A stretch of 47,400 nucleotides of DNA from Prochloraceae cyanobacterium (GTDB taxonomy: Bacteria > Cyanobacteriota > Cyanobacteriia > Cyanobacteriales > JASJDA01). A model generated the notes under the pieces. It was not told the origin of the DNA. It saw only the letters and a program-made list of their open reading frames with translations, and ran no database searches. Shown piece after piece: positions 1 to 47,400 of this stretch. Numbering within the stretch: position 1 is the first letter of the stretch; every line of letters starts with the position of its first letter. The stretch is from assembly GCA_030065755.1 (NCBI GenBank), contig JASJDA010000060.1, forward strand, positions 1 through 47,400, written 5' to 3'. The position numbers were made by a program, and so were the translations under genes.

Positions 1-140
1 CGTACTAGTTCCTGAATTTTAGAGTCGCTGTGGTCTTGCTGGAGATTTGACAAGATTCCCTCGATTTTTTCTAAGAATTGGAGAGATTCTTGGATAAAAA
101 TTGGGTAAATTTGTTGTTCAATATCCGAGGAAAGTGTCAT
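1..140 (-). CDS. CheA-type chemotaxis/phototaxis histidine kinase, N-terminal fragment (runs off the window)
   Basis: The reverse strand reads from an ATG at 140-138 into an open frame that leaves the window: about 46 residues beginning MTLSSDIEQQIYPIFIQESL. The pattern of an acidic start, IYPIFIQESLQFLEKIEGIL and then a helix is what is seen at the N-terminal Hpt domain of cyanobacterial CheA-like hybrid kinases (PixL type). The phosphorylatable His is not within the visible part. It lies 91 bp downstream of the MCP photoreceptor on the same strand, the order of MCP then CheA known from pix/tax operons, which supports the call. Identity beyond 'CheA-like' is inference. Confidence 0.6.
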   Translation of the reverse strand, partial: MTLSSDIEQQIYPIFIQESLQFLEKIEGILSNLQQDHSDSKIQELV

Positions 141-231
141 GGCAACTTCCTTATAATTTAACTTTTATGTTTAATTTGTTGGTGTTTGAGATCCTCTTTA
201 GAATAAGGACGGGGTTTATATTTGATTATTT

Positions 232-3200
232 TTAATCAATTAAATTAGCCTCGCTTTCTTGGCTAAAAGACCCTAGTTTATCTAAGTAATGAGCTACTGC
301 TATAGATTGTTCTGAAGTTTGTTTGGCAAGAGTTGCCAATTCTAGGATTGATTGATTAGCGGCGATCGAAGTTTGCTCTTGGTTGGCAGCAGAGTGAGCA
401 ATTTTACTAACTAGAGCGATCGTTTGATTGCTTATCGCAGCAATCTGTTCGAATTGTTGTTGAGTTTCCTTCAACAATTTTGTGGAACCGAAGGCTTTTT
501 CAGATGAAACATCCACGGCTGCACTAACTTTATTAGTTTCCGTTTCGATTTCCCCAATTAAAGGTTTTATTTCTGCTGTTGCTGTTGTCAATTGCTGCGC
601 CGAGGAATAGACTGTCTCGGCGATCGAAACAATATAGTCTCGATCGACTTGTTCGTCTTTACCAGCTTGAATGATCAGATTCATGGTTTGTTCGTTAATG
701 CGACTTGTCAGATCGTTAATTGAGCTTCCCACGCGAGCGATTTTCTCGAAGAAAGGAATGAGATTCTTGAGTTTCTCAGAAGCTTGTTGAACTGTTGTAG
801 AGGTAGCAGCCAGATCCTCTGAAGTTCGATCGATAAGCTCTTGTTTAATTTGTAAGGTTTCAGAAGTTTGTTGACTTTGAGTTTCTGCTTGTTGTGCTGT
901 AGCCAGAACTTCCCGAGCGGAATTGACTACTTCTTGAATTTGCTCCAAAGCGACTTTAACCGCATCTCCCTGGTGTTGAACTTCTTCTAAAAAGTTGTCA
1001 ACAGCAGTTTTGCTATCTCTAAGCAATTCTGGCAATTGACCTTGAAGCAAGTTCTGTCCCACAAGCCGATCGTCAGATATAATTACAGCTTCTTGAGACA
1101 TTCGATCGACCTCTCTTAGCAGTCGAGTGTTGTCAATAGCGAAGCCTACTTGGGTTGCTATTTGTGCAAACCACCTAATTTCAAATTCTTGCCAAACCCT
1201 TGGCTCAGAACACTGATGGGCTACCAATAAACCGAGTAGCTTGCCTTCGTTGAGAATAGGAGCTACCAAATTGGCTTTGACTTCCAGTTTTTCTAGTTGC
1301 TCCACATAACACTCGGAGAGTTTTGCTTCGTAAATGTTGTCGAAAGCGCGGACGCGTCCATTTTGGTATTGTTCGTCATAACTAGCATCAAAACAGGGAT
1401 CTTCGATGGTTTGACCCAATGCTCTCGACCAACGAGGAGTAACAGATTCGGCTACCACTAATCCTCGCGTCTCTTTTTCTCGGCTATAAATAACGACTCG
1501 ATCGCACTGGAGAACTTTCCGGACTTCTTCTACTGCAGTGTGGAGTACGTGTTCTTCTTTGAGAGAGGAGCGAATGTACTGGATAGTATCTGTAAACAAC
1601 TGCGTCCACTCAGATTCAATTTTCGCTTGTTTTTCCATACTAGCGGAGCTAGATAACAGCCTAGCGTTGTCAATAGCGAAGCCTACTTGGGTTGCTATCT
1701 GTGCAAACCACCTAATTTCAAATTGTTGCCACACCCTCGGTTCAGAACACTGATGGGCTACCAATAACCCAAGTATTTTGCCTTCGTTGAGAATAGGGGC
1801 TACCAAGTTGGCTTTGACTTCCAGCTTTTCTAGTTGTTCGACGTAACAGGAAGATAGCCCTGCTTCATAAATATTGTCAAAAGCGCGGACGCGACCATTT
1901 TGATACTCTCGGTCATACTTAGCATCAAAACAGGGGTCTTCGATTGTTTTACCCAATGCTCTCGACCAACGAGGAGTAACAGATTCGGCAGCGACTAACC
2001 CTCGCGTTTCTTTTTCTCTACTATAAATAACGACTCGATCGCACTGGAGAACTTTTTGAACTTCTTCTACTGTGGCTTCGAGGATATCTTCCTCTTTGAG
2101 AGAGGCACGAATGTACTGAATAGTATCTGTATAAAACTGCGTCCACTCAGCTTCGGTTTCTGCTTGTTTTTCGATACTAGCTGAGCTGGATAACAGTCTA
2201 GCGTTGTCAATAGCGAAGCCTACTTGGGTTGCTATCTGTGCAAACCACCTAATTTCAAATTGCTGCCACACCCTAGGGTCAGAACACTGATGGGCTACTA
2301 ATAAACCGAGTAGTTTTCCTTCATTGAGAATAGGGGCTACCAAGTTGGCTTTGACTTGGAGTTTTTCTAGTTGCTCGACGTAACACTTAGAGAGTTTCGC
2401 TTCGTAAATGTTATCTAAAGCGCGGACCCGACCGTTCTGGTATTGTTCGTCATAACTGGCATCAAAACAGGGATCGTCGATAGTTTTATTCAATGCTCTC
2501 GACCAACGAGGAGCAACAGATTCGGCGACGACTAATCCCCGTGTCTTTTCTTCTCTGCTATAGACAACAACTCGATCGCACTGGAGAATCCTTCTGACTT
2601 CTTTGACAGTGGCTTTGAGTACGTCTTCTTCTTGTAAAGAAGCACGAATGTTCCCGACAACATCTGTATAAAACTGCGTCCACTGAGCTTCGGTTTCTGA
2701 CTGTTTTTGCACACTAGCGGAGTTAGCTAAAAGCTGAGCGTTATTTACAGCAAAGCTCACTTGTACCGATATCTGGGTTAATAGATCGACTTCCCACTGC
2801 TGCCACATCCTAGTCTGAGAACACTGATGAGCTACTAATAAGCTATGGAGTTTTCCTTCATCGACAACGGGAACCACTAAGTTAGCTTTTACTTCCAGTT
2901 TTTCTAATTGATCGATATAACATTGAGTCATTCCGGCTTCGTAAATATTGTCGAGAGCGCGGACGCGGCCATTTTGATACTTTTCGTCATACCTCGCCTC
3001 AAAACAGGGGTCTTTGATGGTTTTTCCCAATGCTCTAGGCCAACTAGGATCGACGGATTCGGCAACAATTAATCCTCGGGTCTTTTCTTGTCTGCTGTAG
3101 ATAACAACTCGATCGCAATTAAGAATCCTTCTGACTTCTTCAACTGTAGCTTCGAGGATATCTTGTTCTTTAAGAGAGGCGCGAATGTGCTGAATAGCGT

Positions 3201-3624
3201 CAGTTAATAAGTTATTTAAGTTATTTCGGTCTATTTTAGCTTGTAGATCTTCTCCTGGGCTGGAAGTTTCGCTAGCAGTTTCGCTAGCAGTCATCGCCGA
3301 GCGAATGGTACGATTAGCCCATAAAGCAACCAATAAACCAGCCAATAATGCTGTCGCTCCAGTCCCGATCGACAAACTTGCTAGTAGTCGTTTTTGTTTC
3401 TCTAATCTAGCTTCGACTGAACTGTCGGTCTCCAATTCTCTGGCTTGTATAATCTGCTCGTTAATCGATTGGTTGCCAAAATAGTAGGTAGTAGTTCCAA
3501 CTGCTAGCACTGGAAGCATGCCGATCGCGCTTGCTAAAACTATCGATTTAGCTTTTGACTGTTGAGTTGCTTTCGGCTTCGTCTCACCTCTATTCAATTT
3601 TTCTTGTTCTTCTTTTTGAGTCAT
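232..3624 (-). CDS. Methyl-accepting phototaxis protein with four DXCF cyanobacteriochrome GAF domains (PixJ/PtxD-like)
   Basis: This 1130-residue membrane protein probably senses light and signals to CheA. Two N-terminal membrane helices (about 27-49 and 80-103) bracket a short periplasmic stretch. Four GAF domains follow at about 140-300, 320-480, 498-660 and 677-838, spaced exactly 179 residues apart. Each has a DPCF motif (Cys207, 386, 565, 744) and a second Cys 28 residues later (235, 414, 593, 772), the pair that attaches bilin in DXCF cyanobacteriochromes such as TePixJ. The residue after the second Cys is Tyr in all four, where many family members have His. The C-terminal signalling coiled coil (about 850-1130) is divergent at its tip (about 975-1000): the usual NLLALNAAIEAARAGE is replaced by the shorter MNLIIQAGKDEQ. 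No clear HAMP domain is seen. It sits in tandem with a PstS-like gene upstream and cheA downstream. Bilin binding and taxis role are inferred from the motifs. Confidence 0.88.
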   Translation of the reverse strand: MTQKEEQEKLNRGETKPKATQQSKAKSIVLASAIGMLPVLAVGTTTYYFGNQSINEQIIQARELETDSSVEARLEKQKRLLASLSIGTGATALLAGLLVALWANRTIRSAMTASETASETSSPGEDLQAKIDRNNLNNLLTDAIQHIRASLKEQDILEATVEEVRRILNCDRVVIYSRQEKTRGLIVAESVDPSWPRALGKTIKDPCFEARYDEKYQNGRVRALDNIYEAGMTQCYIDQLEKLEVKANLVVPVVDEGKLHSLLVAHQCSQTRMWQQWEVDLLTQISVQVSFAVNNAQLLANSASVQKQSETEAQWTQFYTDVVGNIRASLQEEDVLKATVKEVRRILQCDRVVVYSREEKTRGLVVAESVAPRWSRALNKTIDDPCFDASYDEQYQNGRVRALDNIYEAKLSKCYVEQLEKLQVKANLVAPILNEGKLLGLLVAHQCSDPRVWQQFEIRWFAQIATQVGFAIDNARLLSSSASIEKQAETEAEWTQFYTDTIQYIRASLKEEDILEATVEEVQKVLQCDRVVIYSREKETRGLVAAESVTPRWSRALGKTIEDPCFDAKYDREYQNGRVRAFDNIYEAGLSSCYVEQLEKLEVKANLVAPILNEGKILGLLVAHQCSEPRVWQQFEIRWFAQIATQVGFAIDNARLLSSSASMEKQAKIESEWTQLFTDTIQYIRSSLKEEHVLHTAVEEVRKVLQCDRVVIYSREKETRGLVVAESVTPRWSRALGQTIEDPCFDASYDEQYQNGRVRAFDNIYEAKLSECYVEQLEKLEVKANLVAPILNEGKLLGLLVAHQCSEPRVWQEFEIRWFAQIATQVGFAIDNTRLLREVDRMSQEAVIISDDRLVGQNLLQGQLPELLRDSKTAVDNFLEEVQHQGDAVKVALEQIQEVVNSAREVLATAQQAETQSQQTSETLQIKQELIDRTSEDLAATSTTVQQASEKLKNLIPFFEKIARVGSSINDLTSRINEQTMNLIIQAGKDEQVDRDYIVSIAETVYSSAQQLTTATAEIKPLIGEIETETNKVSAAVDVSSEKAFGSTKLLKETQQQFEQIAAISNQTIALVSKIAHSAANQEQTSIAANQSILELATLAKQTSEQSIAVAHYLDKLGSFSQESEANLID

Positions 3625-3670
3625 TAGATCTGTTTTTTAATAAAAAAGGATAACTATAGTATGTTGTTTG

Positions 3671-4747
3671 TCAGCGAAGGGGCACAAATCCAGCCCTAAA
3701 AATGAGTTCTTGACCCTGAGTACTTCGCAAAAAATTCGCATAAGTGTCACCTACTTGCTCTTCAATGCCGCCATTTTCCTTTACCACTACATAGAGGTAA
3801 CGGGTAAGCGGGTAATACCTTTTTTGAAAAGCATCCATATTTAGTTTGTTGCGCTGCTGAGGACATAGATTTGCAGACACGAAAGGCTCTTGGTAAGGGG
3901 GAACAAATTCACCAGTAACTTGGCTTAGGGGTAAGGGGTGGATCGAACACTGACGCACGATTAATGGCGCAGAAGCGTAGTATATTCCCCCTGGTGTATC
4001 AGCCAGTCGTCGCAGTCCTTCAGTAGTAGTAGATACGAACTTGACATTAGAGTCCAACTTTTGACCTCTGAGAACGTATTCAATAAAAAACTCCACCGTA
4101 CCCCCAGTTTTAACTGGGCGCGAATAAGCTGTAATCTCTAGATCTGGCCCGCCAAGTTGTTGCCAATTAACAATTTGACCGCTATAAATTGACTTGAGCT
4201 GGTCTAGGGTCAACCCTGGAATATTCAATTGAGGATGAACGGCTACAGCTATGGCATCGATAGCCACAGGGATTTGTTTGATTTTGAAACCGCGCTGTTC
4301 GGCCTGGGAATAATCACTGTCTTGTAAAGGATAGGATGATTGTATAAAGGTTAGTTTATCTTCTAGTAACATCTGAATTCCCGTACTAGATCCTGAAAGA
4401 CTGTCGTCGTTTTCAACATAGCGCAATTGAAATTCAGGACGCTCCGCTTGAATAGCTGAATCTAACAGTAATCGAATTGGAGCCCAAGCATTACTGCCAC
4501 CATAACGGAATAATCCGGTGGGTACATTCTGCACCTGAGCAAAATTCTCAGCATTAGATTTTTCCGATTCAATCGGCTTCTCAGTAGTAGATGTTTCCGA
4601 TTGAGTGGGGTTAAGATTGTCCTCCTGAGTTAACCGCCAAACACCTCTACCCACCAGACCGAGCGACCACAATAGAGCTGCCATAATTAATATGACCGTA
4701 CTCACTGAAGTTAAGAAATCTATACTTTTGTTGTTCTGTTTGCTCAT
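3671..4747 (-). CDS. PstS-like substrate-binding protein (phosphate-type, membrane anchored)
   Basis: A 358-residue protein with an N-terminal membrane anchor or uncleaved signal (about 8-33) and a Thr/Glu/Ser-rich linker (about 40-70). A periplasmic binding-protein domain of the PstS/PBP-like type follows (GLFRYGGSNAWAPI, SGSSTGIQMLL, LTLDQLKSIYSGQIVNWQQLGG, YSRPVKTGGTVEFF, ending GQELIFRAGFVPLR). Such domains bind phosphate or other oxyanions in the periplasm. There is no transporter permease or ATPase next to it. Instead it lies 46 bp upstream of the MCP gene on the same strand, so the two are probably cotranscribed. The ligand is unknown, and a sensory role with the MCP is speculation. 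The start is ATG at 4747. Confidence 0.8.
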   Translation of the reverse strand: MSKQNNKSIDFLTSVSTVILIMAALLWSLGLVGRGVWRLTQEDNLNPTQSETSTTEKPIESEKSNAENFAQVQNVPTGLFRYGGSNAWAPIRLLLDSAIQAERPEFQLRYVENDDSLSGSSTGIQMLLEDKLTFIQSSYPLQDSDYSQAEQRGFKIKQIPVAIDAIAVAVHPQLNIPGLTLDQLKSIYSGQIVNWQQLGGPDLEITAYSRPVKTGGTVEFFIEYVLRGQKLDSNVKFVSTTTEGLRRLADTPGGIYYASAPLIVRQCSIHPLPLSQVTGEFVPPYQEPFVSANLCPQQRNKLNMDAFQKRYYPLTRYLYVVVKENGGIEEQVGDTYANFLRSTQGQELIFRAGFVPLR

Positions 4748-5345
4748 TAAATCGATGGAAAAAAATGATTCTTCACTTTCTTTGAAAATTAAGTAATCGT
4801 AGTATATTTTGTCTAATTAAATTTAAGGTATTTTCGCTTGTACATTTTGAATAACTATCTAAATGAGAGCGATGTAATAGATCGACTTAAAAAAAATTAC
4901 TTTCTTGTTTTTTTGCTTTTTGATCTCAACAAATTTCATTTAGCTCTACTTAATGAATTTAGCGCCAGCAAAATCATATGTGTTTATTTTTAATAGATTT
5001 GAGTTTATTAAACAACCCAGCAAATCTTAAACTCTGGGCAAGTTGGGGATCGCGAATAACGATCTACTAATCAAGATTCAGTTTAAGTCTGCATCTAAAT
5101 TTTGCTGTTAATAATATTTAACCAAAAAACAAGAAAAAAAACTATATAAATCTAAATGATTTGAATCATTTAGTTAATATGATTCAAATCATTTAAACGA
5201 TCCGACAAATCTTTAAAAAATTATTAAAATAGCTAAAAAATCTTAATAATTAAACTCAATGTTCGAGATTTAGACTGTATATAAATTCTACAAAATCCGG
5301 CAAATTGGCGATCTAATCACAGTTTGACTAGAGGAGATTAAAAGA
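4748..5345. other. Gene-free AT-rich divergent intergenic region
   Basis: About 600 bp lie between the divergent PstS-like gene and the HAD phosphatase gene. I see no plausible open frame. The region is very AT-rich, with many A and T runs, and should hold both promoters. Its one clear structure is the 17-bp inverted repeat at 5153-5195, listed separately. A ribosome binding site (GAGGAG, about 5332-5337) precedes the TTG start at 5346. Confidence 0.7.
5153..5195. repeat. 17-bp perfect inverted repeat with nested palindromes
   Basis: TAAATGATTTGAATCAT (5153-5169) is the exact reverse complement of 5179-5195, with a 9-base loop TTAGTTAAT. Each arm is itself nearly palindromic (ATGATT TG AATCAT). 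The element therefore contains iterated half-sites as well as one long hairpin. It lies about 150 bp upstream of the HAD gene. A dimeric regulator site or an RNA hairpin are both possible, and there is no T-run to suggest a terminator. Confidence 0.6.
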
Positions 5346-6053
5346 TTGCTAGACCGACAACTAAAATCGAATTCTTATCTAGCTATAGCCACAGATTACG
5401 ACGGAACTATAGCCGAAAATGGAAGAGTGAAAGCATCTACTTGGGAGGCTCTTTCACATTGGCGACAGTCGGGTAAAAAACTTATTTTAGTCACGGGGCG
5501 AATATTAGAAGATTTGTTACAAGTGTGCGATAAGATCGATAAATTTGACCTAATAGTAGCAGAAAATGGGGCCATAATCTATTGTCCCCTCAAAAAAGAA
5601 GTAAAATTACTCGCAAAACCACCCAACGAAGTTTTTATTGACAATCTCAAAAAAAGAAGTGTAGATCCTGTTTTAGTAGGTCGAGTTATCGTAGCTACTT
5701 GGCAACCTCACCAGCAAATTGTTACAGAAGTAATTGAAGAGATGAATTTATCTTTAGACGTAATTCTCAATAAGCGAGCTGTAATGGTATTACCTGCGGG
5801 AGTAAATAAAGCAAGTGGTATGGCGATCGCGATCGAGCAACTAAATTTATCTCCCGATCGCATAATTGCCGTAGGAGATGCAGAAAATGACATCGATTTA
5901 CTCAAATTATCGGGCTTAGGTGTAGCGGTTGGTAACGCCATACCACAATTAAAACAACTTGCTGACTGGGTAACTCGAGGAGAGAGAGGAGAAGGAATAC
6001 AAGAATTAATAGAAAAAATATGCACGAAGTTCAATAACCCCTACCTGCCCTAA
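5346..6053 (+). CDS. HAD-superfamily (type IIB/Cof-like) phosphatase
   Basis: A 235-residue cytosolic hydrolase. HAD motif I is DYDGT near residue 18, motif II is LVTGR (about 49), and motif IV is GDAENDIDLL (about 177), with a conserved Lys before it (NKASGMA). The cap region between motifs II and III matches class IIB sugar-phosphate or phosphoglycolate-type phosphatases. The substrate cannot be told from sequence. The start is TTG at 5346, supported by GAGGAG 8 bases upstream. The natural C-terminal helix seems to end near ELIEKICTKF. The last few residues (NNPYLP) and the stop lie in sequence that pairs with the left-end hairpin of the following IsrB element, so the tail may have been rewritten by that insertion. 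Confidence 0.85.
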   Translation: MLDRQLKSNSYLAIATDYDGTIAENGRVKASTWEALSHWRQSGKKLILVTGRILEDLLQVCDKIDKFDLIVAENGAIIYCPLKKEVKLLAKPPNEVFIDNLKKRSVDPVLVGRVIVATWQPHQQIVTEVIEEMNLSLDVILNKRAVMVLPAGVNKASGMAIAIEQLNLSPDRIIAVGDAENDIDLLKLSGLGVAVGNAIPQLKQLADWVTRGERGEGIQELIEKICTKFNNPYLP

Positions 6054-6061
6054 CGAGACGA

Positions 6062-6253
6062 GCTAGGGGAGTGTCTTGCCCCAGTTGACCATAACCGTTG
6101 AATAGACCTTGAGCCTAATTATCTTACAGACTTCCAGGTATTTCCCTAGCCTGGATTATCTCTAAAACTACTGGGTGTAGTTTCGTCTAAAAGGCAGACA
6201 TGGTTAATTAGGTGGTCGAAGGGACTTAAACTTAATCCAAAGGATTATATCCA
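6062..6253 (+). ncRNA. Probable omega-RNA (guide RNA scaffold) of the IsrB element
   Basis: About 190 bases without a credible ORF directly precede isrB, the position where IscB/IsrB elements encode their omega-RNA. Visible pairings are AAACTAC (6165-6171) with GTAGTTT (6177-6183) around loop TGGGT, CCAGG (6134-6138) with CCTGG (6150-6154), GGGG (6066-6069) with CCCC (6079-6082), and a long-range match of GCTAGGG (6062-6068) to CCCTAGC (6144-6150) that could form a pseudoknot. By family precedent, the guide would be the host sequence just left of the element, here the 3' end of the HAD gene. Expression and exact 5' end are not visible. Confidence 0.6.
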
Positions 6254-7399
6254 ATGCAAAGAGTACCAGTAATAGCAAAAGACGGAGAGCCATTAATGCC
6301 AACTAAACCAAGCAAAGCTCGTAAATTAGTGCGAGATGGCAAGGCAGTTGGTAAGTTCAACAAGTTAGGAGCTTATTACATTCAGCTAACTTTTGAACCA
6401 TCGGCGCGAGAAACACAACCAATAGTGGTAGGTCTTGACCCAGGAAAAAAGTATGCAGGAATAGGCGTACAAAGTAGTAAGTTTACTCTTTTTACTGCTC
6501 ATTTATTCCTACCTTTTGAAACTGTCAAAAAGCGGATGGAACAGCGTTGTATAATGCGTCGTTCGAGAAGAGGTAGACGGATTAACCGCAAAATAACTTT
6601 TAAACTTAGGGCGCATCGCCAAGCCAGATTCTCAAATCGTAGAAACAAAAAAGTTGCACCTTCAATTCGTGCCAACAGGCAATTAGAAATAAGAGTTATT
6701 TCTGAACTCTGCAAGATCTACCCTATTAGTACCATCGTTTTTGAATATGTCAAAGCGGATGTCGATCTAACATCAGGAAGAAAAAAAGCTCGTTTGGGAA
6801 AAGGTTTTTCTCCTGTAATGGTGGGTCAAGCTTGGGCTATAGAGCAGTTAAATAAGATTGCTCCTGTAGTAAAAAAGTTTGGCTGGCAAACTTCTAATCT
6901 AAGAAAACATTTAGGCTTAGAAAAGCAAAAGTATCAAAAAGGTGATTGCATACCAGCTACTCACGCAGTAGATGGAGTGACTCTTGCTGCTAGTCAATTT
7001 ATTGATTATTTGCCTTTTGAAAACTCAGAGGGTAGAGGTCATTGCTGGCAAGGTCGAATCGCTATTACTAACGCACCATTTTTTGTTATTCGTAGACCGC
7101 CTATTAGCAGAAGACAGCTGCACTTAATGCTGCCATCAATTGGCGGTAATCGGCGTAAGTATGGTGGTACTATTACTCGTCATCATGGAATACGTAAAAG
7201 CGACTATGTTGAGGCAGTAAAAGCTGGTATTACTTATCGGGGGTGGTGTTCTGGCGATACCAAAAACCAAATTTCGGTATCTGATTCCGACTGGAAACGA
7301 TTGGCTCAGTTCACCGCATCTAAAGTCGTGTTGCTCCAACGCTCGACAAGATTAATTTGTAAACAGGGAACAACATTTGTTGGAGCAACTAATTGTTAG
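6254..7399 (+). CDS. isrB: IsrB: RNA-guided RuvC-type nickase homologue (IscB relative without HNH)
   Basis: 381 residues. The N-terminal PLMP domain (QRVPVIAKDGEPLMPTKPSK, 2-21) is followed by RuvC-I VVGLDPGKKYAGIGV (Asp62). An arginine-rich bridge helix with the RRSRRGRR motif lies at 102-109, then RuvC-II IVFEYVKADVD (Glu164) and RuvC-III THAVDG (His237, Asp240). The C-terminal part, with the RRQLHLMLPSIGGNRRKYGG region, corresponds to the target-adjacent-motif-interacting part of IscB/IsrB. Only about 65 residues separate RuvC-II and RuvC-III and no HNH domain is present, which defines IsrB rather than IscB. Known IsrB proteins nick DNA guided by an omega-RNA. All three RuvC acidic residues are kept, so activity is plausible. 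Older annotation would read 'RRXRR domain protein'. Confidence 0.88.
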   Translation: MQRVPVIAKDGEPLMPTKPSKARKLVRDGKAVGKFNKLGAYYIQLTFEPSARETQPIVVGLDPGKKYAGIGVQSSKFTLFTAHLFLPFETVKKRMEQRCIMRRSRRGRRINRKITFKLRAHRQARFSNRRNKKVAPSIRANRQLEIRVISELCKIYPISTIVFEYVKADVDLTSGRKKARLGKGFSPVMVGQAWAIEQLNKIAPVVKKFGWQTSNLRKHLGLEKQKYQKGDCIPATHAVDGVTLAASQFIDYLPFENSEGRGHCWQGRIAITNAPFFVIRRPPISRRQLHLMLPSIGGNRRKYGGTITRHHGIRKSDYVEAVKAGITYRGWCSGDTKNQISVSDSDWKRLAQFTASKVVLLQRSTRLICKQGTTFVGATNC

Positions 7400-7415
7400 T
7401 TGGTGTTCGTTTCCT

Positions 7416-7442
7416 CCCCAACCTGCTTGTGCGAGGATGGGG
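7416..7442 (+). other. Right-end hairpin of the IsrB element
   Basis: CCCCA and CCT (7416-7424) pair with AGG and TGGGG (7434-7442) across one A-A mismatch and a 9-base loop. It lies 16 bases after the isrB stop. Such a hairpin is expected at the right end of IS200/IS605-like elements and could also stop transcription. Confidence 0.6.
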
Positions 7443-7559
7443 TTTCCACTCACACATTTTCTGATGAAAGATGAATCGAAAAAATTGTAGCATTCTTATC
7501 TCCCTTACCTTGGGTTTAAGATCCTCAGTAAATATTGATTACTTTTGACTTTTAACTTT

Positions 7560-8906
7560 TTAATGGTTAGAGTTCAAATCTTCCTCGTTGACCGTTTTTT
7601 CCTCATCCCTAATTAGAGGTTCTGCTGGGTCTAATCTTTCTCGGGGAGAGTTCAAATTTTCCTCGTTGACCGTTTTTTCCTCATTCCTAATTAAAGGTTC
7701 TGCTGGGTCTAATCTTTCTCGGGGAGAGTTCAAATTTTCCTCGTTGACCGTTTTTTCCTCATCCCTAATTAAAGGTTGTGCTGGGTCTAATCTTTCTCGG
7801 GGAGAGTTTAAATTTCTCTCGTTGACCGTTTTTTCCTCATCCCTAATTAGAGGTTCTGCTCGGTCTAATCTTTCTCGGGGAGAGTTTAAATTTCTCTCGT
7901 TGACCGTTTTTTCCTCATCCCTAATTAGAGGTTCTGCTGGGTCTAATCTTTCTCGGGGAGAGTTTAAATTTTCCTCGGTGAGCGTTTGTTCCTCATTCCT
8001 AATTGGAGGTTCTGCTAAATCTAATCTTTCTTGAGTTTTTCTGCGTTCCCTTCGCAGAGATTTAGCAACCGATTCAGGTAGTCGATCTACTTTTTTTAGA
8101 GCTAGATCGAAGTATTCTAGAGCTTCTTGAAACACGGATAAATCATTTTCTCTTCTAGCTATAGAGCGTAAAATTTGAGCCTTGAGATATTGAACTTCTG
8201 GATTTTTTGGAGTTTGTTCTAATGCCGAATCGACAAATTCTAAAGCTCGATCGTGCTTGTCTAAATCTCGATAAGCAATAGCAATACCGCGATCGACTAA
8301 GTATTTAGGACTAGCATTACTTTCAAAACGTTCAATTGCTTGTTCTGGACTAGTAAAAGGAAGATTAACCGCTAACATCAGATCCATATATCCCTTAATC
8401 AGATTCAATTCTGGATCTTTAGAATTTATGTCTTCTGCTTTGTCGAAATGATGGAAAACCTTCTGAAGTTTAGTAATTGCAGCAATTGGACCATCCTTAT
8501 GATACATATAAGTCCCTTCTAAAAAATGACCCACTGCTAAATAGAGATGACCGCGCACCGGATCTTTGTCTTTCAAAACCTCTGCTGTTTTCAAGGTGGC
8601 GATCGCGCAGTCTTTAATAGTTTCCCAATCTTTTTCAGTGTAGGCTAAAGATGCTAGCATGGCATGGGCGAGAGGTTCGTCTGATTCTACCGATACTGCT
8701 CTAATGAGGACTTTCTTGGCTTGTTGGTAGTTTCCCCTCACAAAAAGCTCTTCAAAAGCTTTTTCTGTCTTATCACCTATATCGCGAGCATTTTTGGCTC
8801 GAAAAGGATCTCCAGCCAGGCTGGGATTCCCCCAAAAACTTACAACCAAAGTAGCAGCAAGGGATAAGTAAAGAGAAATTCCCTTGTTTGCACTTAACCT
8901 ACCCAT
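7560..8906 (-). CDS. Exported TPR-repeat protein (Sll0314/Alr1548-like) with a 26-residue repeat tail
   Basis: 448 residues. A signal peptide (about 1-31, ending NPSLAG) predicts export. Residues about 35-285 form helical TPR-like units (EELFVRGNYQQAKKVLIRAV, HAMLASLAYTEKDWETI, RALEFVDSALEQTPKNPEVQYLKAQ with adjacent helices). This core resembles the cyanobacterial Sll0314/Alr1548 family of unknown function. From about residue 291 to the end the protein is almost six copies of a 26-residue, highly charged unit (RERLDPAEPLIRDEE plus KTVNEENLNSP), encoded by a 78-bp tandem DNA repeat. The tail is probably disordered. No membrane segment follows the signal. Family assignment is by memory of the core motif, so moderate. 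Confidence 0.75.
   Translation of the reverse strand: MGRLSANKGISLYLSLAATLVVSFWGNPSLAGDPFRAKNARDIGDKTEKAFEELFVRGNYQQAKKVLIRAVSVESDEPLAHAMLASLAYTEKDWETIKDCAIATLKTAEVLKDKDPVRGHLYLAVGHFLEGTYMYHKDGPIAAITKLQKVFHHFDKAEDINSKDPELNLIKGYMDLMLAVNLPFTSPEQAIERFESNASPKYLVDRGIAIAYRDLDKHDRALEFVDSALEQTPKNPEVQYLKAQILRSIARRENDLSVFQEALEYFDLALKKVDRLPESVAKSLRRERRKTQERLDLAEPPIRNEEQTLTEENLNSPRERLDPAEPLIRDEEKTVNERNLNSPRERLDRAEPLIRDEEKTVNERNLNSPRERLDPAQPLIRDEEKTVNEENLNSPRERLDPAEPLIRNEEKTVNEENLNSPRERLDPAEPLIRDEEKTVNEEDLNSNH
7563..8035 (-). repeat. 78-bp tandem repeat (intragenic minisatellite), nearly six copies
   Basis: The unit contains the recurring blocks GACCGTTTTTTCCTCAT, CTAATTAGAGGTTCTGCT and CTTTCTCGGGGAGAG and repeats every 78 bases through the 3' end of the TPR gene. 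Unit length is a multiple of three, so copy-number change keeps the frame. Units differ by a few substitutions, and the copy nearest the TPR core is the most divergent. Confidence 0.95.
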
Positions 8907-9071
8907 AATTTATATCTCCCAAAAAGGAAAGAATTGCGTATAAGTTAATAGCAATCTTAGATTCGATTCAGTTAGAAATGTCAGAAGGTAATTTACACTT
9001 GATGTTAGGTTATAAATAACGAATAATATTTTCCGAATCTATCAGTTAACTTTATTGTTAATTAGCCATCG

Positions 9072-9752
9072 ATGCTCTATCTCGAGAACTTAGTTTATCA
9101 TCCTCCTGCTACTCCCGAGCCAATCTTGAAAAAAATTAACCTAAAACTAGCGCCGCAACAACTAGGACTAATAATAGGGCGATCGGGTTCTGGGAAAACT
9201 ACACTTTTGGAGATTTTAGCAGGACTTGCTCAAAAGACAAGTGGCAAGATTTATTGGGGCGATCGAGAGCTGACCCCAATGGAGTTGCAATACTTAGGAG
9301 GAATAGTATTTCAGTTTCCAGAGAGGCATTTTTGCGGTAGTACCGTGTTAGAAGAATTGCGTCTGGGTCATCCTGAATTGGGGAGAATGCAAGTAAAACA
9401 AGCCCTTCAAGAAGTAGGATTAGAACATATTGCTTTAGATACTTCTCCTTATGCTCTCAGCGGAGGTCAGCAGCGACGACTAGCTCTAGCCGTACAACTC
9501 ATTCGCCAACCTAATTTGTTATTATTAGACGAACCTACGGCGGGATTAGACTGGTCTATGCGCCGTCAATTAGCCAAATTATTATCTAAATTGAAAACCC
9601 ATTGGACTCTCTTAGTAGTTACCCACGATGCTGGAGACTTGTTACCAATTGCCGATCGCTGCTGGACGATCGAACGAGGAAAACTCCAATCGGTCGAGCC
9701 AGCAACTTTACTAGCTAAGGATCCTAAGATTAATCCAGTTTTAAATACATGA
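9072..9752 (+). CDS. ABC transporter ATP-binding protein (EcfA/CbiO-like)
   Basis: 226 residues, a single nucleotide-binding domain. Walker A is GRSGSGKTT (36-44), the Q-loop region is VFQFPERHFCG, the signature is LSGGQQRR (about 129-136), Walker B is LLLLDEPTAGLD, and the switch His is in VVTHD. The FQFPERH Q-loop and short size are like the energy-coupling-factor (EcfA/CbiO) class used for cobalt, nickel or vitamin uptake. No permease partner is adjacent, so the cargo is unknown. Its stop overlaps the rsmG start by 4 bases (ATGA at 9749-9752), indicating translational coupling. Confidence 0.85.
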   Translation: MLYLENLVYHPPATPEPILKKINLKLAPQQLGLIIGRSGSGKTTLLEILAGLAQKTSGKIYWGDRELTPMELQYLGGIVFQFPERHFCGSTVLEELRLGHPELGRMQVKQALQEVGLEHIALDTSPYALSGGQQRRLALAVQLIRQPNLLLLDEPTAGLDWSMRRQLAKLLSKLKTHWTLLVVTHDAGDLLPIADRCWTIERGKLQSVEPATLLAKDPKINPVLNT

Positions 9753-10501
9753 GCGAGATTGAGAAACAATTGTTGCCTAATCTAGCTGAAATTTGGCAAA
9801 AAACACTAGGATGGGAGCCAGACGAACTTCAACAGCAGCAATTCCAGCAGCTATATGAAGGGATTTTATTGGGTAATCGCCAGCTCAATCTTACTCGCAT
9901 TACTGCACCAAAAGATTTTTGGGAAAAACACCTGTGGGATTCTCTAGTAGGAATAAAATATCTCGACTATTTAAATTGCAGAGAAAAGAGGGAAACTTTG
10001 AGGGCGATCGATATTGGTACTGGTGCGGGGTTTCCAGGAATTCCCGTGGCGATCGCTTTTCCTGCTTGGACTGTGACTCTTCTGGATGCAACTCGCAAAA
10101 AAATTAATTTTCTACAAGAGTTAGTTGCTGCGGTGGGAATAGAAAATGTTAAAACTATAACCGGAAGAGCAGAAGCAATTGGAAGAGAAAAGTTACATCG
10201 AGAAACTTACGATCTGGCTTTACTCAGAGCAGTTGGTGCAGTTTCTGTTTGTGCCGAATATGCATTACCGTTAATAAAAATTGACGGTTTAGCAATACTC
10301 TATCGCGGTCGTTGGAGTGAGGAAGACAATTTAGCTTTAGAATCAGCAGCCAGCAAATTAGGCGGTAAGATTGAGTTTATTGAGGAGCTAAAAACTCCTT
10401 TAACCGATAGTATTCGCCACTGCGTCTATCTGCGCAAGCTCTCCCGTACACCTGCTCAATTTCCTCGTGCTGTAGGCTTACCTACTCGTCAACCTCTTTA
10501 A
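9749..10501 (+). CDS. rsmG: 16S rRNA (guanine-N7) methyltransferase RsmG (GidB)
   Basis: 250 residues. RsmG methylates N7 of G527 in 16S rRNA using S-adenosylmethionine. The N-terminal part has NRQLNLTRITAPKDFWEKHLWDSL, the typical GidB start. The SAM-binding loop is AIDIGTGAGFPGIPVAIAFP, followed by VTLLDATRKKINFLQELV. Length is near the family norm, with a short basic tail. It overlaps the ABC ATPase gene by 4 bases and is followed after 10 bases by the cytochrome gene, so the three form an operon. Confidence 0.96.
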   Translation: MSEIEKQLLPNLAEIWQKTLGWEPDELQQQQFQQLYEGILLGNRQLNLTRITAPKDFWEKHLWDSLVGIKYLDYLNCREKRETLRAIDIGTGAGFPGIPVAIAFPAWTVTLLDATRKKINFLQELVAAVGIENVKTITGRAEAIGREKLHRETYDLALLRAVGAVSVCAEYALPLIKIDGLAILYRGRWSEEDNLALESAASKLGGKIEFIEELKTPLTDSIRHCVYLRKLSRTPAQFPRAVGLPTRQPL

Positions 10502-10511
10502 AAGGAGAAAA

Positions 10512-10853
10512 TTGATTTTGAAGCGGCTATTAACTATTATCTTTGCTATCTTAATTTCACTGGCACTTATTGATATTAATCCTGTTTTAGCAGTAAATCT
10601 GAGCAATGGGGCTAAAATTTTTAGCGTTCAATGTGCTGGGTGTCATCCTAATGGCGGTAATATTGTCAGACGGGGTCAGAATTTAAGATTGAGAAATTTG
10701 CGCAGACATAAACTTGATTCAGTGGAAACCCTAGCCTATTTAATTGCTAACGGTAAAAATAATATGTCTGGCTTCAAAGATCGCTTGAGTACTCTAGAAA
10801 TACAAGAGCTGTCTGCATACGTCCTCGAACGAGCTGAAAAAGGCTGGCGATAA
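10512..10853 (+). CDS. Small c-type cytochrome, cytochrome c6-like
   Basis: 113 residues. A signal peptide (about 1-27) targets the lumen or periplasm. The mature part begins near VNLSNGAKIFSVQCAGCH, with the haem site CAGCH (41-45), and continues with a c6-like fold ending in IQELSAYVLERAEKGW. The probable axial Met is in NNMSGFKDRLS, where classical c6 has the MPAF motif, so this may be a c6 variant rather than PetJ itself. AGGAG at 10503-10507 serves one of two in-frame TTG codons (10512 or 10518). The spacing (4 or 10 bases) does not decide between them. There is no ATG option. Last gene of the ATPase-rsmG operon. Confidence 0.85.
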   Translation: MILKRLLTIIFAILISLALIDINPVLAVNLSNGAKIFSVQCAGCHPNGGNIVRRGQNLRLRNLRRHKLDSVETLAYLIANGKNNMSGFKDRLSTLEIQELSAYVLERAEKGWR

Positions 10854-10867
10854 AACAATAATTCACT

Positions 10868-12166
10868 CTAACTAAAGATTAAATCGTCTAATTCAGCATA
10901 ATCGGGTAGAGTAGTGTCGATCGACCGACCTTTTCGCACTACTACGCGATCGCTTTGATTTCGCGACAGCAATTCGCTAAAATAACGACCTTTAAATATT
11001 ATTAAATCTGCTGGCATACCTACTCCAATTCTGCCAATTTGTGTTAATCTCATCAAATCTGCTGGGGTTTTGGTAACGCTAGCACACCAATCCCCATAAG
11101 GCATATCTAAATGGGCAATTCTTACGGACTGGTTAAATACCTCTAAAACGTCGAGATTGCCAAAAGCAAAAAAAGGATCGCGACAGTTATCGCTAGCGAA
11201 GGCAACGGGTATGCCAAATTGTTTCAATTCGTGGACTCTAGTAACCCCTCGCCAGTAGGGAGTTTTTTGCTCTTTTCTACCTTGTAGATAAAGATTACAC
11301 ATGGGGAGACTGACAATGGCAATATTGGCTTGTTTGACTAGGTCTAGAGTTTTTGCTACTTCCTCGTCAGACTGTACCGCTAAACTACAACAGTGACCGC
11401 AGATAACTTGTCCGCTGAATTGATGGCGAATAGCTGCTGCTGCAATTTTTCGCAAACAAATAGAATCGCGATCGCCATTTTCGTCGGCATGGAAATCTAG
11501 ATCTAAATGTCTTTCTTTCGCCAGAGTAAAAATATTATCGAGTTGGGCATCTAATTCTGGGTGCATATATGCAACACCCCCTAGAATACCACCTATTTCT
11601 GCTATTTTATCGGCTAGGGCGACACCTGCATCATTTTGAAAATAATCGAGAGTGACCAGGGAAACTGCTTGTAGGGTAATTTTATCTGTCCATTGTTTTT
11701 GTAGTGTTGTAAAAGCTTCTAGGCTAATCTCTGCTTGAGAGCCAAAGGAGTCGATGTGGGTGCGAATAGCTTTAGTTCCGTTGGCATAACTGCATTTGAT
11801 GTCAAATTCCATGCGTCGAGAGACATCTTCGAGCTGCCAATATTTTCTCCCATCAGTTTGAGAAGTTTCAAGAGCGCTGTCAAATGTACCGTCTGGATTA
11901 GGCGATCGCTCCCATATCTGTCCTTTATCGAGATGGGTGTGTATATCTACAAAACAAGGAAATACTATTTTTTTTTGTAAGTCTACACTTTGGCTGCAAT
12001 CGCTCTCAGATGAAGCTGGGATAATTTGAGAAATAATTTCTCCAGTTATTTCTATATCGACTAAGCACAACCCTTCTCTGGTCTGAGAGGTAAATTTCTT
12101 TTCTATCAGACAAGTTGGTACGCAGGCATTTTTTAACCAATAGCGATCGAACGACGGAATCATCAA
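10868..12166 (-). CDS. codA: Cytosine deaminase-type amidohydrolase (CodA-like)
   Basis: 432 residues of the metal-dependent amidohydrolase fold. Visible are CFVDIHTHLDKGQIW (metal ligands), DLDFHADENGDRDS (His and Glu), VICGHCCSLA (His) and VAFASDNCRDPF (the catalytic Asp), in the order found in E. coli CodA. A C-terminal strand set (GVGMPADLIIFKGR) is also as expected. The enzyme would convert cytosine to uracil in the cytosol. It lies downstream of upp on the same strand, and UPRT would turn that uracil into UMP, which supports the substrate call. Related enzymes deaminate other heterocycles, so substrate remains inference. Confidence 0.87.
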   Translation of the reverse strand: MMIPSFDRYWLKNACVPTCLIEKKFTSQTREGLCLVDIEITGEIISQIIPASSESDCSQSVDLQKKIVFPCFVDIHTHLDKGQIWERSPNPDGTFDSALETSQTDGRKYWQLEDVSRRMEFDIKCSYANGTKAIRTHIDSFGSQAEISLEAFTTLQKQWTDKITLQAVSLVTLDYFQNDAGVALADKIAEIGGILGGVAYMHPELDAQLDNIFTLAKERHLDLDFHADENGDRDSICLRKIAAAAIRHQFSGQVICGHCCSLAVQSDEEVAKTLDLVKQANIAIVSLPMCNLYLQGRKEQKTPYWRGVTRVHELKQFGIPVAFASDNCRDPFFAFGNLDVLEVFNQSVRIAHLDMPYGDWCASVTKTPADLMRLTQIGRIGVGMPADLIIFKGRYFSELLSRNQSDRVVVRKGRSIDTTLPDYAELDDLIFS

Positions 12167-12247
12167 GATAAATCGCCCTTGAATTTGAACAGCAGGTAAT
12201 TAAAGCGATCGCAACTGCCAAGTAAAATAATATTGATGCTATTACTT

Positions 12248-12532
12248 CTATTCTGAAGAATTACCATTTACTGTACCTAGTTGCTGACGCACGTCATCTA
12301 TAGCTAAATTTAATTGGGCAATTTTCTCTTCTAAGGAACGACGAGCACCTTCTATACTTTCTTCTGTGCTAATTTTTGGTTCCACATGAGATTTAGCCAA
12401 AGAACTATCTTCAACCGAATCATCTCTATTATTCTGTCTTGAAGCTAAGATCGTTCCTAGTATACCTCCAACCACACCTCCTAAAACTGCTCCAGCAATA
12501 AATCCTCCAGTAAAACCATCGCGCTGACTCAT
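12248..12532 (-). CDS. Small glycine-zipper membrane protein (YtxH-like)
   Basis: 94 residues. One N-terminal glycine-rich membrane segment (GGFIAGAVLGGVVGGILGTI, about 8-27) with repeated GxxxG spacing is followed by a polar linker and an amphipathic helix (SIEGARRSLEEKIAQLNLAIDDVRQQL). This layout is like YtxH/gas-vesicle-like small proteins of unknown function. It lies between upp and codA on the same strand with 80-110 bp gaps, so cotranscription is plausible but not shown. Confidence 0.7.
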   Translation of the reverse strand: MSQRDGFTGGFIAGAVLGGVVGGILGTILASRQNNRDDSVEDSSLAKSHVEPKISTEESIEGARRSLEEKIAQLNLAIDDVRQQLGTVNGNSSE

Positions 12533-12639
12533 ATTTTTATTCCTTGTTTGAAGTAATTCAACTCACTTTTTTAGGTTAACCATACTTGGCTGCTACTGAC
12601 TACTGACAGCCAACAGATTAGTTTAAGATTTCTATCTTG

Positions 12640-13290
12640 CTAAGTTCCAAAAGCTCGATCGCCAGCATCTCCCAAACCTGGTACAATAAACCCTTTACTA
12701 TTAAGACCTTCGTCAATAATTGCCGAGTAAATATTGAGCTTGGGATATTGTTTGCTTAATTTTTGCAAAGCAGGTGGGGCGGCTACCACTGATATAATGC
12801 GCATCAATTCTGGATCGGCTCCGCGGTCTATTAATTGACTCATCGCTGTCATTATCGACCCACCCGTTGCCATCATGGGTTCTAAAATTATCAGTCGCGT
12901 CTGAGGGTCGAATTGGTCTGGGAGAGTATTTAAATAACAACTTGCTTCTAGAGTCTCCTCATTGCGAGACAAGCCTAGGTGATAAATCGACGCTAAAGGT
13001 AGGAGGCTTTGCGCCCCATCTAATAATGCTAATCCAGCTCTGAGAATTGGCACAACTGCCACGGGCATTTGAGGATTAATTACCGTTGCTGGACAGGAAG
13101 TAATGGGGGTTTCTACCGTTGTTTCTTCTACAGGCAACCAGTAACGACACGCCTCATATGTCAACCAACGTCCCAATTCAGTCATGGCGCTTTTAAATAG
13201 AACTGTGGGAGTGTTGCGATCGCGCGCTACAGCAAGCCAATGTTTAATTAAAGGGTGATCTGGTACGTAAATGCGCAGTTGGGAACTCAT
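12640..13290 (-). CDS. upp: Uracil phosphoribosyltransferase
   Basis: 216 residues. UPRT makes UMP from uracil and PRPP in pyrimidine salvage. Seen are VAVVPILRAGLALLDGA, the PRPP loop LEPMMATGGSIMTA, and the C-terminal uracil-binding signature GLGDAGDRAFGT at the very end, as in canonical Upp. Full length. ATG at 13290. A codA-like deaminase lies downstream on the same strand, consistent with a cytosine-to-UMP route. Confidence 0.96.
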   Translation of the reverse strand: MSSQLRIYVPDHPLIKHWLAVARDRNTPTVLFKSAMTELGRWLTYEACRYWLPVEETTVETPITSCPATVINPQMPVAVVPILRAGLALLDGAQSLLPLASIYHLGLSRNEETLEASCYLNTLPDQFDPQTRLIILEPMMATGGSIMTAMSQLIDRGADPELMRIISVVAAPPALQKLSKQYPKLNIYSAIIDEGLNSKGFIVPGLGDAGDRAFGT

Positions 13291-13564
13291 AAATGAATGT
13301 GGTGTTGAAGCTGGTCGAACTGAACTATATTATCCTGCTTTTAAGCCTTTCGGAAAATTTCTGGGCTCTTTTCCCCGTTCCCTACTTTCCAACAGCCGAC
13401 GATAAAAATTGACTTGGTATGTAAATAAATTTTGCTAAGACTTGACTTAGAATAGTCTTTTCGTTAATTATCTATGTTGCATATTGTTACGGGATATGTC
13501 ACAAAGAGTCAAAGATAGCGGAAATTAATTGATGAATACCTTTTTATTCAGGAGTTTATCAGTT

Positions 13565-13663
13565 ATGTCTTCTCTATCTAGTACTCAAATTTTTATCGCT
13601 TTAGCGATCGCTATAATTCCAGGGTACCTAGCTCTACTACTTTCTTTGGAACTTTATAAATAG
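13565..13663 (+). CDS. psaM: Photosystem I subunit XII, PsaM
   Basis: A 32-residue protein starting MSSLSSTQIFIALAIAIIP and ending SLELYK. PsaM proteins are about 31 residues with one membrane helix, an S-x-TQ-start and a conserved terminal ELYK. This matches throughout, though the middle (GYLALLLS where relatives have AFLAFRLST-like residues) lacks the usual Arg. AGGAG at 13550-13554 is 10 bases before the ATG. Monocistronic by position. PsaM sits in the thylakoid membrane near the PSI trimer interface. Confidence 0.92.
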   Translation: MSSLSSTQIFIALAIAIIPGYLALLLSLELYK

Positions 13664-13745
13664 GTTCCAAGCCCCTAATAGAGATTCACTAGCTGCTCGT
13701 CTGTGACTTCAGTTAAACGCGCGAGTGGCATTAAGAGGAAACTAA

Positions 13746-13774
13746 GTTGGGGCGTTGCTGAAAGCGCCCTAACC
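13746..13774 (+). terminator. Hairpin downstream of psaM
   Basis: GTTGGGGCG (13746-13754) faces CGCCCTAAC (13765-13773) across a 10-base loop, with one internal mismatch. It lies 83 bases after psaM and 41 before the next gene. The T-run is weak (CCTTATT), so it may be a terminator or a 3' stabilising hairpin. Confidence 0.45.
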
Positions 13775-13814
13775 TTATTGTCAGCGATCGTCAAAAATCG
13801 TGGGGCTTTAACCA

Positions 13815-14174
13815 ATGAAACCAGCAACATCTCCTAAAATTACTACTAAATCTCGTCGTCATCGTCGCAATTATTTTAATAGGCTGCTCGCTACTGAAAT
13901 CACTGTCAAGCTACTTGTTAATGGCACCTTATTAACAGTAGCCATCTCTACTTTAACCAATTTATTACCCTATTATTTTTCACAACAAGCCAAGTTGGAG
14001 GAAATACGCCAGGAAGTCACTCAAACCGAACGACGAGTCTATCGTCTCCGCAGTAGTTTCTATCGCAATTTCGATCCCAAGCAAACCAAAACCGTCATGC
14101 AAGAACAAGCTCCTAAAGTAGAGCCTCACCAGCTTCGCGTATTTTGGTTAGAAAAAGAAACAAAAAATCGCTAA
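13815..14174 (+). CDS. Small single-pass membrane protein with coiled coil (unknown function)
   Basis: 119 residues. A basic N-terminus (KSRRHRRNYFNRLL) is followed by one membrane helix (about 32-53, VKLLVNGTLLTVAISTLTNLL) and a charged coiled-coil region (KLEEIRQEVTQTERRVYRLRSSF). I do not recognise a named family, although proteins of this layout are common in cyanobacteria. The positive-inside rule predicts N-in. The stop codon overlaps the stop of the convergent PAS-GGDEF-EAL gene (shared CTAA at 14171-14174). Confidence 0.7.
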   Translation: MKPATSPKITTKSRRHRRNYFNRLLATEITVKLLVNGTLLTVAISTLTNLLPYYFSQQAKLEEIRQEVTQTERRVYRLRSSFYRNFDPKQTKTVMQEQAPKVEPHQLRVFWLEKETKNR

Positions 14175-16369
14175 TAAAATTTAGATTCCCCTCCACGATC
14201 GCTGGAAATATCGTAAGCTGCATCCCTATTAACAGGGGGAGAGAACAAATATCCTTGAGCGTATGCACAGTTTAAATTTCGTAGCTTTTGTAACTGCTGT
14301 TGTGTTTCGACCCCTTCAGCAATAACGTCTATGCCCAGGTTGTGAGCCATCACAACGATCGCCCGAACAATTTCTAATCCTTCGACCTCAACTTCCATGC
14401 TTTTGATAAAAGAGCGATCTATCTTCAATTCAGTGATGGGAAGGCGATGCAAATAACTCAAAGAAGAAAAACCCGTACCAAAATCGTCCAAATAAATTTT
14501 AACCCCTAGCTCTTTAAGTCGCAAAAGCATAGAGGTTGCCAATTCTATCTCTTCTAAAAGTATACTTTCAGTAATTTCTAGCCTCAAGCAATTTGGCTCT
14601 AGATTAGTTTCTTGGAGAATTTGGCCAACTTGTTCTACGAAATCAGTCTGTGCGAATTGTTTGCCAGAGATATTTACGCTAACAGAGAGTTTTCGATTGC
14701 TTTGAGATTGTTGTTGCCAAATGCGCATTTGATAACAGGCTTCCTGAATCACCCAAAAACCTATAGGTAAAATCAATCCAGTTTCTTCAGCTAGAGGAAT
14801 AAACTCTGCTGGAGATACTAAACCTCGCTCTGGATGCTGCCAGCGAATTAAAGCCTCAAAACCCATTATTTTCCTAGTCTCTAAAGATACTATGGGCTGA
14901 TAGTACAGGCAAAATTCAGATCGCTCTAAAGCCCATTTTAGATCGTTCTCCATTTGCAGTAATTCAACTGCGCGATCGTGCATTTTGCTGTTGAATACTG
15001 CATGACGACCTTTACCTCTTTCCTTAGCGCGATACATAGCTATATCGGCGTTACGCAAGAGATTTTCTGGAGAATCAAACTCACTGCTGGCAAAAGCAAT
15101 ACCAATACTGGCGCTAGTAAAGACTTCTTGTCCGCACAGGTTAAAAGAGAGCCTCATTTCTTCGTTAATTCGCCGAGCAATGGTAGTAGCATCAGTAGAA
15201 TCTTTAAGATCTTCGAGTAAGATGCTAAATTCGTCTCCTCCAAGTCGAGCAACAGTATCGATCGAGCGAAGGCATTTAGTCAACCTGCGAGCAAATTCAA
15301 TCAAAAGTCGATCGCCACAATAATGTCCCAGACTGTCGTTAATTACTTTAAAGCGATCTAAATCTAAAAACAGCACTGCGATGAGTTTGTCTTGATGCCT
15401 TTTGAGTTTGAAGATCGCCTGTTTGAGTCGATCCATAAATAAAACGCGATTTGCCAAACCCGTAAGATTGTCGTGAAGGTTACTGTATCGCAGTTTTCTT
15501 TCTACTTTTTTACGCTCGGAAATTTCTTTTTCGAGTTGCTTATTAATCTCTTCAGCAACTTGAGCTCGTAGTTGTGCTGCTTGAGCTTTTTTACGCTCTG
15601 TAATGTCTCGCTGTACAGTAGCAAGACATAAAATATCCTGGTTTTCTGGGTGTCTGACAATGAAACAACTCCTCTCAACGTCGATTGTTTCACCTGTCTT
15701 GAAGTGGCGCAATTTAGCCTCCGATAGAGTGCGACCTTCATCGATAACTTTGGGTAAAATTGATTGATAAAATGAGGCTACATCTTCTTCTGGTAAATAG
15801 TCAGAAAGTTTTTTGCTAACTGCTTCTTCAAGAGTGTTAAGACCTACCAATTTCCTTCCTGCTTCGTTAACGAAGAGTATTTTTCCCTCCATAGAACACA
15901 TGGCGATAAAATCGCTACTGCGGTCTACCAGAGCAAAAAACTTTTGCAATTCTGCTTCAATCTTTTTGCGAGCGGTGATATCGCGCTGTATGGAAATGAA
16001 GTGGGTGTAGATGCCGTTTTCGTTTGCTACTGGTACTATCTCTAGCTCAATCCAGCGTTCGGAACCGTCTTTGCTATAATTTATTAAGTCCGATCTAATT
16101 GGTTCCCTTTTTAAAAGGGCCGCACGTATTTTATCTAATTCCGCTCTGTCAGTTTTGGGGCCTTGTAAGATGCGAGGAGTTTTGCCTATTACTTCAGATG
16201 CAGTATAGCCCGTCATCTGCTCAAAAGCTTTATTAACGTAAATAATTTTCGGCCCTAATTCGGTAATTGGTTCAGCTTCAGTTATGACGATCGCGTCACT
16301 AGCATTGACCGTCACTGAGGCTAGCAGCCGCAACTTCTCAATATCTTCACGATCTGGTTTACTGCTCAT
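14171..16369 (-). CDS. PAS-PAS-GGDEF-EAL cyclic-di-GMP signalling protein
   Basis: 732 residues with no membrane segment. PAS 1 (about 15-135) has the GKTPRILQGPKTD segment typical of LOV-like PAS folds but with no flavin-binding Cys. PAS 2 follows at about 140-260, then a coiled linker. The diguanylate cyclase domain (about 290-460) has an intact GGDEF (377-381) and FLDLDRFKVIND. The phosphodiesterase domain (about 470-715) has an intact EAL (505-507), plus EITES and DDFGTGFSS. Both catalytic signatures are complete, so the net activity cannot be predicted. It probably adjusts c-di-GMP in response to a ligand or partner sensed by the PAS domains. Confidence 0.95.
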   Translation of the reverse strand: MSSKPDREDIEKLRLLASVTVNASDAIVITEAEPITELGPKIIYVNKAFEQMTGYTASEVIGKTPRILQGPKTDRAELDKIRAALLKREPIRSDLINYSKDGSERWIELEIVPVANENGIYTHFISIQRDITARKKIEAELQKFFALVDRSSDFIAMCSMEGKILFVNEAGRKLVGLNTLEEAVSKKLSDYLPEEDVASFYQSILPKVIDEGRTLSEAKLRHFKTGETIDVERSCFIVRHPENQDILCLATVQRDITERKKAQAAQLRAQVAEEINKQLEKEISERKKVERKLRYSNLHDNLTGLANRVLFMDRLKQAIFKLKRHQDKLIAVLFLDLDRFKVINDSLGHYCGDRLLIEFARRLTKCLRSIDTVARLGGDEFSILLEDLKDSTDATTIARRINEEMRLSFNLCGQEVFTSASIGIAFASSEFDSPENLLRNADIAMYRAKERGKGRHAVFNSKMHDRAVELLQMENDLKWALERSEFCLYYQPIVSLETRKIMGFEALIRWQHPERGLVSPAEFIPLAEETGLILPIGFWVIQEACYQMRIWQQQSQSNRKLSVSVNISGKQFAQTDFVEQVGQILQETNLEPNCLRLEITESILLEEIELATSMLLRLKELGVKIYLDDFGTGFSSLSYLHRLPITELKIDRSFIKSMEVEVEGLEIVRAIVVMAHNLGIDVIAEGVETQQQLQKLRNLNCAYAQGYLFSPPVNRDAAYDISSDRGGESKFY

Positions 16370-16530
16370 AGCTGCTGGAATTGATTACCTTCCTGACATG
16401 ACATGAAAAACAATTGCTCGATCTTCTTTCTAACGTATTTCGTGCGACCTACTTTGTCATCAGCGATTGCACTGAAGTATGATTAATTTAATTTTAGAAC
16501 GGAGATATTTTTAAGGCTTGGAGTAGTATT

Positions 16531-17448
16531 GTGACCGTTTTGCGATCCCCAGATTTTATTCTTTATACTCAACATGGATGGGCTGATACCAATAAAACAA
16601 TGGCTATATTGGCTCGTACCTTAGCTACCCCAAAAACTCTTATAGTCAGTCCTGATTTGGGCTTTTGGAAAACTTGGCTTTGGATTGAACCTTTAATTGA
16701 GCAAGTAGAACAAAGTGTAAAAAAGACAATTAAAATTTATCCCCATACGCCCCTTAAAATTATCGGTCATTCTATGGGGGGTTTAATTTGGTTAGAAGTT
16801 CTCAAGCGCAACCCAGAATTGCGAGGAAAAATCCACTCTCTAATACTGCTTGGTTCTCCTATTGGCGGTGCAGATCTAGCTCGCATTATCGATCCTTTGG
16901 GTATCGGTATTGGTATTGCTAGAGATCTGGGTAGAGATCGGCGATCGCTAGCTACTTCAATTGCTCGAGAGATTCCTACGTTGGTTATAGCTGGAGATAT
17001 CGATAATGGCAGCGACGGCACAATTACTGTAGAAACGACTAAGTTTTTTGGCTCCCAATTTGTGTGTTTAAATGGCATATCTCATCCAGCTTTGAGATAT
17101 CATCCTCAAGTAATCGAAATTATTCGCAATTTTTGGGCAAATCCAATTATAAAAATTTCTGAAAAATCAGATTTTACTAACATTTTAATTGAGCAATTGC
17201 AGTCAGTAAAGGGTATGACTGGAGCACATCGAAAATATTTTTCTCTTTCAAAGCCACACCTAACTTTTAAAAACGGTATTATTCTTTGTATTTGGAAAAA
17301 TATTCTACAAGTCGATCATATCTTTTTAACTAATCTTGAAAAAGAGTATCTTTGGGGCGGCTTTGTTGGTTGGGTACACGCCCGTTCTTTATATCGAACC
17401 CTCAAAAGTATCGAACGAGAACACGACCATTTAATTGCCAATCAATGA
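16531..17448 (+). CDS. Alpha/beta hydrolase (lipase/esterase-like)
   Basis: 305 residues, no signal peptide. The nucleophile elbow is GHSMGG (79-84, Ser81), preceded by the oxyanion-side motif TQHGWAD and followed by LLGSPIGGADLARI. The likely acid is in VIAGDIDNGSDGT, and the likely His is in NGISHPALRYHP. These make a complete Ser-Asp-His set. The last 90 residues are an extra domain I do not recognise. The start is GTG at 16531 with GGAG (16520-16523) upstream. Substrate unknown; the neighbour chlP does not fix it. Confidence 0.8.
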   Translation: MTVLRSPDFILYTQHGWADTNKTMAILARTLATPKTLIVSPDLGFWKTWLWIEPLIEQVEQSVKKTIKIYPHTPLKIIGHSMGGLIWLEVLKRNPELRGKIHSLILLGSPIGGADLARIIDPLGIGIGIARDLGRDRRSLATSIAREIPTLVIAGDIDNGSDGTITVETTKFFGSQFVCLNGISHPALRYHPQVIEIIRNFWANPIIKISEKSDFTNILIEQLQSVKGMTGAHRKYFSLSKPHLTFKNGIILCIWKNILQVDHIFLTNLEKEYLWGGFVGWVHARSLYRTLKSIEREHDHLIANQ

Positions 17449-17621
17449 TTTTACAAATAGCCAAGATAATGTACTTCATACTCTCAAAAATATAAAGAAT
17501 TATTGCGAAATTTGTTAAGCTCTATTTCAACTTTTGCGGGACTCTGGCAAAAAAGCCCTTATAGACCAAAAGAGCGTGATACGATTCATTTCATAACTCA
17601 ACAAATAAGAGGAGAAAAGCC

Positions 17622-18842
17622 TTGGTACTGAGGGTAGCTGTTGTTGGAGCTGGACCGGCTGGGTCCTCTGCCGCCGAAACTTTAGTAAAAGCAGGAATTG
17701 AAACATATTTATTCGAGCGCAAGCTAGATAATGCCAAACCTTGCGGTGGCGCTATTCCACTATGTATGGTAGATGAATTCGAGTTACCGCCAGAAATTAT
17801 CGATCGCCGAGTTAGAAAAATGAGGATGATCTCGCCATCCAATATCGAGGTCGATATCAACCTAGAAAATGAAGAAGAATATATCGGTATGTGCCGCCGC
17901 GAGGTGCTAGATGGCTTTATGCGCGATCGCGCTGCTAAACTAGGGGCTAACTTAATCAATGGCACCGTATATCAACTAGATATACCGCAAAATAGCAAAG
18001 ATTCCTATACCCTTCACTACGCAGACCACAGCCAAGGGAATGCCAAAGGGGAAATGAAAACCCTCAAGGTAGACTTGGTTATTGGCGCAGATGGAGCAAA
18101 TTCGAGAGTTGCTAAAGCGATCGATGCAGGAGATTATAATTACGCGATCGCTTTTCAAGAGCGCATCCGCTTGCCCGAACATTTGATGCAATACTACGAA
18201 GATCGGGCAGAAATGTACGTAGGTGACGACGTTTCTCCCGACTTCTATGCCTGGGTATTCCCCAAATACGACCACGTTGCGGTCGGGACGGGGACAATGA
18301 AAGTAAACCAAGCAAAAATTAAAACCCTACAAGCAGGAATTCGCGCTCGTGCTGCTCGCAGACTAGAAGGGGGTCAAATTATTAAGGTAGAAGCACACCC
18401 CATCCCCGAACATCCCCGTCCTCGTCGCGTTGTCGGTAGAGTGGCGTTAGTGGGTGATGCTGCTGGGACTGTAACTAAATCTTCTGGGGAAGGCATCTAT
18501 TTTGCTGCTAAATCTGCTCGTATGTGTGCTGAAGTTATCGTCGAAACTAGCAACAACGGTCAGCACGTTCCCACAGAAGAAGACCTCAAAATATATCTGA
18601 AGCGTTGGGACAAGAAATACGGCATGACCTACAAGGTATTAGATATCCTACAAACAGTATTTTATCGTTCTGATGCCAGTCGCGAAGCTTTTGTAGAAAT
18701 GTGTTCGGATCTAGACGTACAAAAAATGACTTTTGATAGCTATCTCTACAAAACTGTTGTACCTGCAAATCCTCTAGTTCAAATGAAAATTACTGCTAAA
18801 ACTATTGGCAGTTTACTGAGAGGTTATGCTTTGGCTCCCTAA
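17622..18842 (+). CDS. chlP: Geranylgeranyl reductase ChlP
   Basis: 406 residues. ChlP reduces the geranylgeranyl chain to phytyl for chlorophyll and tocopherol, using NADPH. The FAD-binding start is VAVVGAGPAGSSAAETL, followed by the family motif KPCGGAIPLCM. DLVIGADGANSRVAKAI and the second FAD motif GRVALVGDAAGTVTKSSGEGIYFA also match. The length equals that of cyanobacterial ChlP. It uses a TTG start, supported by AGGAG (about 17609-17613). It is followed by a long hairpin 9 bases after the stop. Confidence 0.97.
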   Translation: MVLRVAVVGAGPAGSSAAETLVKAGIETYLFERKLDNAKPCGGAIPLCMVDEFELPPEIIDRRVRKMRMISPSNIEVDINLENEEEYIGMCRREVLDGFMRDRAAKLGANLINGTVYQLDIPQNSKDSYTLHYADHSQGNAKGEMKTLKVDLVIGADGANSRVAKAIDAGDYNYAIAFQERIRLPEHLMQYYEDRAEMYVGDDVSPDFYAWVFPKYDHVAVGTGTMKVNQAKIKTLQAGIRARAARRLEGGQIIKVEAHPIPEHPRPRRVVGRVALVGDAAGTVTKSSGEGIYFAAKSARMCAEVIVETSNNGQHVPTEEDLKIYLKRWDKKYGMTYKVLDILQTVFYRSDASREAFVEMCSDLDVQKMTFDSYLYKTVVPANPLVQMKITAKTIGSLLRGYALAP

Positions 18843-18850
18843 TTGAAAAA

Positions 18851-18910
18851 GTTCGATCTACTGCCAAGATTGTGCAATTTAAGTATAATCTTGACAGTAG
18901 GCGATCGAAC
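18851..18910. terminator. Long imperfect hairpin immediately after chlP
   Basis: GTTCGATC (18851-18858) pairs with GATCGAAC (18903-18910). Inside, TACTG and CAAGATT face AATCTTG and CAGTA. The plus strand has no T-run after the stem, whereas five A residues precede it. The T-run of a classical intrinsic terminator therefore exists only for transcription on the minus strand. It may stop both chlP mRNA and antisense transcription. Confidence 0.55.
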
Positions 18911-19118
18911 AAATATACAAGTAATCTATGTTAGCTGCCAATCCAATTAACTCTATTTAAGTTGCCATACGCTCCCTATGAAGGAAAGCTTGAAAAGATA
19001 AAAAGTTTTTTCAAATAAGAACAATATTCGCTTGCATTCTTGACATATCGGCGAAATTATATTAATTATTTTGCTTATTTATAAGTCACATATAGTCAAT
19101 TTTCTTGTCCCTCGTTTA

Positions 19119-19158
19119 CCCCTTGGAGTTTAAGCTAAATGGCTTAAACTCCGAGGGG
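19119..19158. other. 17-bp stem hairpin in the intergenic region
   Basis: CCCCTTGGAGTTTAAGC (19119-19135) faces GCTTAAACTCCGAGGGG (19142-19158) with one T-G position and a 6-base loop TAAATG. It is one of the strongest local hairpins in the window. There is no T-run on either side and no gene immediately beside it, so I do not call it a terminator. Confidence 0.7.
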
Positions 19159-19493
19159 CAAATCATTAAATACTCGCGTTAAATAGCTGAGGCTATTGAT
19201 CTGAAAAATAAGAGACGATTGAGATAACTTGAACAATAATTAACAATTCAAAAATACTAGGAATAATTTCTACGATTTGCCAAATTTATAGCTCTATATA
19301 AATTGGAGAAAAAACTATAAATTTAGCAAGAAATAGCCTTCCTAAGTAAAAAACTAAAAATTCCTTATTATCCCGATATTCATAAGCCTTTTCCCATCTT
19401 CGGGCTAATTCGAGCGGAAAAAATCCTCGATATGTTTATCTTTGAAAAGATATCGTAATTGAGTCGTGACCAACAATTAAAAGTAATAAAACA

Positions 19494-19709
19494 ATGGTTT
19501 ATCAAGTTCTTAGAAATGGTGCATTCTTCCTGAGAAAAGGTCAAGCTGCAGAGCTCGAACGAATTTTGAATTCTCAAGCTTTTCCTATAGATATTTATCT
19601 TTATAAAGACAATCTTTTTATAAGCATAGGAGAATCATTACCACCTGAAGTAAAGAGCGATATCGATCGAATCTTAGAAGTCAATAAGTTGGTATTATTT
19701 GAAAGGTAA
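19494..19709 (+). CDS. Hypothetical 71-residue protein
   Basis: MVYQVLRNGAFFLRKGQAAE... and ending LEVNKLVLFER. The composition is that of a real soluble alpha/beta protein, with alternating charged and hydrophobic residues, and the frame is open from a normal ATG. No good ribosome binding site is visible (TAATAAAACA precedes the ATG), and I recognise no family. It is isolated, with about 650 bp on the left and 250 bp on the right. It may be real or a remnant of a larger gene. Confidence 0.45.
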   Translation: MVYQVLRNGAFFLRKGQAAELERILNSQAFPIDIYLYKDNLFISIGESLPPEVKSDIDRILEVNKLVLFER

Positions 19710-19959
19710 AGTAACAACGATTCCATTGCCCAAATCTTTACTAAAATCTACTGCAACACTATATTCTCGTTGAATCTCTTCTCTTCGACGCTCGATAGTA
19801 ATAACCTCAAATTAAAACTAGTTTAATCGAGAGCTTGTTTGTCTCGTTTTTAGCCTGTTAGAACTCGATTAATTCGATCTTACTGGCTGTATTAAGAAAT
19901 CCCATGTTAGTTTAAGACTTGAGTAAATCTCTCGACAACTAATACAGATTGCAACGAAG

Positions 19960-20757
19960 ATGACCACCTCCGAGAATAGCACCACCACCCCGTTGATGAA
20001 AATCTTTCAAGAAACTGTTCAAGTTTATTTCCCTGGGACTATACCCATGAAGGACTACATGAGAAAAACTTACAGGTATCTCAGTAGCGTCCATAATTTT
20101 GAAGATGAAAATACCATGGGGGCGATCGCTATTTGTCGGGACGAAATGAACGATCCCTTCTATGAAGAAGTGGTTAAGTATTGGGGAAAAACCTTTAATT
20201 GTTGCAGTCTCGCCGGATTTCTCACCATGGGAAAAACTGGATTAGCTGCTGCTATGGATCATACTCCTATAGAAGATGGACTGCGCCGTTTCACTTTTTA
20301 TGCCATGCCCCATATTGCTCTTTCGAGAAAGGGAGAAATCGGTAAAGTATACCGAGAAGGGATCGAAAAAGCCTCTCACGCTTGTGGAGCATTAGAGAAA
20401 ATTGTTAAAGAGTTAGAATCGGGACATCTCAACCTAGAAACTGACATGCAGGATATCGAACAAACGATTATCCGACAAAAAATTCTCTCTAACATTAACT
20501 ACGGTGACAAACCAGATCTAGTCAAAATAACAAAGTTAGCGAATCGTATTATTTCTGAAGATTTGGAGAAACTTTTAAGTACTTTAGATAAGTCTGTATT
20601 TAAATATTCAGTAATGACAGGAATTCAAATCCACGGCCCCATGGAGACTAATTGGATTTATCCCCAAAATTTTTATGTAGCTGGCCCCGATATTGCTTCT
20701 GGGAAAGAATTTATTGATATATTTAATAGCTCCTCGATTCATTCGAGCGCATGCTAA
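19960..20757 (+). CDS. LCIB/LCIC-type (low-CO2-inducible) beta-like carbonic anhydrase homologue
   Basis: 265 residues. The conserved blocks are ICRDEMNDPF (Cys59, Arg60-Asp61), WGKTFNCCSLAGFLTMGKTG, RRFTFYAMPHIALS (His118) and SHACGALEKIVKELESG (Cys142). Cys-His-Cys as zinc ligands with a CRDE dyad is the arrangement of the LCIB family, first known from algal low-CO2 acclimation and structurally a beta-carbonic-anhydrase relative. A role in CO2/bicarbonate handling is thus likely, although some LCIB members are inactive without activation. No signal peptide, so cytosolic. ATG at 19960 after GAAG. The neighbours give no carbon-concentrating context. The family is called from memory of motifs. 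Confidence 0.75.
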   Translation: MTTSENSTTTPLMKIFQETVQVYFPGTIPMKDYMRKTYRYLSSVHNFEDENTMGAIAICRDEMNDPFYEEVVKYWGKTFNCCSLAGFLTMGKTGLAAAMDHTPIEDGLRRFTFYAMPHIALSRKGEIGKVYREGIEKASHACGALEKIVKELESGHLNLETDMQDIEQTIIRQKILSNINYGDKPDLVKITKLANRIISEDLEKLLSTLDKSVFKYSVMTGIQIHGPMETNWIYPQNFYVAGPDIASGKEFIDIFNSSSIHSSAC

Positions 20758-20938
20758 TTTACATTTAAATTATAAAGACTATTTTAGCTATCGCTTAAAA
20801 CAGGAAGCGATCGACGCTAAAGAAAATAAAAATTACTGCGGTAAGTCACTCTTGCCGTTTCTTTAATTTAATTTTGTATTTAGAATAAAAATTCGATCTG
20901 CTACGATCGATAACTAGGTCAAATTTGTCAATAGAGTT

Positions 20939-21898
20939 GTGGAAATTACTTTTTTAGGAACTAGTTCAGGAGTACCAACGCGATCGCGGAATGTTTCGAG
21001 TGTTGCCTTAAGGCTTCCTCAGCGTGCGGAAGTGTGGCTATTTGACTGCGGGGAAGGAACCCAGCATCAGATATTGCGCAGCGAAATTAAAATATCCCAG
21101 ATCAGACGAATTTTCGTCACCCACATGCACGGAGACCATATTTTTGGGCTAATGGGATTAATAGCTAGTTGCGGTTTAGCAGGTAATGCCCAACCAATTG
21201 ACATTTACGGACCGTCAGGTTTAGGGGAATATTTGCGATCGTGCTGTAAATATTCTCACACTAATTTTGCTAATCGGGTTAAAGTTTCGGTGGTGAAACC
21301 TGGACTGGTTTATGAAGACGAAGAATTTACAGTCAGTTGTCTTCAACTAACACATCGCGTCCCTGCTTTTGGCTACCGCATCAGCGAAAAAGATCGATCG
21401 GGAAGATTTCTAGTAGAAAAAGCTGCTGCCCTTGGTATTCCTCCAGGTCCAATTTACGGCAAACTCAAACGCGGGGAAATAGTTACTTTACCCGACGGTC
21501 GTCGCATCCGAGGGGCTGACTTGTGCGAAGAACCCGAAATAGGGCGTAAAATTGCTTATTGTACCGACACTGTTTTCTGCGATGCAGCGGTCGAATTGGC
21601 ACGAGACGCTGATGTTTTAATTCACGAAGCCACTTTTGCCCATCAAGACGCTCAATTAGCCTTCGATCGCCTTCATTCCACCTCGACTATGGCAGCACAA
21701 ACAGCACTAACGGCAGGTGTCAAACAGTTAATTATGACTCATTTTAGCCCCCGTTATGCCCCTGGCAATTCTTTGCAAATAAATAATTTATTAGAGGAAG
21801 CAAAAGCTATTTTTCCTCATACCAAACTAGCTTATGATTTCTTGACCTATGAGGTACCGAGGCGCAGACAAGCTAAAGTTTTGAGTACTAGGAGCTAA
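20939..21898 (+). CDS. rnz: Ribonuclease Z (tRNA 3' processing endonuclease)
   Basis: 319 residues. RNase Z cuts the 3' trailer of tRNA precursors that lack encoded CCA. The metallo-beta-lactamase motif is THMHGDHIFG. The start EITFLGTSSGVPTRSRNVSS, FDCGEGTQHQ, the flexible-arm region (PPGPIYGKLKRGE), YCTDTVFCD and TKLAYDF-type C-terminus all follow RNase Z. The start is GTG at 20939. The single tRNA in this window indeed lacks an encoded CCA end. Confidence 0.97.
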   Translation: MEITFLGTSSGVPTRSRNVSSVALRLPQRAEVWLFDCGEGTQHQILRSEIKISQIRRIFVTHMHGDHIFGLMGLIASCGLAGNAQPIDIYGPSGLGEYLRSCCKYSHTNFANRVKVSVVKPGLVYEDEEFTVSCLQLTHRVPAFGYRISEKDRSGRFLVEKAAALGIPPGPIYGKLKRGEIVTLPDGRRIRGADLCEEPEIGRKIAYCTDTVFCDAAVELARDADVLIHEATFAHQDAQLAFDRLHSTSTMAAQTALTAGVKQLIMTHFSPRYAPGNSLQINNLLEEAKAIFPHTKLAYDFLTYEVPRRRQAKVLSTRS

Positions 21899-21901
21899 TT
21901 T

Positions 21902-21946
21902 TGTGCTGTTGGCTGTTGGCTGTTAGCTGTTTGCTGTTAGCTATTA
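21902..21946 (+). repeat. GCTGTT(G/A) short tandem repeat
   Basis: GCTGTTGGCTGTTGGCTGTT followed by AGCTGTTTGCTGTTAGC is a run of 7-base-like units between rnz and the ridA-like gene. The same motif in the opposite orientation occurs at about 34905-34935 and 46334-46378, there attached to G-rich arrays, so it is a dispersed repeat. Confidence 0.75.
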
Positions 21947-21957
21947 GGAGATGAATT

Positions 21958-22263
21958 TTGGAAAGACAAAATATTAACAGTAGCACGCCTTGGGAAACTC
22001 AAGTAGGATATTCTCGTGCAGTTAGGATTGGTAACGCGATTCAAAATATTGAAGCTGCACTTACTCAGGCAGGGTCTAGCTTAAAAGATGTAGTAAGAAC
22101 TCGAATATATGTTACCAATATCGACAATTGGGAAAAAATTGGTCGAGCTCACGGCGAGTTTTTTGGCCAGATTCGTCCTGCAACCACCATGATAGAAGTC
22201 ATCCGCTTAATCTTACCAGAAATGCTGGTAGAAATCGAAGCAGAAGCATATATAAACTCGTAA
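21958..22263 (+). CDS. RidA-family protein with an internal deletion
   Basis: 101 residues, against about 125-130 in the family. N-terminal [10 protein letters not shown] and C-terminal [26 protein letters not shown] through [10 protein letters not shown] and [12 protein letters not shown] are clear RidA (enamine/imine deaminase). The usual stretch between them, about 25 residues holding the VSGT strand, is absent, so IGN joins directly to AIQNIEAAL. The frame is intact across the junction. The distal part keeps the RTRIYVTN Arg and the final EIEA Glu that act in the RidA pocket. Trimer and pocket may be disturbed, so it may be a decaying gene. The start is TTG at 21958, with AGGAG 8 bases upstream. 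Confidence 0.75.
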
Positions 22264-22268
22264 GAATT

Positions 22269-23336
22269 TTACGATATAAGGGTAGGTATGTCGTTTTTCC
22301 GATCGCTTACTGTCTTCCGTTCGCCATAATAATTATTCCAAACAATTTTGCGATTTCTTCCAGTATGTTTAGCTCGAGCGAGTGCTTGCTCTGCTATGGT
22401 TATTAGTATCTTTTGCTTATCTGAATTTACACTTATACAAGGTTTAATACTAGCAACTCCTAAGCTCATAGTTAGGTGAGGATGAATTTGAGATTGAGAA
22501 TTAACTATTTCTAATTCTTTGATTTTCTGAAGAATATTATCTGCAAGAATATCCGCCTCAACAACACTAGTCTTGGGAAGAACTATACTAAATTTTCCCT
22601 CTCCATAATGAATAGCTAAATCTCCCGATCGCTTAACTGCGTTTTTAATCAGATTGCCTATTGTACCCAAACATTTATCTGCAGCTAATTTACCGTGAAT
22701 GCTAGAGTATTCTTGAAAATAATCTAGATCGCACGTAATTAAAGACAACCAGGTTTTTTCTTTTACTGCTCGTTTCCATTCCCTATTTAAATATTTGTCC
22801 AATAAACATTTAGTACCTAATCCCGTTATCGGATCTAATTTTAAAACTTGTTCTAATGTGTGATTAGCTTTCTCTAGCTTGTTATTCATTTCACTCATCG
22901 ATCGCATTGTCAATTCGTGAATTTGTGCGTAAGCAACTAGTAGTTGACGTACATCTAACAATCTATATTCTTGTCGTGTAATTTTTACTAGAATAGGTTC
23001 GTCTAATACATCTGTCACTCGTTCTAAAGATTTTTTAGCTGCTTCTGTAATTAACATGTCTCCAGAAACAACAAAATGTCTTTGAATCTTAACGAAATCG
23101 AGCAAATATTTAATAGAACGTTTTGACGATAATTCTAAACTATAAGGACGACTCATATATTGCCAAAAAAGTTTTTGAGAAATTACGGCAATGATTTTAT
23201 TGTCTTCCCATATAATTATTCCTGGCAAACTAGGATTACTTCTGAAACAACTCATCAACTCACTTACCATCAGAGAAGTTTCGACTTGATTGTCATAAAG
23301 TTTTAATTCTTTGACCTGAGAATTTATACCTAGCAT
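22269..23336 (-). CDS. Degenerate GGDEF-domain protein with N-terminal CBS-like region
   Basis: 355 residues, soluble. Residues about 15-145 resemble a CBS-like sensory module (VSELMSCFRSNPSLPGIIIWEDNKIIAVIS is part of it). A coiled linker leads to a diguanylate-cyclase fold (about 165-330: LDPITGLGTKCLLD, ITCDLDYFQEYSSIHG, MSLGVASIKP). The catalytic GGDEF is replaced by GEGKF (245-249), so it is probably inactive as a cyclase and may bind GTP or c-di-GMP or act by contact. Convergent with the ridA-like gene, with only 5 bases between stops. Confidence 0.85.
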   Translation of the reverse strand: MLGINSQVKELKLYDNQVETSLMVSELMSCFRSNPSLPGIIIWEDNKIIAVISQKLFWQYMSRPYSLELSSKRSIKYLLDFVKIQRHFVVSGDMLITEAAKKSLERVTDVLDEPILVKITRQEYRLLDVRQLLVAYAQIHELTMRSMSEMNNKLEKANHTLEQVLKLDPITGLGTKCLLDKYLNREWKRAVKEKTWLSLITCDLDYFQEYSSIHGKLAADKCLGTIGNLIKNAVKRSGDLAIHYGEGKFSIVLPKTSVVEADILADNILQKIKELEIVNSQSQIHPHLTMSLGVASIKPCISVNSDKQKILITIAEQALARAKHTGRNRKIVWNNYYGERKTVSDRKNDIPTLIS

Positions 23337-23404
23337 ATGACTAAATTGATAGTTAGAGCAGTTGCTTTTAAGTTGGGAGCTTTAATTTAATCCCTTCTTA
23401 TTGC

Positions 23405-23756
23405 TTATTATTGCTTTCTAGTTTGAGTTTGTAAGTGAGAAAAAGTATAAAAAAAAGTATGAAAAAGTATAAAAACAATAAGAGTTGAATGACAGCGATT
23501 GGAGTCAGATTCTCCCCGCGATCGAATACTTTACGCTCACTCGAACTCTCTCGCGGTCGTTTATCGATTCTATTCCCTATTCCCTACTTCACAGCAATTG
23601 TGCCAATTGCTGCGAGATCTATTAAGTTTGTGACTTCGATCGCAAATAAATAGAGTCTCGATCGCTTGCGACTCAAACTCTTATTCCACTATACTTTTTC
23701 TTACTTTTTTATATACTTTTTCTTACTTACAAATTCAACAAATAGGGCAATAATAA
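23405..23756. repeat. About 350-bp imperfect palindromic element, MITE-like
   Basis: The sequence folds back on itself about a centre at 23580-23581. Outer arms are TTATTATTGC (23405-23414) and GCAATAATAA (23747-23756). The best-matching arms are 43 bases long, 23428-23470 and 23691-23733, with about three mismatches. Further inward AATAAGAGTT and GCGATCGAA also find their reverse complements at matching distances. A local hairpin CAGCAATTG-TGC-CAATTGCTG sits at 23592-23612. It has no ORF. This is the form of a non-autonomous MITE, and I saw no clear target-site duplication. Confidence 0.7.
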
Positions 23757-23790
23757 AAAACGAGAAAAGACAAAAATAAATAAAAATAGC

Positions 23791-24630
23791 ATGAAAAGCA
23801 ACTTCCAAAATTCAAATTCCACGCAATTTAATCAAACAATATCTAAGGTTCAAAGAGTAATTTTTTCTTGTACGCAAAAGCTCTTAAGAAACAATAGAGA
23901 CTTTCTCTCCTATCTGGAAAGAGGACGAGCTTGGATTCAATTGCAAGAATATGATAAAGCCATATCAGATCTAAACTTTGCTCTGGAAATCGATTCAAAA
24001 AACCCACAACTTTATTATGTTAGAGGTTTGGCTTATGTTGGTATAGAAAATTATATAAAAGCTATCTCCGATCTCAGCCAAGCGATTAAACTGGAACCCA
24101 AAAACATAAACGCTTGTCGAAAAAGAGGACAAATTTATGCTCTTTTGCAGTATTACGAGCTAGCGCTACTTGATTTTGAAGTTGCATTGGAGTTGAATCC
24201 TACTTGTTCTTTATGTTATTACGATCGTTCTTTAGTATATTACTCTATCGGTCAATACAAAAGAGCTAAAGAGGATTTCCAACAAGTAATTCACCTAGAA
24301 AGCAAAGATAATATACCCAGACATTCTAGATTAAGTTTTTATTCATTTCTCTCATCTAATTTCTCATCTAAAGAAAGCCAAGACATAACAAATGAAGTCG
24401 AGAAGCAACAGAGAGACATGGAAAATAAAAGTAATAAAAAATTTCCACATCAAAATAAATATTCGACCAATAATTATTATTATTATTTATCAGCCTTTGG
24501 TTCGGCGTTAATCTTTACGCTTTTTAACTCATATATCAATTCATCACTGTCTAGCAATCCTTTAGATTCTTTGCAAGTTGTTAATTTCATGGAATTAAAG
24601 TCAAATATACAAGAAAGCTCTACAAGGTAA
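23791..24630 (+). CDS. TPR protein with C-terminal membrane helix
   Basis: 279 residues. Four TPR-like units lie between about 38 and 175 (FLSYLERGRAWIQLQEYDKA; PQLYYVRGLAYVGIENYIKA; INACRKRGQIYALLQYYELA; CSLCYYDRSLVYYSIGQYKR). A polar, Asn/Lys-rich linker follows, then one membrane helix (about 232-252, YLSAFGSALIFTLFNSYINSS). Probably a membrane-tethered protein-interaction scaffold, partner unknown. The MITE-like palindrome ends 34 bases before its ATG, so its promoter is inside or beside that element. Confidence 0.8.
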   Translation: MKSNFQNSNSTQFNQTISKVQRVIFSCTQKLLRNNRDFLSYLERGRAWIQLQEYDKAISDLNFALEIDSKNPQLYYVRGLAYVGIENYIKAISDLSQAIKLEPKNINACRKRGQIYALLQYYELALLDFEVALELNPTCSLCYYDRSLVYYSIGQYKRAKEDFQQVIHLESKDNIPRHSRLSFYSFLSSNFSSKESQDITNEVEKQQRDMENKSNKKFPHQNKYSTNNYYYYLSAFGSALIFTLFNSYINSSLSSNPLDSLQVVNFMELKSNIQESSTR

Positions 24631-24794
24631 GAATGCAAAAAGATTTTACTGAGATAAATATTAAAAAATTAAGTCCGCATAATTCAGTCTACGGGTAAAA
24701 GCGATAAACCCCAATTAGGCGGATAATTTGAGCAATTTTTAGCGATCGAATTTTAGCAGCTGCGAGTTCGACCTCACTAACTTGCTGTAATTTT

Positions 24795-25514
24795 TTATTG
24801 TTGGGCTATAACGATCGCCGTAATATTGTCCGAGCCTCCTGCTTCCTTTGCTGCCTCGACTAAATCGAATGCTACTTCTTCCCAACTACTTGAAAGGAGA
24901 CATTGCTCAATAGTAGTATCTTCGAGTTCTTCTGTTAGACCGTCGCTACACAGAAGTAGTATATCGCCTTTTTGTACTTCAAATTGTTGTATTTCTATCC
25001 CCTGCAATCCTTTACGTCCCAGACATTGAAATAAAACGTGACGCATCGGATGGGTTCTCGACTGCTCTTCGTTTATTTTACCTGCCTTGAGCGCTTTTGC
25101 TACCCAGGTATGGTCTTCTGTAATCTGTTGGAGTTTTTCTTCTCGCAGCCTGTAAAAACGAGAATCCCCGACATGAGCTACCCAAGATTCTCCTTGACGG
25201 AAGATAACGACTACTATAGTAGTCCCCATATCTGCAAATTCAGGACTGGCATCTTGTTTATCTAAAATACCTTGATTTGCTTCTTCGAGTGCCTCTTTGA
25301 GTAAAGGCTCAGATGAGGAGGGAGAATCCCAATTTTTTTCTAGATAGTTTTGAATTGTTTTGGTAGAAATTTGGCTAGCCTCTTGTCCTCCAGCATGACC
25401 TCCCATCCCATCAGCGACTATAAAAAAGCGCCCCTTAGGGTCGATATAGTAGTCATCTTGATTGACTGAGCGTAGTATTCCTGGATCTGTGAGACCCTTG
25501 AAGCGACATTTCAT
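24795..25514 (-). CDS. PP2C-type Ser/Thr protein phosphatase
   Basis: 239 residues, a single catalytic domain, soluble. Metal-binding and catalytic motifs are VADGMGGHAGGQEAS, VAHVGDSRFYRLR, LLLCSDGLTEEL and GGSDNITAIVI, all complete. N-terminal KGLTDPGILRSVNQDDY is typical of bacterial Stp1/PphA-like phosphatases. It would oppose Hanks-type Ser/Thr kinases. No kinase of that type is adjacent. ATG at 25514. Confidence 0.95.
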   Translation of the reverse strand: MKCRFKGLTDPGILRSVNQDDYYIDPKGRFFIVADGMGGHAGGQEASQISTKTIQNYLEKNWDSPSSSEPLLKEALEEANQGILDKQDASPEFADMGTTIVVVIFRQGESWVAHVGDSRFYRLREEKLQQITEDHTWVAKALKAGKINEEQSRTHPMRHVLFQCLGRKGLQGIEIQQFEVQKGDILLLCSDGLTEELEDTTIEQCLLSSSWEEVAFDLVEAAKEAGGSDNITAIVIAQQ

Positions 25515-25951
25515 AGTAGCTTACGTAATGTTCTTTTAGTGACTTTCTCTGCTTATCAATCAAAGATTATATAAGCAGCATCCGTTCCTAGCCAATAGAA
25601 TCATTAAAATCTATTCTGGATAAGAGCATTCGGGATATAACCATCTATCAGTATCCTTCCTTTAATTGCATCCCTTAATAAGAGAAACCCAGGAAGTATT
25701 TCTGATAGTATGGCCCGAACAGGCAGTTTTTGGATTCCGTACGTCCACGGTATTTATAAGTTTTTCAGACTAGAAAAGCTTTATAACTCTTTTAGGGGTT
25801 TGGTTTTGCAGTCTAGGTGCTGTTCGCAGAGACTTACTAGCCATCACCGTAGAGTTACAGCTTTATTTAATCTTTACGGGCGAACCCATCTTATGAAGAA
25901 ATTGTACAATAATTTAAATCTTTATTATCTAAAACCTAGAAAAAATTATTT
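25515..25951. other. Intergenic region, no convincing gene
   Basis: About 440 bp between the PP2C gene and the end of the UbiB gene. An 81-codon frame at 25710-25955 has an unlikely composition (rich in Tyr, Arg and Leu, with no hydrophobic pattern), no ribosome binding site and overlaps the stop of the UbiB gene, so I do not call it. A small hairpin AGAAA ... TTTCT lies at about 25683-25703. Otherwise I see nothing. Confidence 0.5.
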
Positions 25952-27712
25952 TTAGTACATTCTATCTATGCGATCGATTCGTTGGAGAATGCGAAATAGT
26001 GATAGAGCGGGAATGGCTGCTACTATTACCACTCCTATAGCTAGTTTAGTATATCCATTGACCAATAGTATAGTAGCCGACAAAATAAAAGCGCTAGCGA
26101 GTAAAGCATAGTTAGTGCTGAGTTGAATAGCACTCATACGACGCAACAGACGATCGGATTCGCTAGAGCGGACGCGCACCCGCAAATCTCCTCGTTCTAA
26201 TTTTTCAATCGTATCTTCAATTCGTCGAGGTAGATTCAAAGCTGTCGAACTCACTTGAGCAGCTTGTCGTCCCAACTCATCGATTATACTACTGCCATTG
26301 CCCATATTCCCGTTAGTCATAAACTGCATAGCAAAAGGTTGTGCTACCTCCATAAAGTTAAATTCTGGGTCTAAGCCTTTACCGACACCTTCTAGGGTAG
26401 AAAAAGCTCGCATAACAAAGGTAAACGTTGCTGGAAAGCGAAAAGGTTGGTCGTAGGCTATTTCGTAGAGATCGTCACTAATTTGAGAGATCGACTGATT
26501 CTCAAAAGGCTTGTCCATAAAGTTATCCAGCATAAACTGAATCGATCGCCTGACTGGGCCCATATCGTCAACTCGCGTTAGCGCACCCAATTCCACTAAA
26601 GAATTAAGGACGCGATCGCCATCTTTTTGAGCAATACCAAACAGTGTTTCCATCAATTGCTCGCGAACATTGGCCTTTATCTGTCCCATCATGCCAAAGT
26701 CATAAAAAATCAAGGAGCCGTCGGGATTTACCGCTATATTTCCTGGGTGGGGATCGGCGTGAAAAAAACCGTCGTCTAGTAACTGATGTAGATAAGCTTT
26801 TGCTCCCAGCTTCGCTAGTAGTTTTCGATCTAAACCTGCTGCTTCTAAAGCTTCGTAGTGACTGATTTTAATTCCTGGTAAATATTCTAAAGTTAAGGTT
26901 CGTGGCGAACTATAGCGCCAATAAACCCTCGGAACTTTTACCCAGTCTTGATGATTGCGAAAGTTGCGACGGAAGGTATCGGCATTGCGTCCTTCGTTGA
27001 GATAATCTGTTTCTAACCAAAGGATACGGCTGCACTCCTCATAAATTCCCAGCCAATCTCTTCCTCTTCCCCATCGAGGATGATGGTGAAAGTAGCGAGT
27101 AATTTGCTTGAGTATGGCTAAATCGATGGTAAACAGTTTTTTGAGTCCTGGTCGCTGTATCTTAACGACCACTTCTTCCCCACTGTGAAGCACGGCTTTG
27201 TGTACTTGTCCCAGACTAGCAGCAGCTAAAGGAGTGGGATCGAAACTGCGATATAGCTGAGTGACTGGTTTACCTAAATCTTTTTCAACTATTGATGCTG
27301 CTTGCTCGTAAGTGAATGCTGGAACTCTATCCTGCAGCTTGGATAACTCTTCTACATATTCGCTGGGAAACAAATCGGCGCGAGTGGAAAATAGCTGACC
27401 TACTTTAATAAAAGTAGGTCCTAATTCTAGGAAGGTTTCTCGAATCCAAATTGCCTGTTTTTTGCGTCTTTGGGAGAGTTTTTCTTCTGTATATCCACCT
27501 CGATAAGTCCATTTTTTTCCGTTACGCCATAATTTGAACCAAAAGGTTAAGACAAAAATCCAAATATCTAAGCGACGGCGGTTGCGAGAGTAGTTTTCTT
27601 TGTTCCAGCGATAGGATTGTTTGGCGGCTTCTGGTTTGGCGATCGTTTTTGGTGACACGGGATTAGGCGTGTATATCTGAGAACTTTTGCTACTTTGAGA
27701 GAGGGCAGACAC
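25952..27712 (-). CDS. ABC1/AarF/UbiB-family atypical kinase
   Basis: 586 residues. It has the family's KxGQ-like segment (FIKVGQLFSTRADLFPSEYVEELSKLQD), the Ala-rich nucleotide loop AAASLGQVHKA, VVKIQRPGL (Lys), and FFHADPHPGNIAVNPDGSLIFYDFGMMG with catalytic Asp residues. Two C-terminal membrane helices (about 530-575) anchor it. UbiB/ABC1 proteins bind ATP and support quinone and prenyl-lipid homeostasis. Cyanobacteria have several paralogues, so the exact role is open. The gene just upstream on the same strand is the small coiled-coil protein. Confidence 0.93.
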   Translation of the reverse strand: MSALSQSSKSSQIYTPNPVSPKTIAKPEAAKQSYRWNKENYSRNRRRLDIWIFVLTFWFKLWRNGKKWTYRGGYTEEKLSQRRKKQAIWIRETFLELGPTFIKVGQLFSTRADLFPSEYVEELSKLQDRVPAFTYEQAASIVEKDLGKPVTQLYRSFDPTPLAAASLGQVHKAVLHSGEEVVVKIQRPGLKKLFTIDLAILKQITRYFHHHPRWGRGRDWLGIYEECSRILWLETDYLNEGRNADTFRRNFRNHQDWVKVPRVYWRYSSPRTLTLEYLPGIKISHYEALEAAGLDRKLLAKLGAKAYLHQLLDDGFFHADPHPGNIAVNPDGSLIFYDFGMMGQIKANVREQLMETLFGIAQKDGDRVLNSLVELGALTRVDDMGPVRRSIQFMLDNFMDKPFENQSISQISDDLYEIAYDQPFRFPATFTFVMRAFSTLEGVGKGLDPEFNFMEVAQPFAMQFMTNGNMGNGSSIIDELGRQAAQVSSTALNLPRRIEDTIEKLERGDLRVRVRSSESDRLLRRMSAIQLSTNYALLASAFILSATILLVNGYTKLAIGVVIVAAIPALSLFRILQRIDRIDRMY

Positions 27713-27802
27713 TAGGTTGATTTATTATTGTTTGGTTAAAAATTGATTTTCTATGAAAGTTAAGCTGTTTAGCTTTAACTTTTTTAACTTTAATACTTAT
27801 TT

Positions 27803-28129
27803 TCAAGATGATTCGCTTTTATAGCTTTTTAATTCAGCACGCAAGCGAGCAATTTCGGCACGGAGTTCGTCTATCGTTTCCTGTAGGTCGGTAGTAGAAT
27901 TATTTTCCCCAGCACTGTAAGTACTGCTTTGTTGGTTGTTTGCTTTTTCTATTTCTCGCTCTGCTCGCGACTTTACTTCAACGGCAAACTGGCGCAGATT
28001 TTCTCGCTGTTCGGCATCAAATTTACCGACTTCGCTTAAAGCATTAGTAAATAATTCTTCTACTTTTTCGTTGACAACTTCTGCTAGGGCTCTGCCAAAA
28101 AAAAAGGCGTTGATTACGGGATTGCTCAT
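27803..28129 (-). CDS. Small coiled-coil protein conserved in cyanobacteria (DUF6825-like)
   Basis: 108 residues, no membrane segment. The N-terminal block NPVINAFFFGRALAEVVNEKVEELFTNALSEVGKFDAEQRENLRQF is a recognisable cyanobacterial (and plastid-lineage) small protein type, reminiscent of phasin-like helices. An Asn/Ser linker and a terminal leucine-heptad coiled coil (TIDELRAEIARLRAELKS) follow. Function unknown. The gap to ubiB is 90 bp on the same strand. Confidence 0.72.
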   Translation of the reverse strand: MSNPVINAFFFGRALAEVVNEKVEELFTNALSEVGKFDAEQRENLRQFAVEVKSRAEREIEKANNQQSSTYSAGENNSTTDLQETIDELRAEIARLRAELKSYKSESS

Positions 28130-28836
28130 AAGAAAATATTTTGGTTAATAGCTTTCGTAACAAATTATATCTTGCTTCTATTATCTTCTGACATACTGTG
28201 TTATGCCAAACAATATAGTTTTTTTTTCAATCTGCTTTTTTAACAATCCCTCGAATTACCTCTGAATTCACCTCTCTGTATCAAAGGTAACTTCTATTTA
28301 TTGACTATTGAACGCACCCCAACTAAACTTACGTTATAGTTGAGAATTGTTTCGCCATTAAATGACGTTACTGAGTACACTAGCGTCCGTAGCGAACCGG
28401 AGAAACTTTTGTCTACAAGAACCTCAGTAAAAAGCAAATTAGAAATTATAATTGCTTTGGGAAATAGGTCGTGCCTCCAGAAAATTATCTTTTGCCGTAC
28501 CTGGCTTTCCATCATAACATATTTGGTTGCGCTAACCCCGAAAGATGTATTTATTTTTTATAGGGAACCTTTCATAGTATTTACGCTATAAACGAAGTAA
28601 TAAAGTTATCGTAAAAGGGTTCCCTATAAAAAACAGAATCATTGTAACCCCATCGCGCATCGAAGATTTTAGATGGGGACTGCGCGATGGCATTTTGTTC
28701 AAATTTTTCAATCTCCCTAATTTTGGCTCATTTTTCACAGGTCTTAGAGATCCCTTTTCTGGCTCAAATTTAATATATTATTCATAATTACTGGTTTTTC
28801 TTTCGTCAATGAGCGATCGCGGTGGTTTGGCAAATT
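28130..28836. other. Gene-free 700-bp region with inverted repeats
   Basis: Between the small coiled-coil gene and the end of the tRNA nucleotidyltransferase gene. Overlapping short frames on both strands around 28294-28591 are not convincing as proteins. Two inverted repeats are present: 28554-28569 with 28618-28633 (16 bp), and CCATCGCGCA (28650-28659) with TGCGCGATGG (28681-28690). The area may be the remnant of a small mobile element. Confidence 0.5.
28554..28633. repeat. 16-bp perfect inverted repeat enclosing about 48 bp
   Basis: TTTTTTATAGGGAACC (28554-28569) is the exact reverse complement of 28618-28633. Inside, TTTACG and CGTAAA can extend the fold. There is no ORF within. The T-rich outer edges and inner pairs make it either a bidirectional terminator-like fold or the ends of a tiny inserted element. 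Confidence 0.6.
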
Positions 28837-31554
28837 TCAATAATTTTCTCTCAAAAATTTTTCTGCTTCGCGACGATCTTTAATCTTGCCATCGAGAGTC
28901 TCTCTCAAAAGATCGTCTAAAATCTGCTTGTATATTGGCCCTGGTTTGTAGCCGAGTTCCTTGAGATCGTTACCGTTCAAGGGAGATTGTATTTTCGACC
29001 AGTGAGTGAGATACTTCCAAAGAGTACTCCTGATATTCGTGGAACTTCTAGCTGCTAGCAATATTAAAGTAGGCAAATTGTATTGTCTCAGTAGTTTCAC
29101 TATTTCACTAGGTGCTTGACAAGTAGGCAAAGAGGTGGTGACAACAGTTTCGATTTTTTGTAGTTTTTTGAGTCTTTGGATACTATCTTTAGGCAATTCT
29201 AGAAGAATTGCCAATTTAGTTCGATCTTTTGAGGGTATGTAACCGATTAAAACTTCTAATCGAAGTAACCAATGGGTCAAATTACCCTCTCGATCGAGCC
29301 AGTACAACCAGCGATCGAGAGTGCGAATTTGCCACCATAAATTTTTGTCTAGCTTTAAACTAGAATGCAAACAGCGCAAAGCACCCAAATTAGCTAACAA
29401 CTTCAGTGCTGGTTTCCAATAAGCAGCTTGGAGTATATATTTGAGTTCGGTTTTAAGCCTAGTTGTCAGTGCTGGCGCTCGATTGTTTTCCAGTCTCAAG
29501 CGCTCGTAAACGCCACTTTCAATAGCGTAACGAATATATTCTTCGGTTTGAGATTCTATTTCAAACTCGAGTCTAACTGCAAAGCGAACAGCCCGATAAA
29601 TGCGAGTAGGATCTTCAATAAAACTATTAGCGTGGAGAACTCTTATTTGACGCGATCGCAAGTCGAGTAGCCCGCCAAAGAAATCTAATAATTCTCCTGC
29701 TCTCGGAGAAGTCAGCCTCACAGCTAAAGCATTTATGGTAAAATCTCGTCGATATAAGTCTTGACGAATGGAACTAGCTTCAACGTCGGGATTAGCAGCC
29801 GGATAAGGATAAAATTCCGTCCTCGCTGTAGCTATATCCACCCCCAGGTTGCCAAATTCCGGATCTTTGTGCCACAACAAAGCAGCAGTTTGAAAAGCAC
29901 CGTGAATAGAAATACGAGCCTGAGGATAGATTTTACACAACCCAGAAGCTAACTCTACTCCCGCACCTTCATCAGCACTGCGGTGAAAACCATCTACTAC
30001 CATATCTATGTCTTGTGGTAATAAGGTTTCGTCTTCGCCTGCTAAAAGTAAGTCTCGCACAGCACCGCCAACTAAATAAAGATGCCAACCCCTTTTATGT
30101 GCTGCTCGTGCTGCTTGTTGGAGAAATTCCCAAATAGGTGCAGCCAAGCGATCGCGCATAGAGGGTAATAAATGAGAAGTCACGGGAATTTTTTCGCCGT
30201 TAACTTCTTGGGTCCCATTTCTTTGTTGGTGTAACTGGCGCAATACGTCAGTACGAGTGACAATTCCTATCAGCTGACCCGACTCTAAAACTGGCAATCT
30301 TCCCACATCATAAGTCACCATAACCGCTTCTATTTCTCTCAGCGGGCTGTCGGGAGCAATCGTTCTGAGATTTCTGCTCATGTAGCCTTTAACTGGTGCG
30401 TGAGAAAAACCGTGATGCAAAGCTAGATCTAAATCCCGTCGAGAAATAATTCCCACCAAGCGATCGCGATCGTCCACTACAGACAAGCCAGAATGACCGT
30501 AACGGAAAAGAATTCTTTCTGCTTCTTCAATAGTCGTCTCCGGTCGAATTGTCCGCACTGGAGACGACATTAAATCTCTTGCGGTAGGAGTTTGAGGAAT
30601 TTGTTCGATAAATTGTTCGACTAACTGCTTTAAAGTAAATTCTGGATCTACTCCTCGCATCGCTACAGAAGCAGCTACAGAATGTCCGCCACCACCAAAA
30701 GGTTCAAAAAGTTGATTGAGGTTAGTTCCTTCAATGCGCGATCGACCAATTACGGTTAATCTTACTTGCTCTTGTTGTGGAGATTCTTTTTCTTCTCCCC
30801 GATCTTTACTGTGCTGGTGCGCCAATAACAGTGCGTCGCTTTCTGTTAAATCTAACAGTCGTTCGGTTAAGTTCGACAATCCTGGAACAAAACTTCTAGT
30901 TGAAAGTAGAACCCAAGCAATAGTGTAACCTTCGACTTCAGTTTTTTCTAGTTTCTCGATCGCTTCTGTAAGTAATTTTTGTAGTTGAGGTGATAAACTA
31001 GGCTCTACGTATTCAGAGATAATTTTTACATTAGCTCCCATCTCCATCAACCAAGCTAAAGCTTTAGCATCGCGGGGAGTGCTTTGGTCGAAAGTAAGCG
31101 ACCCCGTATCCACGTGAATTCCCAACGCCATTACTGTAGCCTCAAAGGGAGTTAATTCGATGTTTTGTTGCTGTAGTTTTTCGGCTATTAAAGTAGTGGT
31201 TGCTCCTATTGGTTCTATCTCAATGTAAGTGGCTGGTATATCTGACTCTGCATCCACGTGATGGTCGTAAATTTCAATAGCGATCAATTGAGGGAGATCG
31301 AACCACTGAGCTGTTTTTCCCAGGCGATCGCGCCTTTGGTTGTCTACCACCGTCAGAGACAGAATTTTTTTGGGGTTGACGCTGCGCAATTCTACTAGAG
31401 CAAACTCATCTCGATGCAAAGCTAAAAAATCTTTTACTGCTGGGTGCGCTCCCCCAGTTAGTACTAATTTTGCTCCTTTTTTCAAGCGAGTAAGTCCAAC
31501 TGCTGCTCCTATTGCATCAAAATCAGCAGTTTGATGACATAAAATAAGATCCAT
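28837..31554 (-). CDS. DHH phosphoesterase - CBS pair - tRNA nucleotidyltransferase fusion
   Basis: 905 residues in three modules. Residues 1-315 are a DHH/DHHA1 phosphoesterase ([12 protein letters not shown] at 97-99, GGGGHS at 287-292). Residues 326-445 are a pair of CBS domains ([38 protein letters not shown]), which usually bind adenine nucleotides. Residues 480-905 are a class II CCA/poly(A)-type nucleotidyltransferase with LVGGAVRD (494-501) and the metal-binding DID (515-517), then an RNA-binding helical region. Cyanobacteria are known for this fusion, generally as the enzyme adding the terminal A (or CCA) to tRNA. CBS control by adenylates is an inference. Full length. Confidence 0.93.
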
Positions 31555-31941
31555 AGTTCTGTTTTTCTATTTTCTCTTGACACTAAAGCATTAATACTGG
31601 GAAAATGCTCAGAGTCGTGTTTTCCCGTCTAGATGGCTAAAAACAAAATCTCAAAACCAAGATAAATAAATCTCTGGCACGAGCCGAATAATAACAACTT
31701 GGAATGGTTATTCTATCTCCAAGAATATAACCAAAATAGAAAAAAAATTAGACGGATAAAAAGCTGAAAGAGGGAGAATAAGACTAGGGTCGGCTGTGAC
31801 TGCAGGATATTGCTCGTATTTTGAGCAAACCCATTAGGTCTTTAACTCGACCTGCTTCAAGCCCCAGGATTACCATTGACTGAGGCTTGAAGTAGTAACA
31901 ATTGTCAAATTAGTGTTTGTTTTTTTTGGGAGAACCGTCAA
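31555..31941 (+). other. psbZ upstream region with leader hairpins
   Basis: No gene is seen. Two hairpins precede psbZ: TGCTC (31811-31815) with GAGCA (about 31822-31826), and CTTCAAGCC (31855-31863) with GGCTTGAAG (31884-31892). The second lies 50 bases before the ATG and could be a terminator for upstream reading or part of the psbZ 5' leader. A T-run (31918-31927) and GGGAGAA (31928-31934) follow as spacer and ribosome binding site. Confidence 0.55.
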
Positions 31942-32130
31942 ATGACAGCAATTTTTCAAATATCACTTACTGTTTTAATTCTATTTTCTTTTGTTATGGT
32001 CATTGGAGTGCCAGTGGCTTATGCTTCACCCCAAAATTGGGATCAGTCTAAACCACTAATATTTCTTGGTTCTGCAATCTGGCTATTACTTGTGATTGCA
32101 GTGGCTGTATTGAACTTTTTTGTGATCTAG
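31942..32130 (+). CDS. psbZ: Photosystem II protein PsbZ (Ycf9)
   Basis: 62 residues with two membrane helices (about 4-27 and 39-60) joined by [13 protein letters not shown]. The SPxxWDQSK(P) loop and length are diagnostic of PsbZ, a small core subunit at the PSII-antenna interface in the thylakoid. ATG with GGGAG upstream. ribH follows on the same strand after 136 bp. Confidence 0.96.
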
Positions 32131-32266
32131 TATTGAACTTTTTCCCGATCTAATTCCACAAAAATGGAGAATGGGGATAAATAGACTTTACTAATAAACA
32201 GACAAGGTATATATTTCCCCATCTCCCTGTATCTTTCTAGCTAAGACCTCAATTTTTAAAGTTATT

Positions 32267-32848
32267 ATGGCAGTTTTCGAGGGAAACTTTCACGAGACAT
32301 CCTCATTGCGTTTAGCTATAGTTATCGGTAGATTTAACGATCTGGTGACAGCTAAACTGTTGTCGGGATGTCAAGATTGCTTAAAGCGTCACGGAATCAA
32401 CATCAATCCTCAAGGAACTCAAGTGGACTATGTTTGGGTACCTGGGAGTTTTGAAATTCCAATGGTAGCTCGCAAACTAGCAACTTCCCAAGTTTATGAT
32501 GGCATAATTTGCCTGGGTGCGGTGATTAGAGGAGACACCCCCCACTTCGATCGCGTCATTACAGAAGTATCAAAAGGAATTGCTAATACTTCCTTAGAAA
32601 CTGGGGTACCAGTAATTTTTGGCGTATTGACAACAGATACAATGCAGCAAGCTCTAGAAAGAGCTGGCATAAAAAGCAATTTAGGCTGGACTTACGCCAT
32701 GAACGCTCTCGAAATGGCAACTTTAATGAGACAGGTTAATAGGGAAGTATCTGCAGCTACAGTAGATGGAGTCGATCGCCTTACAGAGCAAGCGACCCCA
32801 GTGCTTCCAGTTTCCTCAGATTCAGCTAAACAAGTAAAAGAAAATTAA
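32267..32848 (+). CDS. ribH: 6,7-dimethyl-8-ribityllumazine synthase
   Basis: 193 residues. RibH condenses ribityl-aminouracil with dihydroxybutanone phosphate in riboflavin synthesis. Seen are [51 protein letters not shown] and [21 protein letters not shown], the complete active-site set. The last 30 residues are a nonconserved tail ([17 protein letters not shown]) beyond the usual end near 155-165. Full-length and functional by sequence. Confidence 0.97.
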
Positions 32849-32914
32849 CAAATCCCAGAAGATGGGTTGACAAACTCTCAATAAAAGTGAAATAATAGAT
32901 AACAGCTAATAAAT

Positions 32915-32986
32915 GCGGGTATAGCTCAGTGGTAGAGCGTCACCTTGCCAAGGTGAATGTCGCGCGTTCGAATCGCGTTACCCGCT
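32915..32986 (+). tRNA. tRNA-Gly (GCC)
   Basis: Cloverleaf: acceptor GCGGGTA (32915-32921) pairs with TACCCGC (32979-32985). The D-arm region is AGCTCAGTGGTAGAGCG. Anticodon stem TCACC/GGTGA encloses loop TTGCCAA with anticodon GCC at 32947-32949. The T-loop is TTCGAAT. The discriminator is T at 32986 and CCA is not encoded. It lies between ribH and a membrane-protein gene. Confidence 0.97.
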
Positions 32987-33137
32987 TGTAAGAAAAACTA
33001 TAAATCTTACTCTAATAAAATTAAATTAAGTAGTAGATTTAAAATAAAATTGTAGAATAAAGTCAAAATAGAACCAAATATAGATTAACAATTATCTAGA
33101 TTCAAATCCAAACCTCTATTTTTGATAATAAAAGGTT

Positions 33138-33539
33138 GTGGGCTCTCACAAAGTTCAAAAAATAGATTTAAACAAAGAGTATCCTTGCCCTTGCAGGCGA
33201 AGGGGTCGCCTGAAACCAATTATACTGACAGAAGCTTTCGGCTGCGATCGCTGTCAGAAAATATTTGTTACCCAAAATAACGGTCAAGCGCTTGAAGAAC
33301 TATCCCACGGCTACCCATATAAAAAAGCGTGGCGATGGACGGGATATCGTTGGAAATTAGCTAACTCAAGTTGGAGAGAGACTTATTTACCCCTAGTTGG
33401 GGCGATATTAGTGCTGTTGATTGTTTGGGTGCCCCTAACACAAATATCTATTTCAAGTAATATTATTCTGGGAGCAACAATTGTATTGCTGCTAGTAGTT
33501 GTACCAGCGCTAATGCTCTGGTTAGCTTATCGGCACTAA
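33138..33539 (+). CDS. Zinc-ribbon membrane protein of unknown function
   Basis: 133 residues. An N-terminal Cys-x-Cys (YPCPCRRRGRLKPI) and CDRC (about 36-39) form a probable zinc ribbon, followed by YPYKKAWRWTGYRWK and two membrane helices (about 83-103 and 109-130). No named family known to me, although the pattern is conserved-looking. The start is GTG at 33138 with AAAGG close upstream. The next gene, a proA paralogue, starts 8 bases after the stop, so the two form an operon. Confidence 0.72.
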   Translation: MGSHKVQKIDLNKEYPCPCRRRGRLKPIILTEAFGCDRCQKIFVTQNNGQALEELSHGYPYKKAWRWTGYRWKLANSSWRETYLPLVGAILVLLIVWVPLTQISISSNIILGATIVLLLVVVPALMLWLAYRH

Positions 33540-33546
33540 AAAAAGT

Positions 33547-34809
33547 ATGACAACTGAGAGTTTACCAAACCCGATACTAGTATCAGTTAAAAGCGCCTAC
33601 AATGCTTTTCTAGAACTAGGGAAAACCAAGGGAATAGATCGCAGTAGGGCAGTTAAAGCAATGGCTTTTGGGCTAGAAAATGCCACCTCCGATATTTTAG
33701 AAGCCAATACCCTAGATCTGGTGATGAGTCGAGAAATGGCAGTGCCAGAATTAATTCTCAAATGGCTCAAGTTAACTCCAGAAAGGTTACAAACAGCCAT
33801 TGAAATCTTGAAGCAGTTAGCAGAATTATCAGATCCAAGACAGAGGGCGATCGAAGCACCCTATCAATTAAACTCGTCTCAGACATATTGCCAACTAATG
33901 CCTCTAGGAGCGATCGCTCTAATTTACGAAGCTTTTCCCGAAATAGCAGCGATAGCAGCAGGTTTTTGTCTCAAAACAGGCAATAGCATCATACTGCGGG
34001 GTGGTAGCGAAGCAAGTCATACCAATAATGCCATAGCTGTTGCTCTGCAAACAGCTATAGAAGAAGCTGGATTGCCTTCAGGTAGTATAGAGTTTATTTC
34101 TTCAGATCGGGGGTCTTCAATAGAAGATTTAGTCGTACAAGATCGATATTTGAGTCTAGTGATTCCCTACGGTCGTCAAAGCTTAGTTTCTCAAGTGACC
34201 CAAGTAGCAACCGTACCAGTAATTAAACCAGCAATGGGCAATTGCTATCTTTATTGGTCTGCTAGCGGAGATTTAGATCTAGTTCGCTGGGCGATCGCAG
34301 ACAGTCACGGGAGTCAACCAGATCCAGTTAATGCAATAGAAAAAGTTCTGATTGATTCTAACCAAAAACCTTCCTCAATAGTGCGACTCTTCAATAGTCT
34401 CAAAGAAAAAGGTTTCGAGTTGCGAGGGGAAGCTTCGTTAGCACGAGAATTTCCTCAACATTTAAAACCAGTAGAGGACAGTGAGTGGAGATGTGCTTAT
34501 TTGGATAAAATTGTTGCTTTTAAGACGATCGAAAATATTGAGTCAGCGATCGCATGGATAGACCAATATAGTAGCTCTCACGCAGACTGTTTGATAACAG
34601 AATCTTATAAAGAAAGCCATCAATTCGCTACAGGTATTAATAGCGCTTTGGTATATGTGAATAGTTCCCCTCGATTTTCTCGCAATCCCAAACCTGGGGA
34701 ATCGGTATTTTTAGGTATATCTAACCAAAAAGGATATGGTAGAGGCTTAATTGGTCTAAAAACATTCACCACTATGAAACAAGTAGTTCAAGGAGATGGG
34801 ATTCAGTAG
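33547..34809 (+). CDS. proA: ProA-like gamma-glutamyl phosphate reductase paralogue lacking the catalytic Cys
   Basis: 420 residues, full-length ProA/aldehyde-dehydrogenase fold: MPLGAIALIYEAFPEIAAIAAGFCLKTGNSIILRGGSEA, VATVPVIKPAMGNCYLYW and the late ISNQKGYGRGLIGLKTFTTMK motif. Canonical ProA has SVCNAxE, with Cys forming the thioacyl intermediate when glutamyl phosphate is reduced in proline synthesis. Here the segment is PDPVNAIEK, so Val261 occupies the Cys position. Without that thiol normal reduction is doubtful. Cyanobacteria commonly carry two ProA-like genes, so this may be the divergent one with another role. Operon with the zinc-ribbon protein. Confidence 0.85.
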   Translation: MTTESLPNPILVSVKSAYNAFLELGKTKGIDRSRAVKAMAFGLENATSDILEANTLDLVMSREMAVPELILKWLKLTPERLQTAIEILKQLAELSDPRQRAIEAPYQLNSSQTYCQLMPLGAIALIYEAFPEIAAIAAGFCLKTGNSIILRGGSEASHTNNAIAVALQTAIEEAGLPSGSIEFISSDRGSSIEDLVVQDRYLSLVIPYGRQSLVSQVTQVATVPVIKPAMGNCYLYWSASGDLDLVRWAIADSHGSQPDPVNAIEKVLIDSNQKPSSIVRLFNSLKEKGFELRGEASLAREFPQHLKPVEDSEWRCAYLDKIVAFKTIENIESAIAWIDQYSSSHADCLITESYKESHQFATGINSALVYVNSSPRFSRNPKPGESVFLGISNQKGYGRGLIGLKTFTTMKQVVQGDGIQ

Positions 34810-34935
34810 GGGAGCAAGGGAGAGGGGGAGCAGGGGAGAGGGGGAGCAGGGGAGAGGGGGAGCAGGGGAGAGGGGGAGCAGGGGAGAGGGGGAGCAGGGG
34901 GAGAAACAAATAGCCAACAGCTAACAGCAAATAGC
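34810..34935. repeat. G-rich 16-bp tandem array plus AACAGC-type tail
   Basis: Units of AGCAGGGGAGAGGGGG repeat about five times (34810-34903), followed by AACAAATAGCCAACAGC and AACAGCAAATAGC. It fills the gap between the convergent proA and desaturase stops and ends at the desaturase stop. The same combination of G-rich array and AACAGC tail occurs at 46219-46378. The G-runs could form quadruplex structures. Confidence 0.9.
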
Positions 34936-35747
34936 TATTTTGACGCTAATTTTACGTTTTTGGCTAAACTTAAAACTTGAAGAAATTGAATTATCTTCCA
35001 GGTAATATCAATTTCCCACCATTGCAAACCGTGACGGGCAGAATATTGGAAAGCGTGATGATTGTTGTGCCAGCCTTCTCCAAAGGTTAAAAGGGCAACC
35101 CACCAACAATTTTTCGAGTTATCGTTAGATTCGTGAGTTTGATAGCCAAATTTGTGGGTAGCACTATTAACAAACCAAGTCAAGTGAAACACTATGACCA
35201 GTCGCATAAAAATTCCCCAAATAACAAATGACCAGCCTCCCAAGAAATAGAGGAATAATCCTAAAATTACTTGAATAGGAATAAAATACTTTTGACAAAA
35301 CTGGTAGAAGCGATCGTCAGCTATATCCTTGGTATAGCGAGGAATTTCCTTATCAGCTGGGATATGATGTAGCATCCAACCCATGTGGCTCCACCAAAAA
35401 CCTCGATGAGAATCGTGAGGGTCGTTTTGCGTATCTGAGTGTTTGTGATGTATGCGATGTAAGCCAATCCATCGAATTGGCCCTCCCTGACAAGCAAGAG
35501 TTCCGCAAAAAACTAGAAAATATTCTAACCATTTAGGGGTTTCAAAACTGCGATGGGAGACTAAGCGATGGAATCCCAAAGTAATTCCCAAAGCGCCAGT
35601 TACCCAATAAAGTAAAAAAGCAACGCCAAGTGCTCCCCAACTAAAATTACTGGGGAATATTGCTAAGATGGCTATTAAGTGGATTGAAGCCATATAAATA
35701 ATTACGCTCCAATCTCGGGAAAGTTTCTCTGATGTAGCGATAGTCAT
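34935..35747 (-). CDS. desC: Acyl-lipid delta-9 desaturase, copy 2 of a tandem pair
   Basis: 270 residues. DesC puts the first double bond into stearoyl chains of membrane lipids, using ferredoxin and O2. The three histidine boxes are HRLVSH (60-65), HRIHHK (97-102) and HNNHH (227-231), with four hydrophobic membrane segments between them. It is very similar in protein and DNA to the gene 123 bp upstream on the same strand. Differences cluster in the membrane segments. Both copies appear intact. Confidence 0.93.
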   Translation of the reverse strand: MTIATSEKLSRDWSVIIYMASIHLIAILAIFPSNFSWGALGVAFLLYWVTGALGITLGFHRLVSHRSFETPKWLEYFLVFCGTLACQGGPIRWIGLHRIHHKHSDTQNDPHDSHRGFWWSHMGWMLHHIPADKEIPRYTKDIADDRFYQFCQKYFIPIQVILGLFLYFLGGWSFVIWGIFMRLVIVFHLTWFVNSATHKFGYQTHESNDNSKNCWWVALLTFGEGWHNNHHAFQYSARHGLQWWEIDITWKIIQFLQVLSLAKNVKLASK

Positions 35748-35870
35748 ACAGTAATTTTAATGCTAACTAGATTAATGGAAAAATTTTGATAAATTTTGTT
35801 ATCTATGTTAAGGTTACAATCCTGTAAGAAGGCAAAAGCCTAGCTGTATAAACTCTTGCCCTCTTAGGAG

Positions 35871-36683
35871 TTATTTAACAGCTAACTTGACATTTTTAGC
35901 TAAACCTAGAAATTGGAGAAGCCTAATTGTCATCCAGGTAGCATCAATTTCCCACCACTCCAAACCGTGACGGGCAGAATATTGGTAAGCGTGGTGATTG
36001 TTGTGCCAGCCTTCTCCAAAAGATAGCAGGGCGACCCACCAGCAGTTGGTCGAGTTATCGTTAGATTCGTGACTTTGATAGCCAAATTTATGGGTAGCAC
36101 TATTAACAAGCCAAGTAACGTGAAACACTACCATAAGCCTTACAAAGATTCCCCAAATAACAAATGACCAGCCCCCTACAAAATAGAGTGCTAATCCTAA
36201 AGCTACCTGAATAGGAATCATACATTTCTGACAAAACTGGTAAAATTTGTCATCAGCTATATCTTGGGTATAACGGGGAATTTCTTTAGTAGCAGGGATG
36301 TGATATAACATCCAGACTAAATGGCTCCACCAAAACCCTCGATTAGAATCGTGAGGATCGTTTTGTGTATCGGAATATTTGTGATGCATGCGGTGCAGGC
36401 CAACCCACTCAAATGGCCCTCCCTGACAAGCTAGGGTTCCGCAAAAAACTAAAACATATTCTAACCATTTAGGGGTTTCAAAACTGCGATGGGAAACTAA
36501 GCGATGGAATCCTAAAGTAATTCCTATGCCTGCGGTTATCCAGTAAAGTAAAAAAGCAACGCCAACTGCTCCCCAGCTAAAATTACTGGGAAACAGGGCT
36601 AATAAAGCTATTAAGTGGATTGAAGTAAACCAAATAATTATGTTCCAATCTGGAGAAAGTTTATCTGATGTGGCAATAGTCAT
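35871..36683 (-). CDS. desC: Acyl-lipid delta-9 desaturase, copy 1 of a tandem pair
   Basis: 270 residues, same length and layout as its downstream neighbour: HRLVSH, HRMHHK and HNNHH boxes, GFHRLVSHRSFETPKWLEY and FGEGWHNNHHAYQYSARHGL. It acts in the membrane as acyl-lipid desaturase. It is likely the promoter-proximal copy. The gap between copies has its own leader of about 120 bp, so separate promoters are possible, and cold or light regulation as for other des genes cannot be judged. The tandem arrangement indicates local duplication. Confidence 0.93.
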   Translation of the reverse strand: MTIATSDKLSPDWNIIIWFTSIHLIALLALFPSNFSWGAVGVAFLLYWITAGIGITLGFHRLVSHRSFETPKWLEYVLVFCGTLACQGGPFEWVGLHRMHHKYSDTQNDPHDSNRGFWWSHLVWMLYHIPATKEIPRYTQDIADDKFYQFCQKCMIPIQVALGLALYFVGGWSFVIWGIFVRLMVVFHVTWLVNSATHKFGYQSHESNDNSTNCWWVALLSFGEGWHNNHHAYQYSARHGLEWWEIDATWMTIRLLQFLGLAKNVKLAVK

Positions 36684-36854
36684 GTAGTAATTTGAATGCT
36701 AACTTGATACAAAAGTTATGCGCTTTTGGCGCCAGAGTAATTAAGATCGGTTAAGTAAAATCCTGCAAATTAGACTCCAGCTTTCTACTTAGGTAAAAAT
36801 TCGGAGTAACTTTACAATTATTCACATAACTAAATAATACTCCTTTATTGACAA

Positions 36855-38087
36855 ATGAACAGCTTAAAGCTGCTAGAAGAAGCACGAAGTACGCTATCCC
36901 CGATTTTTTCCCAAATCGATACTAAGGTCAAGCAAAATCTAAAAAAGGTAATTGAAGCCTTTCGGAAATACCGCGTTGGCGTTCAGCATTTTGCTAGTGT
37001 TAGCGGTTACGGACACGACGATTTAGGTCGTGAAACTCTAGATAAAGTTTTTGCTCAAATCGTAGGAGCCGAAGCCGCAACAGTGCGAGTACAATTTGTT
37101 TCTGGAACGCACGCGATCGCTTGTGCTTTGTTTGGGGTACTTCGTCCTGGGGACGAAATGTTGGCCGTCGCTGGTACCCCTTACGACACCCTAGAAGAAG
37201 TAATTGGTTTGCGAGGCCATAATAATGGTTCCCTAGCTGAGTTTAACATCGAATATCGCGAATTATCTTTAACCAAAGATAAAACCATTGACTGGGAAGG
37301 CTTGAGTAAGGCTGTAAAGGACAATACTCGCTTAGTATTGATTCAGCGATCGTGCGGCTATTCCTGGCGTCAGAGTTTGTCTGTGGAGGAGATCGAAAAA
37401 ATTGTTAAATTAGTAAAACAACAAAATCCTCGCACTGTTTGTTTTGTCGATAACTGTTATGGAGAATTTATTGAAGATAAAGAACCTACTGCAGTGGGCG
37501 CAGATCTAATTGCTGGTTCCCTAATTAAAAATCCTGGAGGGACTATAGTAACTGCTGGGGGCTATATTGCAGGAAAGGCGGACTTAGTAGAAATGGCTGC
37601 AAGTCGCTTAACAGCGCCAGGAATTGGCAGTAGTGGGGGAGCAACCTTCGATCTAAATCGCTTGCTGTTTCAAGGTTTATTTTTAGCACCGCAGATGGTA
37701 GGAGAGGCAGTTAAAGGAAGTCACTTAATTGCTTGTGTTTTTGACAAACTGGGTTATCCCGTAAATCCTTTGCCTTTAGCGCCTCGTCGAGATGTAATTC
37801 AGGCGATCGAGTTGGGAAGTGCCGAGAAGTTAATTGCCTTCTGTAAAGCCATTCAACAGTATTCTCCAGTGGGTTCCTATCTCGACCCGACTCCCGCACC
37901 GATGCCAGGGTATGAAAGCCAATTAGTGATGGCTGGAGGGACTTTTATTGACGGGAGTACCTCCGAGTTTTCCGCAGACGGGCCATTAAGAGAGCCATAT
38001 ATTGTTTTTTGTCAAGGTGGAACCCACTGGACTCACGTAGCGATCGCTCTAGAAGCAGCCATTGAAGCGGTGGGATTTTGTGCTTAA
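36855..38087 (+). CDS. Methionine gamma-lyase family PLP enzyme (YnbB/'aluminium resistance' type)
   Basis: 410 residues, fold-type I PLP enzyme. Seen are SGYGHDDLGRETLDKVFAQI, VQFVSGTHAIACALFG (PLP phosphate region), VCFVDNCYGEF (Asp to the pyridine N) and AGSLIKNPGGTIVTAGGYIAG with the Schiff-base Lys225. The terminal CQGGTHWTHVAIAL motif matches this family, often annotated methionine gamma-lyase-like or aluminium resistance protein. Real substrate is not established for the family. Its stop overlaps the convergent yjbQ stop by 4 bases. Confidence 0.9.
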   Translation: MNSLKLLEEARSTLSPIFSQIDTKVKQNLKKVIEAFRKYRVGVQHFASVSGYGHDDLGRETLDKVFAQIVGAEAATVRVQFVSGTHAIACALFGVLRPGDEMLAVAGTPYDTLEEVIGLRGHNNGSLAEFNIEYRELSLTKDKTIDWEGLSKAVKDNTRLVLIQRSCGYSWRQSLSVEEIEKIVKLVKQQNPRTVCFVDNCYGEFIEDKEPTAVGADLIAGSLIKNPGGTIVTAGGYIAGKADLVEMAASRLTAPGIGSSGGATFDLNRLLFQGLFLAPQMVGEAVKGSHLIACVFDKLGYPVNPLPLAPRRDVIQAIELGSAEKLIAFCKAIQQYSPVGSYLDPTPAPMPGYESQLVMAGGTFIDGSTSEFSADGPLREPYIVFCQGGTHWTHVAIALEAAIEAVGFCA

Positions 38088-38503
38088 TGACCGCTAATGT
38101 GAACTACAATTTCTCTTTGGTGGGAATATTGGCGATGTTCCCAAAGATAAATTCCCTGCCAAGTTCCTAATACTAGTCTTCCTCTGGCAATGGGAATTTG
38201 TTCGGAAGTGTGGGTGAGTGCGGAACGAATGTGAGCGGGCATATCGTCAGACCCTTCGGTATTGTGTATGTAGAGGCTAGAGTCTTCTGGTACCAGTTTG
38301 GCAAAAAAGTTGGATAAATCTCTGAGTACGTCGGGATCCGCGTTTTCCTGAATCACCAAAGATGCTGAAGTATGGCGCACAAAAATATTACAAAGACCCG
38401 TTTCTATGCCCGACTCGGCAACGATCGCTTCAATTTTGGCAGTAATTTTGTGTAAGGATTTGGCAGTTGTTTTAATTTTGAGTGCTTTTTGATATTGATT
38501 CAT
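38084..38503 (-). CDS. YjbQ family protein (UPF0047, thiamine-phosphate-synthase-like)
   Basis: 139 residues, one compact domain. Family motifs are CNIFVRHTSASLVIQENADPDVLRDL, EGSDDMPAHIRSALT and GTWQGIYLWEHR, with conserved His residues that likely bind metal. Members can replace thiamine-phosphate synthase in E. coli tests, but the natural role is unclear. The SPFH gene lies immediately upstream on the same strand (14 bp), so the two are cotranscribed. Confidence 0.93.
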   Translation of the reverse strand: MNQYQKALKIKTTAKSLHKITAKIEAIVAESGIETGLCNIFVRHTSASLVIQENADPDVLRDLSNFFAKLVPEDSSLYIHNTEGSDDMPAHIRSALTHTSEQIPIARGRLVLGTWQGIYLWEHRQYSHQREIVVHISGH

Positions 38504-38517
38504 GACTGAAGAGATAG

Positions 38518-39405
38518 CTAGGAGTGAAGATTTCCAGTATTGATTACTGGCTGTATATTCTGTTCGGAAGTCAAAACCACTAACAAATTATTAATCATGG
38601 CTGCTTTGGTGGACTCGTCCCAGTTAATATTTTCCTGTTTGCTCAGTCGTTCGATCGACATTTCTACCATGCTTAAGGCTCCTTCAATAATTTGCTTGCG
38701 AGCGGCTATAATTGCTTGAGCTTGTTGTCGGCGCAGCATTACTTGAGCAATTTCTGGAGCGTAGGCCAGGTAAGAGATGCGGCTTTCAATTACTTCAACT
38801 CCAGCTACCTCCAAACGAGCTTGCACTTCTTGTTGTAGTGCAGCATTAATTTCGTCGGGATTGCCTCTTAATGAAGCCTCTTTTTCCTCTCCAGTATCAT
38901 AAGGATAATTTATAGCAAGGGCGCGGATTGCCGTTTCGCTTTGTATGGCAACAAATTCTTCGTAGTAGTCTACGTCAAAGATAGCTTTGGCTGAGTCTAC
39001 TACCCGCCAGACAACTACAGCACCAATTTCAATGGGGTTACCTCTAGCGTCGTTTACTTTAAGGCGATCGCTGTTGAAGTTGCGAACTCTCAGAGAAACT
39101 AGTTTTTTGGAGGCTAAAGGGTTAACCCACCAGAAACCAGCTTCTCGAACAGTACCGACGTAGCTACCCAGAAAGATTAGCACGCGAGCTCGGTTGGGTT
39201 CAATTGCGATCGAGCCTGCGAGTAGGATTGAAGATAAGATTATGAGCATAATTCCCAATATCTGGGCGTTCGAGATACTTGCCAACTCGTTGAGGTTAGA
39301 AATACTTTTAGCCAGCCACAAGCCACAGCCAGCGACGATCGCAATTCCTGGAATAGCTACAAAGCCACTAAGTTTAAACGCGGGAAATTCCTGAGTATTT
39401 GCCAT
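38518..39405 (-). CDS. SPFH/Band 7 (prohibitin-like) membrane protein
   Basis: 295 residues. Two N-terminal membrane helices (about 13-31 and 45-66) precede an SPFH domain (RARVLIFLGSYVGTVREAGFWWVNPLASKKLVSLRVRNF through YLAYAPEIAQVMLRRQQA) and a helical tail. Such proteins form membrane scaffolds that control proteases or lipid domains. No NfeD partner gene is adjacent. It is cotranscribed with yjbQ downstream. Confidence 0.92.
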   Translation of the reverse strand: MANTQEFPAFKLSGFVAIPGIAIVAGCGLWLAKSISNLNELASISNAQILGIMLIILSSILLAGSIAIEPNRARVLIFLGSYVGTVREAGFWWVNPLASKKLVSLRVRNFNSDRLKVNDARGNPIEIGAVVVWRVVDSAKAIFDVDYYEEFVAIQSETAIRALAINYPYDTGEEKEASLRGNPDEINAALQQEVQARLEVAGVEVIESRISYLAYAPEIAQVMLRRQQAQAIIAARKQIIEGALSMVEMSIERLSKQENINWDESTKAAMINNLLVVLTSEQNIQPVINTGNLHS

Positions 39406-39464
39406 TATTGCTGGTTTTTGGGTTTGTATTGCTCTGGTAATGACTGAAATAGCAAGCTTTAACT

Positions 39465-40550
39465 TTATGTTTTAGATTGTAAATATTCAATTACAGCACG
39501 AGCAATTATCTCACATCCGTCAGCAGGTAGGGATGAATTTTGCTGAGGCGATCGAGGATTTTGCAAGAGAAAATCCCAGTTTCCAGAGAAAAATTCTTCG
39601 GGAGTTAGGATTTGATGATAGGCGTAATTTTGAATTCCTGCTATTAAAACAGAGGCTTCGGCAAAACCTTCGCGAGTCAAAGAAACTATTGGCTTACCTA
39701 GAGATAAGGTTTCTGAAAAGGTACTGTATCCTGGTTTAGAAACTATTCGATCGCACAAGGGCATAAAGTCTACTGGTCGATAGCGGCTATCTTCTACTTT
39801 AAGTAAATTTGGCAGGTCTGGGGCAAATCGATCGAAGGTAATAAATTGCCAATCGGGGAATTTGTTGAGATTGTTATAGGGTATGGCTTGCAGTCCCAAT
39901 CCGCCAAAGGTGAGTAAGATTGTTTTTTCTTTCGGTTTGGTTAAATTAAAATCATTTTGTAACTCAGTTTTACTGTAGTGAGGGTTTGCACCTGTTAAAC
40001 CTACGTCGGTAATATTGCTAAAAGCACTCATCGGTTCGTGCATTGGCAATCGAAACAGGCGATCGCACTTTGAATAGTACTCTCTAATTCGATCGGCAAT
40101 TTCTGTAAATTCTCCTCCCCAATCTTTATATATAAAATCCCAGCCAAAGTTACTCATCATCCAACAAGGAATTCCAGCGGCTTTAGCTATTGGCACTGCT
40201 AGAGGAGGAATATCTGCTAAAACTAAACCAACTCTATTAGTGCGAATAAAATTTACTTCAGAAGCAATAATGGAGTTTTGACGATCGTGAATGTGCTGCC
40301 ATTTTTCTAAAGTAGCGGCTTTATCCATTGTCAAGCTATCGGATTGGATGACACCAACATCAAAAGTACGGGGACGATAGATAAAATCTGCTTTAATGTA
40401 AGCTTCTAGTAACCAACGGGGTGCAGTCGTTACCAGTACTAGCAATATATCCGGAAAAAGCTGCTTAATCTTCCTAGCCACTGATGCAGCGCGCGCAGCG
40501 TGACCGAAACCGTGGCTGGTAATGGCTATGTATAAAACGGGTCTAGACAT
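39465..40550 (-). CDS. Glycosyltransferase-like protein (GT-B fold)
   Basis: 361 residues, soluble. The N-terminal AITSHGFGHAARAASVARKI is the glycine-rich loop of GT-B enzymes related to MurG and UDP-sugar transferases. VLADIPPLAVPIAKAAGIPCWMMSNFGWDFIY and the C-terminal donor-site segment CDRIVSKPGYSTFSETLSLGKPIVSL agree with it. Sugar and acceptor are unknown. A desaturase/SDR gene lies upstream on the same strand and an SPFH gene downstream. Confidence 0.82.
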   Translation of the reverse strand: MSRPVLYIAITSHGFGHAARAASVARKIKQLFPDILLVLVTTAPRWLLEAYIKADFIYRPRTFDVGVIQSDSLTMDKAATLEKWQHIHDRQNSIIASEVNFIRTNRVGLVLADIPPLAVPIAKAAGIPCWMMSNFGWDFIYKDWGGEFTEIADRIREYYSKCDRLFRLPMHEPMSAFSNITDVGLTGANPHYSKTELQNDFNLTKPKEKTILLTFGGLGLQAIPYNNLNKFPDWQFITFDRFAPDLPNLLKVEDSRYRPVDFMPLCDRIVSKPGYSTFSETLSLGKPIVSLTREGFAEASVLIAGIQNYAYHQILTPEEFFSGNWDFLLQNPRSPQQNSSLPADGCEIIARAVIEYLQSKT

Positions 40551-40573
40551 TATCTAAGGGATGAATAATAAAG

Positions 40574-40622
40574 GATGAAGGATGAATGCTCGTCTTTTTA
40601 CTTTCATTCTCCATCCTTCATC
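40574..40622 (-). terminator. Hairpin between the desaturase/SDR and glycosyltransferase genes
   Basis: GATGAAGGATG (40574-40584) pairs exactly with CATCCTTCATC (40612-40622), with AATG/CATT adding pairs inside. On the minus strand it follows the stop of the desaturase/SDR gene by 6 bases and is followed by TTTATTATT, so it may terminate or attenuate that transcript. The GGATGAA-like units recur several times in the 78-bp gap. Confidence 0.45.
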
Positions 40623-40628
40623 TTTCCC

Positions 40629-41924
40629 TCATCCCTCAGATAATTTCTCTGAATTAGATACAGCAGCTAAGAAATCTTTAGCTTGATGACTGAAAAGTTT
40701 GAAATAGGTACTGACAAAAAATTCTTTGAGGGGAAAAGCAATAAAAGTAAGAGGGTTAATGGTAACGATAATATTGCGATCGTCTCGCTGGGCTGAGTTG
40801 ACAATTTGTTTTGCTACCCAATTAGCAGACATCACTCCGATGGGGTTGAGATTGCTTTTAAAAGGGCCGAGAATTAGTTTTCTTACCACACAAGGAGCGT
40901 CGAGACGGCGCAATGTCACTAGATCCCCCATGGTTCTTTTGCTCAGTTCGTAAAGAGGACTAAAAGCGGGGCTTGCTTCTGCTTCTGAAGTGTTGACCCA
41001 AACTTCTTTGCGAACTATATCTTCGTTGCTGCGAACGGTTTGGAAAAATAATTCCATTAATCGCCAACTAGAAAATGCATTAACTTCATAAGATTTGCCG
41101 ATCGCGTCTGCTGTCCTCTCTCCATGCACGTTAATGCCGTGGTTGAGGATCAGTATATCTATTTTTTCTAGTTTTGCTGTTAATTCTGATTCGGATCCTA
41201 CTTGCCATTTAATAGTTTTGACTGGCAAATTTTCTCCATTTATGGTAATAAAAATATCTTTTTCTGAAGAAGTCAGAGCAATTACTTTTGCTCCTTTGGC
41301 GTGCAATTGTTCGAGCAAACCCAGACCCAAACTTCCAGAGGCTCCAGTAATAGCAATTGTTTTACCCTTAAGAGATAGAGCTGTACCCATAAGTTTATCT
41401 ACTAACGTCAACGTACCGCTATAGTAAGCATTTTGGTTGTCAAAATGATGCCGCCAGTGGTAAGGTCGATTGACAAACCAGGGAGCTGGTAAACTTTTAA
41501 AGTCTCCAGGACGATGGGTTATATCGGTTAATTCGTCTGCGTATGCTAAGCCAAATCCTCGCGCGATCGCTCCCAATAAGAAAGTTATAGTATATATCGA
41601 ACCCGCCCAAGCTGCCCATTGATGGGGAATTCCCCAGATATTTGCGATTCCCCAAGGCAGCAAACTCAATACCAGCATTACCAGAGATTCTGGTACGTCA
41701 TTGTACCAATGAGCTTGTTTGTAGATGCGATCGCTGATTACTGATAAATCTCGGCGGAAAACTTTATGATGCCATACGTGCAAGCGATAGAGAAACGGCC
41801 AATGATGGGATAGGGCGTGATAGCAATCTCTGACTATTTCTACCCATAAAATAGACAAAAGTGCGATTATTCCTACAGAGATACCTGTGCTGACCTGTGG
41901 GATGAAGATTTCTTGGATAACCAT
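40629..41924 (-). CDS. Bifunctional fatty acid hydroxylase/sterol desaturase - short-chain dehydrogenase
   Basis: 431 residues. The N-terminal half (about 1-180) is a membrane di-iron domain with histidine clusters (HALSHHWPFLYRLHVWHH, HWRHHFDNQ) and several membrane helices. The C-terminal half is a short-chain dehydrogenase with NAD(P) loop TGASGSLGLG, ILNHGINVHG and the catalytic Tyr-x-x-x-Lys (YELSK). This two-domain arrangement is a known cyanobacterial type, probably acting on lipids or isoprenoids, with substrate unknown. It heads the run of minus-strand genes from 41.9 kb. Confidence 0.88.
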   Translation of the reverse strand: MVIQEIFIPQVSTGISVGIIALLSILWVEIVRDCYHALSHHWPFLYRLHVWHHKVFRRDLSVISDRIYKQAHWYNDVPESLVMLVLSLLPWGIANIWGIPHQWAAWAGSIYTITFLLGAIARGFGLAYADELTDITHRPGDFKSLPAPWFVNRPYHWRHHFDNQNAYYSGTLTLVDKLMGTALSLKGKTIAITGASGSLGLGLLEQLHAKGAKVIALTSSEKDIFITINGENLPVKTIKWQVGSESELTAKLEKIDILILNHGINVHGERTADAIGKSYEVNAFSSWRLMELFFQTVRSNEDIVRKEVWVNTSEAEASPAFSPLYELSKRTMGDLVTLRRLDAPCVVRKLILGPFKSNLNPIGVMSANWVAKQIVNSAQRDDRNIIVTINPLTFIAFPLKEFFVSTYFKLFSHQAKDFLAAVSNSEKLSEG

Positions 41925-42246
41925 ATACCTACTATTATTGAATTTACTTTCTTATTGTTAAGTTTAGTTAATAGATTTTAACGCTTTCCCTCTCATTTTT
42001 AGATGAAACCTCATTTTCCTTTTGCCCGTGTCTAAATCCATAAGTGGGATTAATCTAAAGATTAAAGCCAGGAAAATTCAGATTTTTCTAAGATTTTTAA
42101 CATTTTCAGATAAAATAAAACAATATACAGCTTAGCTCAAAGCTAACAAAGAGAAAACCAACAAAAAAAAGATGGCAGAAGCTTTGGTCTTATAGTTACA
42201 AACCTTAGTATCACCTCTAATTAAATTAGAAAATCTAAACAAAATT

Positions 42247-43698
42247 ATGCACGAAAAGTCTTGGCCAGAAAACGAGTCTGACAAAGAGCTAGATCCGATA
42301 AGTAATCTGCTATCAGAATTATCTGACCCAGAAGAAGAAGAAGAAGAATTTAGAAGAGATTTCTTTAAGGGTTTAGAAGGACGCAGGAGTAAAGCAGCCT
42401 TTGTACTGACGATCGTATGGGGGACTACTATAGCCCTCCATTTAGTTTCTTGGGGATACTGGGCAGCTTTAGGTTTTAGCGGACTCATAGCAATTCAATC
42501 AATACGCTTAGTAGTGGCTAGACCCAAATCTTCTAGCAAAACACTCGATCGAGATTGTTTAGCTGACGCTCCTTTTGTTTCCCTAGTAGTAGCGGCCAAA
42601 AACGAAGAAGCTGTAATTGGCAATTTAGCTAAAATGCTGTGCGATCTAGACTATCCGATCGATAAGTATGAAGTCTGGATAATCAACGATAACAGCAGCG
42701 ATGGAACTCCAATTATCTTAAACAAACTGGCACGAGAATGCGATCGCCTCAACGTGTTACACCGAGGTGTTGGGGCTACTGGAGGCAAATCTGGAGCTTT
42801 AAATCAAGTATTGCCTTTAACTAAAGGAGAAATTATCGGGGTATTTGATGCCGATGCGAAAGTATCGGCTGACTTGCTGCTACAGATGCTGCCCTTATTT
42901 GACTCAGAAGAAATAGGAGCAGTACAAGTGCGCAAAGCAATATCCAACGCCTCCTTAAATTTTTGGACGCGAGGTCAGATGGCAGAAATGGCTGTAGATA
43001 GCTATTATCAACAGCAGCGCTACGCGATCGGCGGTATAGGGGAACTCAGAGGTAACGGTCAATTCGTGCGTCGCTCTGCTTTAGAGCGTTGTGGAGGTTG
43101 GAACGAGCAAACAATTACTGACGATCTAGATTTAACCATTCGCTTGCATCTAGATGGCTGGAATATAGGTTTTCTTCAATTCCCCCCAGTGCAAGAAGAA
43201 GGAGTAGAGAATGCTAAAGCCCTTTGGCACCAGCGCAACCGCTGGGCAGAAGGAGGATATCAGCGCTATCTAGACTACTGGCGCTTGATTGTTAGTAACC
43301 GTATGGGTTTCAAGAAAACCGCCGATCTGCTCACATTTTTAACGACTCAATATATACTTGCCGCAGCAGCAATACCAGATTGCTTGATGGCGATCGCTCG
43401 TCATCGTCTCCCAGTGTTTGCTCCTCTATCGACTTTACTGTTTACTCTAACGGCGTGGGGAATGTTTTCGGGTTTGCGTCGCATCCGCAATCGAGAAAAA
43501 TTTAAGATTTCGGATTGGTTGATTATTAGTTTGCAAACTGTACGGGGCTTTATTTATATGCTCCATTGGCTGGTAGTAATGGCTAGTACAACTGCTAGGA
43601 TGTCCGTCCGACCTAAGCGACTTAAATGGGTTAAAACTGTCCATCAAGGCCATATTCAGACAGATCGATATAATCATAATGAATTAACAAACGATTAG
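42247..43698 (+). CDS. mgdA: Glycosyltransferase family 2, probable monoglucosyldiacylglycerol synthase
   Basis: 483 residues. After an acidic N-terminus with a six-Glu run, membrane helices lie at about 52-72 and 74-92. The GT-A domain has VAAKNEEAVIGN, INDNSSDGT, DAD (201-203), DDLD (292-295) and QRNRW (329-333), the processive-type D,D,D,QxxRW set. Three more helices follow. The GLEGRR-KAAFVLTIVWGTTIALHLVSWG segment and overall size agree with Synechocystis Sll1377 (MgdA), which transfers glucose to diacylglycerol in the first step of galactolipid synthesis. The family is sure, and the MgdA identity is from memory. ATG at 42247. Confidence 0.8.
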   Translation: MHEKSWPENESDKELDPISNLLSELSDPEEEEEEFRRDFFKGLEGRRSKAAFVLTIVWGTTIALHLVSWGYWAALGFSGLIAIQSIRLVVARPKSSSKTLDRDCLADAPFVSLVVAAKNEEAVIGNLAKMLCDLDYPIDKYEVWIINDNSSDGTPIILNKLARECDRLNVLHRGVGATGGKSGALNQVLPLTKGEIIGVFDADAKVSADLLLQMLPLFDSEEIGAVQVRKAISNASLNFWTRGQMAEMAVDSYYQQQRYAIGGIGELRGNGQFVRRSALERCGGWNEQTITDDLDLTIRLHLDGWNIGFLQFPPVQEEGVENAKALWHQRNRWAEGGYQRYLDYWRLIVSNRMGFKKTADLLTFLTTQYILAAAAIPDCLMAIARHRLPVFAPLSTLLFTLTAWGMFSGLRRIRNREKFKISDWLIISLQTVRGFIYMLHWLVVMASTTARMSVRPKRLKWVKTVHQGHIQTDRYNHNELTND

Positions 43699-43923
43699 CA
43701 CGCAGCGAATAAATTTGTTATCTTATATTTCAAGTAATCCTTCTATGTGAGATGTGAGGAGAAGTATAAATGATGGAGAAAAAATGGCAATGTGAGGAGT
43801 TTGTGTGAGGAGAAAAACTCCATCTTTTTTTTTAGCTTAATTCGTAAAAAATCCCACGCTATATTTTTTTGTTTGTACAAAAATTAGCGTGAGAAAGAGA
43901 AATAAAGAGTAAGCAGTATTAGC

Positions 43924-44994
43924 TTATTTACGTTCGGGATGCTCGGTATCGGGAGTTGGAGTTGCTAACTGATTAATCTCGTTAATCATTTGATACAAGC
44001 GTCCTAAATCTCTTTGATTAAAATTAAATACCAAGCGGGGCAATTTTTCAGTTTCGTCTCCTCTCTCTTGAGGTAAGGCTTGACTTTTTTCAATACGTCC
44101 TTCTACTAAAATATCCCTGAAGTCTTCATTGAGTTTTTCTACTACTTCATCTGATAATTGACAGTTTAGACGCATCACAAATTGCTGACCCACATAGCGA
44201 CTAGAATGATAGACTCGATAAAAATCTCTAATTGCAGCACAAGCTACATCGAGATCGTCTGTAATGGTGTATAAATTGGTATCTTCTGGGCTAATTAGAC
44301 CTTTTTCGATCAATTGAGAGCAGATATACTGATTCCACGACTCCCAGTAGTCTCCTCCAGGTTCGTCTATTAATACTAACGGTGCAGGGCCGTATTTTCC
44401 TGTTTGAGACAAAGTTAAAGTTTCAAAAGCTTCGTCTTGAGTGCCAAAACCCCCAGGAAATAAAGCCACAGCATCACTTTCTCGCAAGAAGAATAATTTG
44501 CGAGTAAAGAAATACTTGAAATCAATTAACTTAGGATCTCCTGCAATATAAGGATTGCTTTCTTGCTCGAAGGGTAGCTGAATATTTAGACCAAAGGAAC
44601 ATTCTCGACCTGCTCCTTCGTTACCAGCTTGCATTATTCCCCCACCTGCACCCGTAAGTACCATGAATCCTAATTTGGCGATCCGGCGAGCAAACTCGAC
44701 AGCTAAGCGGTATTCTGAAGTATCAGAAGATATTCGTGCTGAGCCAAAAATGGTTATTTTACGAACGTGACGATAGGGATAAAAAATTTGAAATCCCTTT
44801 TCTAAATCTTCTAGAGATGAAGTTAAAATTTTTAAGTCTAGACGATCTACTTCTTCTTTTGTAATTCGCACTAATACAGCTAGCGCCCGTTCGACCCATT
44901 TAGCATGCTTGCGATCGGGTAAGTTTTCTATTAATTCAGTCAACTCCGCCCTTAAAGGGGATTTTATACTATTATTGTAACTTGATAAAGCCAT
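43924..44994 (-). CDS. LOG-like Rossmann-fold nucleotide-binding protein (TIGR00730 type)
   Basis: 356 residues. The core is KITIFGSARISSD, VLTGAGGGIMQAGNEGAG and the nucleotide-site motif PGGFGTQDE (180-188), as in LOG/lysine-decarboxylase-like proteins that release the base from nucleoside monophosphates. It has about 80 extra N-terminal residues and about 90 extra C-terminal residues compared with minimal LOG proteins, like the longer bacterial group. Enzyme activity is plausible, but the physiological role is unknown. Confidence 0.9.
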   Translation of the reverse strand: MALSSYNNSIKSPLRAELTELIENLPDRKHAKWVERALAVLVRITKEEVDRLDLKILTSSLEDLEKGFQIFYPYRHVRKITIFGSARISSDTSEYRLAVEFARRIAKLGFMVLTGAGGGIMQAGNEGAGRECSFGLNIQLPFEQESNPYIAGDPKLIDFKYFFTRKLFFLRESDAVALFPGGFGTQDEAFETLTLSQTGKYGPAPLVLIDEPGGDYWESWNQYICSQLIEKGLISPEDTNLYTITDDLDVACAAIRDFYRVYHSSRYVGQQFVMRLNCQLSDEVVEKLNEDFRDILVEGRIEKSQALPQERGDETEKLPRLVFNFNQRDLGRLYQMINEINQLATPTPDTEHPERK

Positions 44995-45102
44995 ATATTT
45001 ACTCTTTTGGCTTCTTTTATTGTATACATTTTGACTTGCTAAAAAAACATTAGGACTATTTCAGACTAAAAAAAGATACCCCAGTTGCGCCGAGATCGAT
45101 AA

Positions 45103-46218
45103 ATGAATATGCAAATCACGAGTCCAGATCGAATAACCTACCCTATAGTAGAAACCTTTCATTCCATTCAGGGAGAAGGATACTGGACGGGTGTTAATGC
45201 CTTTTTTATTCGTCTAGGAGGGTGTGACGTTCATTGTCCTTGGTGCTTCGTCTCTGGGACTTCTATTTTAATGGGAGATTTGACAGAGAAACCGATTGAA
45301 ACTATTCAAATAGGCGATCGAGTAATGAGTTTCGATCGGGGAAAACTAGTCAAAACTAAAGTTACTCACGTTCATCGTCCCCGAATAGCACAAACGATCG
45401 CTCTTAAATTTGAATCTGGTTTAGTCACCTCTTGCACTCCAGATCATCAATATAAACTAATAGGAACAAATACGCTAAGACAGGCAGAATATATTCAAGA
45501 AGCATATTCCATAGATAAATCTAATTTAGATTTTACTGAGGCAGATATTGACGATCGCGCCGAATATTTAGTGGGTGCTGTTGCTAGAAAAGTAAGACAA
45601 ATTGAAAGCGAAGAAAAAAAGCAGTGGCTCAAACCAGACAAGGTTGTCACTCGCTTTTTTGCTGGAGCTAGGGAAGTGTATAATTTCGCTACGGAAAGCG
45701 GTTACTATTTTGCCGATCGACATTTAGTCAAGAATTGCGACACCAAGCAATCTTGGAATGCTTCCCTTCACCCCCAACGGGCGATCGAAGATTTAATAAA
45801 GGAAGCAACAACTGCTAACCCCGCTATTGTAGTTATTACTGGGGGAGAGCCTTTAATGCACGACCTCAACCCATTAACCGAACAATTGCATTCCCACCAT
45901 CTGCGGGTTCATTTAGAAACTTCTGGCGCACATCCTTTTAGTGGCGAGTTCGACTGGGTAACTTTTTCTCCGAAAAGATTTAAACCTCCTCATAACAGTA
46001 TCTACGATCGCGCAGATGAGCTGAAAGTAGTGGTAGCCAATACTGAGGATTTACAATGGGCAGAAGAACAAGCAGCTAAAATTCCCGATCGAGCATTGAA
46101 GTATCTCCAACCAGAATGGAATACTCCAGACAGTCAAGAGTTAATCTGCCAATACATCTTACAACATCGCGAGTGGCGTTTAGGACTGCAAATTCATAAG
46201 TTTTTGGGAGTCAGGTGA
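45103..46218 (+). CDS. queE: QueE (7-carboxy-7-deazaguanine synthase) interrupted by an in-frame mini-intein
   Basis: The 371 residues comprise a 207-residue QueE host and a 164-residue intein. QueE is the radical-SAM enzyme forming the deazapurine ring of queuosine from carboxytetrahydropterin. Host motifs are [33 protein letters not shown] and a C-terminal QPEW region. The iron-sulphur motif would be [11 protein letters not shown] (CxxxCxxC). In the precursor it is cut between Trp47 and the third cysteine: residues 48-211 are intein, and Cys212 is both the +1 extein residue and the third cluster ligand. Without splicing the [4Fe-4S] site is split, so activity should need splicing. queC, acting two steps later in preQ0 synthesis, follows. 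Confidence 0.97.
45244..45735 (+). other. Mini-intein in QueE (no homing endonuclease)
   Basis: 164 codons. Block A is [13 protein letters not shown] with Cys1, continuing [17 protein letters not shown]. Block B is [14 protein letters not shown] with the TxxH set (Thr65, His68 of the intein). Block F/G is [18 protein letters not shown] and LVKN, ending in Asn164 before the +1 Cys of the host. Only about 70 residues lie between blocks B and F and no LAGLIDADG or HNH motif is seen, so it is a Hint-only mini-intein. The penultimate residue is Lys163 instead of the usual His, a known but uncommon variation that can slow Asn cyclisation. Confidence 0.95.
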
Positions 46219-46378
46219 GTGGGGAGTGTGGGGAGTGTGGGGAGTGTGGGAAGTGTGGGGAGCAGGGGAGCAGGGGAGCAGGGGAGCAGGGGAGCAGGGG
46301 AGCAGGGGGAGCAGGGGAGAGGGGGAGAGGGGGAGAAACAAACAGCAAACAGCAAACAGCCAATAGCAAACAACTAAT
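46219..46378. repeat. G-rich short tandem array plus AACAGC-type tail
   Basis: GGGGAGTGT units (46220-46258) pass into GGGGAGCA units and GGGGGAGA runs (to about 46333), then AAACAAACAGCAAACAGC and related units (46334-46378). It lies between queE and queC. The array is open in frame with queC and would add 56 low-complexity residues, but the true queC start is after it. The same composite repeat occurs at 34810-34935. Confidence 0.9.
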
Positions 46379-46382
46379 AAAA

Positions 46383-47078
46383 ATGAACAAAGCTGTAGTA
46401 TTACTATCTGGAGGTTTAGACTCCGCCACAACTGCTGCGATCGCTATTTCTGAAGGATACGAGCCGATCGCTCTTTCTTTTCGTTACGGTCAACGCCACG
46501 AAAAAGAATTAATCGCAGCCGCTAAAATAGCTAAAGCTTTGGGCATCAAAGAACATTATACGATCGACATTAACCTATCTCAGTGGGGCGGCTCTTCTCT
46601 TACTGACTTTTCGATCGCTGTACCTAAAGATGGAGTCAAACCAGATATAATTCCTTCTACTTATGTACCAGGAAGGAATACAGTATTTATCGCGATCGCT
46701 CTCTCCCTCGCAGAAGCTAAAAATGCTGTTGCTATTTATCTGGGTATCAATGCTGTAGATTATTCTGGCTATCCTGACTGTCGTCCTGAATATTTAGAAG
46801 CTTATCAAAAACTTGCCAATCTCTCTTCTAAAGCAGGAGTAGAAGGAAAATCCCCTAGGTTAGTCGCACCTCTGGTTAAAGACTCGAAAGTAGATATTGT
46901 TCGTCGCGCACTAAGTTTAGGAGTGCCTATTGAAGATACTTGGTCTTGTTATCAAGGTGAAGATCTACCCTGCGGTGTCTGTGATTCTTGTCGCATTCGC
47001 GATCGCGCTTTAATAGAAGCAGATCGACCGGATCTAGCTACCCCCGCAGGAAGAGAATTTTTTTCCTCGGTTTTTTAA
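46383..47078 (+). CDS. queC: 7-cyano-7-deazaguanine synthase QueC
   Basis: 231 residues. QueC turns carboxy-deazaguanine into preQ0 with ATP and ammonia. The start [20 protein letters not shown] holds the PP-loop [49 protein letters not shown] and the zinc site [21 protein letters not shown] follow. I choose ATG 46383 because QueC proteins begin a few residues before the SGG motif, although the frame is open from 46215. It follows queE after a repeat-filled gap. Confidence 0.96.
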
Positions 47079-47146
47079 AGTAGAAGTATCGCTCCATATC
47101 TGATTCCTCGTAGAAATAGTCTATTTTGTTGCTATTTTTGTAAGGG

Positions 47147-47189
47147 GACGTTCGGTGGAAACGTCTCTAAAAACTATGAAACGTCTCTA
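47147..47189. repeat. ACGTC-type inverted and direct repeats upstream of cpcT
   Basis: GACGTT (47147-47152) pairs with AACGTC (47160-47165), and ACGTCTCTA occurs twice, at 47161-47169 and 47181-47189, 20 bases apart. The set lies 18-60 bases upstream of the cpcT start, a suitable place for a regulator-binding site or leader hairpin. No known regulator is assigned. Confidence 0.5.
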
Positions 47190-47206
47190 TCTTAGTAACT
47201 TGCATC

Positions 47207-47400
47207 ATGACTCATTCTACAGATATCAAAACCCTAGTGCGCTGGATGGCAGCAGATTTTACCAATCAACAACAAGCTTGGGATAATCCTCCTTTATACG
47301 CTCACATTCGAGTCTGTATGCGTCCTTTACCCACCGATTTACTATCAGCAACTAGTTTGTTTCTAGAACAAGCTTATGATTTTCTACTTAATAAACCCTA
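47207..47400 (+). CDS. cpcT: CpcT/CpeT-type phycobiliprotein bilin lyase, N-terminal part (runs off the window)
   Basis: 64 codons are visible, starting MTHSTDIKTLVRWMAADF and continuing with NPPLYAHIRVCMRPLP and FLEQAYDFLLNKPY. This is the N-terminus of the CpcT family, which attaches phycocyanobilin to Cys153 of phycocyanin beta subunits (CpeT does the same for phycoerythrin). The close N-terminal pattern favours CpcT, but CpeT cannot be excluded from 64 residues. ATG at 47207. It shows the organism builds phycobilisomes. Confidence 0.85.
   Translation, partial: MTHSTDIKTLVRWMAADFTNQQQAWDNPPLYAHIRVCMRPLPTDLLSATSLFLEQAYDFLLNKP

Follow-up and report, generated by a model that had tools for sequence, protein, structure and literature searches.

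Among the hosts of described inteins, one that closely resembles the case presented here is MoaA, a radical SAM enzyme. In the P. abyssi MoaA intein, a native Cys-3/Cys1 pair at the N-splice site can control splicing (PMC10663303, PMC3922620). The NCBIfam models described as intein-containing cover radical SAM proteins of the Rv2578c and Tes kinds, with none for QueE among the matches obtained. Elements of this kind, sites of this type, and the switch that may act here all have precedents; what is new, within the literature searched, is QueE as the host, a family of viral QueE inteins, and the probable repeated invasion of one splice site. The author of a first-pass annotation of this locus knew of no intein in QueE, and the open-access literature searched holds no report of an intein in QueE, which within those bounds appears to be an unreported host.

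The interrupted queE gene

The window, by which we mean the whole stretch of 47,400 nucleotides analyzed here from a Prochloraceae cyanobacterium, carries an interrupted queE gene near its end, followed by queC; QueE acts early in queuosine synthesis. A slash marks a splice junction throughout. The features are:

45103-46218, plus strand: queE precursor ORF interrupted by the intein, 371 amino acids plus stop, ATG start, frame open throughout
45103-45243, plus strand: N-extein, QueE residues 1-47, ending GGC-DVH-CPW and holding the first two cluster cysteines
45235-45237, plus strand: codon of Cys45, second cluster ligand and intein position -3, a possible redox partner of Cys1
45244-45735, plus strand: mini-intein of 164 amino acids, residues 48-211, from Cys1 to Lys-Asn, endonuclease domain not found
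45436-45447, plus strand: block B (TxxH) as TPDH, intein residues 65-68, placed by alignment of QueE inteins
45676-45735, plus strand: blocks F and G, with the terminal Asn and penultimate Lys
45736-46215, plus strand: C-extein, QueE residues 212-371, opening with Cys+1, the third cluster ligand, in CDTK
46383-47078, plus strand: queC (TIGR00364), located downstream of queE and next after it in the preQ0 pathway

The gap between queE and queC is occupied by G-rich tandem repeats (units GTGGGGAGT and GGGGAGCA, then CAAACAG; window 46206-46372).

The flanks of the insert read GGC-DVH-CPW/intein/CDTKQSW. It had been proposed in the first-pass annotation that a mini-intein splits the cluster motif of QueE, that intein-free homologs would join exactly at CPW/CDTK, and that the +1 extein cysteine supplies the third [4Fe-4S] ligand. 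Alignment with 29 intein-free cyanobacterial sequences, the best matches of one search (loci L002-L030), agrees at each point: exactly residues 48-211 are absent from all 29, and residues 44-47 and 212-215 align without a gap in every one. Given the exactness of this gap, Cys-3 and Cys+1 are the second and third cysteines of CX3CX2C, and the motif is complete after predicted splicing. The lengths given earlier for spliced QueE (207 residues) and for the intein (164) are also correct. The mini-intein is real, as judged from exact excision in 29 of 29 relatives, the Hint fold, and viral inteins at the same site.

Motifs, models, and fold of the insert

As expected of class 1 inteins, Cys1 (residue 48) lies at the exact splice boundary as N-terminal nucleophile, block B is present as TPDH, with T65 and H68 nearly invariant across 10 aligned QueE inteins, and Asn164 is followed directly by Cys212 (+1). 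The penultimate residue is Lys163 where His is usual, a common but non-defining feature of the class; in block F, aligned by eye, Asn stands at the usual Asp and Tyr at the usual His (the usual residues as described in PMC4031507). Judged from sequence, these three replacements could slow splicing.

Model matches to the insert all fall under the curated cut-offs: Hom_end_hint at 1.2e-6, covering residues 1-31 only, Hint at 2.5e-4, and TIGR01445 at 9.4e-5. The assignment as an intein draws on these weak matches together with exact excision, the fold, and the same-site viral relatives. As befits a mini-intein, no endonuclease model in Pfam or NCBIfam matches the insert at E up to 1; an endonuclease remnant sought in a 13-residue stretch is too faint to claim, its score being equaled in 208 of 5000 shuffles.

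An AF2 model was built from an alignment of 17 precursors (mean pLDDT 78.3, pTM 0.68), with pLDDT below 50 for residues 118-177, the linker in which longer relatives hold their endonucleases. By VIA-align, its intein part has the Hint fold, superposing on the Ssp DnaB mini-intein M86 (6frg) with Z 15.6 and rmsd 2.0 over 123 residues, and model residues 45 to 211 align with -3 to 159 of 3nzm, the redox-trap structure of a DnaE intein and its N-extein. A Tetrahymena BIL domain matches the model equally well (Z 15.6, rmsd 1.8, 116 residues); by fold, BIL chains are about equal to inteins. BIL domains have no conserved nucleophile after the terminal Asn and do not sit in conserved enzyme motifs. 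Here, Cys+1 is present and the site lies within the cluster motif, so that the insert departs from a BIL domain on both counts. Chance or misassembly is ruled out by exact excision and by the same-site viral relatives.

The host enzyme and its upkeep

QueE models are the best five NCBIfam matches of the precursor and also the five matches listed for the joined exteins at E 1e-10, the latter all under cut-off; the joined exteins score 142.6 against TIGR04322 (E 1.1e-41, cut-off 200). The QueE fold is evident from superposition of the AF2 model on E. coli QueE (6nhl: Z 22.3, rmsd 2.2, 36% identity, 192 residues). The source genome, 96.6% complete, yields a single QueE match at E 0.001, which speaks against a second copy. 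Adjoining queE is queC (TIGR00364 QueC, 227.9 bits, cut-off 150.3), and both Tgt and QueF score above cut-off in the same genome; the single QueE match, the adjacent queC, Tgt, and QueF together indicate that the queuosine pathway has been kept.

In a tree of 46 exteins, those of the window fall inside a cyanobacterial QueE clade of 30 rows (support 100/100), on an end branch of 0.15 compared with 0.36 for the intein-free congener, so that there is no acceleration. Seven pairwise comparisons among the 29 relatives give dN of 0.22-0.24, with dS at least 1.2 or saturated. A queE gene killed by an unspliced insert should not look so conserved, and from the single QueE match and the unaccelerated position within the clade it follows that the precursor very probably splices and the intein is very probably active. 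Since the splice site is a catalytic metal ligand, splicing must precede QueE activity and could be followed through QueE assays and tRNA-Q readouts.

Inteins at the same site in viral QueE genes

Pattern scans of IMG/VR recovered at least 17 QueE genes with an insert at the same site, 16 of them with both junctions. One of the QueE patterns, in which a hydrophobic residue follows the third cysteine, returned 16 stretches, all 16 of which are QueE in frame; both junctions are present in 15, and the remaining one, L297, is cut by the contig end and resembles the start of L301. L199, from a separate scan, brings the both-junction set to 16 (L130, L141, L199, L214, L292-L296, and L298-L304), and at L199, L300, and L302, the contig ends inside an extein. 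The arrangement CX3CX2/C.../C-D is found in all 16, a sharing of site that is partly built into the search patterns. The terminal residue is Asn in 15 of the 16, and the penultimate residue is His in 14 and Lys in L141. The exception at both positions is L130 (9115-10086), a QueE intein that ends in Gln with penultimate Asp instead of the usual Asn with His.

Lengths range from 142 to 337 residues: 13 of the 16 lie between 254 and 337, and three are below 171. Endonuclease models match five of the 10 viral QueE inteins scanned with Pfam (four LAGLIDADG_3 and one weak HNH_3), which is five of the seven scanned in the 254-337 class. The exteins lie outside the cyanobacterial QueE clade in the 46-extein tree. 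At six of the seven loci tested, folE, queD (PTPS), or queC is found among the neighboring ORFs, three of 10 ORFs being without a match; these neighborhoods fit 7-deazaguanine pathways in phages.

In a sample unselected for inteins, the best 80 of at least 321 viral QueE relatives, two have an insert, both at the same site and on the contigs of L294 and L130; by regular expression, 69 are uninterrupted and nine were not classed. Where distances were taken, which upstream of GGEP was possible in 72 of 80, no other long insertion was seen. Among isolated phages, no place covers 80% of the query among the tblastn matches listed, and in the 24 phage records listed (of 154 and 60), QueE falls in two pieces spanning less than 0.85 kb, too short for an intein. 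A match in Vibrio phage 13VV501A (OQ622096.1, 47172-49673) belongs instead to a helicase-like protein that has two Hint inserts and is annotated only as a P-loop NTPase.

The mini-intein first described in QueE stands, but it is no isolated occurrence: its splice site is occupied by inteins in viral QueE genes as well. The viral set turns a single curiosity into a family open to comparison and assay.

Rarity in cyanobacteria and inteins of Rv2578c-like proteins

The intein used as a query finds matches in five of 243 genomes of the order and five of 386 of the phylum at E 0.001, the source genome being included each time. Where the hosts of the other matches were read (L037 left out), they are Hint-bearing ORFs (L032-L035) and DnaE (L036). 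In the congener, the only other genome of the family examined, QueE matches in two adjoining pieces, and the congener is therefore without the intein. A pattern scan of GTDB (GGC, W before the splice site, a hydrophobic residue at 2, and Gly at 5) returned 54 stretches with no QueE in frame, the narrow pattern being one that would miss many viral forms. By eye, further inteins were noticed in the source genome in DnaE (two places), DnaB, and DnaX (contigs C232, C367, and C376).

A profile of ten QueE inteins matches 178 of 388 genomes of the order at E 1e-6, mostly, to the extent inspected, through other inteins or Hint domains; hosts were read at seven loci (L385-L388, L390, L391, and L395). 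The four strongest matches, all in one family, outrank the window's own, covering all 318 positions at E 1e-45 to 3e-39. These (L385-L388, in genomes G638, G640, G554, and G597) are 339-amino-acid inteins in an Rv2578c-like radical SAM protein, not QueE, with splice sites GC-x-HGCTF/C...THN/CYVP, i.e., CX3CX2/C at the third cluster cysteine. L387, the one scanned, carries LAGLIDADG_3, and its host was assigned by NCBIfam scan. The remaining profile loci, read by eye, are two DnaE and one ribonucleotide reductase. An intein thus occupies the equivalent cysteine of a different cyanobacterial protein.

An IMG/VR contig (L249, 2617-5114) carries an Rv2578c/PA0069-like radical SAM gene in which an intein starts at CPYNCLY/C and ends VHN/CYANAF in a second overlapping frame, either a fractured gene or a split intein.

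Relationships and origin of the intein

Two intein trees were built from blocks A-B and F-G, the first with 54 rows and the second with 52, including the Rv2578c-like inteins. Before either tree, 27 of 58 viral Hint loci without a recognized C-terminal block were dropped, as were L256 and L290; the second also omits six duplicates and the long-branched L291. The window's intein falls in a clade of 12 rows, together with six viral QueE and five viral terminase inteins (support 98/93 with 54 rows, 100/88 with 52). The terminase inteins (L234, L235, L237, L239, and L246) have as host the terminase large subunit, PHROG 38 in all five, and ends of the KN/C form recur in viral L141 and in L234, L235, L237, and L277. 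Another viral QueE intein, L294, joins the Rv2578c-like inteins instead (99/93, 52-row tree).

On the 52-row tree, the 16 viral QueE inteins need three label changes, and a single clade of all QueE inteins is rejected by an AU test set post hoc, after the tree was seen (p 0.030); from these two results, inteins probably entered this codon on more than one occasion. The tree does not recover a clade restricted to the seven LAGLIDADG-type QueE inteins, the window's included, nor does the test reject one (p-AU 0.082); a terminase intein is thus as possible an ancestor as a QueE intein. The window's intein has a long end branch of 1.5 and a highest identity to any row of 38% in the 54-row tree, and direction and donor are for this reason not fixed by the tree.

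Single-sequence matching ranks L303, a viral QueE intein outside the 12-row clade, first (45.5 bits), then L130 (41.3), with L032, a cyanobacterial Hint domain, third (33.0). An origin from a cyanobacterial Hint domain was first suspected from such matches, and the trees give it no support. The DnaB, DnaX, and full DnaE inteins of the source genome were rejected as origins (0.4, 1.6, and 2.9 bits). CGATCG, the core of the cyanobacterial HIP1 repeat, is present in five copies in the intein, and 0.7% of the 492-base stretches sampled across the window hold at least as many; among the 16 viral QueE inteins it is absent from 14 and occurs once in two, a loose comparison. The intein has no copy of GCGATCGC, the eight-base form of HIP1, and third-position GC is 0.28 there vs 0.38 in the exteins. 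The CGATCG count suggests long residence in a cyanobacterial genome. Most likely, the intein is a descendant of a phage lineage that has lost its endonuclease.

Proposed mechanism and alternatives

We propose that the single chromosomal queE carries, between cysteines two and three of CX3CX2C, a class-1-type mini-intein that has no endonuclease, so that the cluster motif is split in the precursor. By established class 1 chemistry, the Hint domain would activate Cys1, the N-extein would move to Cys+1, and Asn164 would cyclize, yielding the 164-amino-acid intein and a 207-amino-acid QueE in which the former +1 cysteine serves as third cluster ligand. Most likely, the intein goes back to the intein lineage that phage QueE and terminase genes carry today, settled in a cyanobacterial queE that was itself inherited vertically, and lost its homing endonuclease. 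Through the Cys-3/Cys1 pair of CPWC, oxidizing conditions may slow splicing, as in P. abyssi MoaA; this is the least certain step. We hold the proposal as a whole, from splicing through phage-lineage descent to possible redox slowing, with high confidence.

Two competing accounts concern the nature of the insert. If the intein did not splice, queE would be dead or the precursor only cleaved, with the pathway lost or fed by a scavenged precursor. The atypical state of three assisting residues (His to Lys, Asp to Asn, and His to Tyr) speaks for such a loss, but KN/C termini are shared by other viral inteins whose reading frames are open, and the 371 open codons, the unaccelerated exteins with their low dN, and the presence of queC, Tgt, and QueF make it highly improbable. 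Only marginally better are the prospects of an insert outside the phage intein lineage, namely a Hint domain of the kind that cyanobacteria have in secreted or intein-like proteins, inserted by chance into queE. Matches to Hint domains of large cyanobacterial ORFs (56-58% over 43 residues), with L032 in third place, invite that idea; against it, blocks A, B, F, and G together place the insert in the 12-row clade with viral inteins, L032 and L033 lie elsewhere, and Asn plus Cys+1 stand at the exact splice position.

The splicing intein of phage lineage being preferred, its possible regulation is a separate matter. A redox or metal switch on QueE splicing, put forward in the first-pass annotation, is plausible by analogy. 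That the intein has been kept as a regulatory switch, with a Cys-3/Cys1 disulfide or a bound metal blocking splicing as long as the cell is too oxidizing for an oxygen-sensitive radical SAM enzyme, we regard as unlikely. The CPWC geometry is that of the MoaA intein of P. abyssi, whose splicing the Cys-3/Cys1 pair can control (PMC3922620 and PMC10663303), the first residue of the structural alignment, Cys45, falls on position -3 of 3nzm, the redox-trap structure, and inteins recur at the equivalent cysteine in QueE and Rv2578c-like proteins. The geometry is nevertheless forced by the site, as Cys-3 is a cluster ligand that any intein there inherits; moreover, the congener and the 29 aligned cyanobacterial QueE manage without an intein, and rarity and phage kinship suit a parasitic element. 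A more general form is a little less likely again: the third cluster cysteine of radical SAM enzymes might be a general landing and sensing site, where phages with 7-deazaguanine synthesis keep several independent homing-intein lineages in queE and cells, having acquired such inteins, shed the endonuclease but keep the splicing domain as a Cys-3/Cys1 redox gate. If this were true, a redox gate would license an oxygen-sensitive enzyme, here in an oxygenic phototroph.

Comparison with known systems

The P. abyssi MoaA intein resembles the QueE intein in its radical SAM host and in the Cys-3/Cys1 pair at the N-splice site; it differs in residing in another enzyme and in an archaeon, and the likeness is drawn from the published description of the pair. 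The mycobacterial SufB intein (PMC8891592) has a host from Fe-S metabolism, but SufB is an assembly scaffold rather than a radical SAM enzyme, and no homology of site is claimed.

Positions 67-143 of the Rv2578c-family model (NF038136) align with window residues 39-110, across the splice site. The Rv2578c-like cyanobacterial inteins share the CX3CX2/C site with the QueE intein; they differ in occupying another radical SAM family, in their length of 339 amino acids, and in belonging to another clade, the mycobacterial family being known here through the NCBIfam model. With the MoaA precedent, recurrence at this cysteine in QueE and Rv2578c-like proteins makes the possibility of redox-gated splicing in radical SAM enzymes directly testable.

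Viral terminase inteins fall with the window's in the 12-row clade, three of five end KN/C, and they differ in host. The viral QueE inteins have both the host and the splice site of the window's, L141 ending VKN/C as well; they differ in that 13 of 16 are 254-337 amino acids long and in having QueE exteins from outside the cyanobacterial clade.
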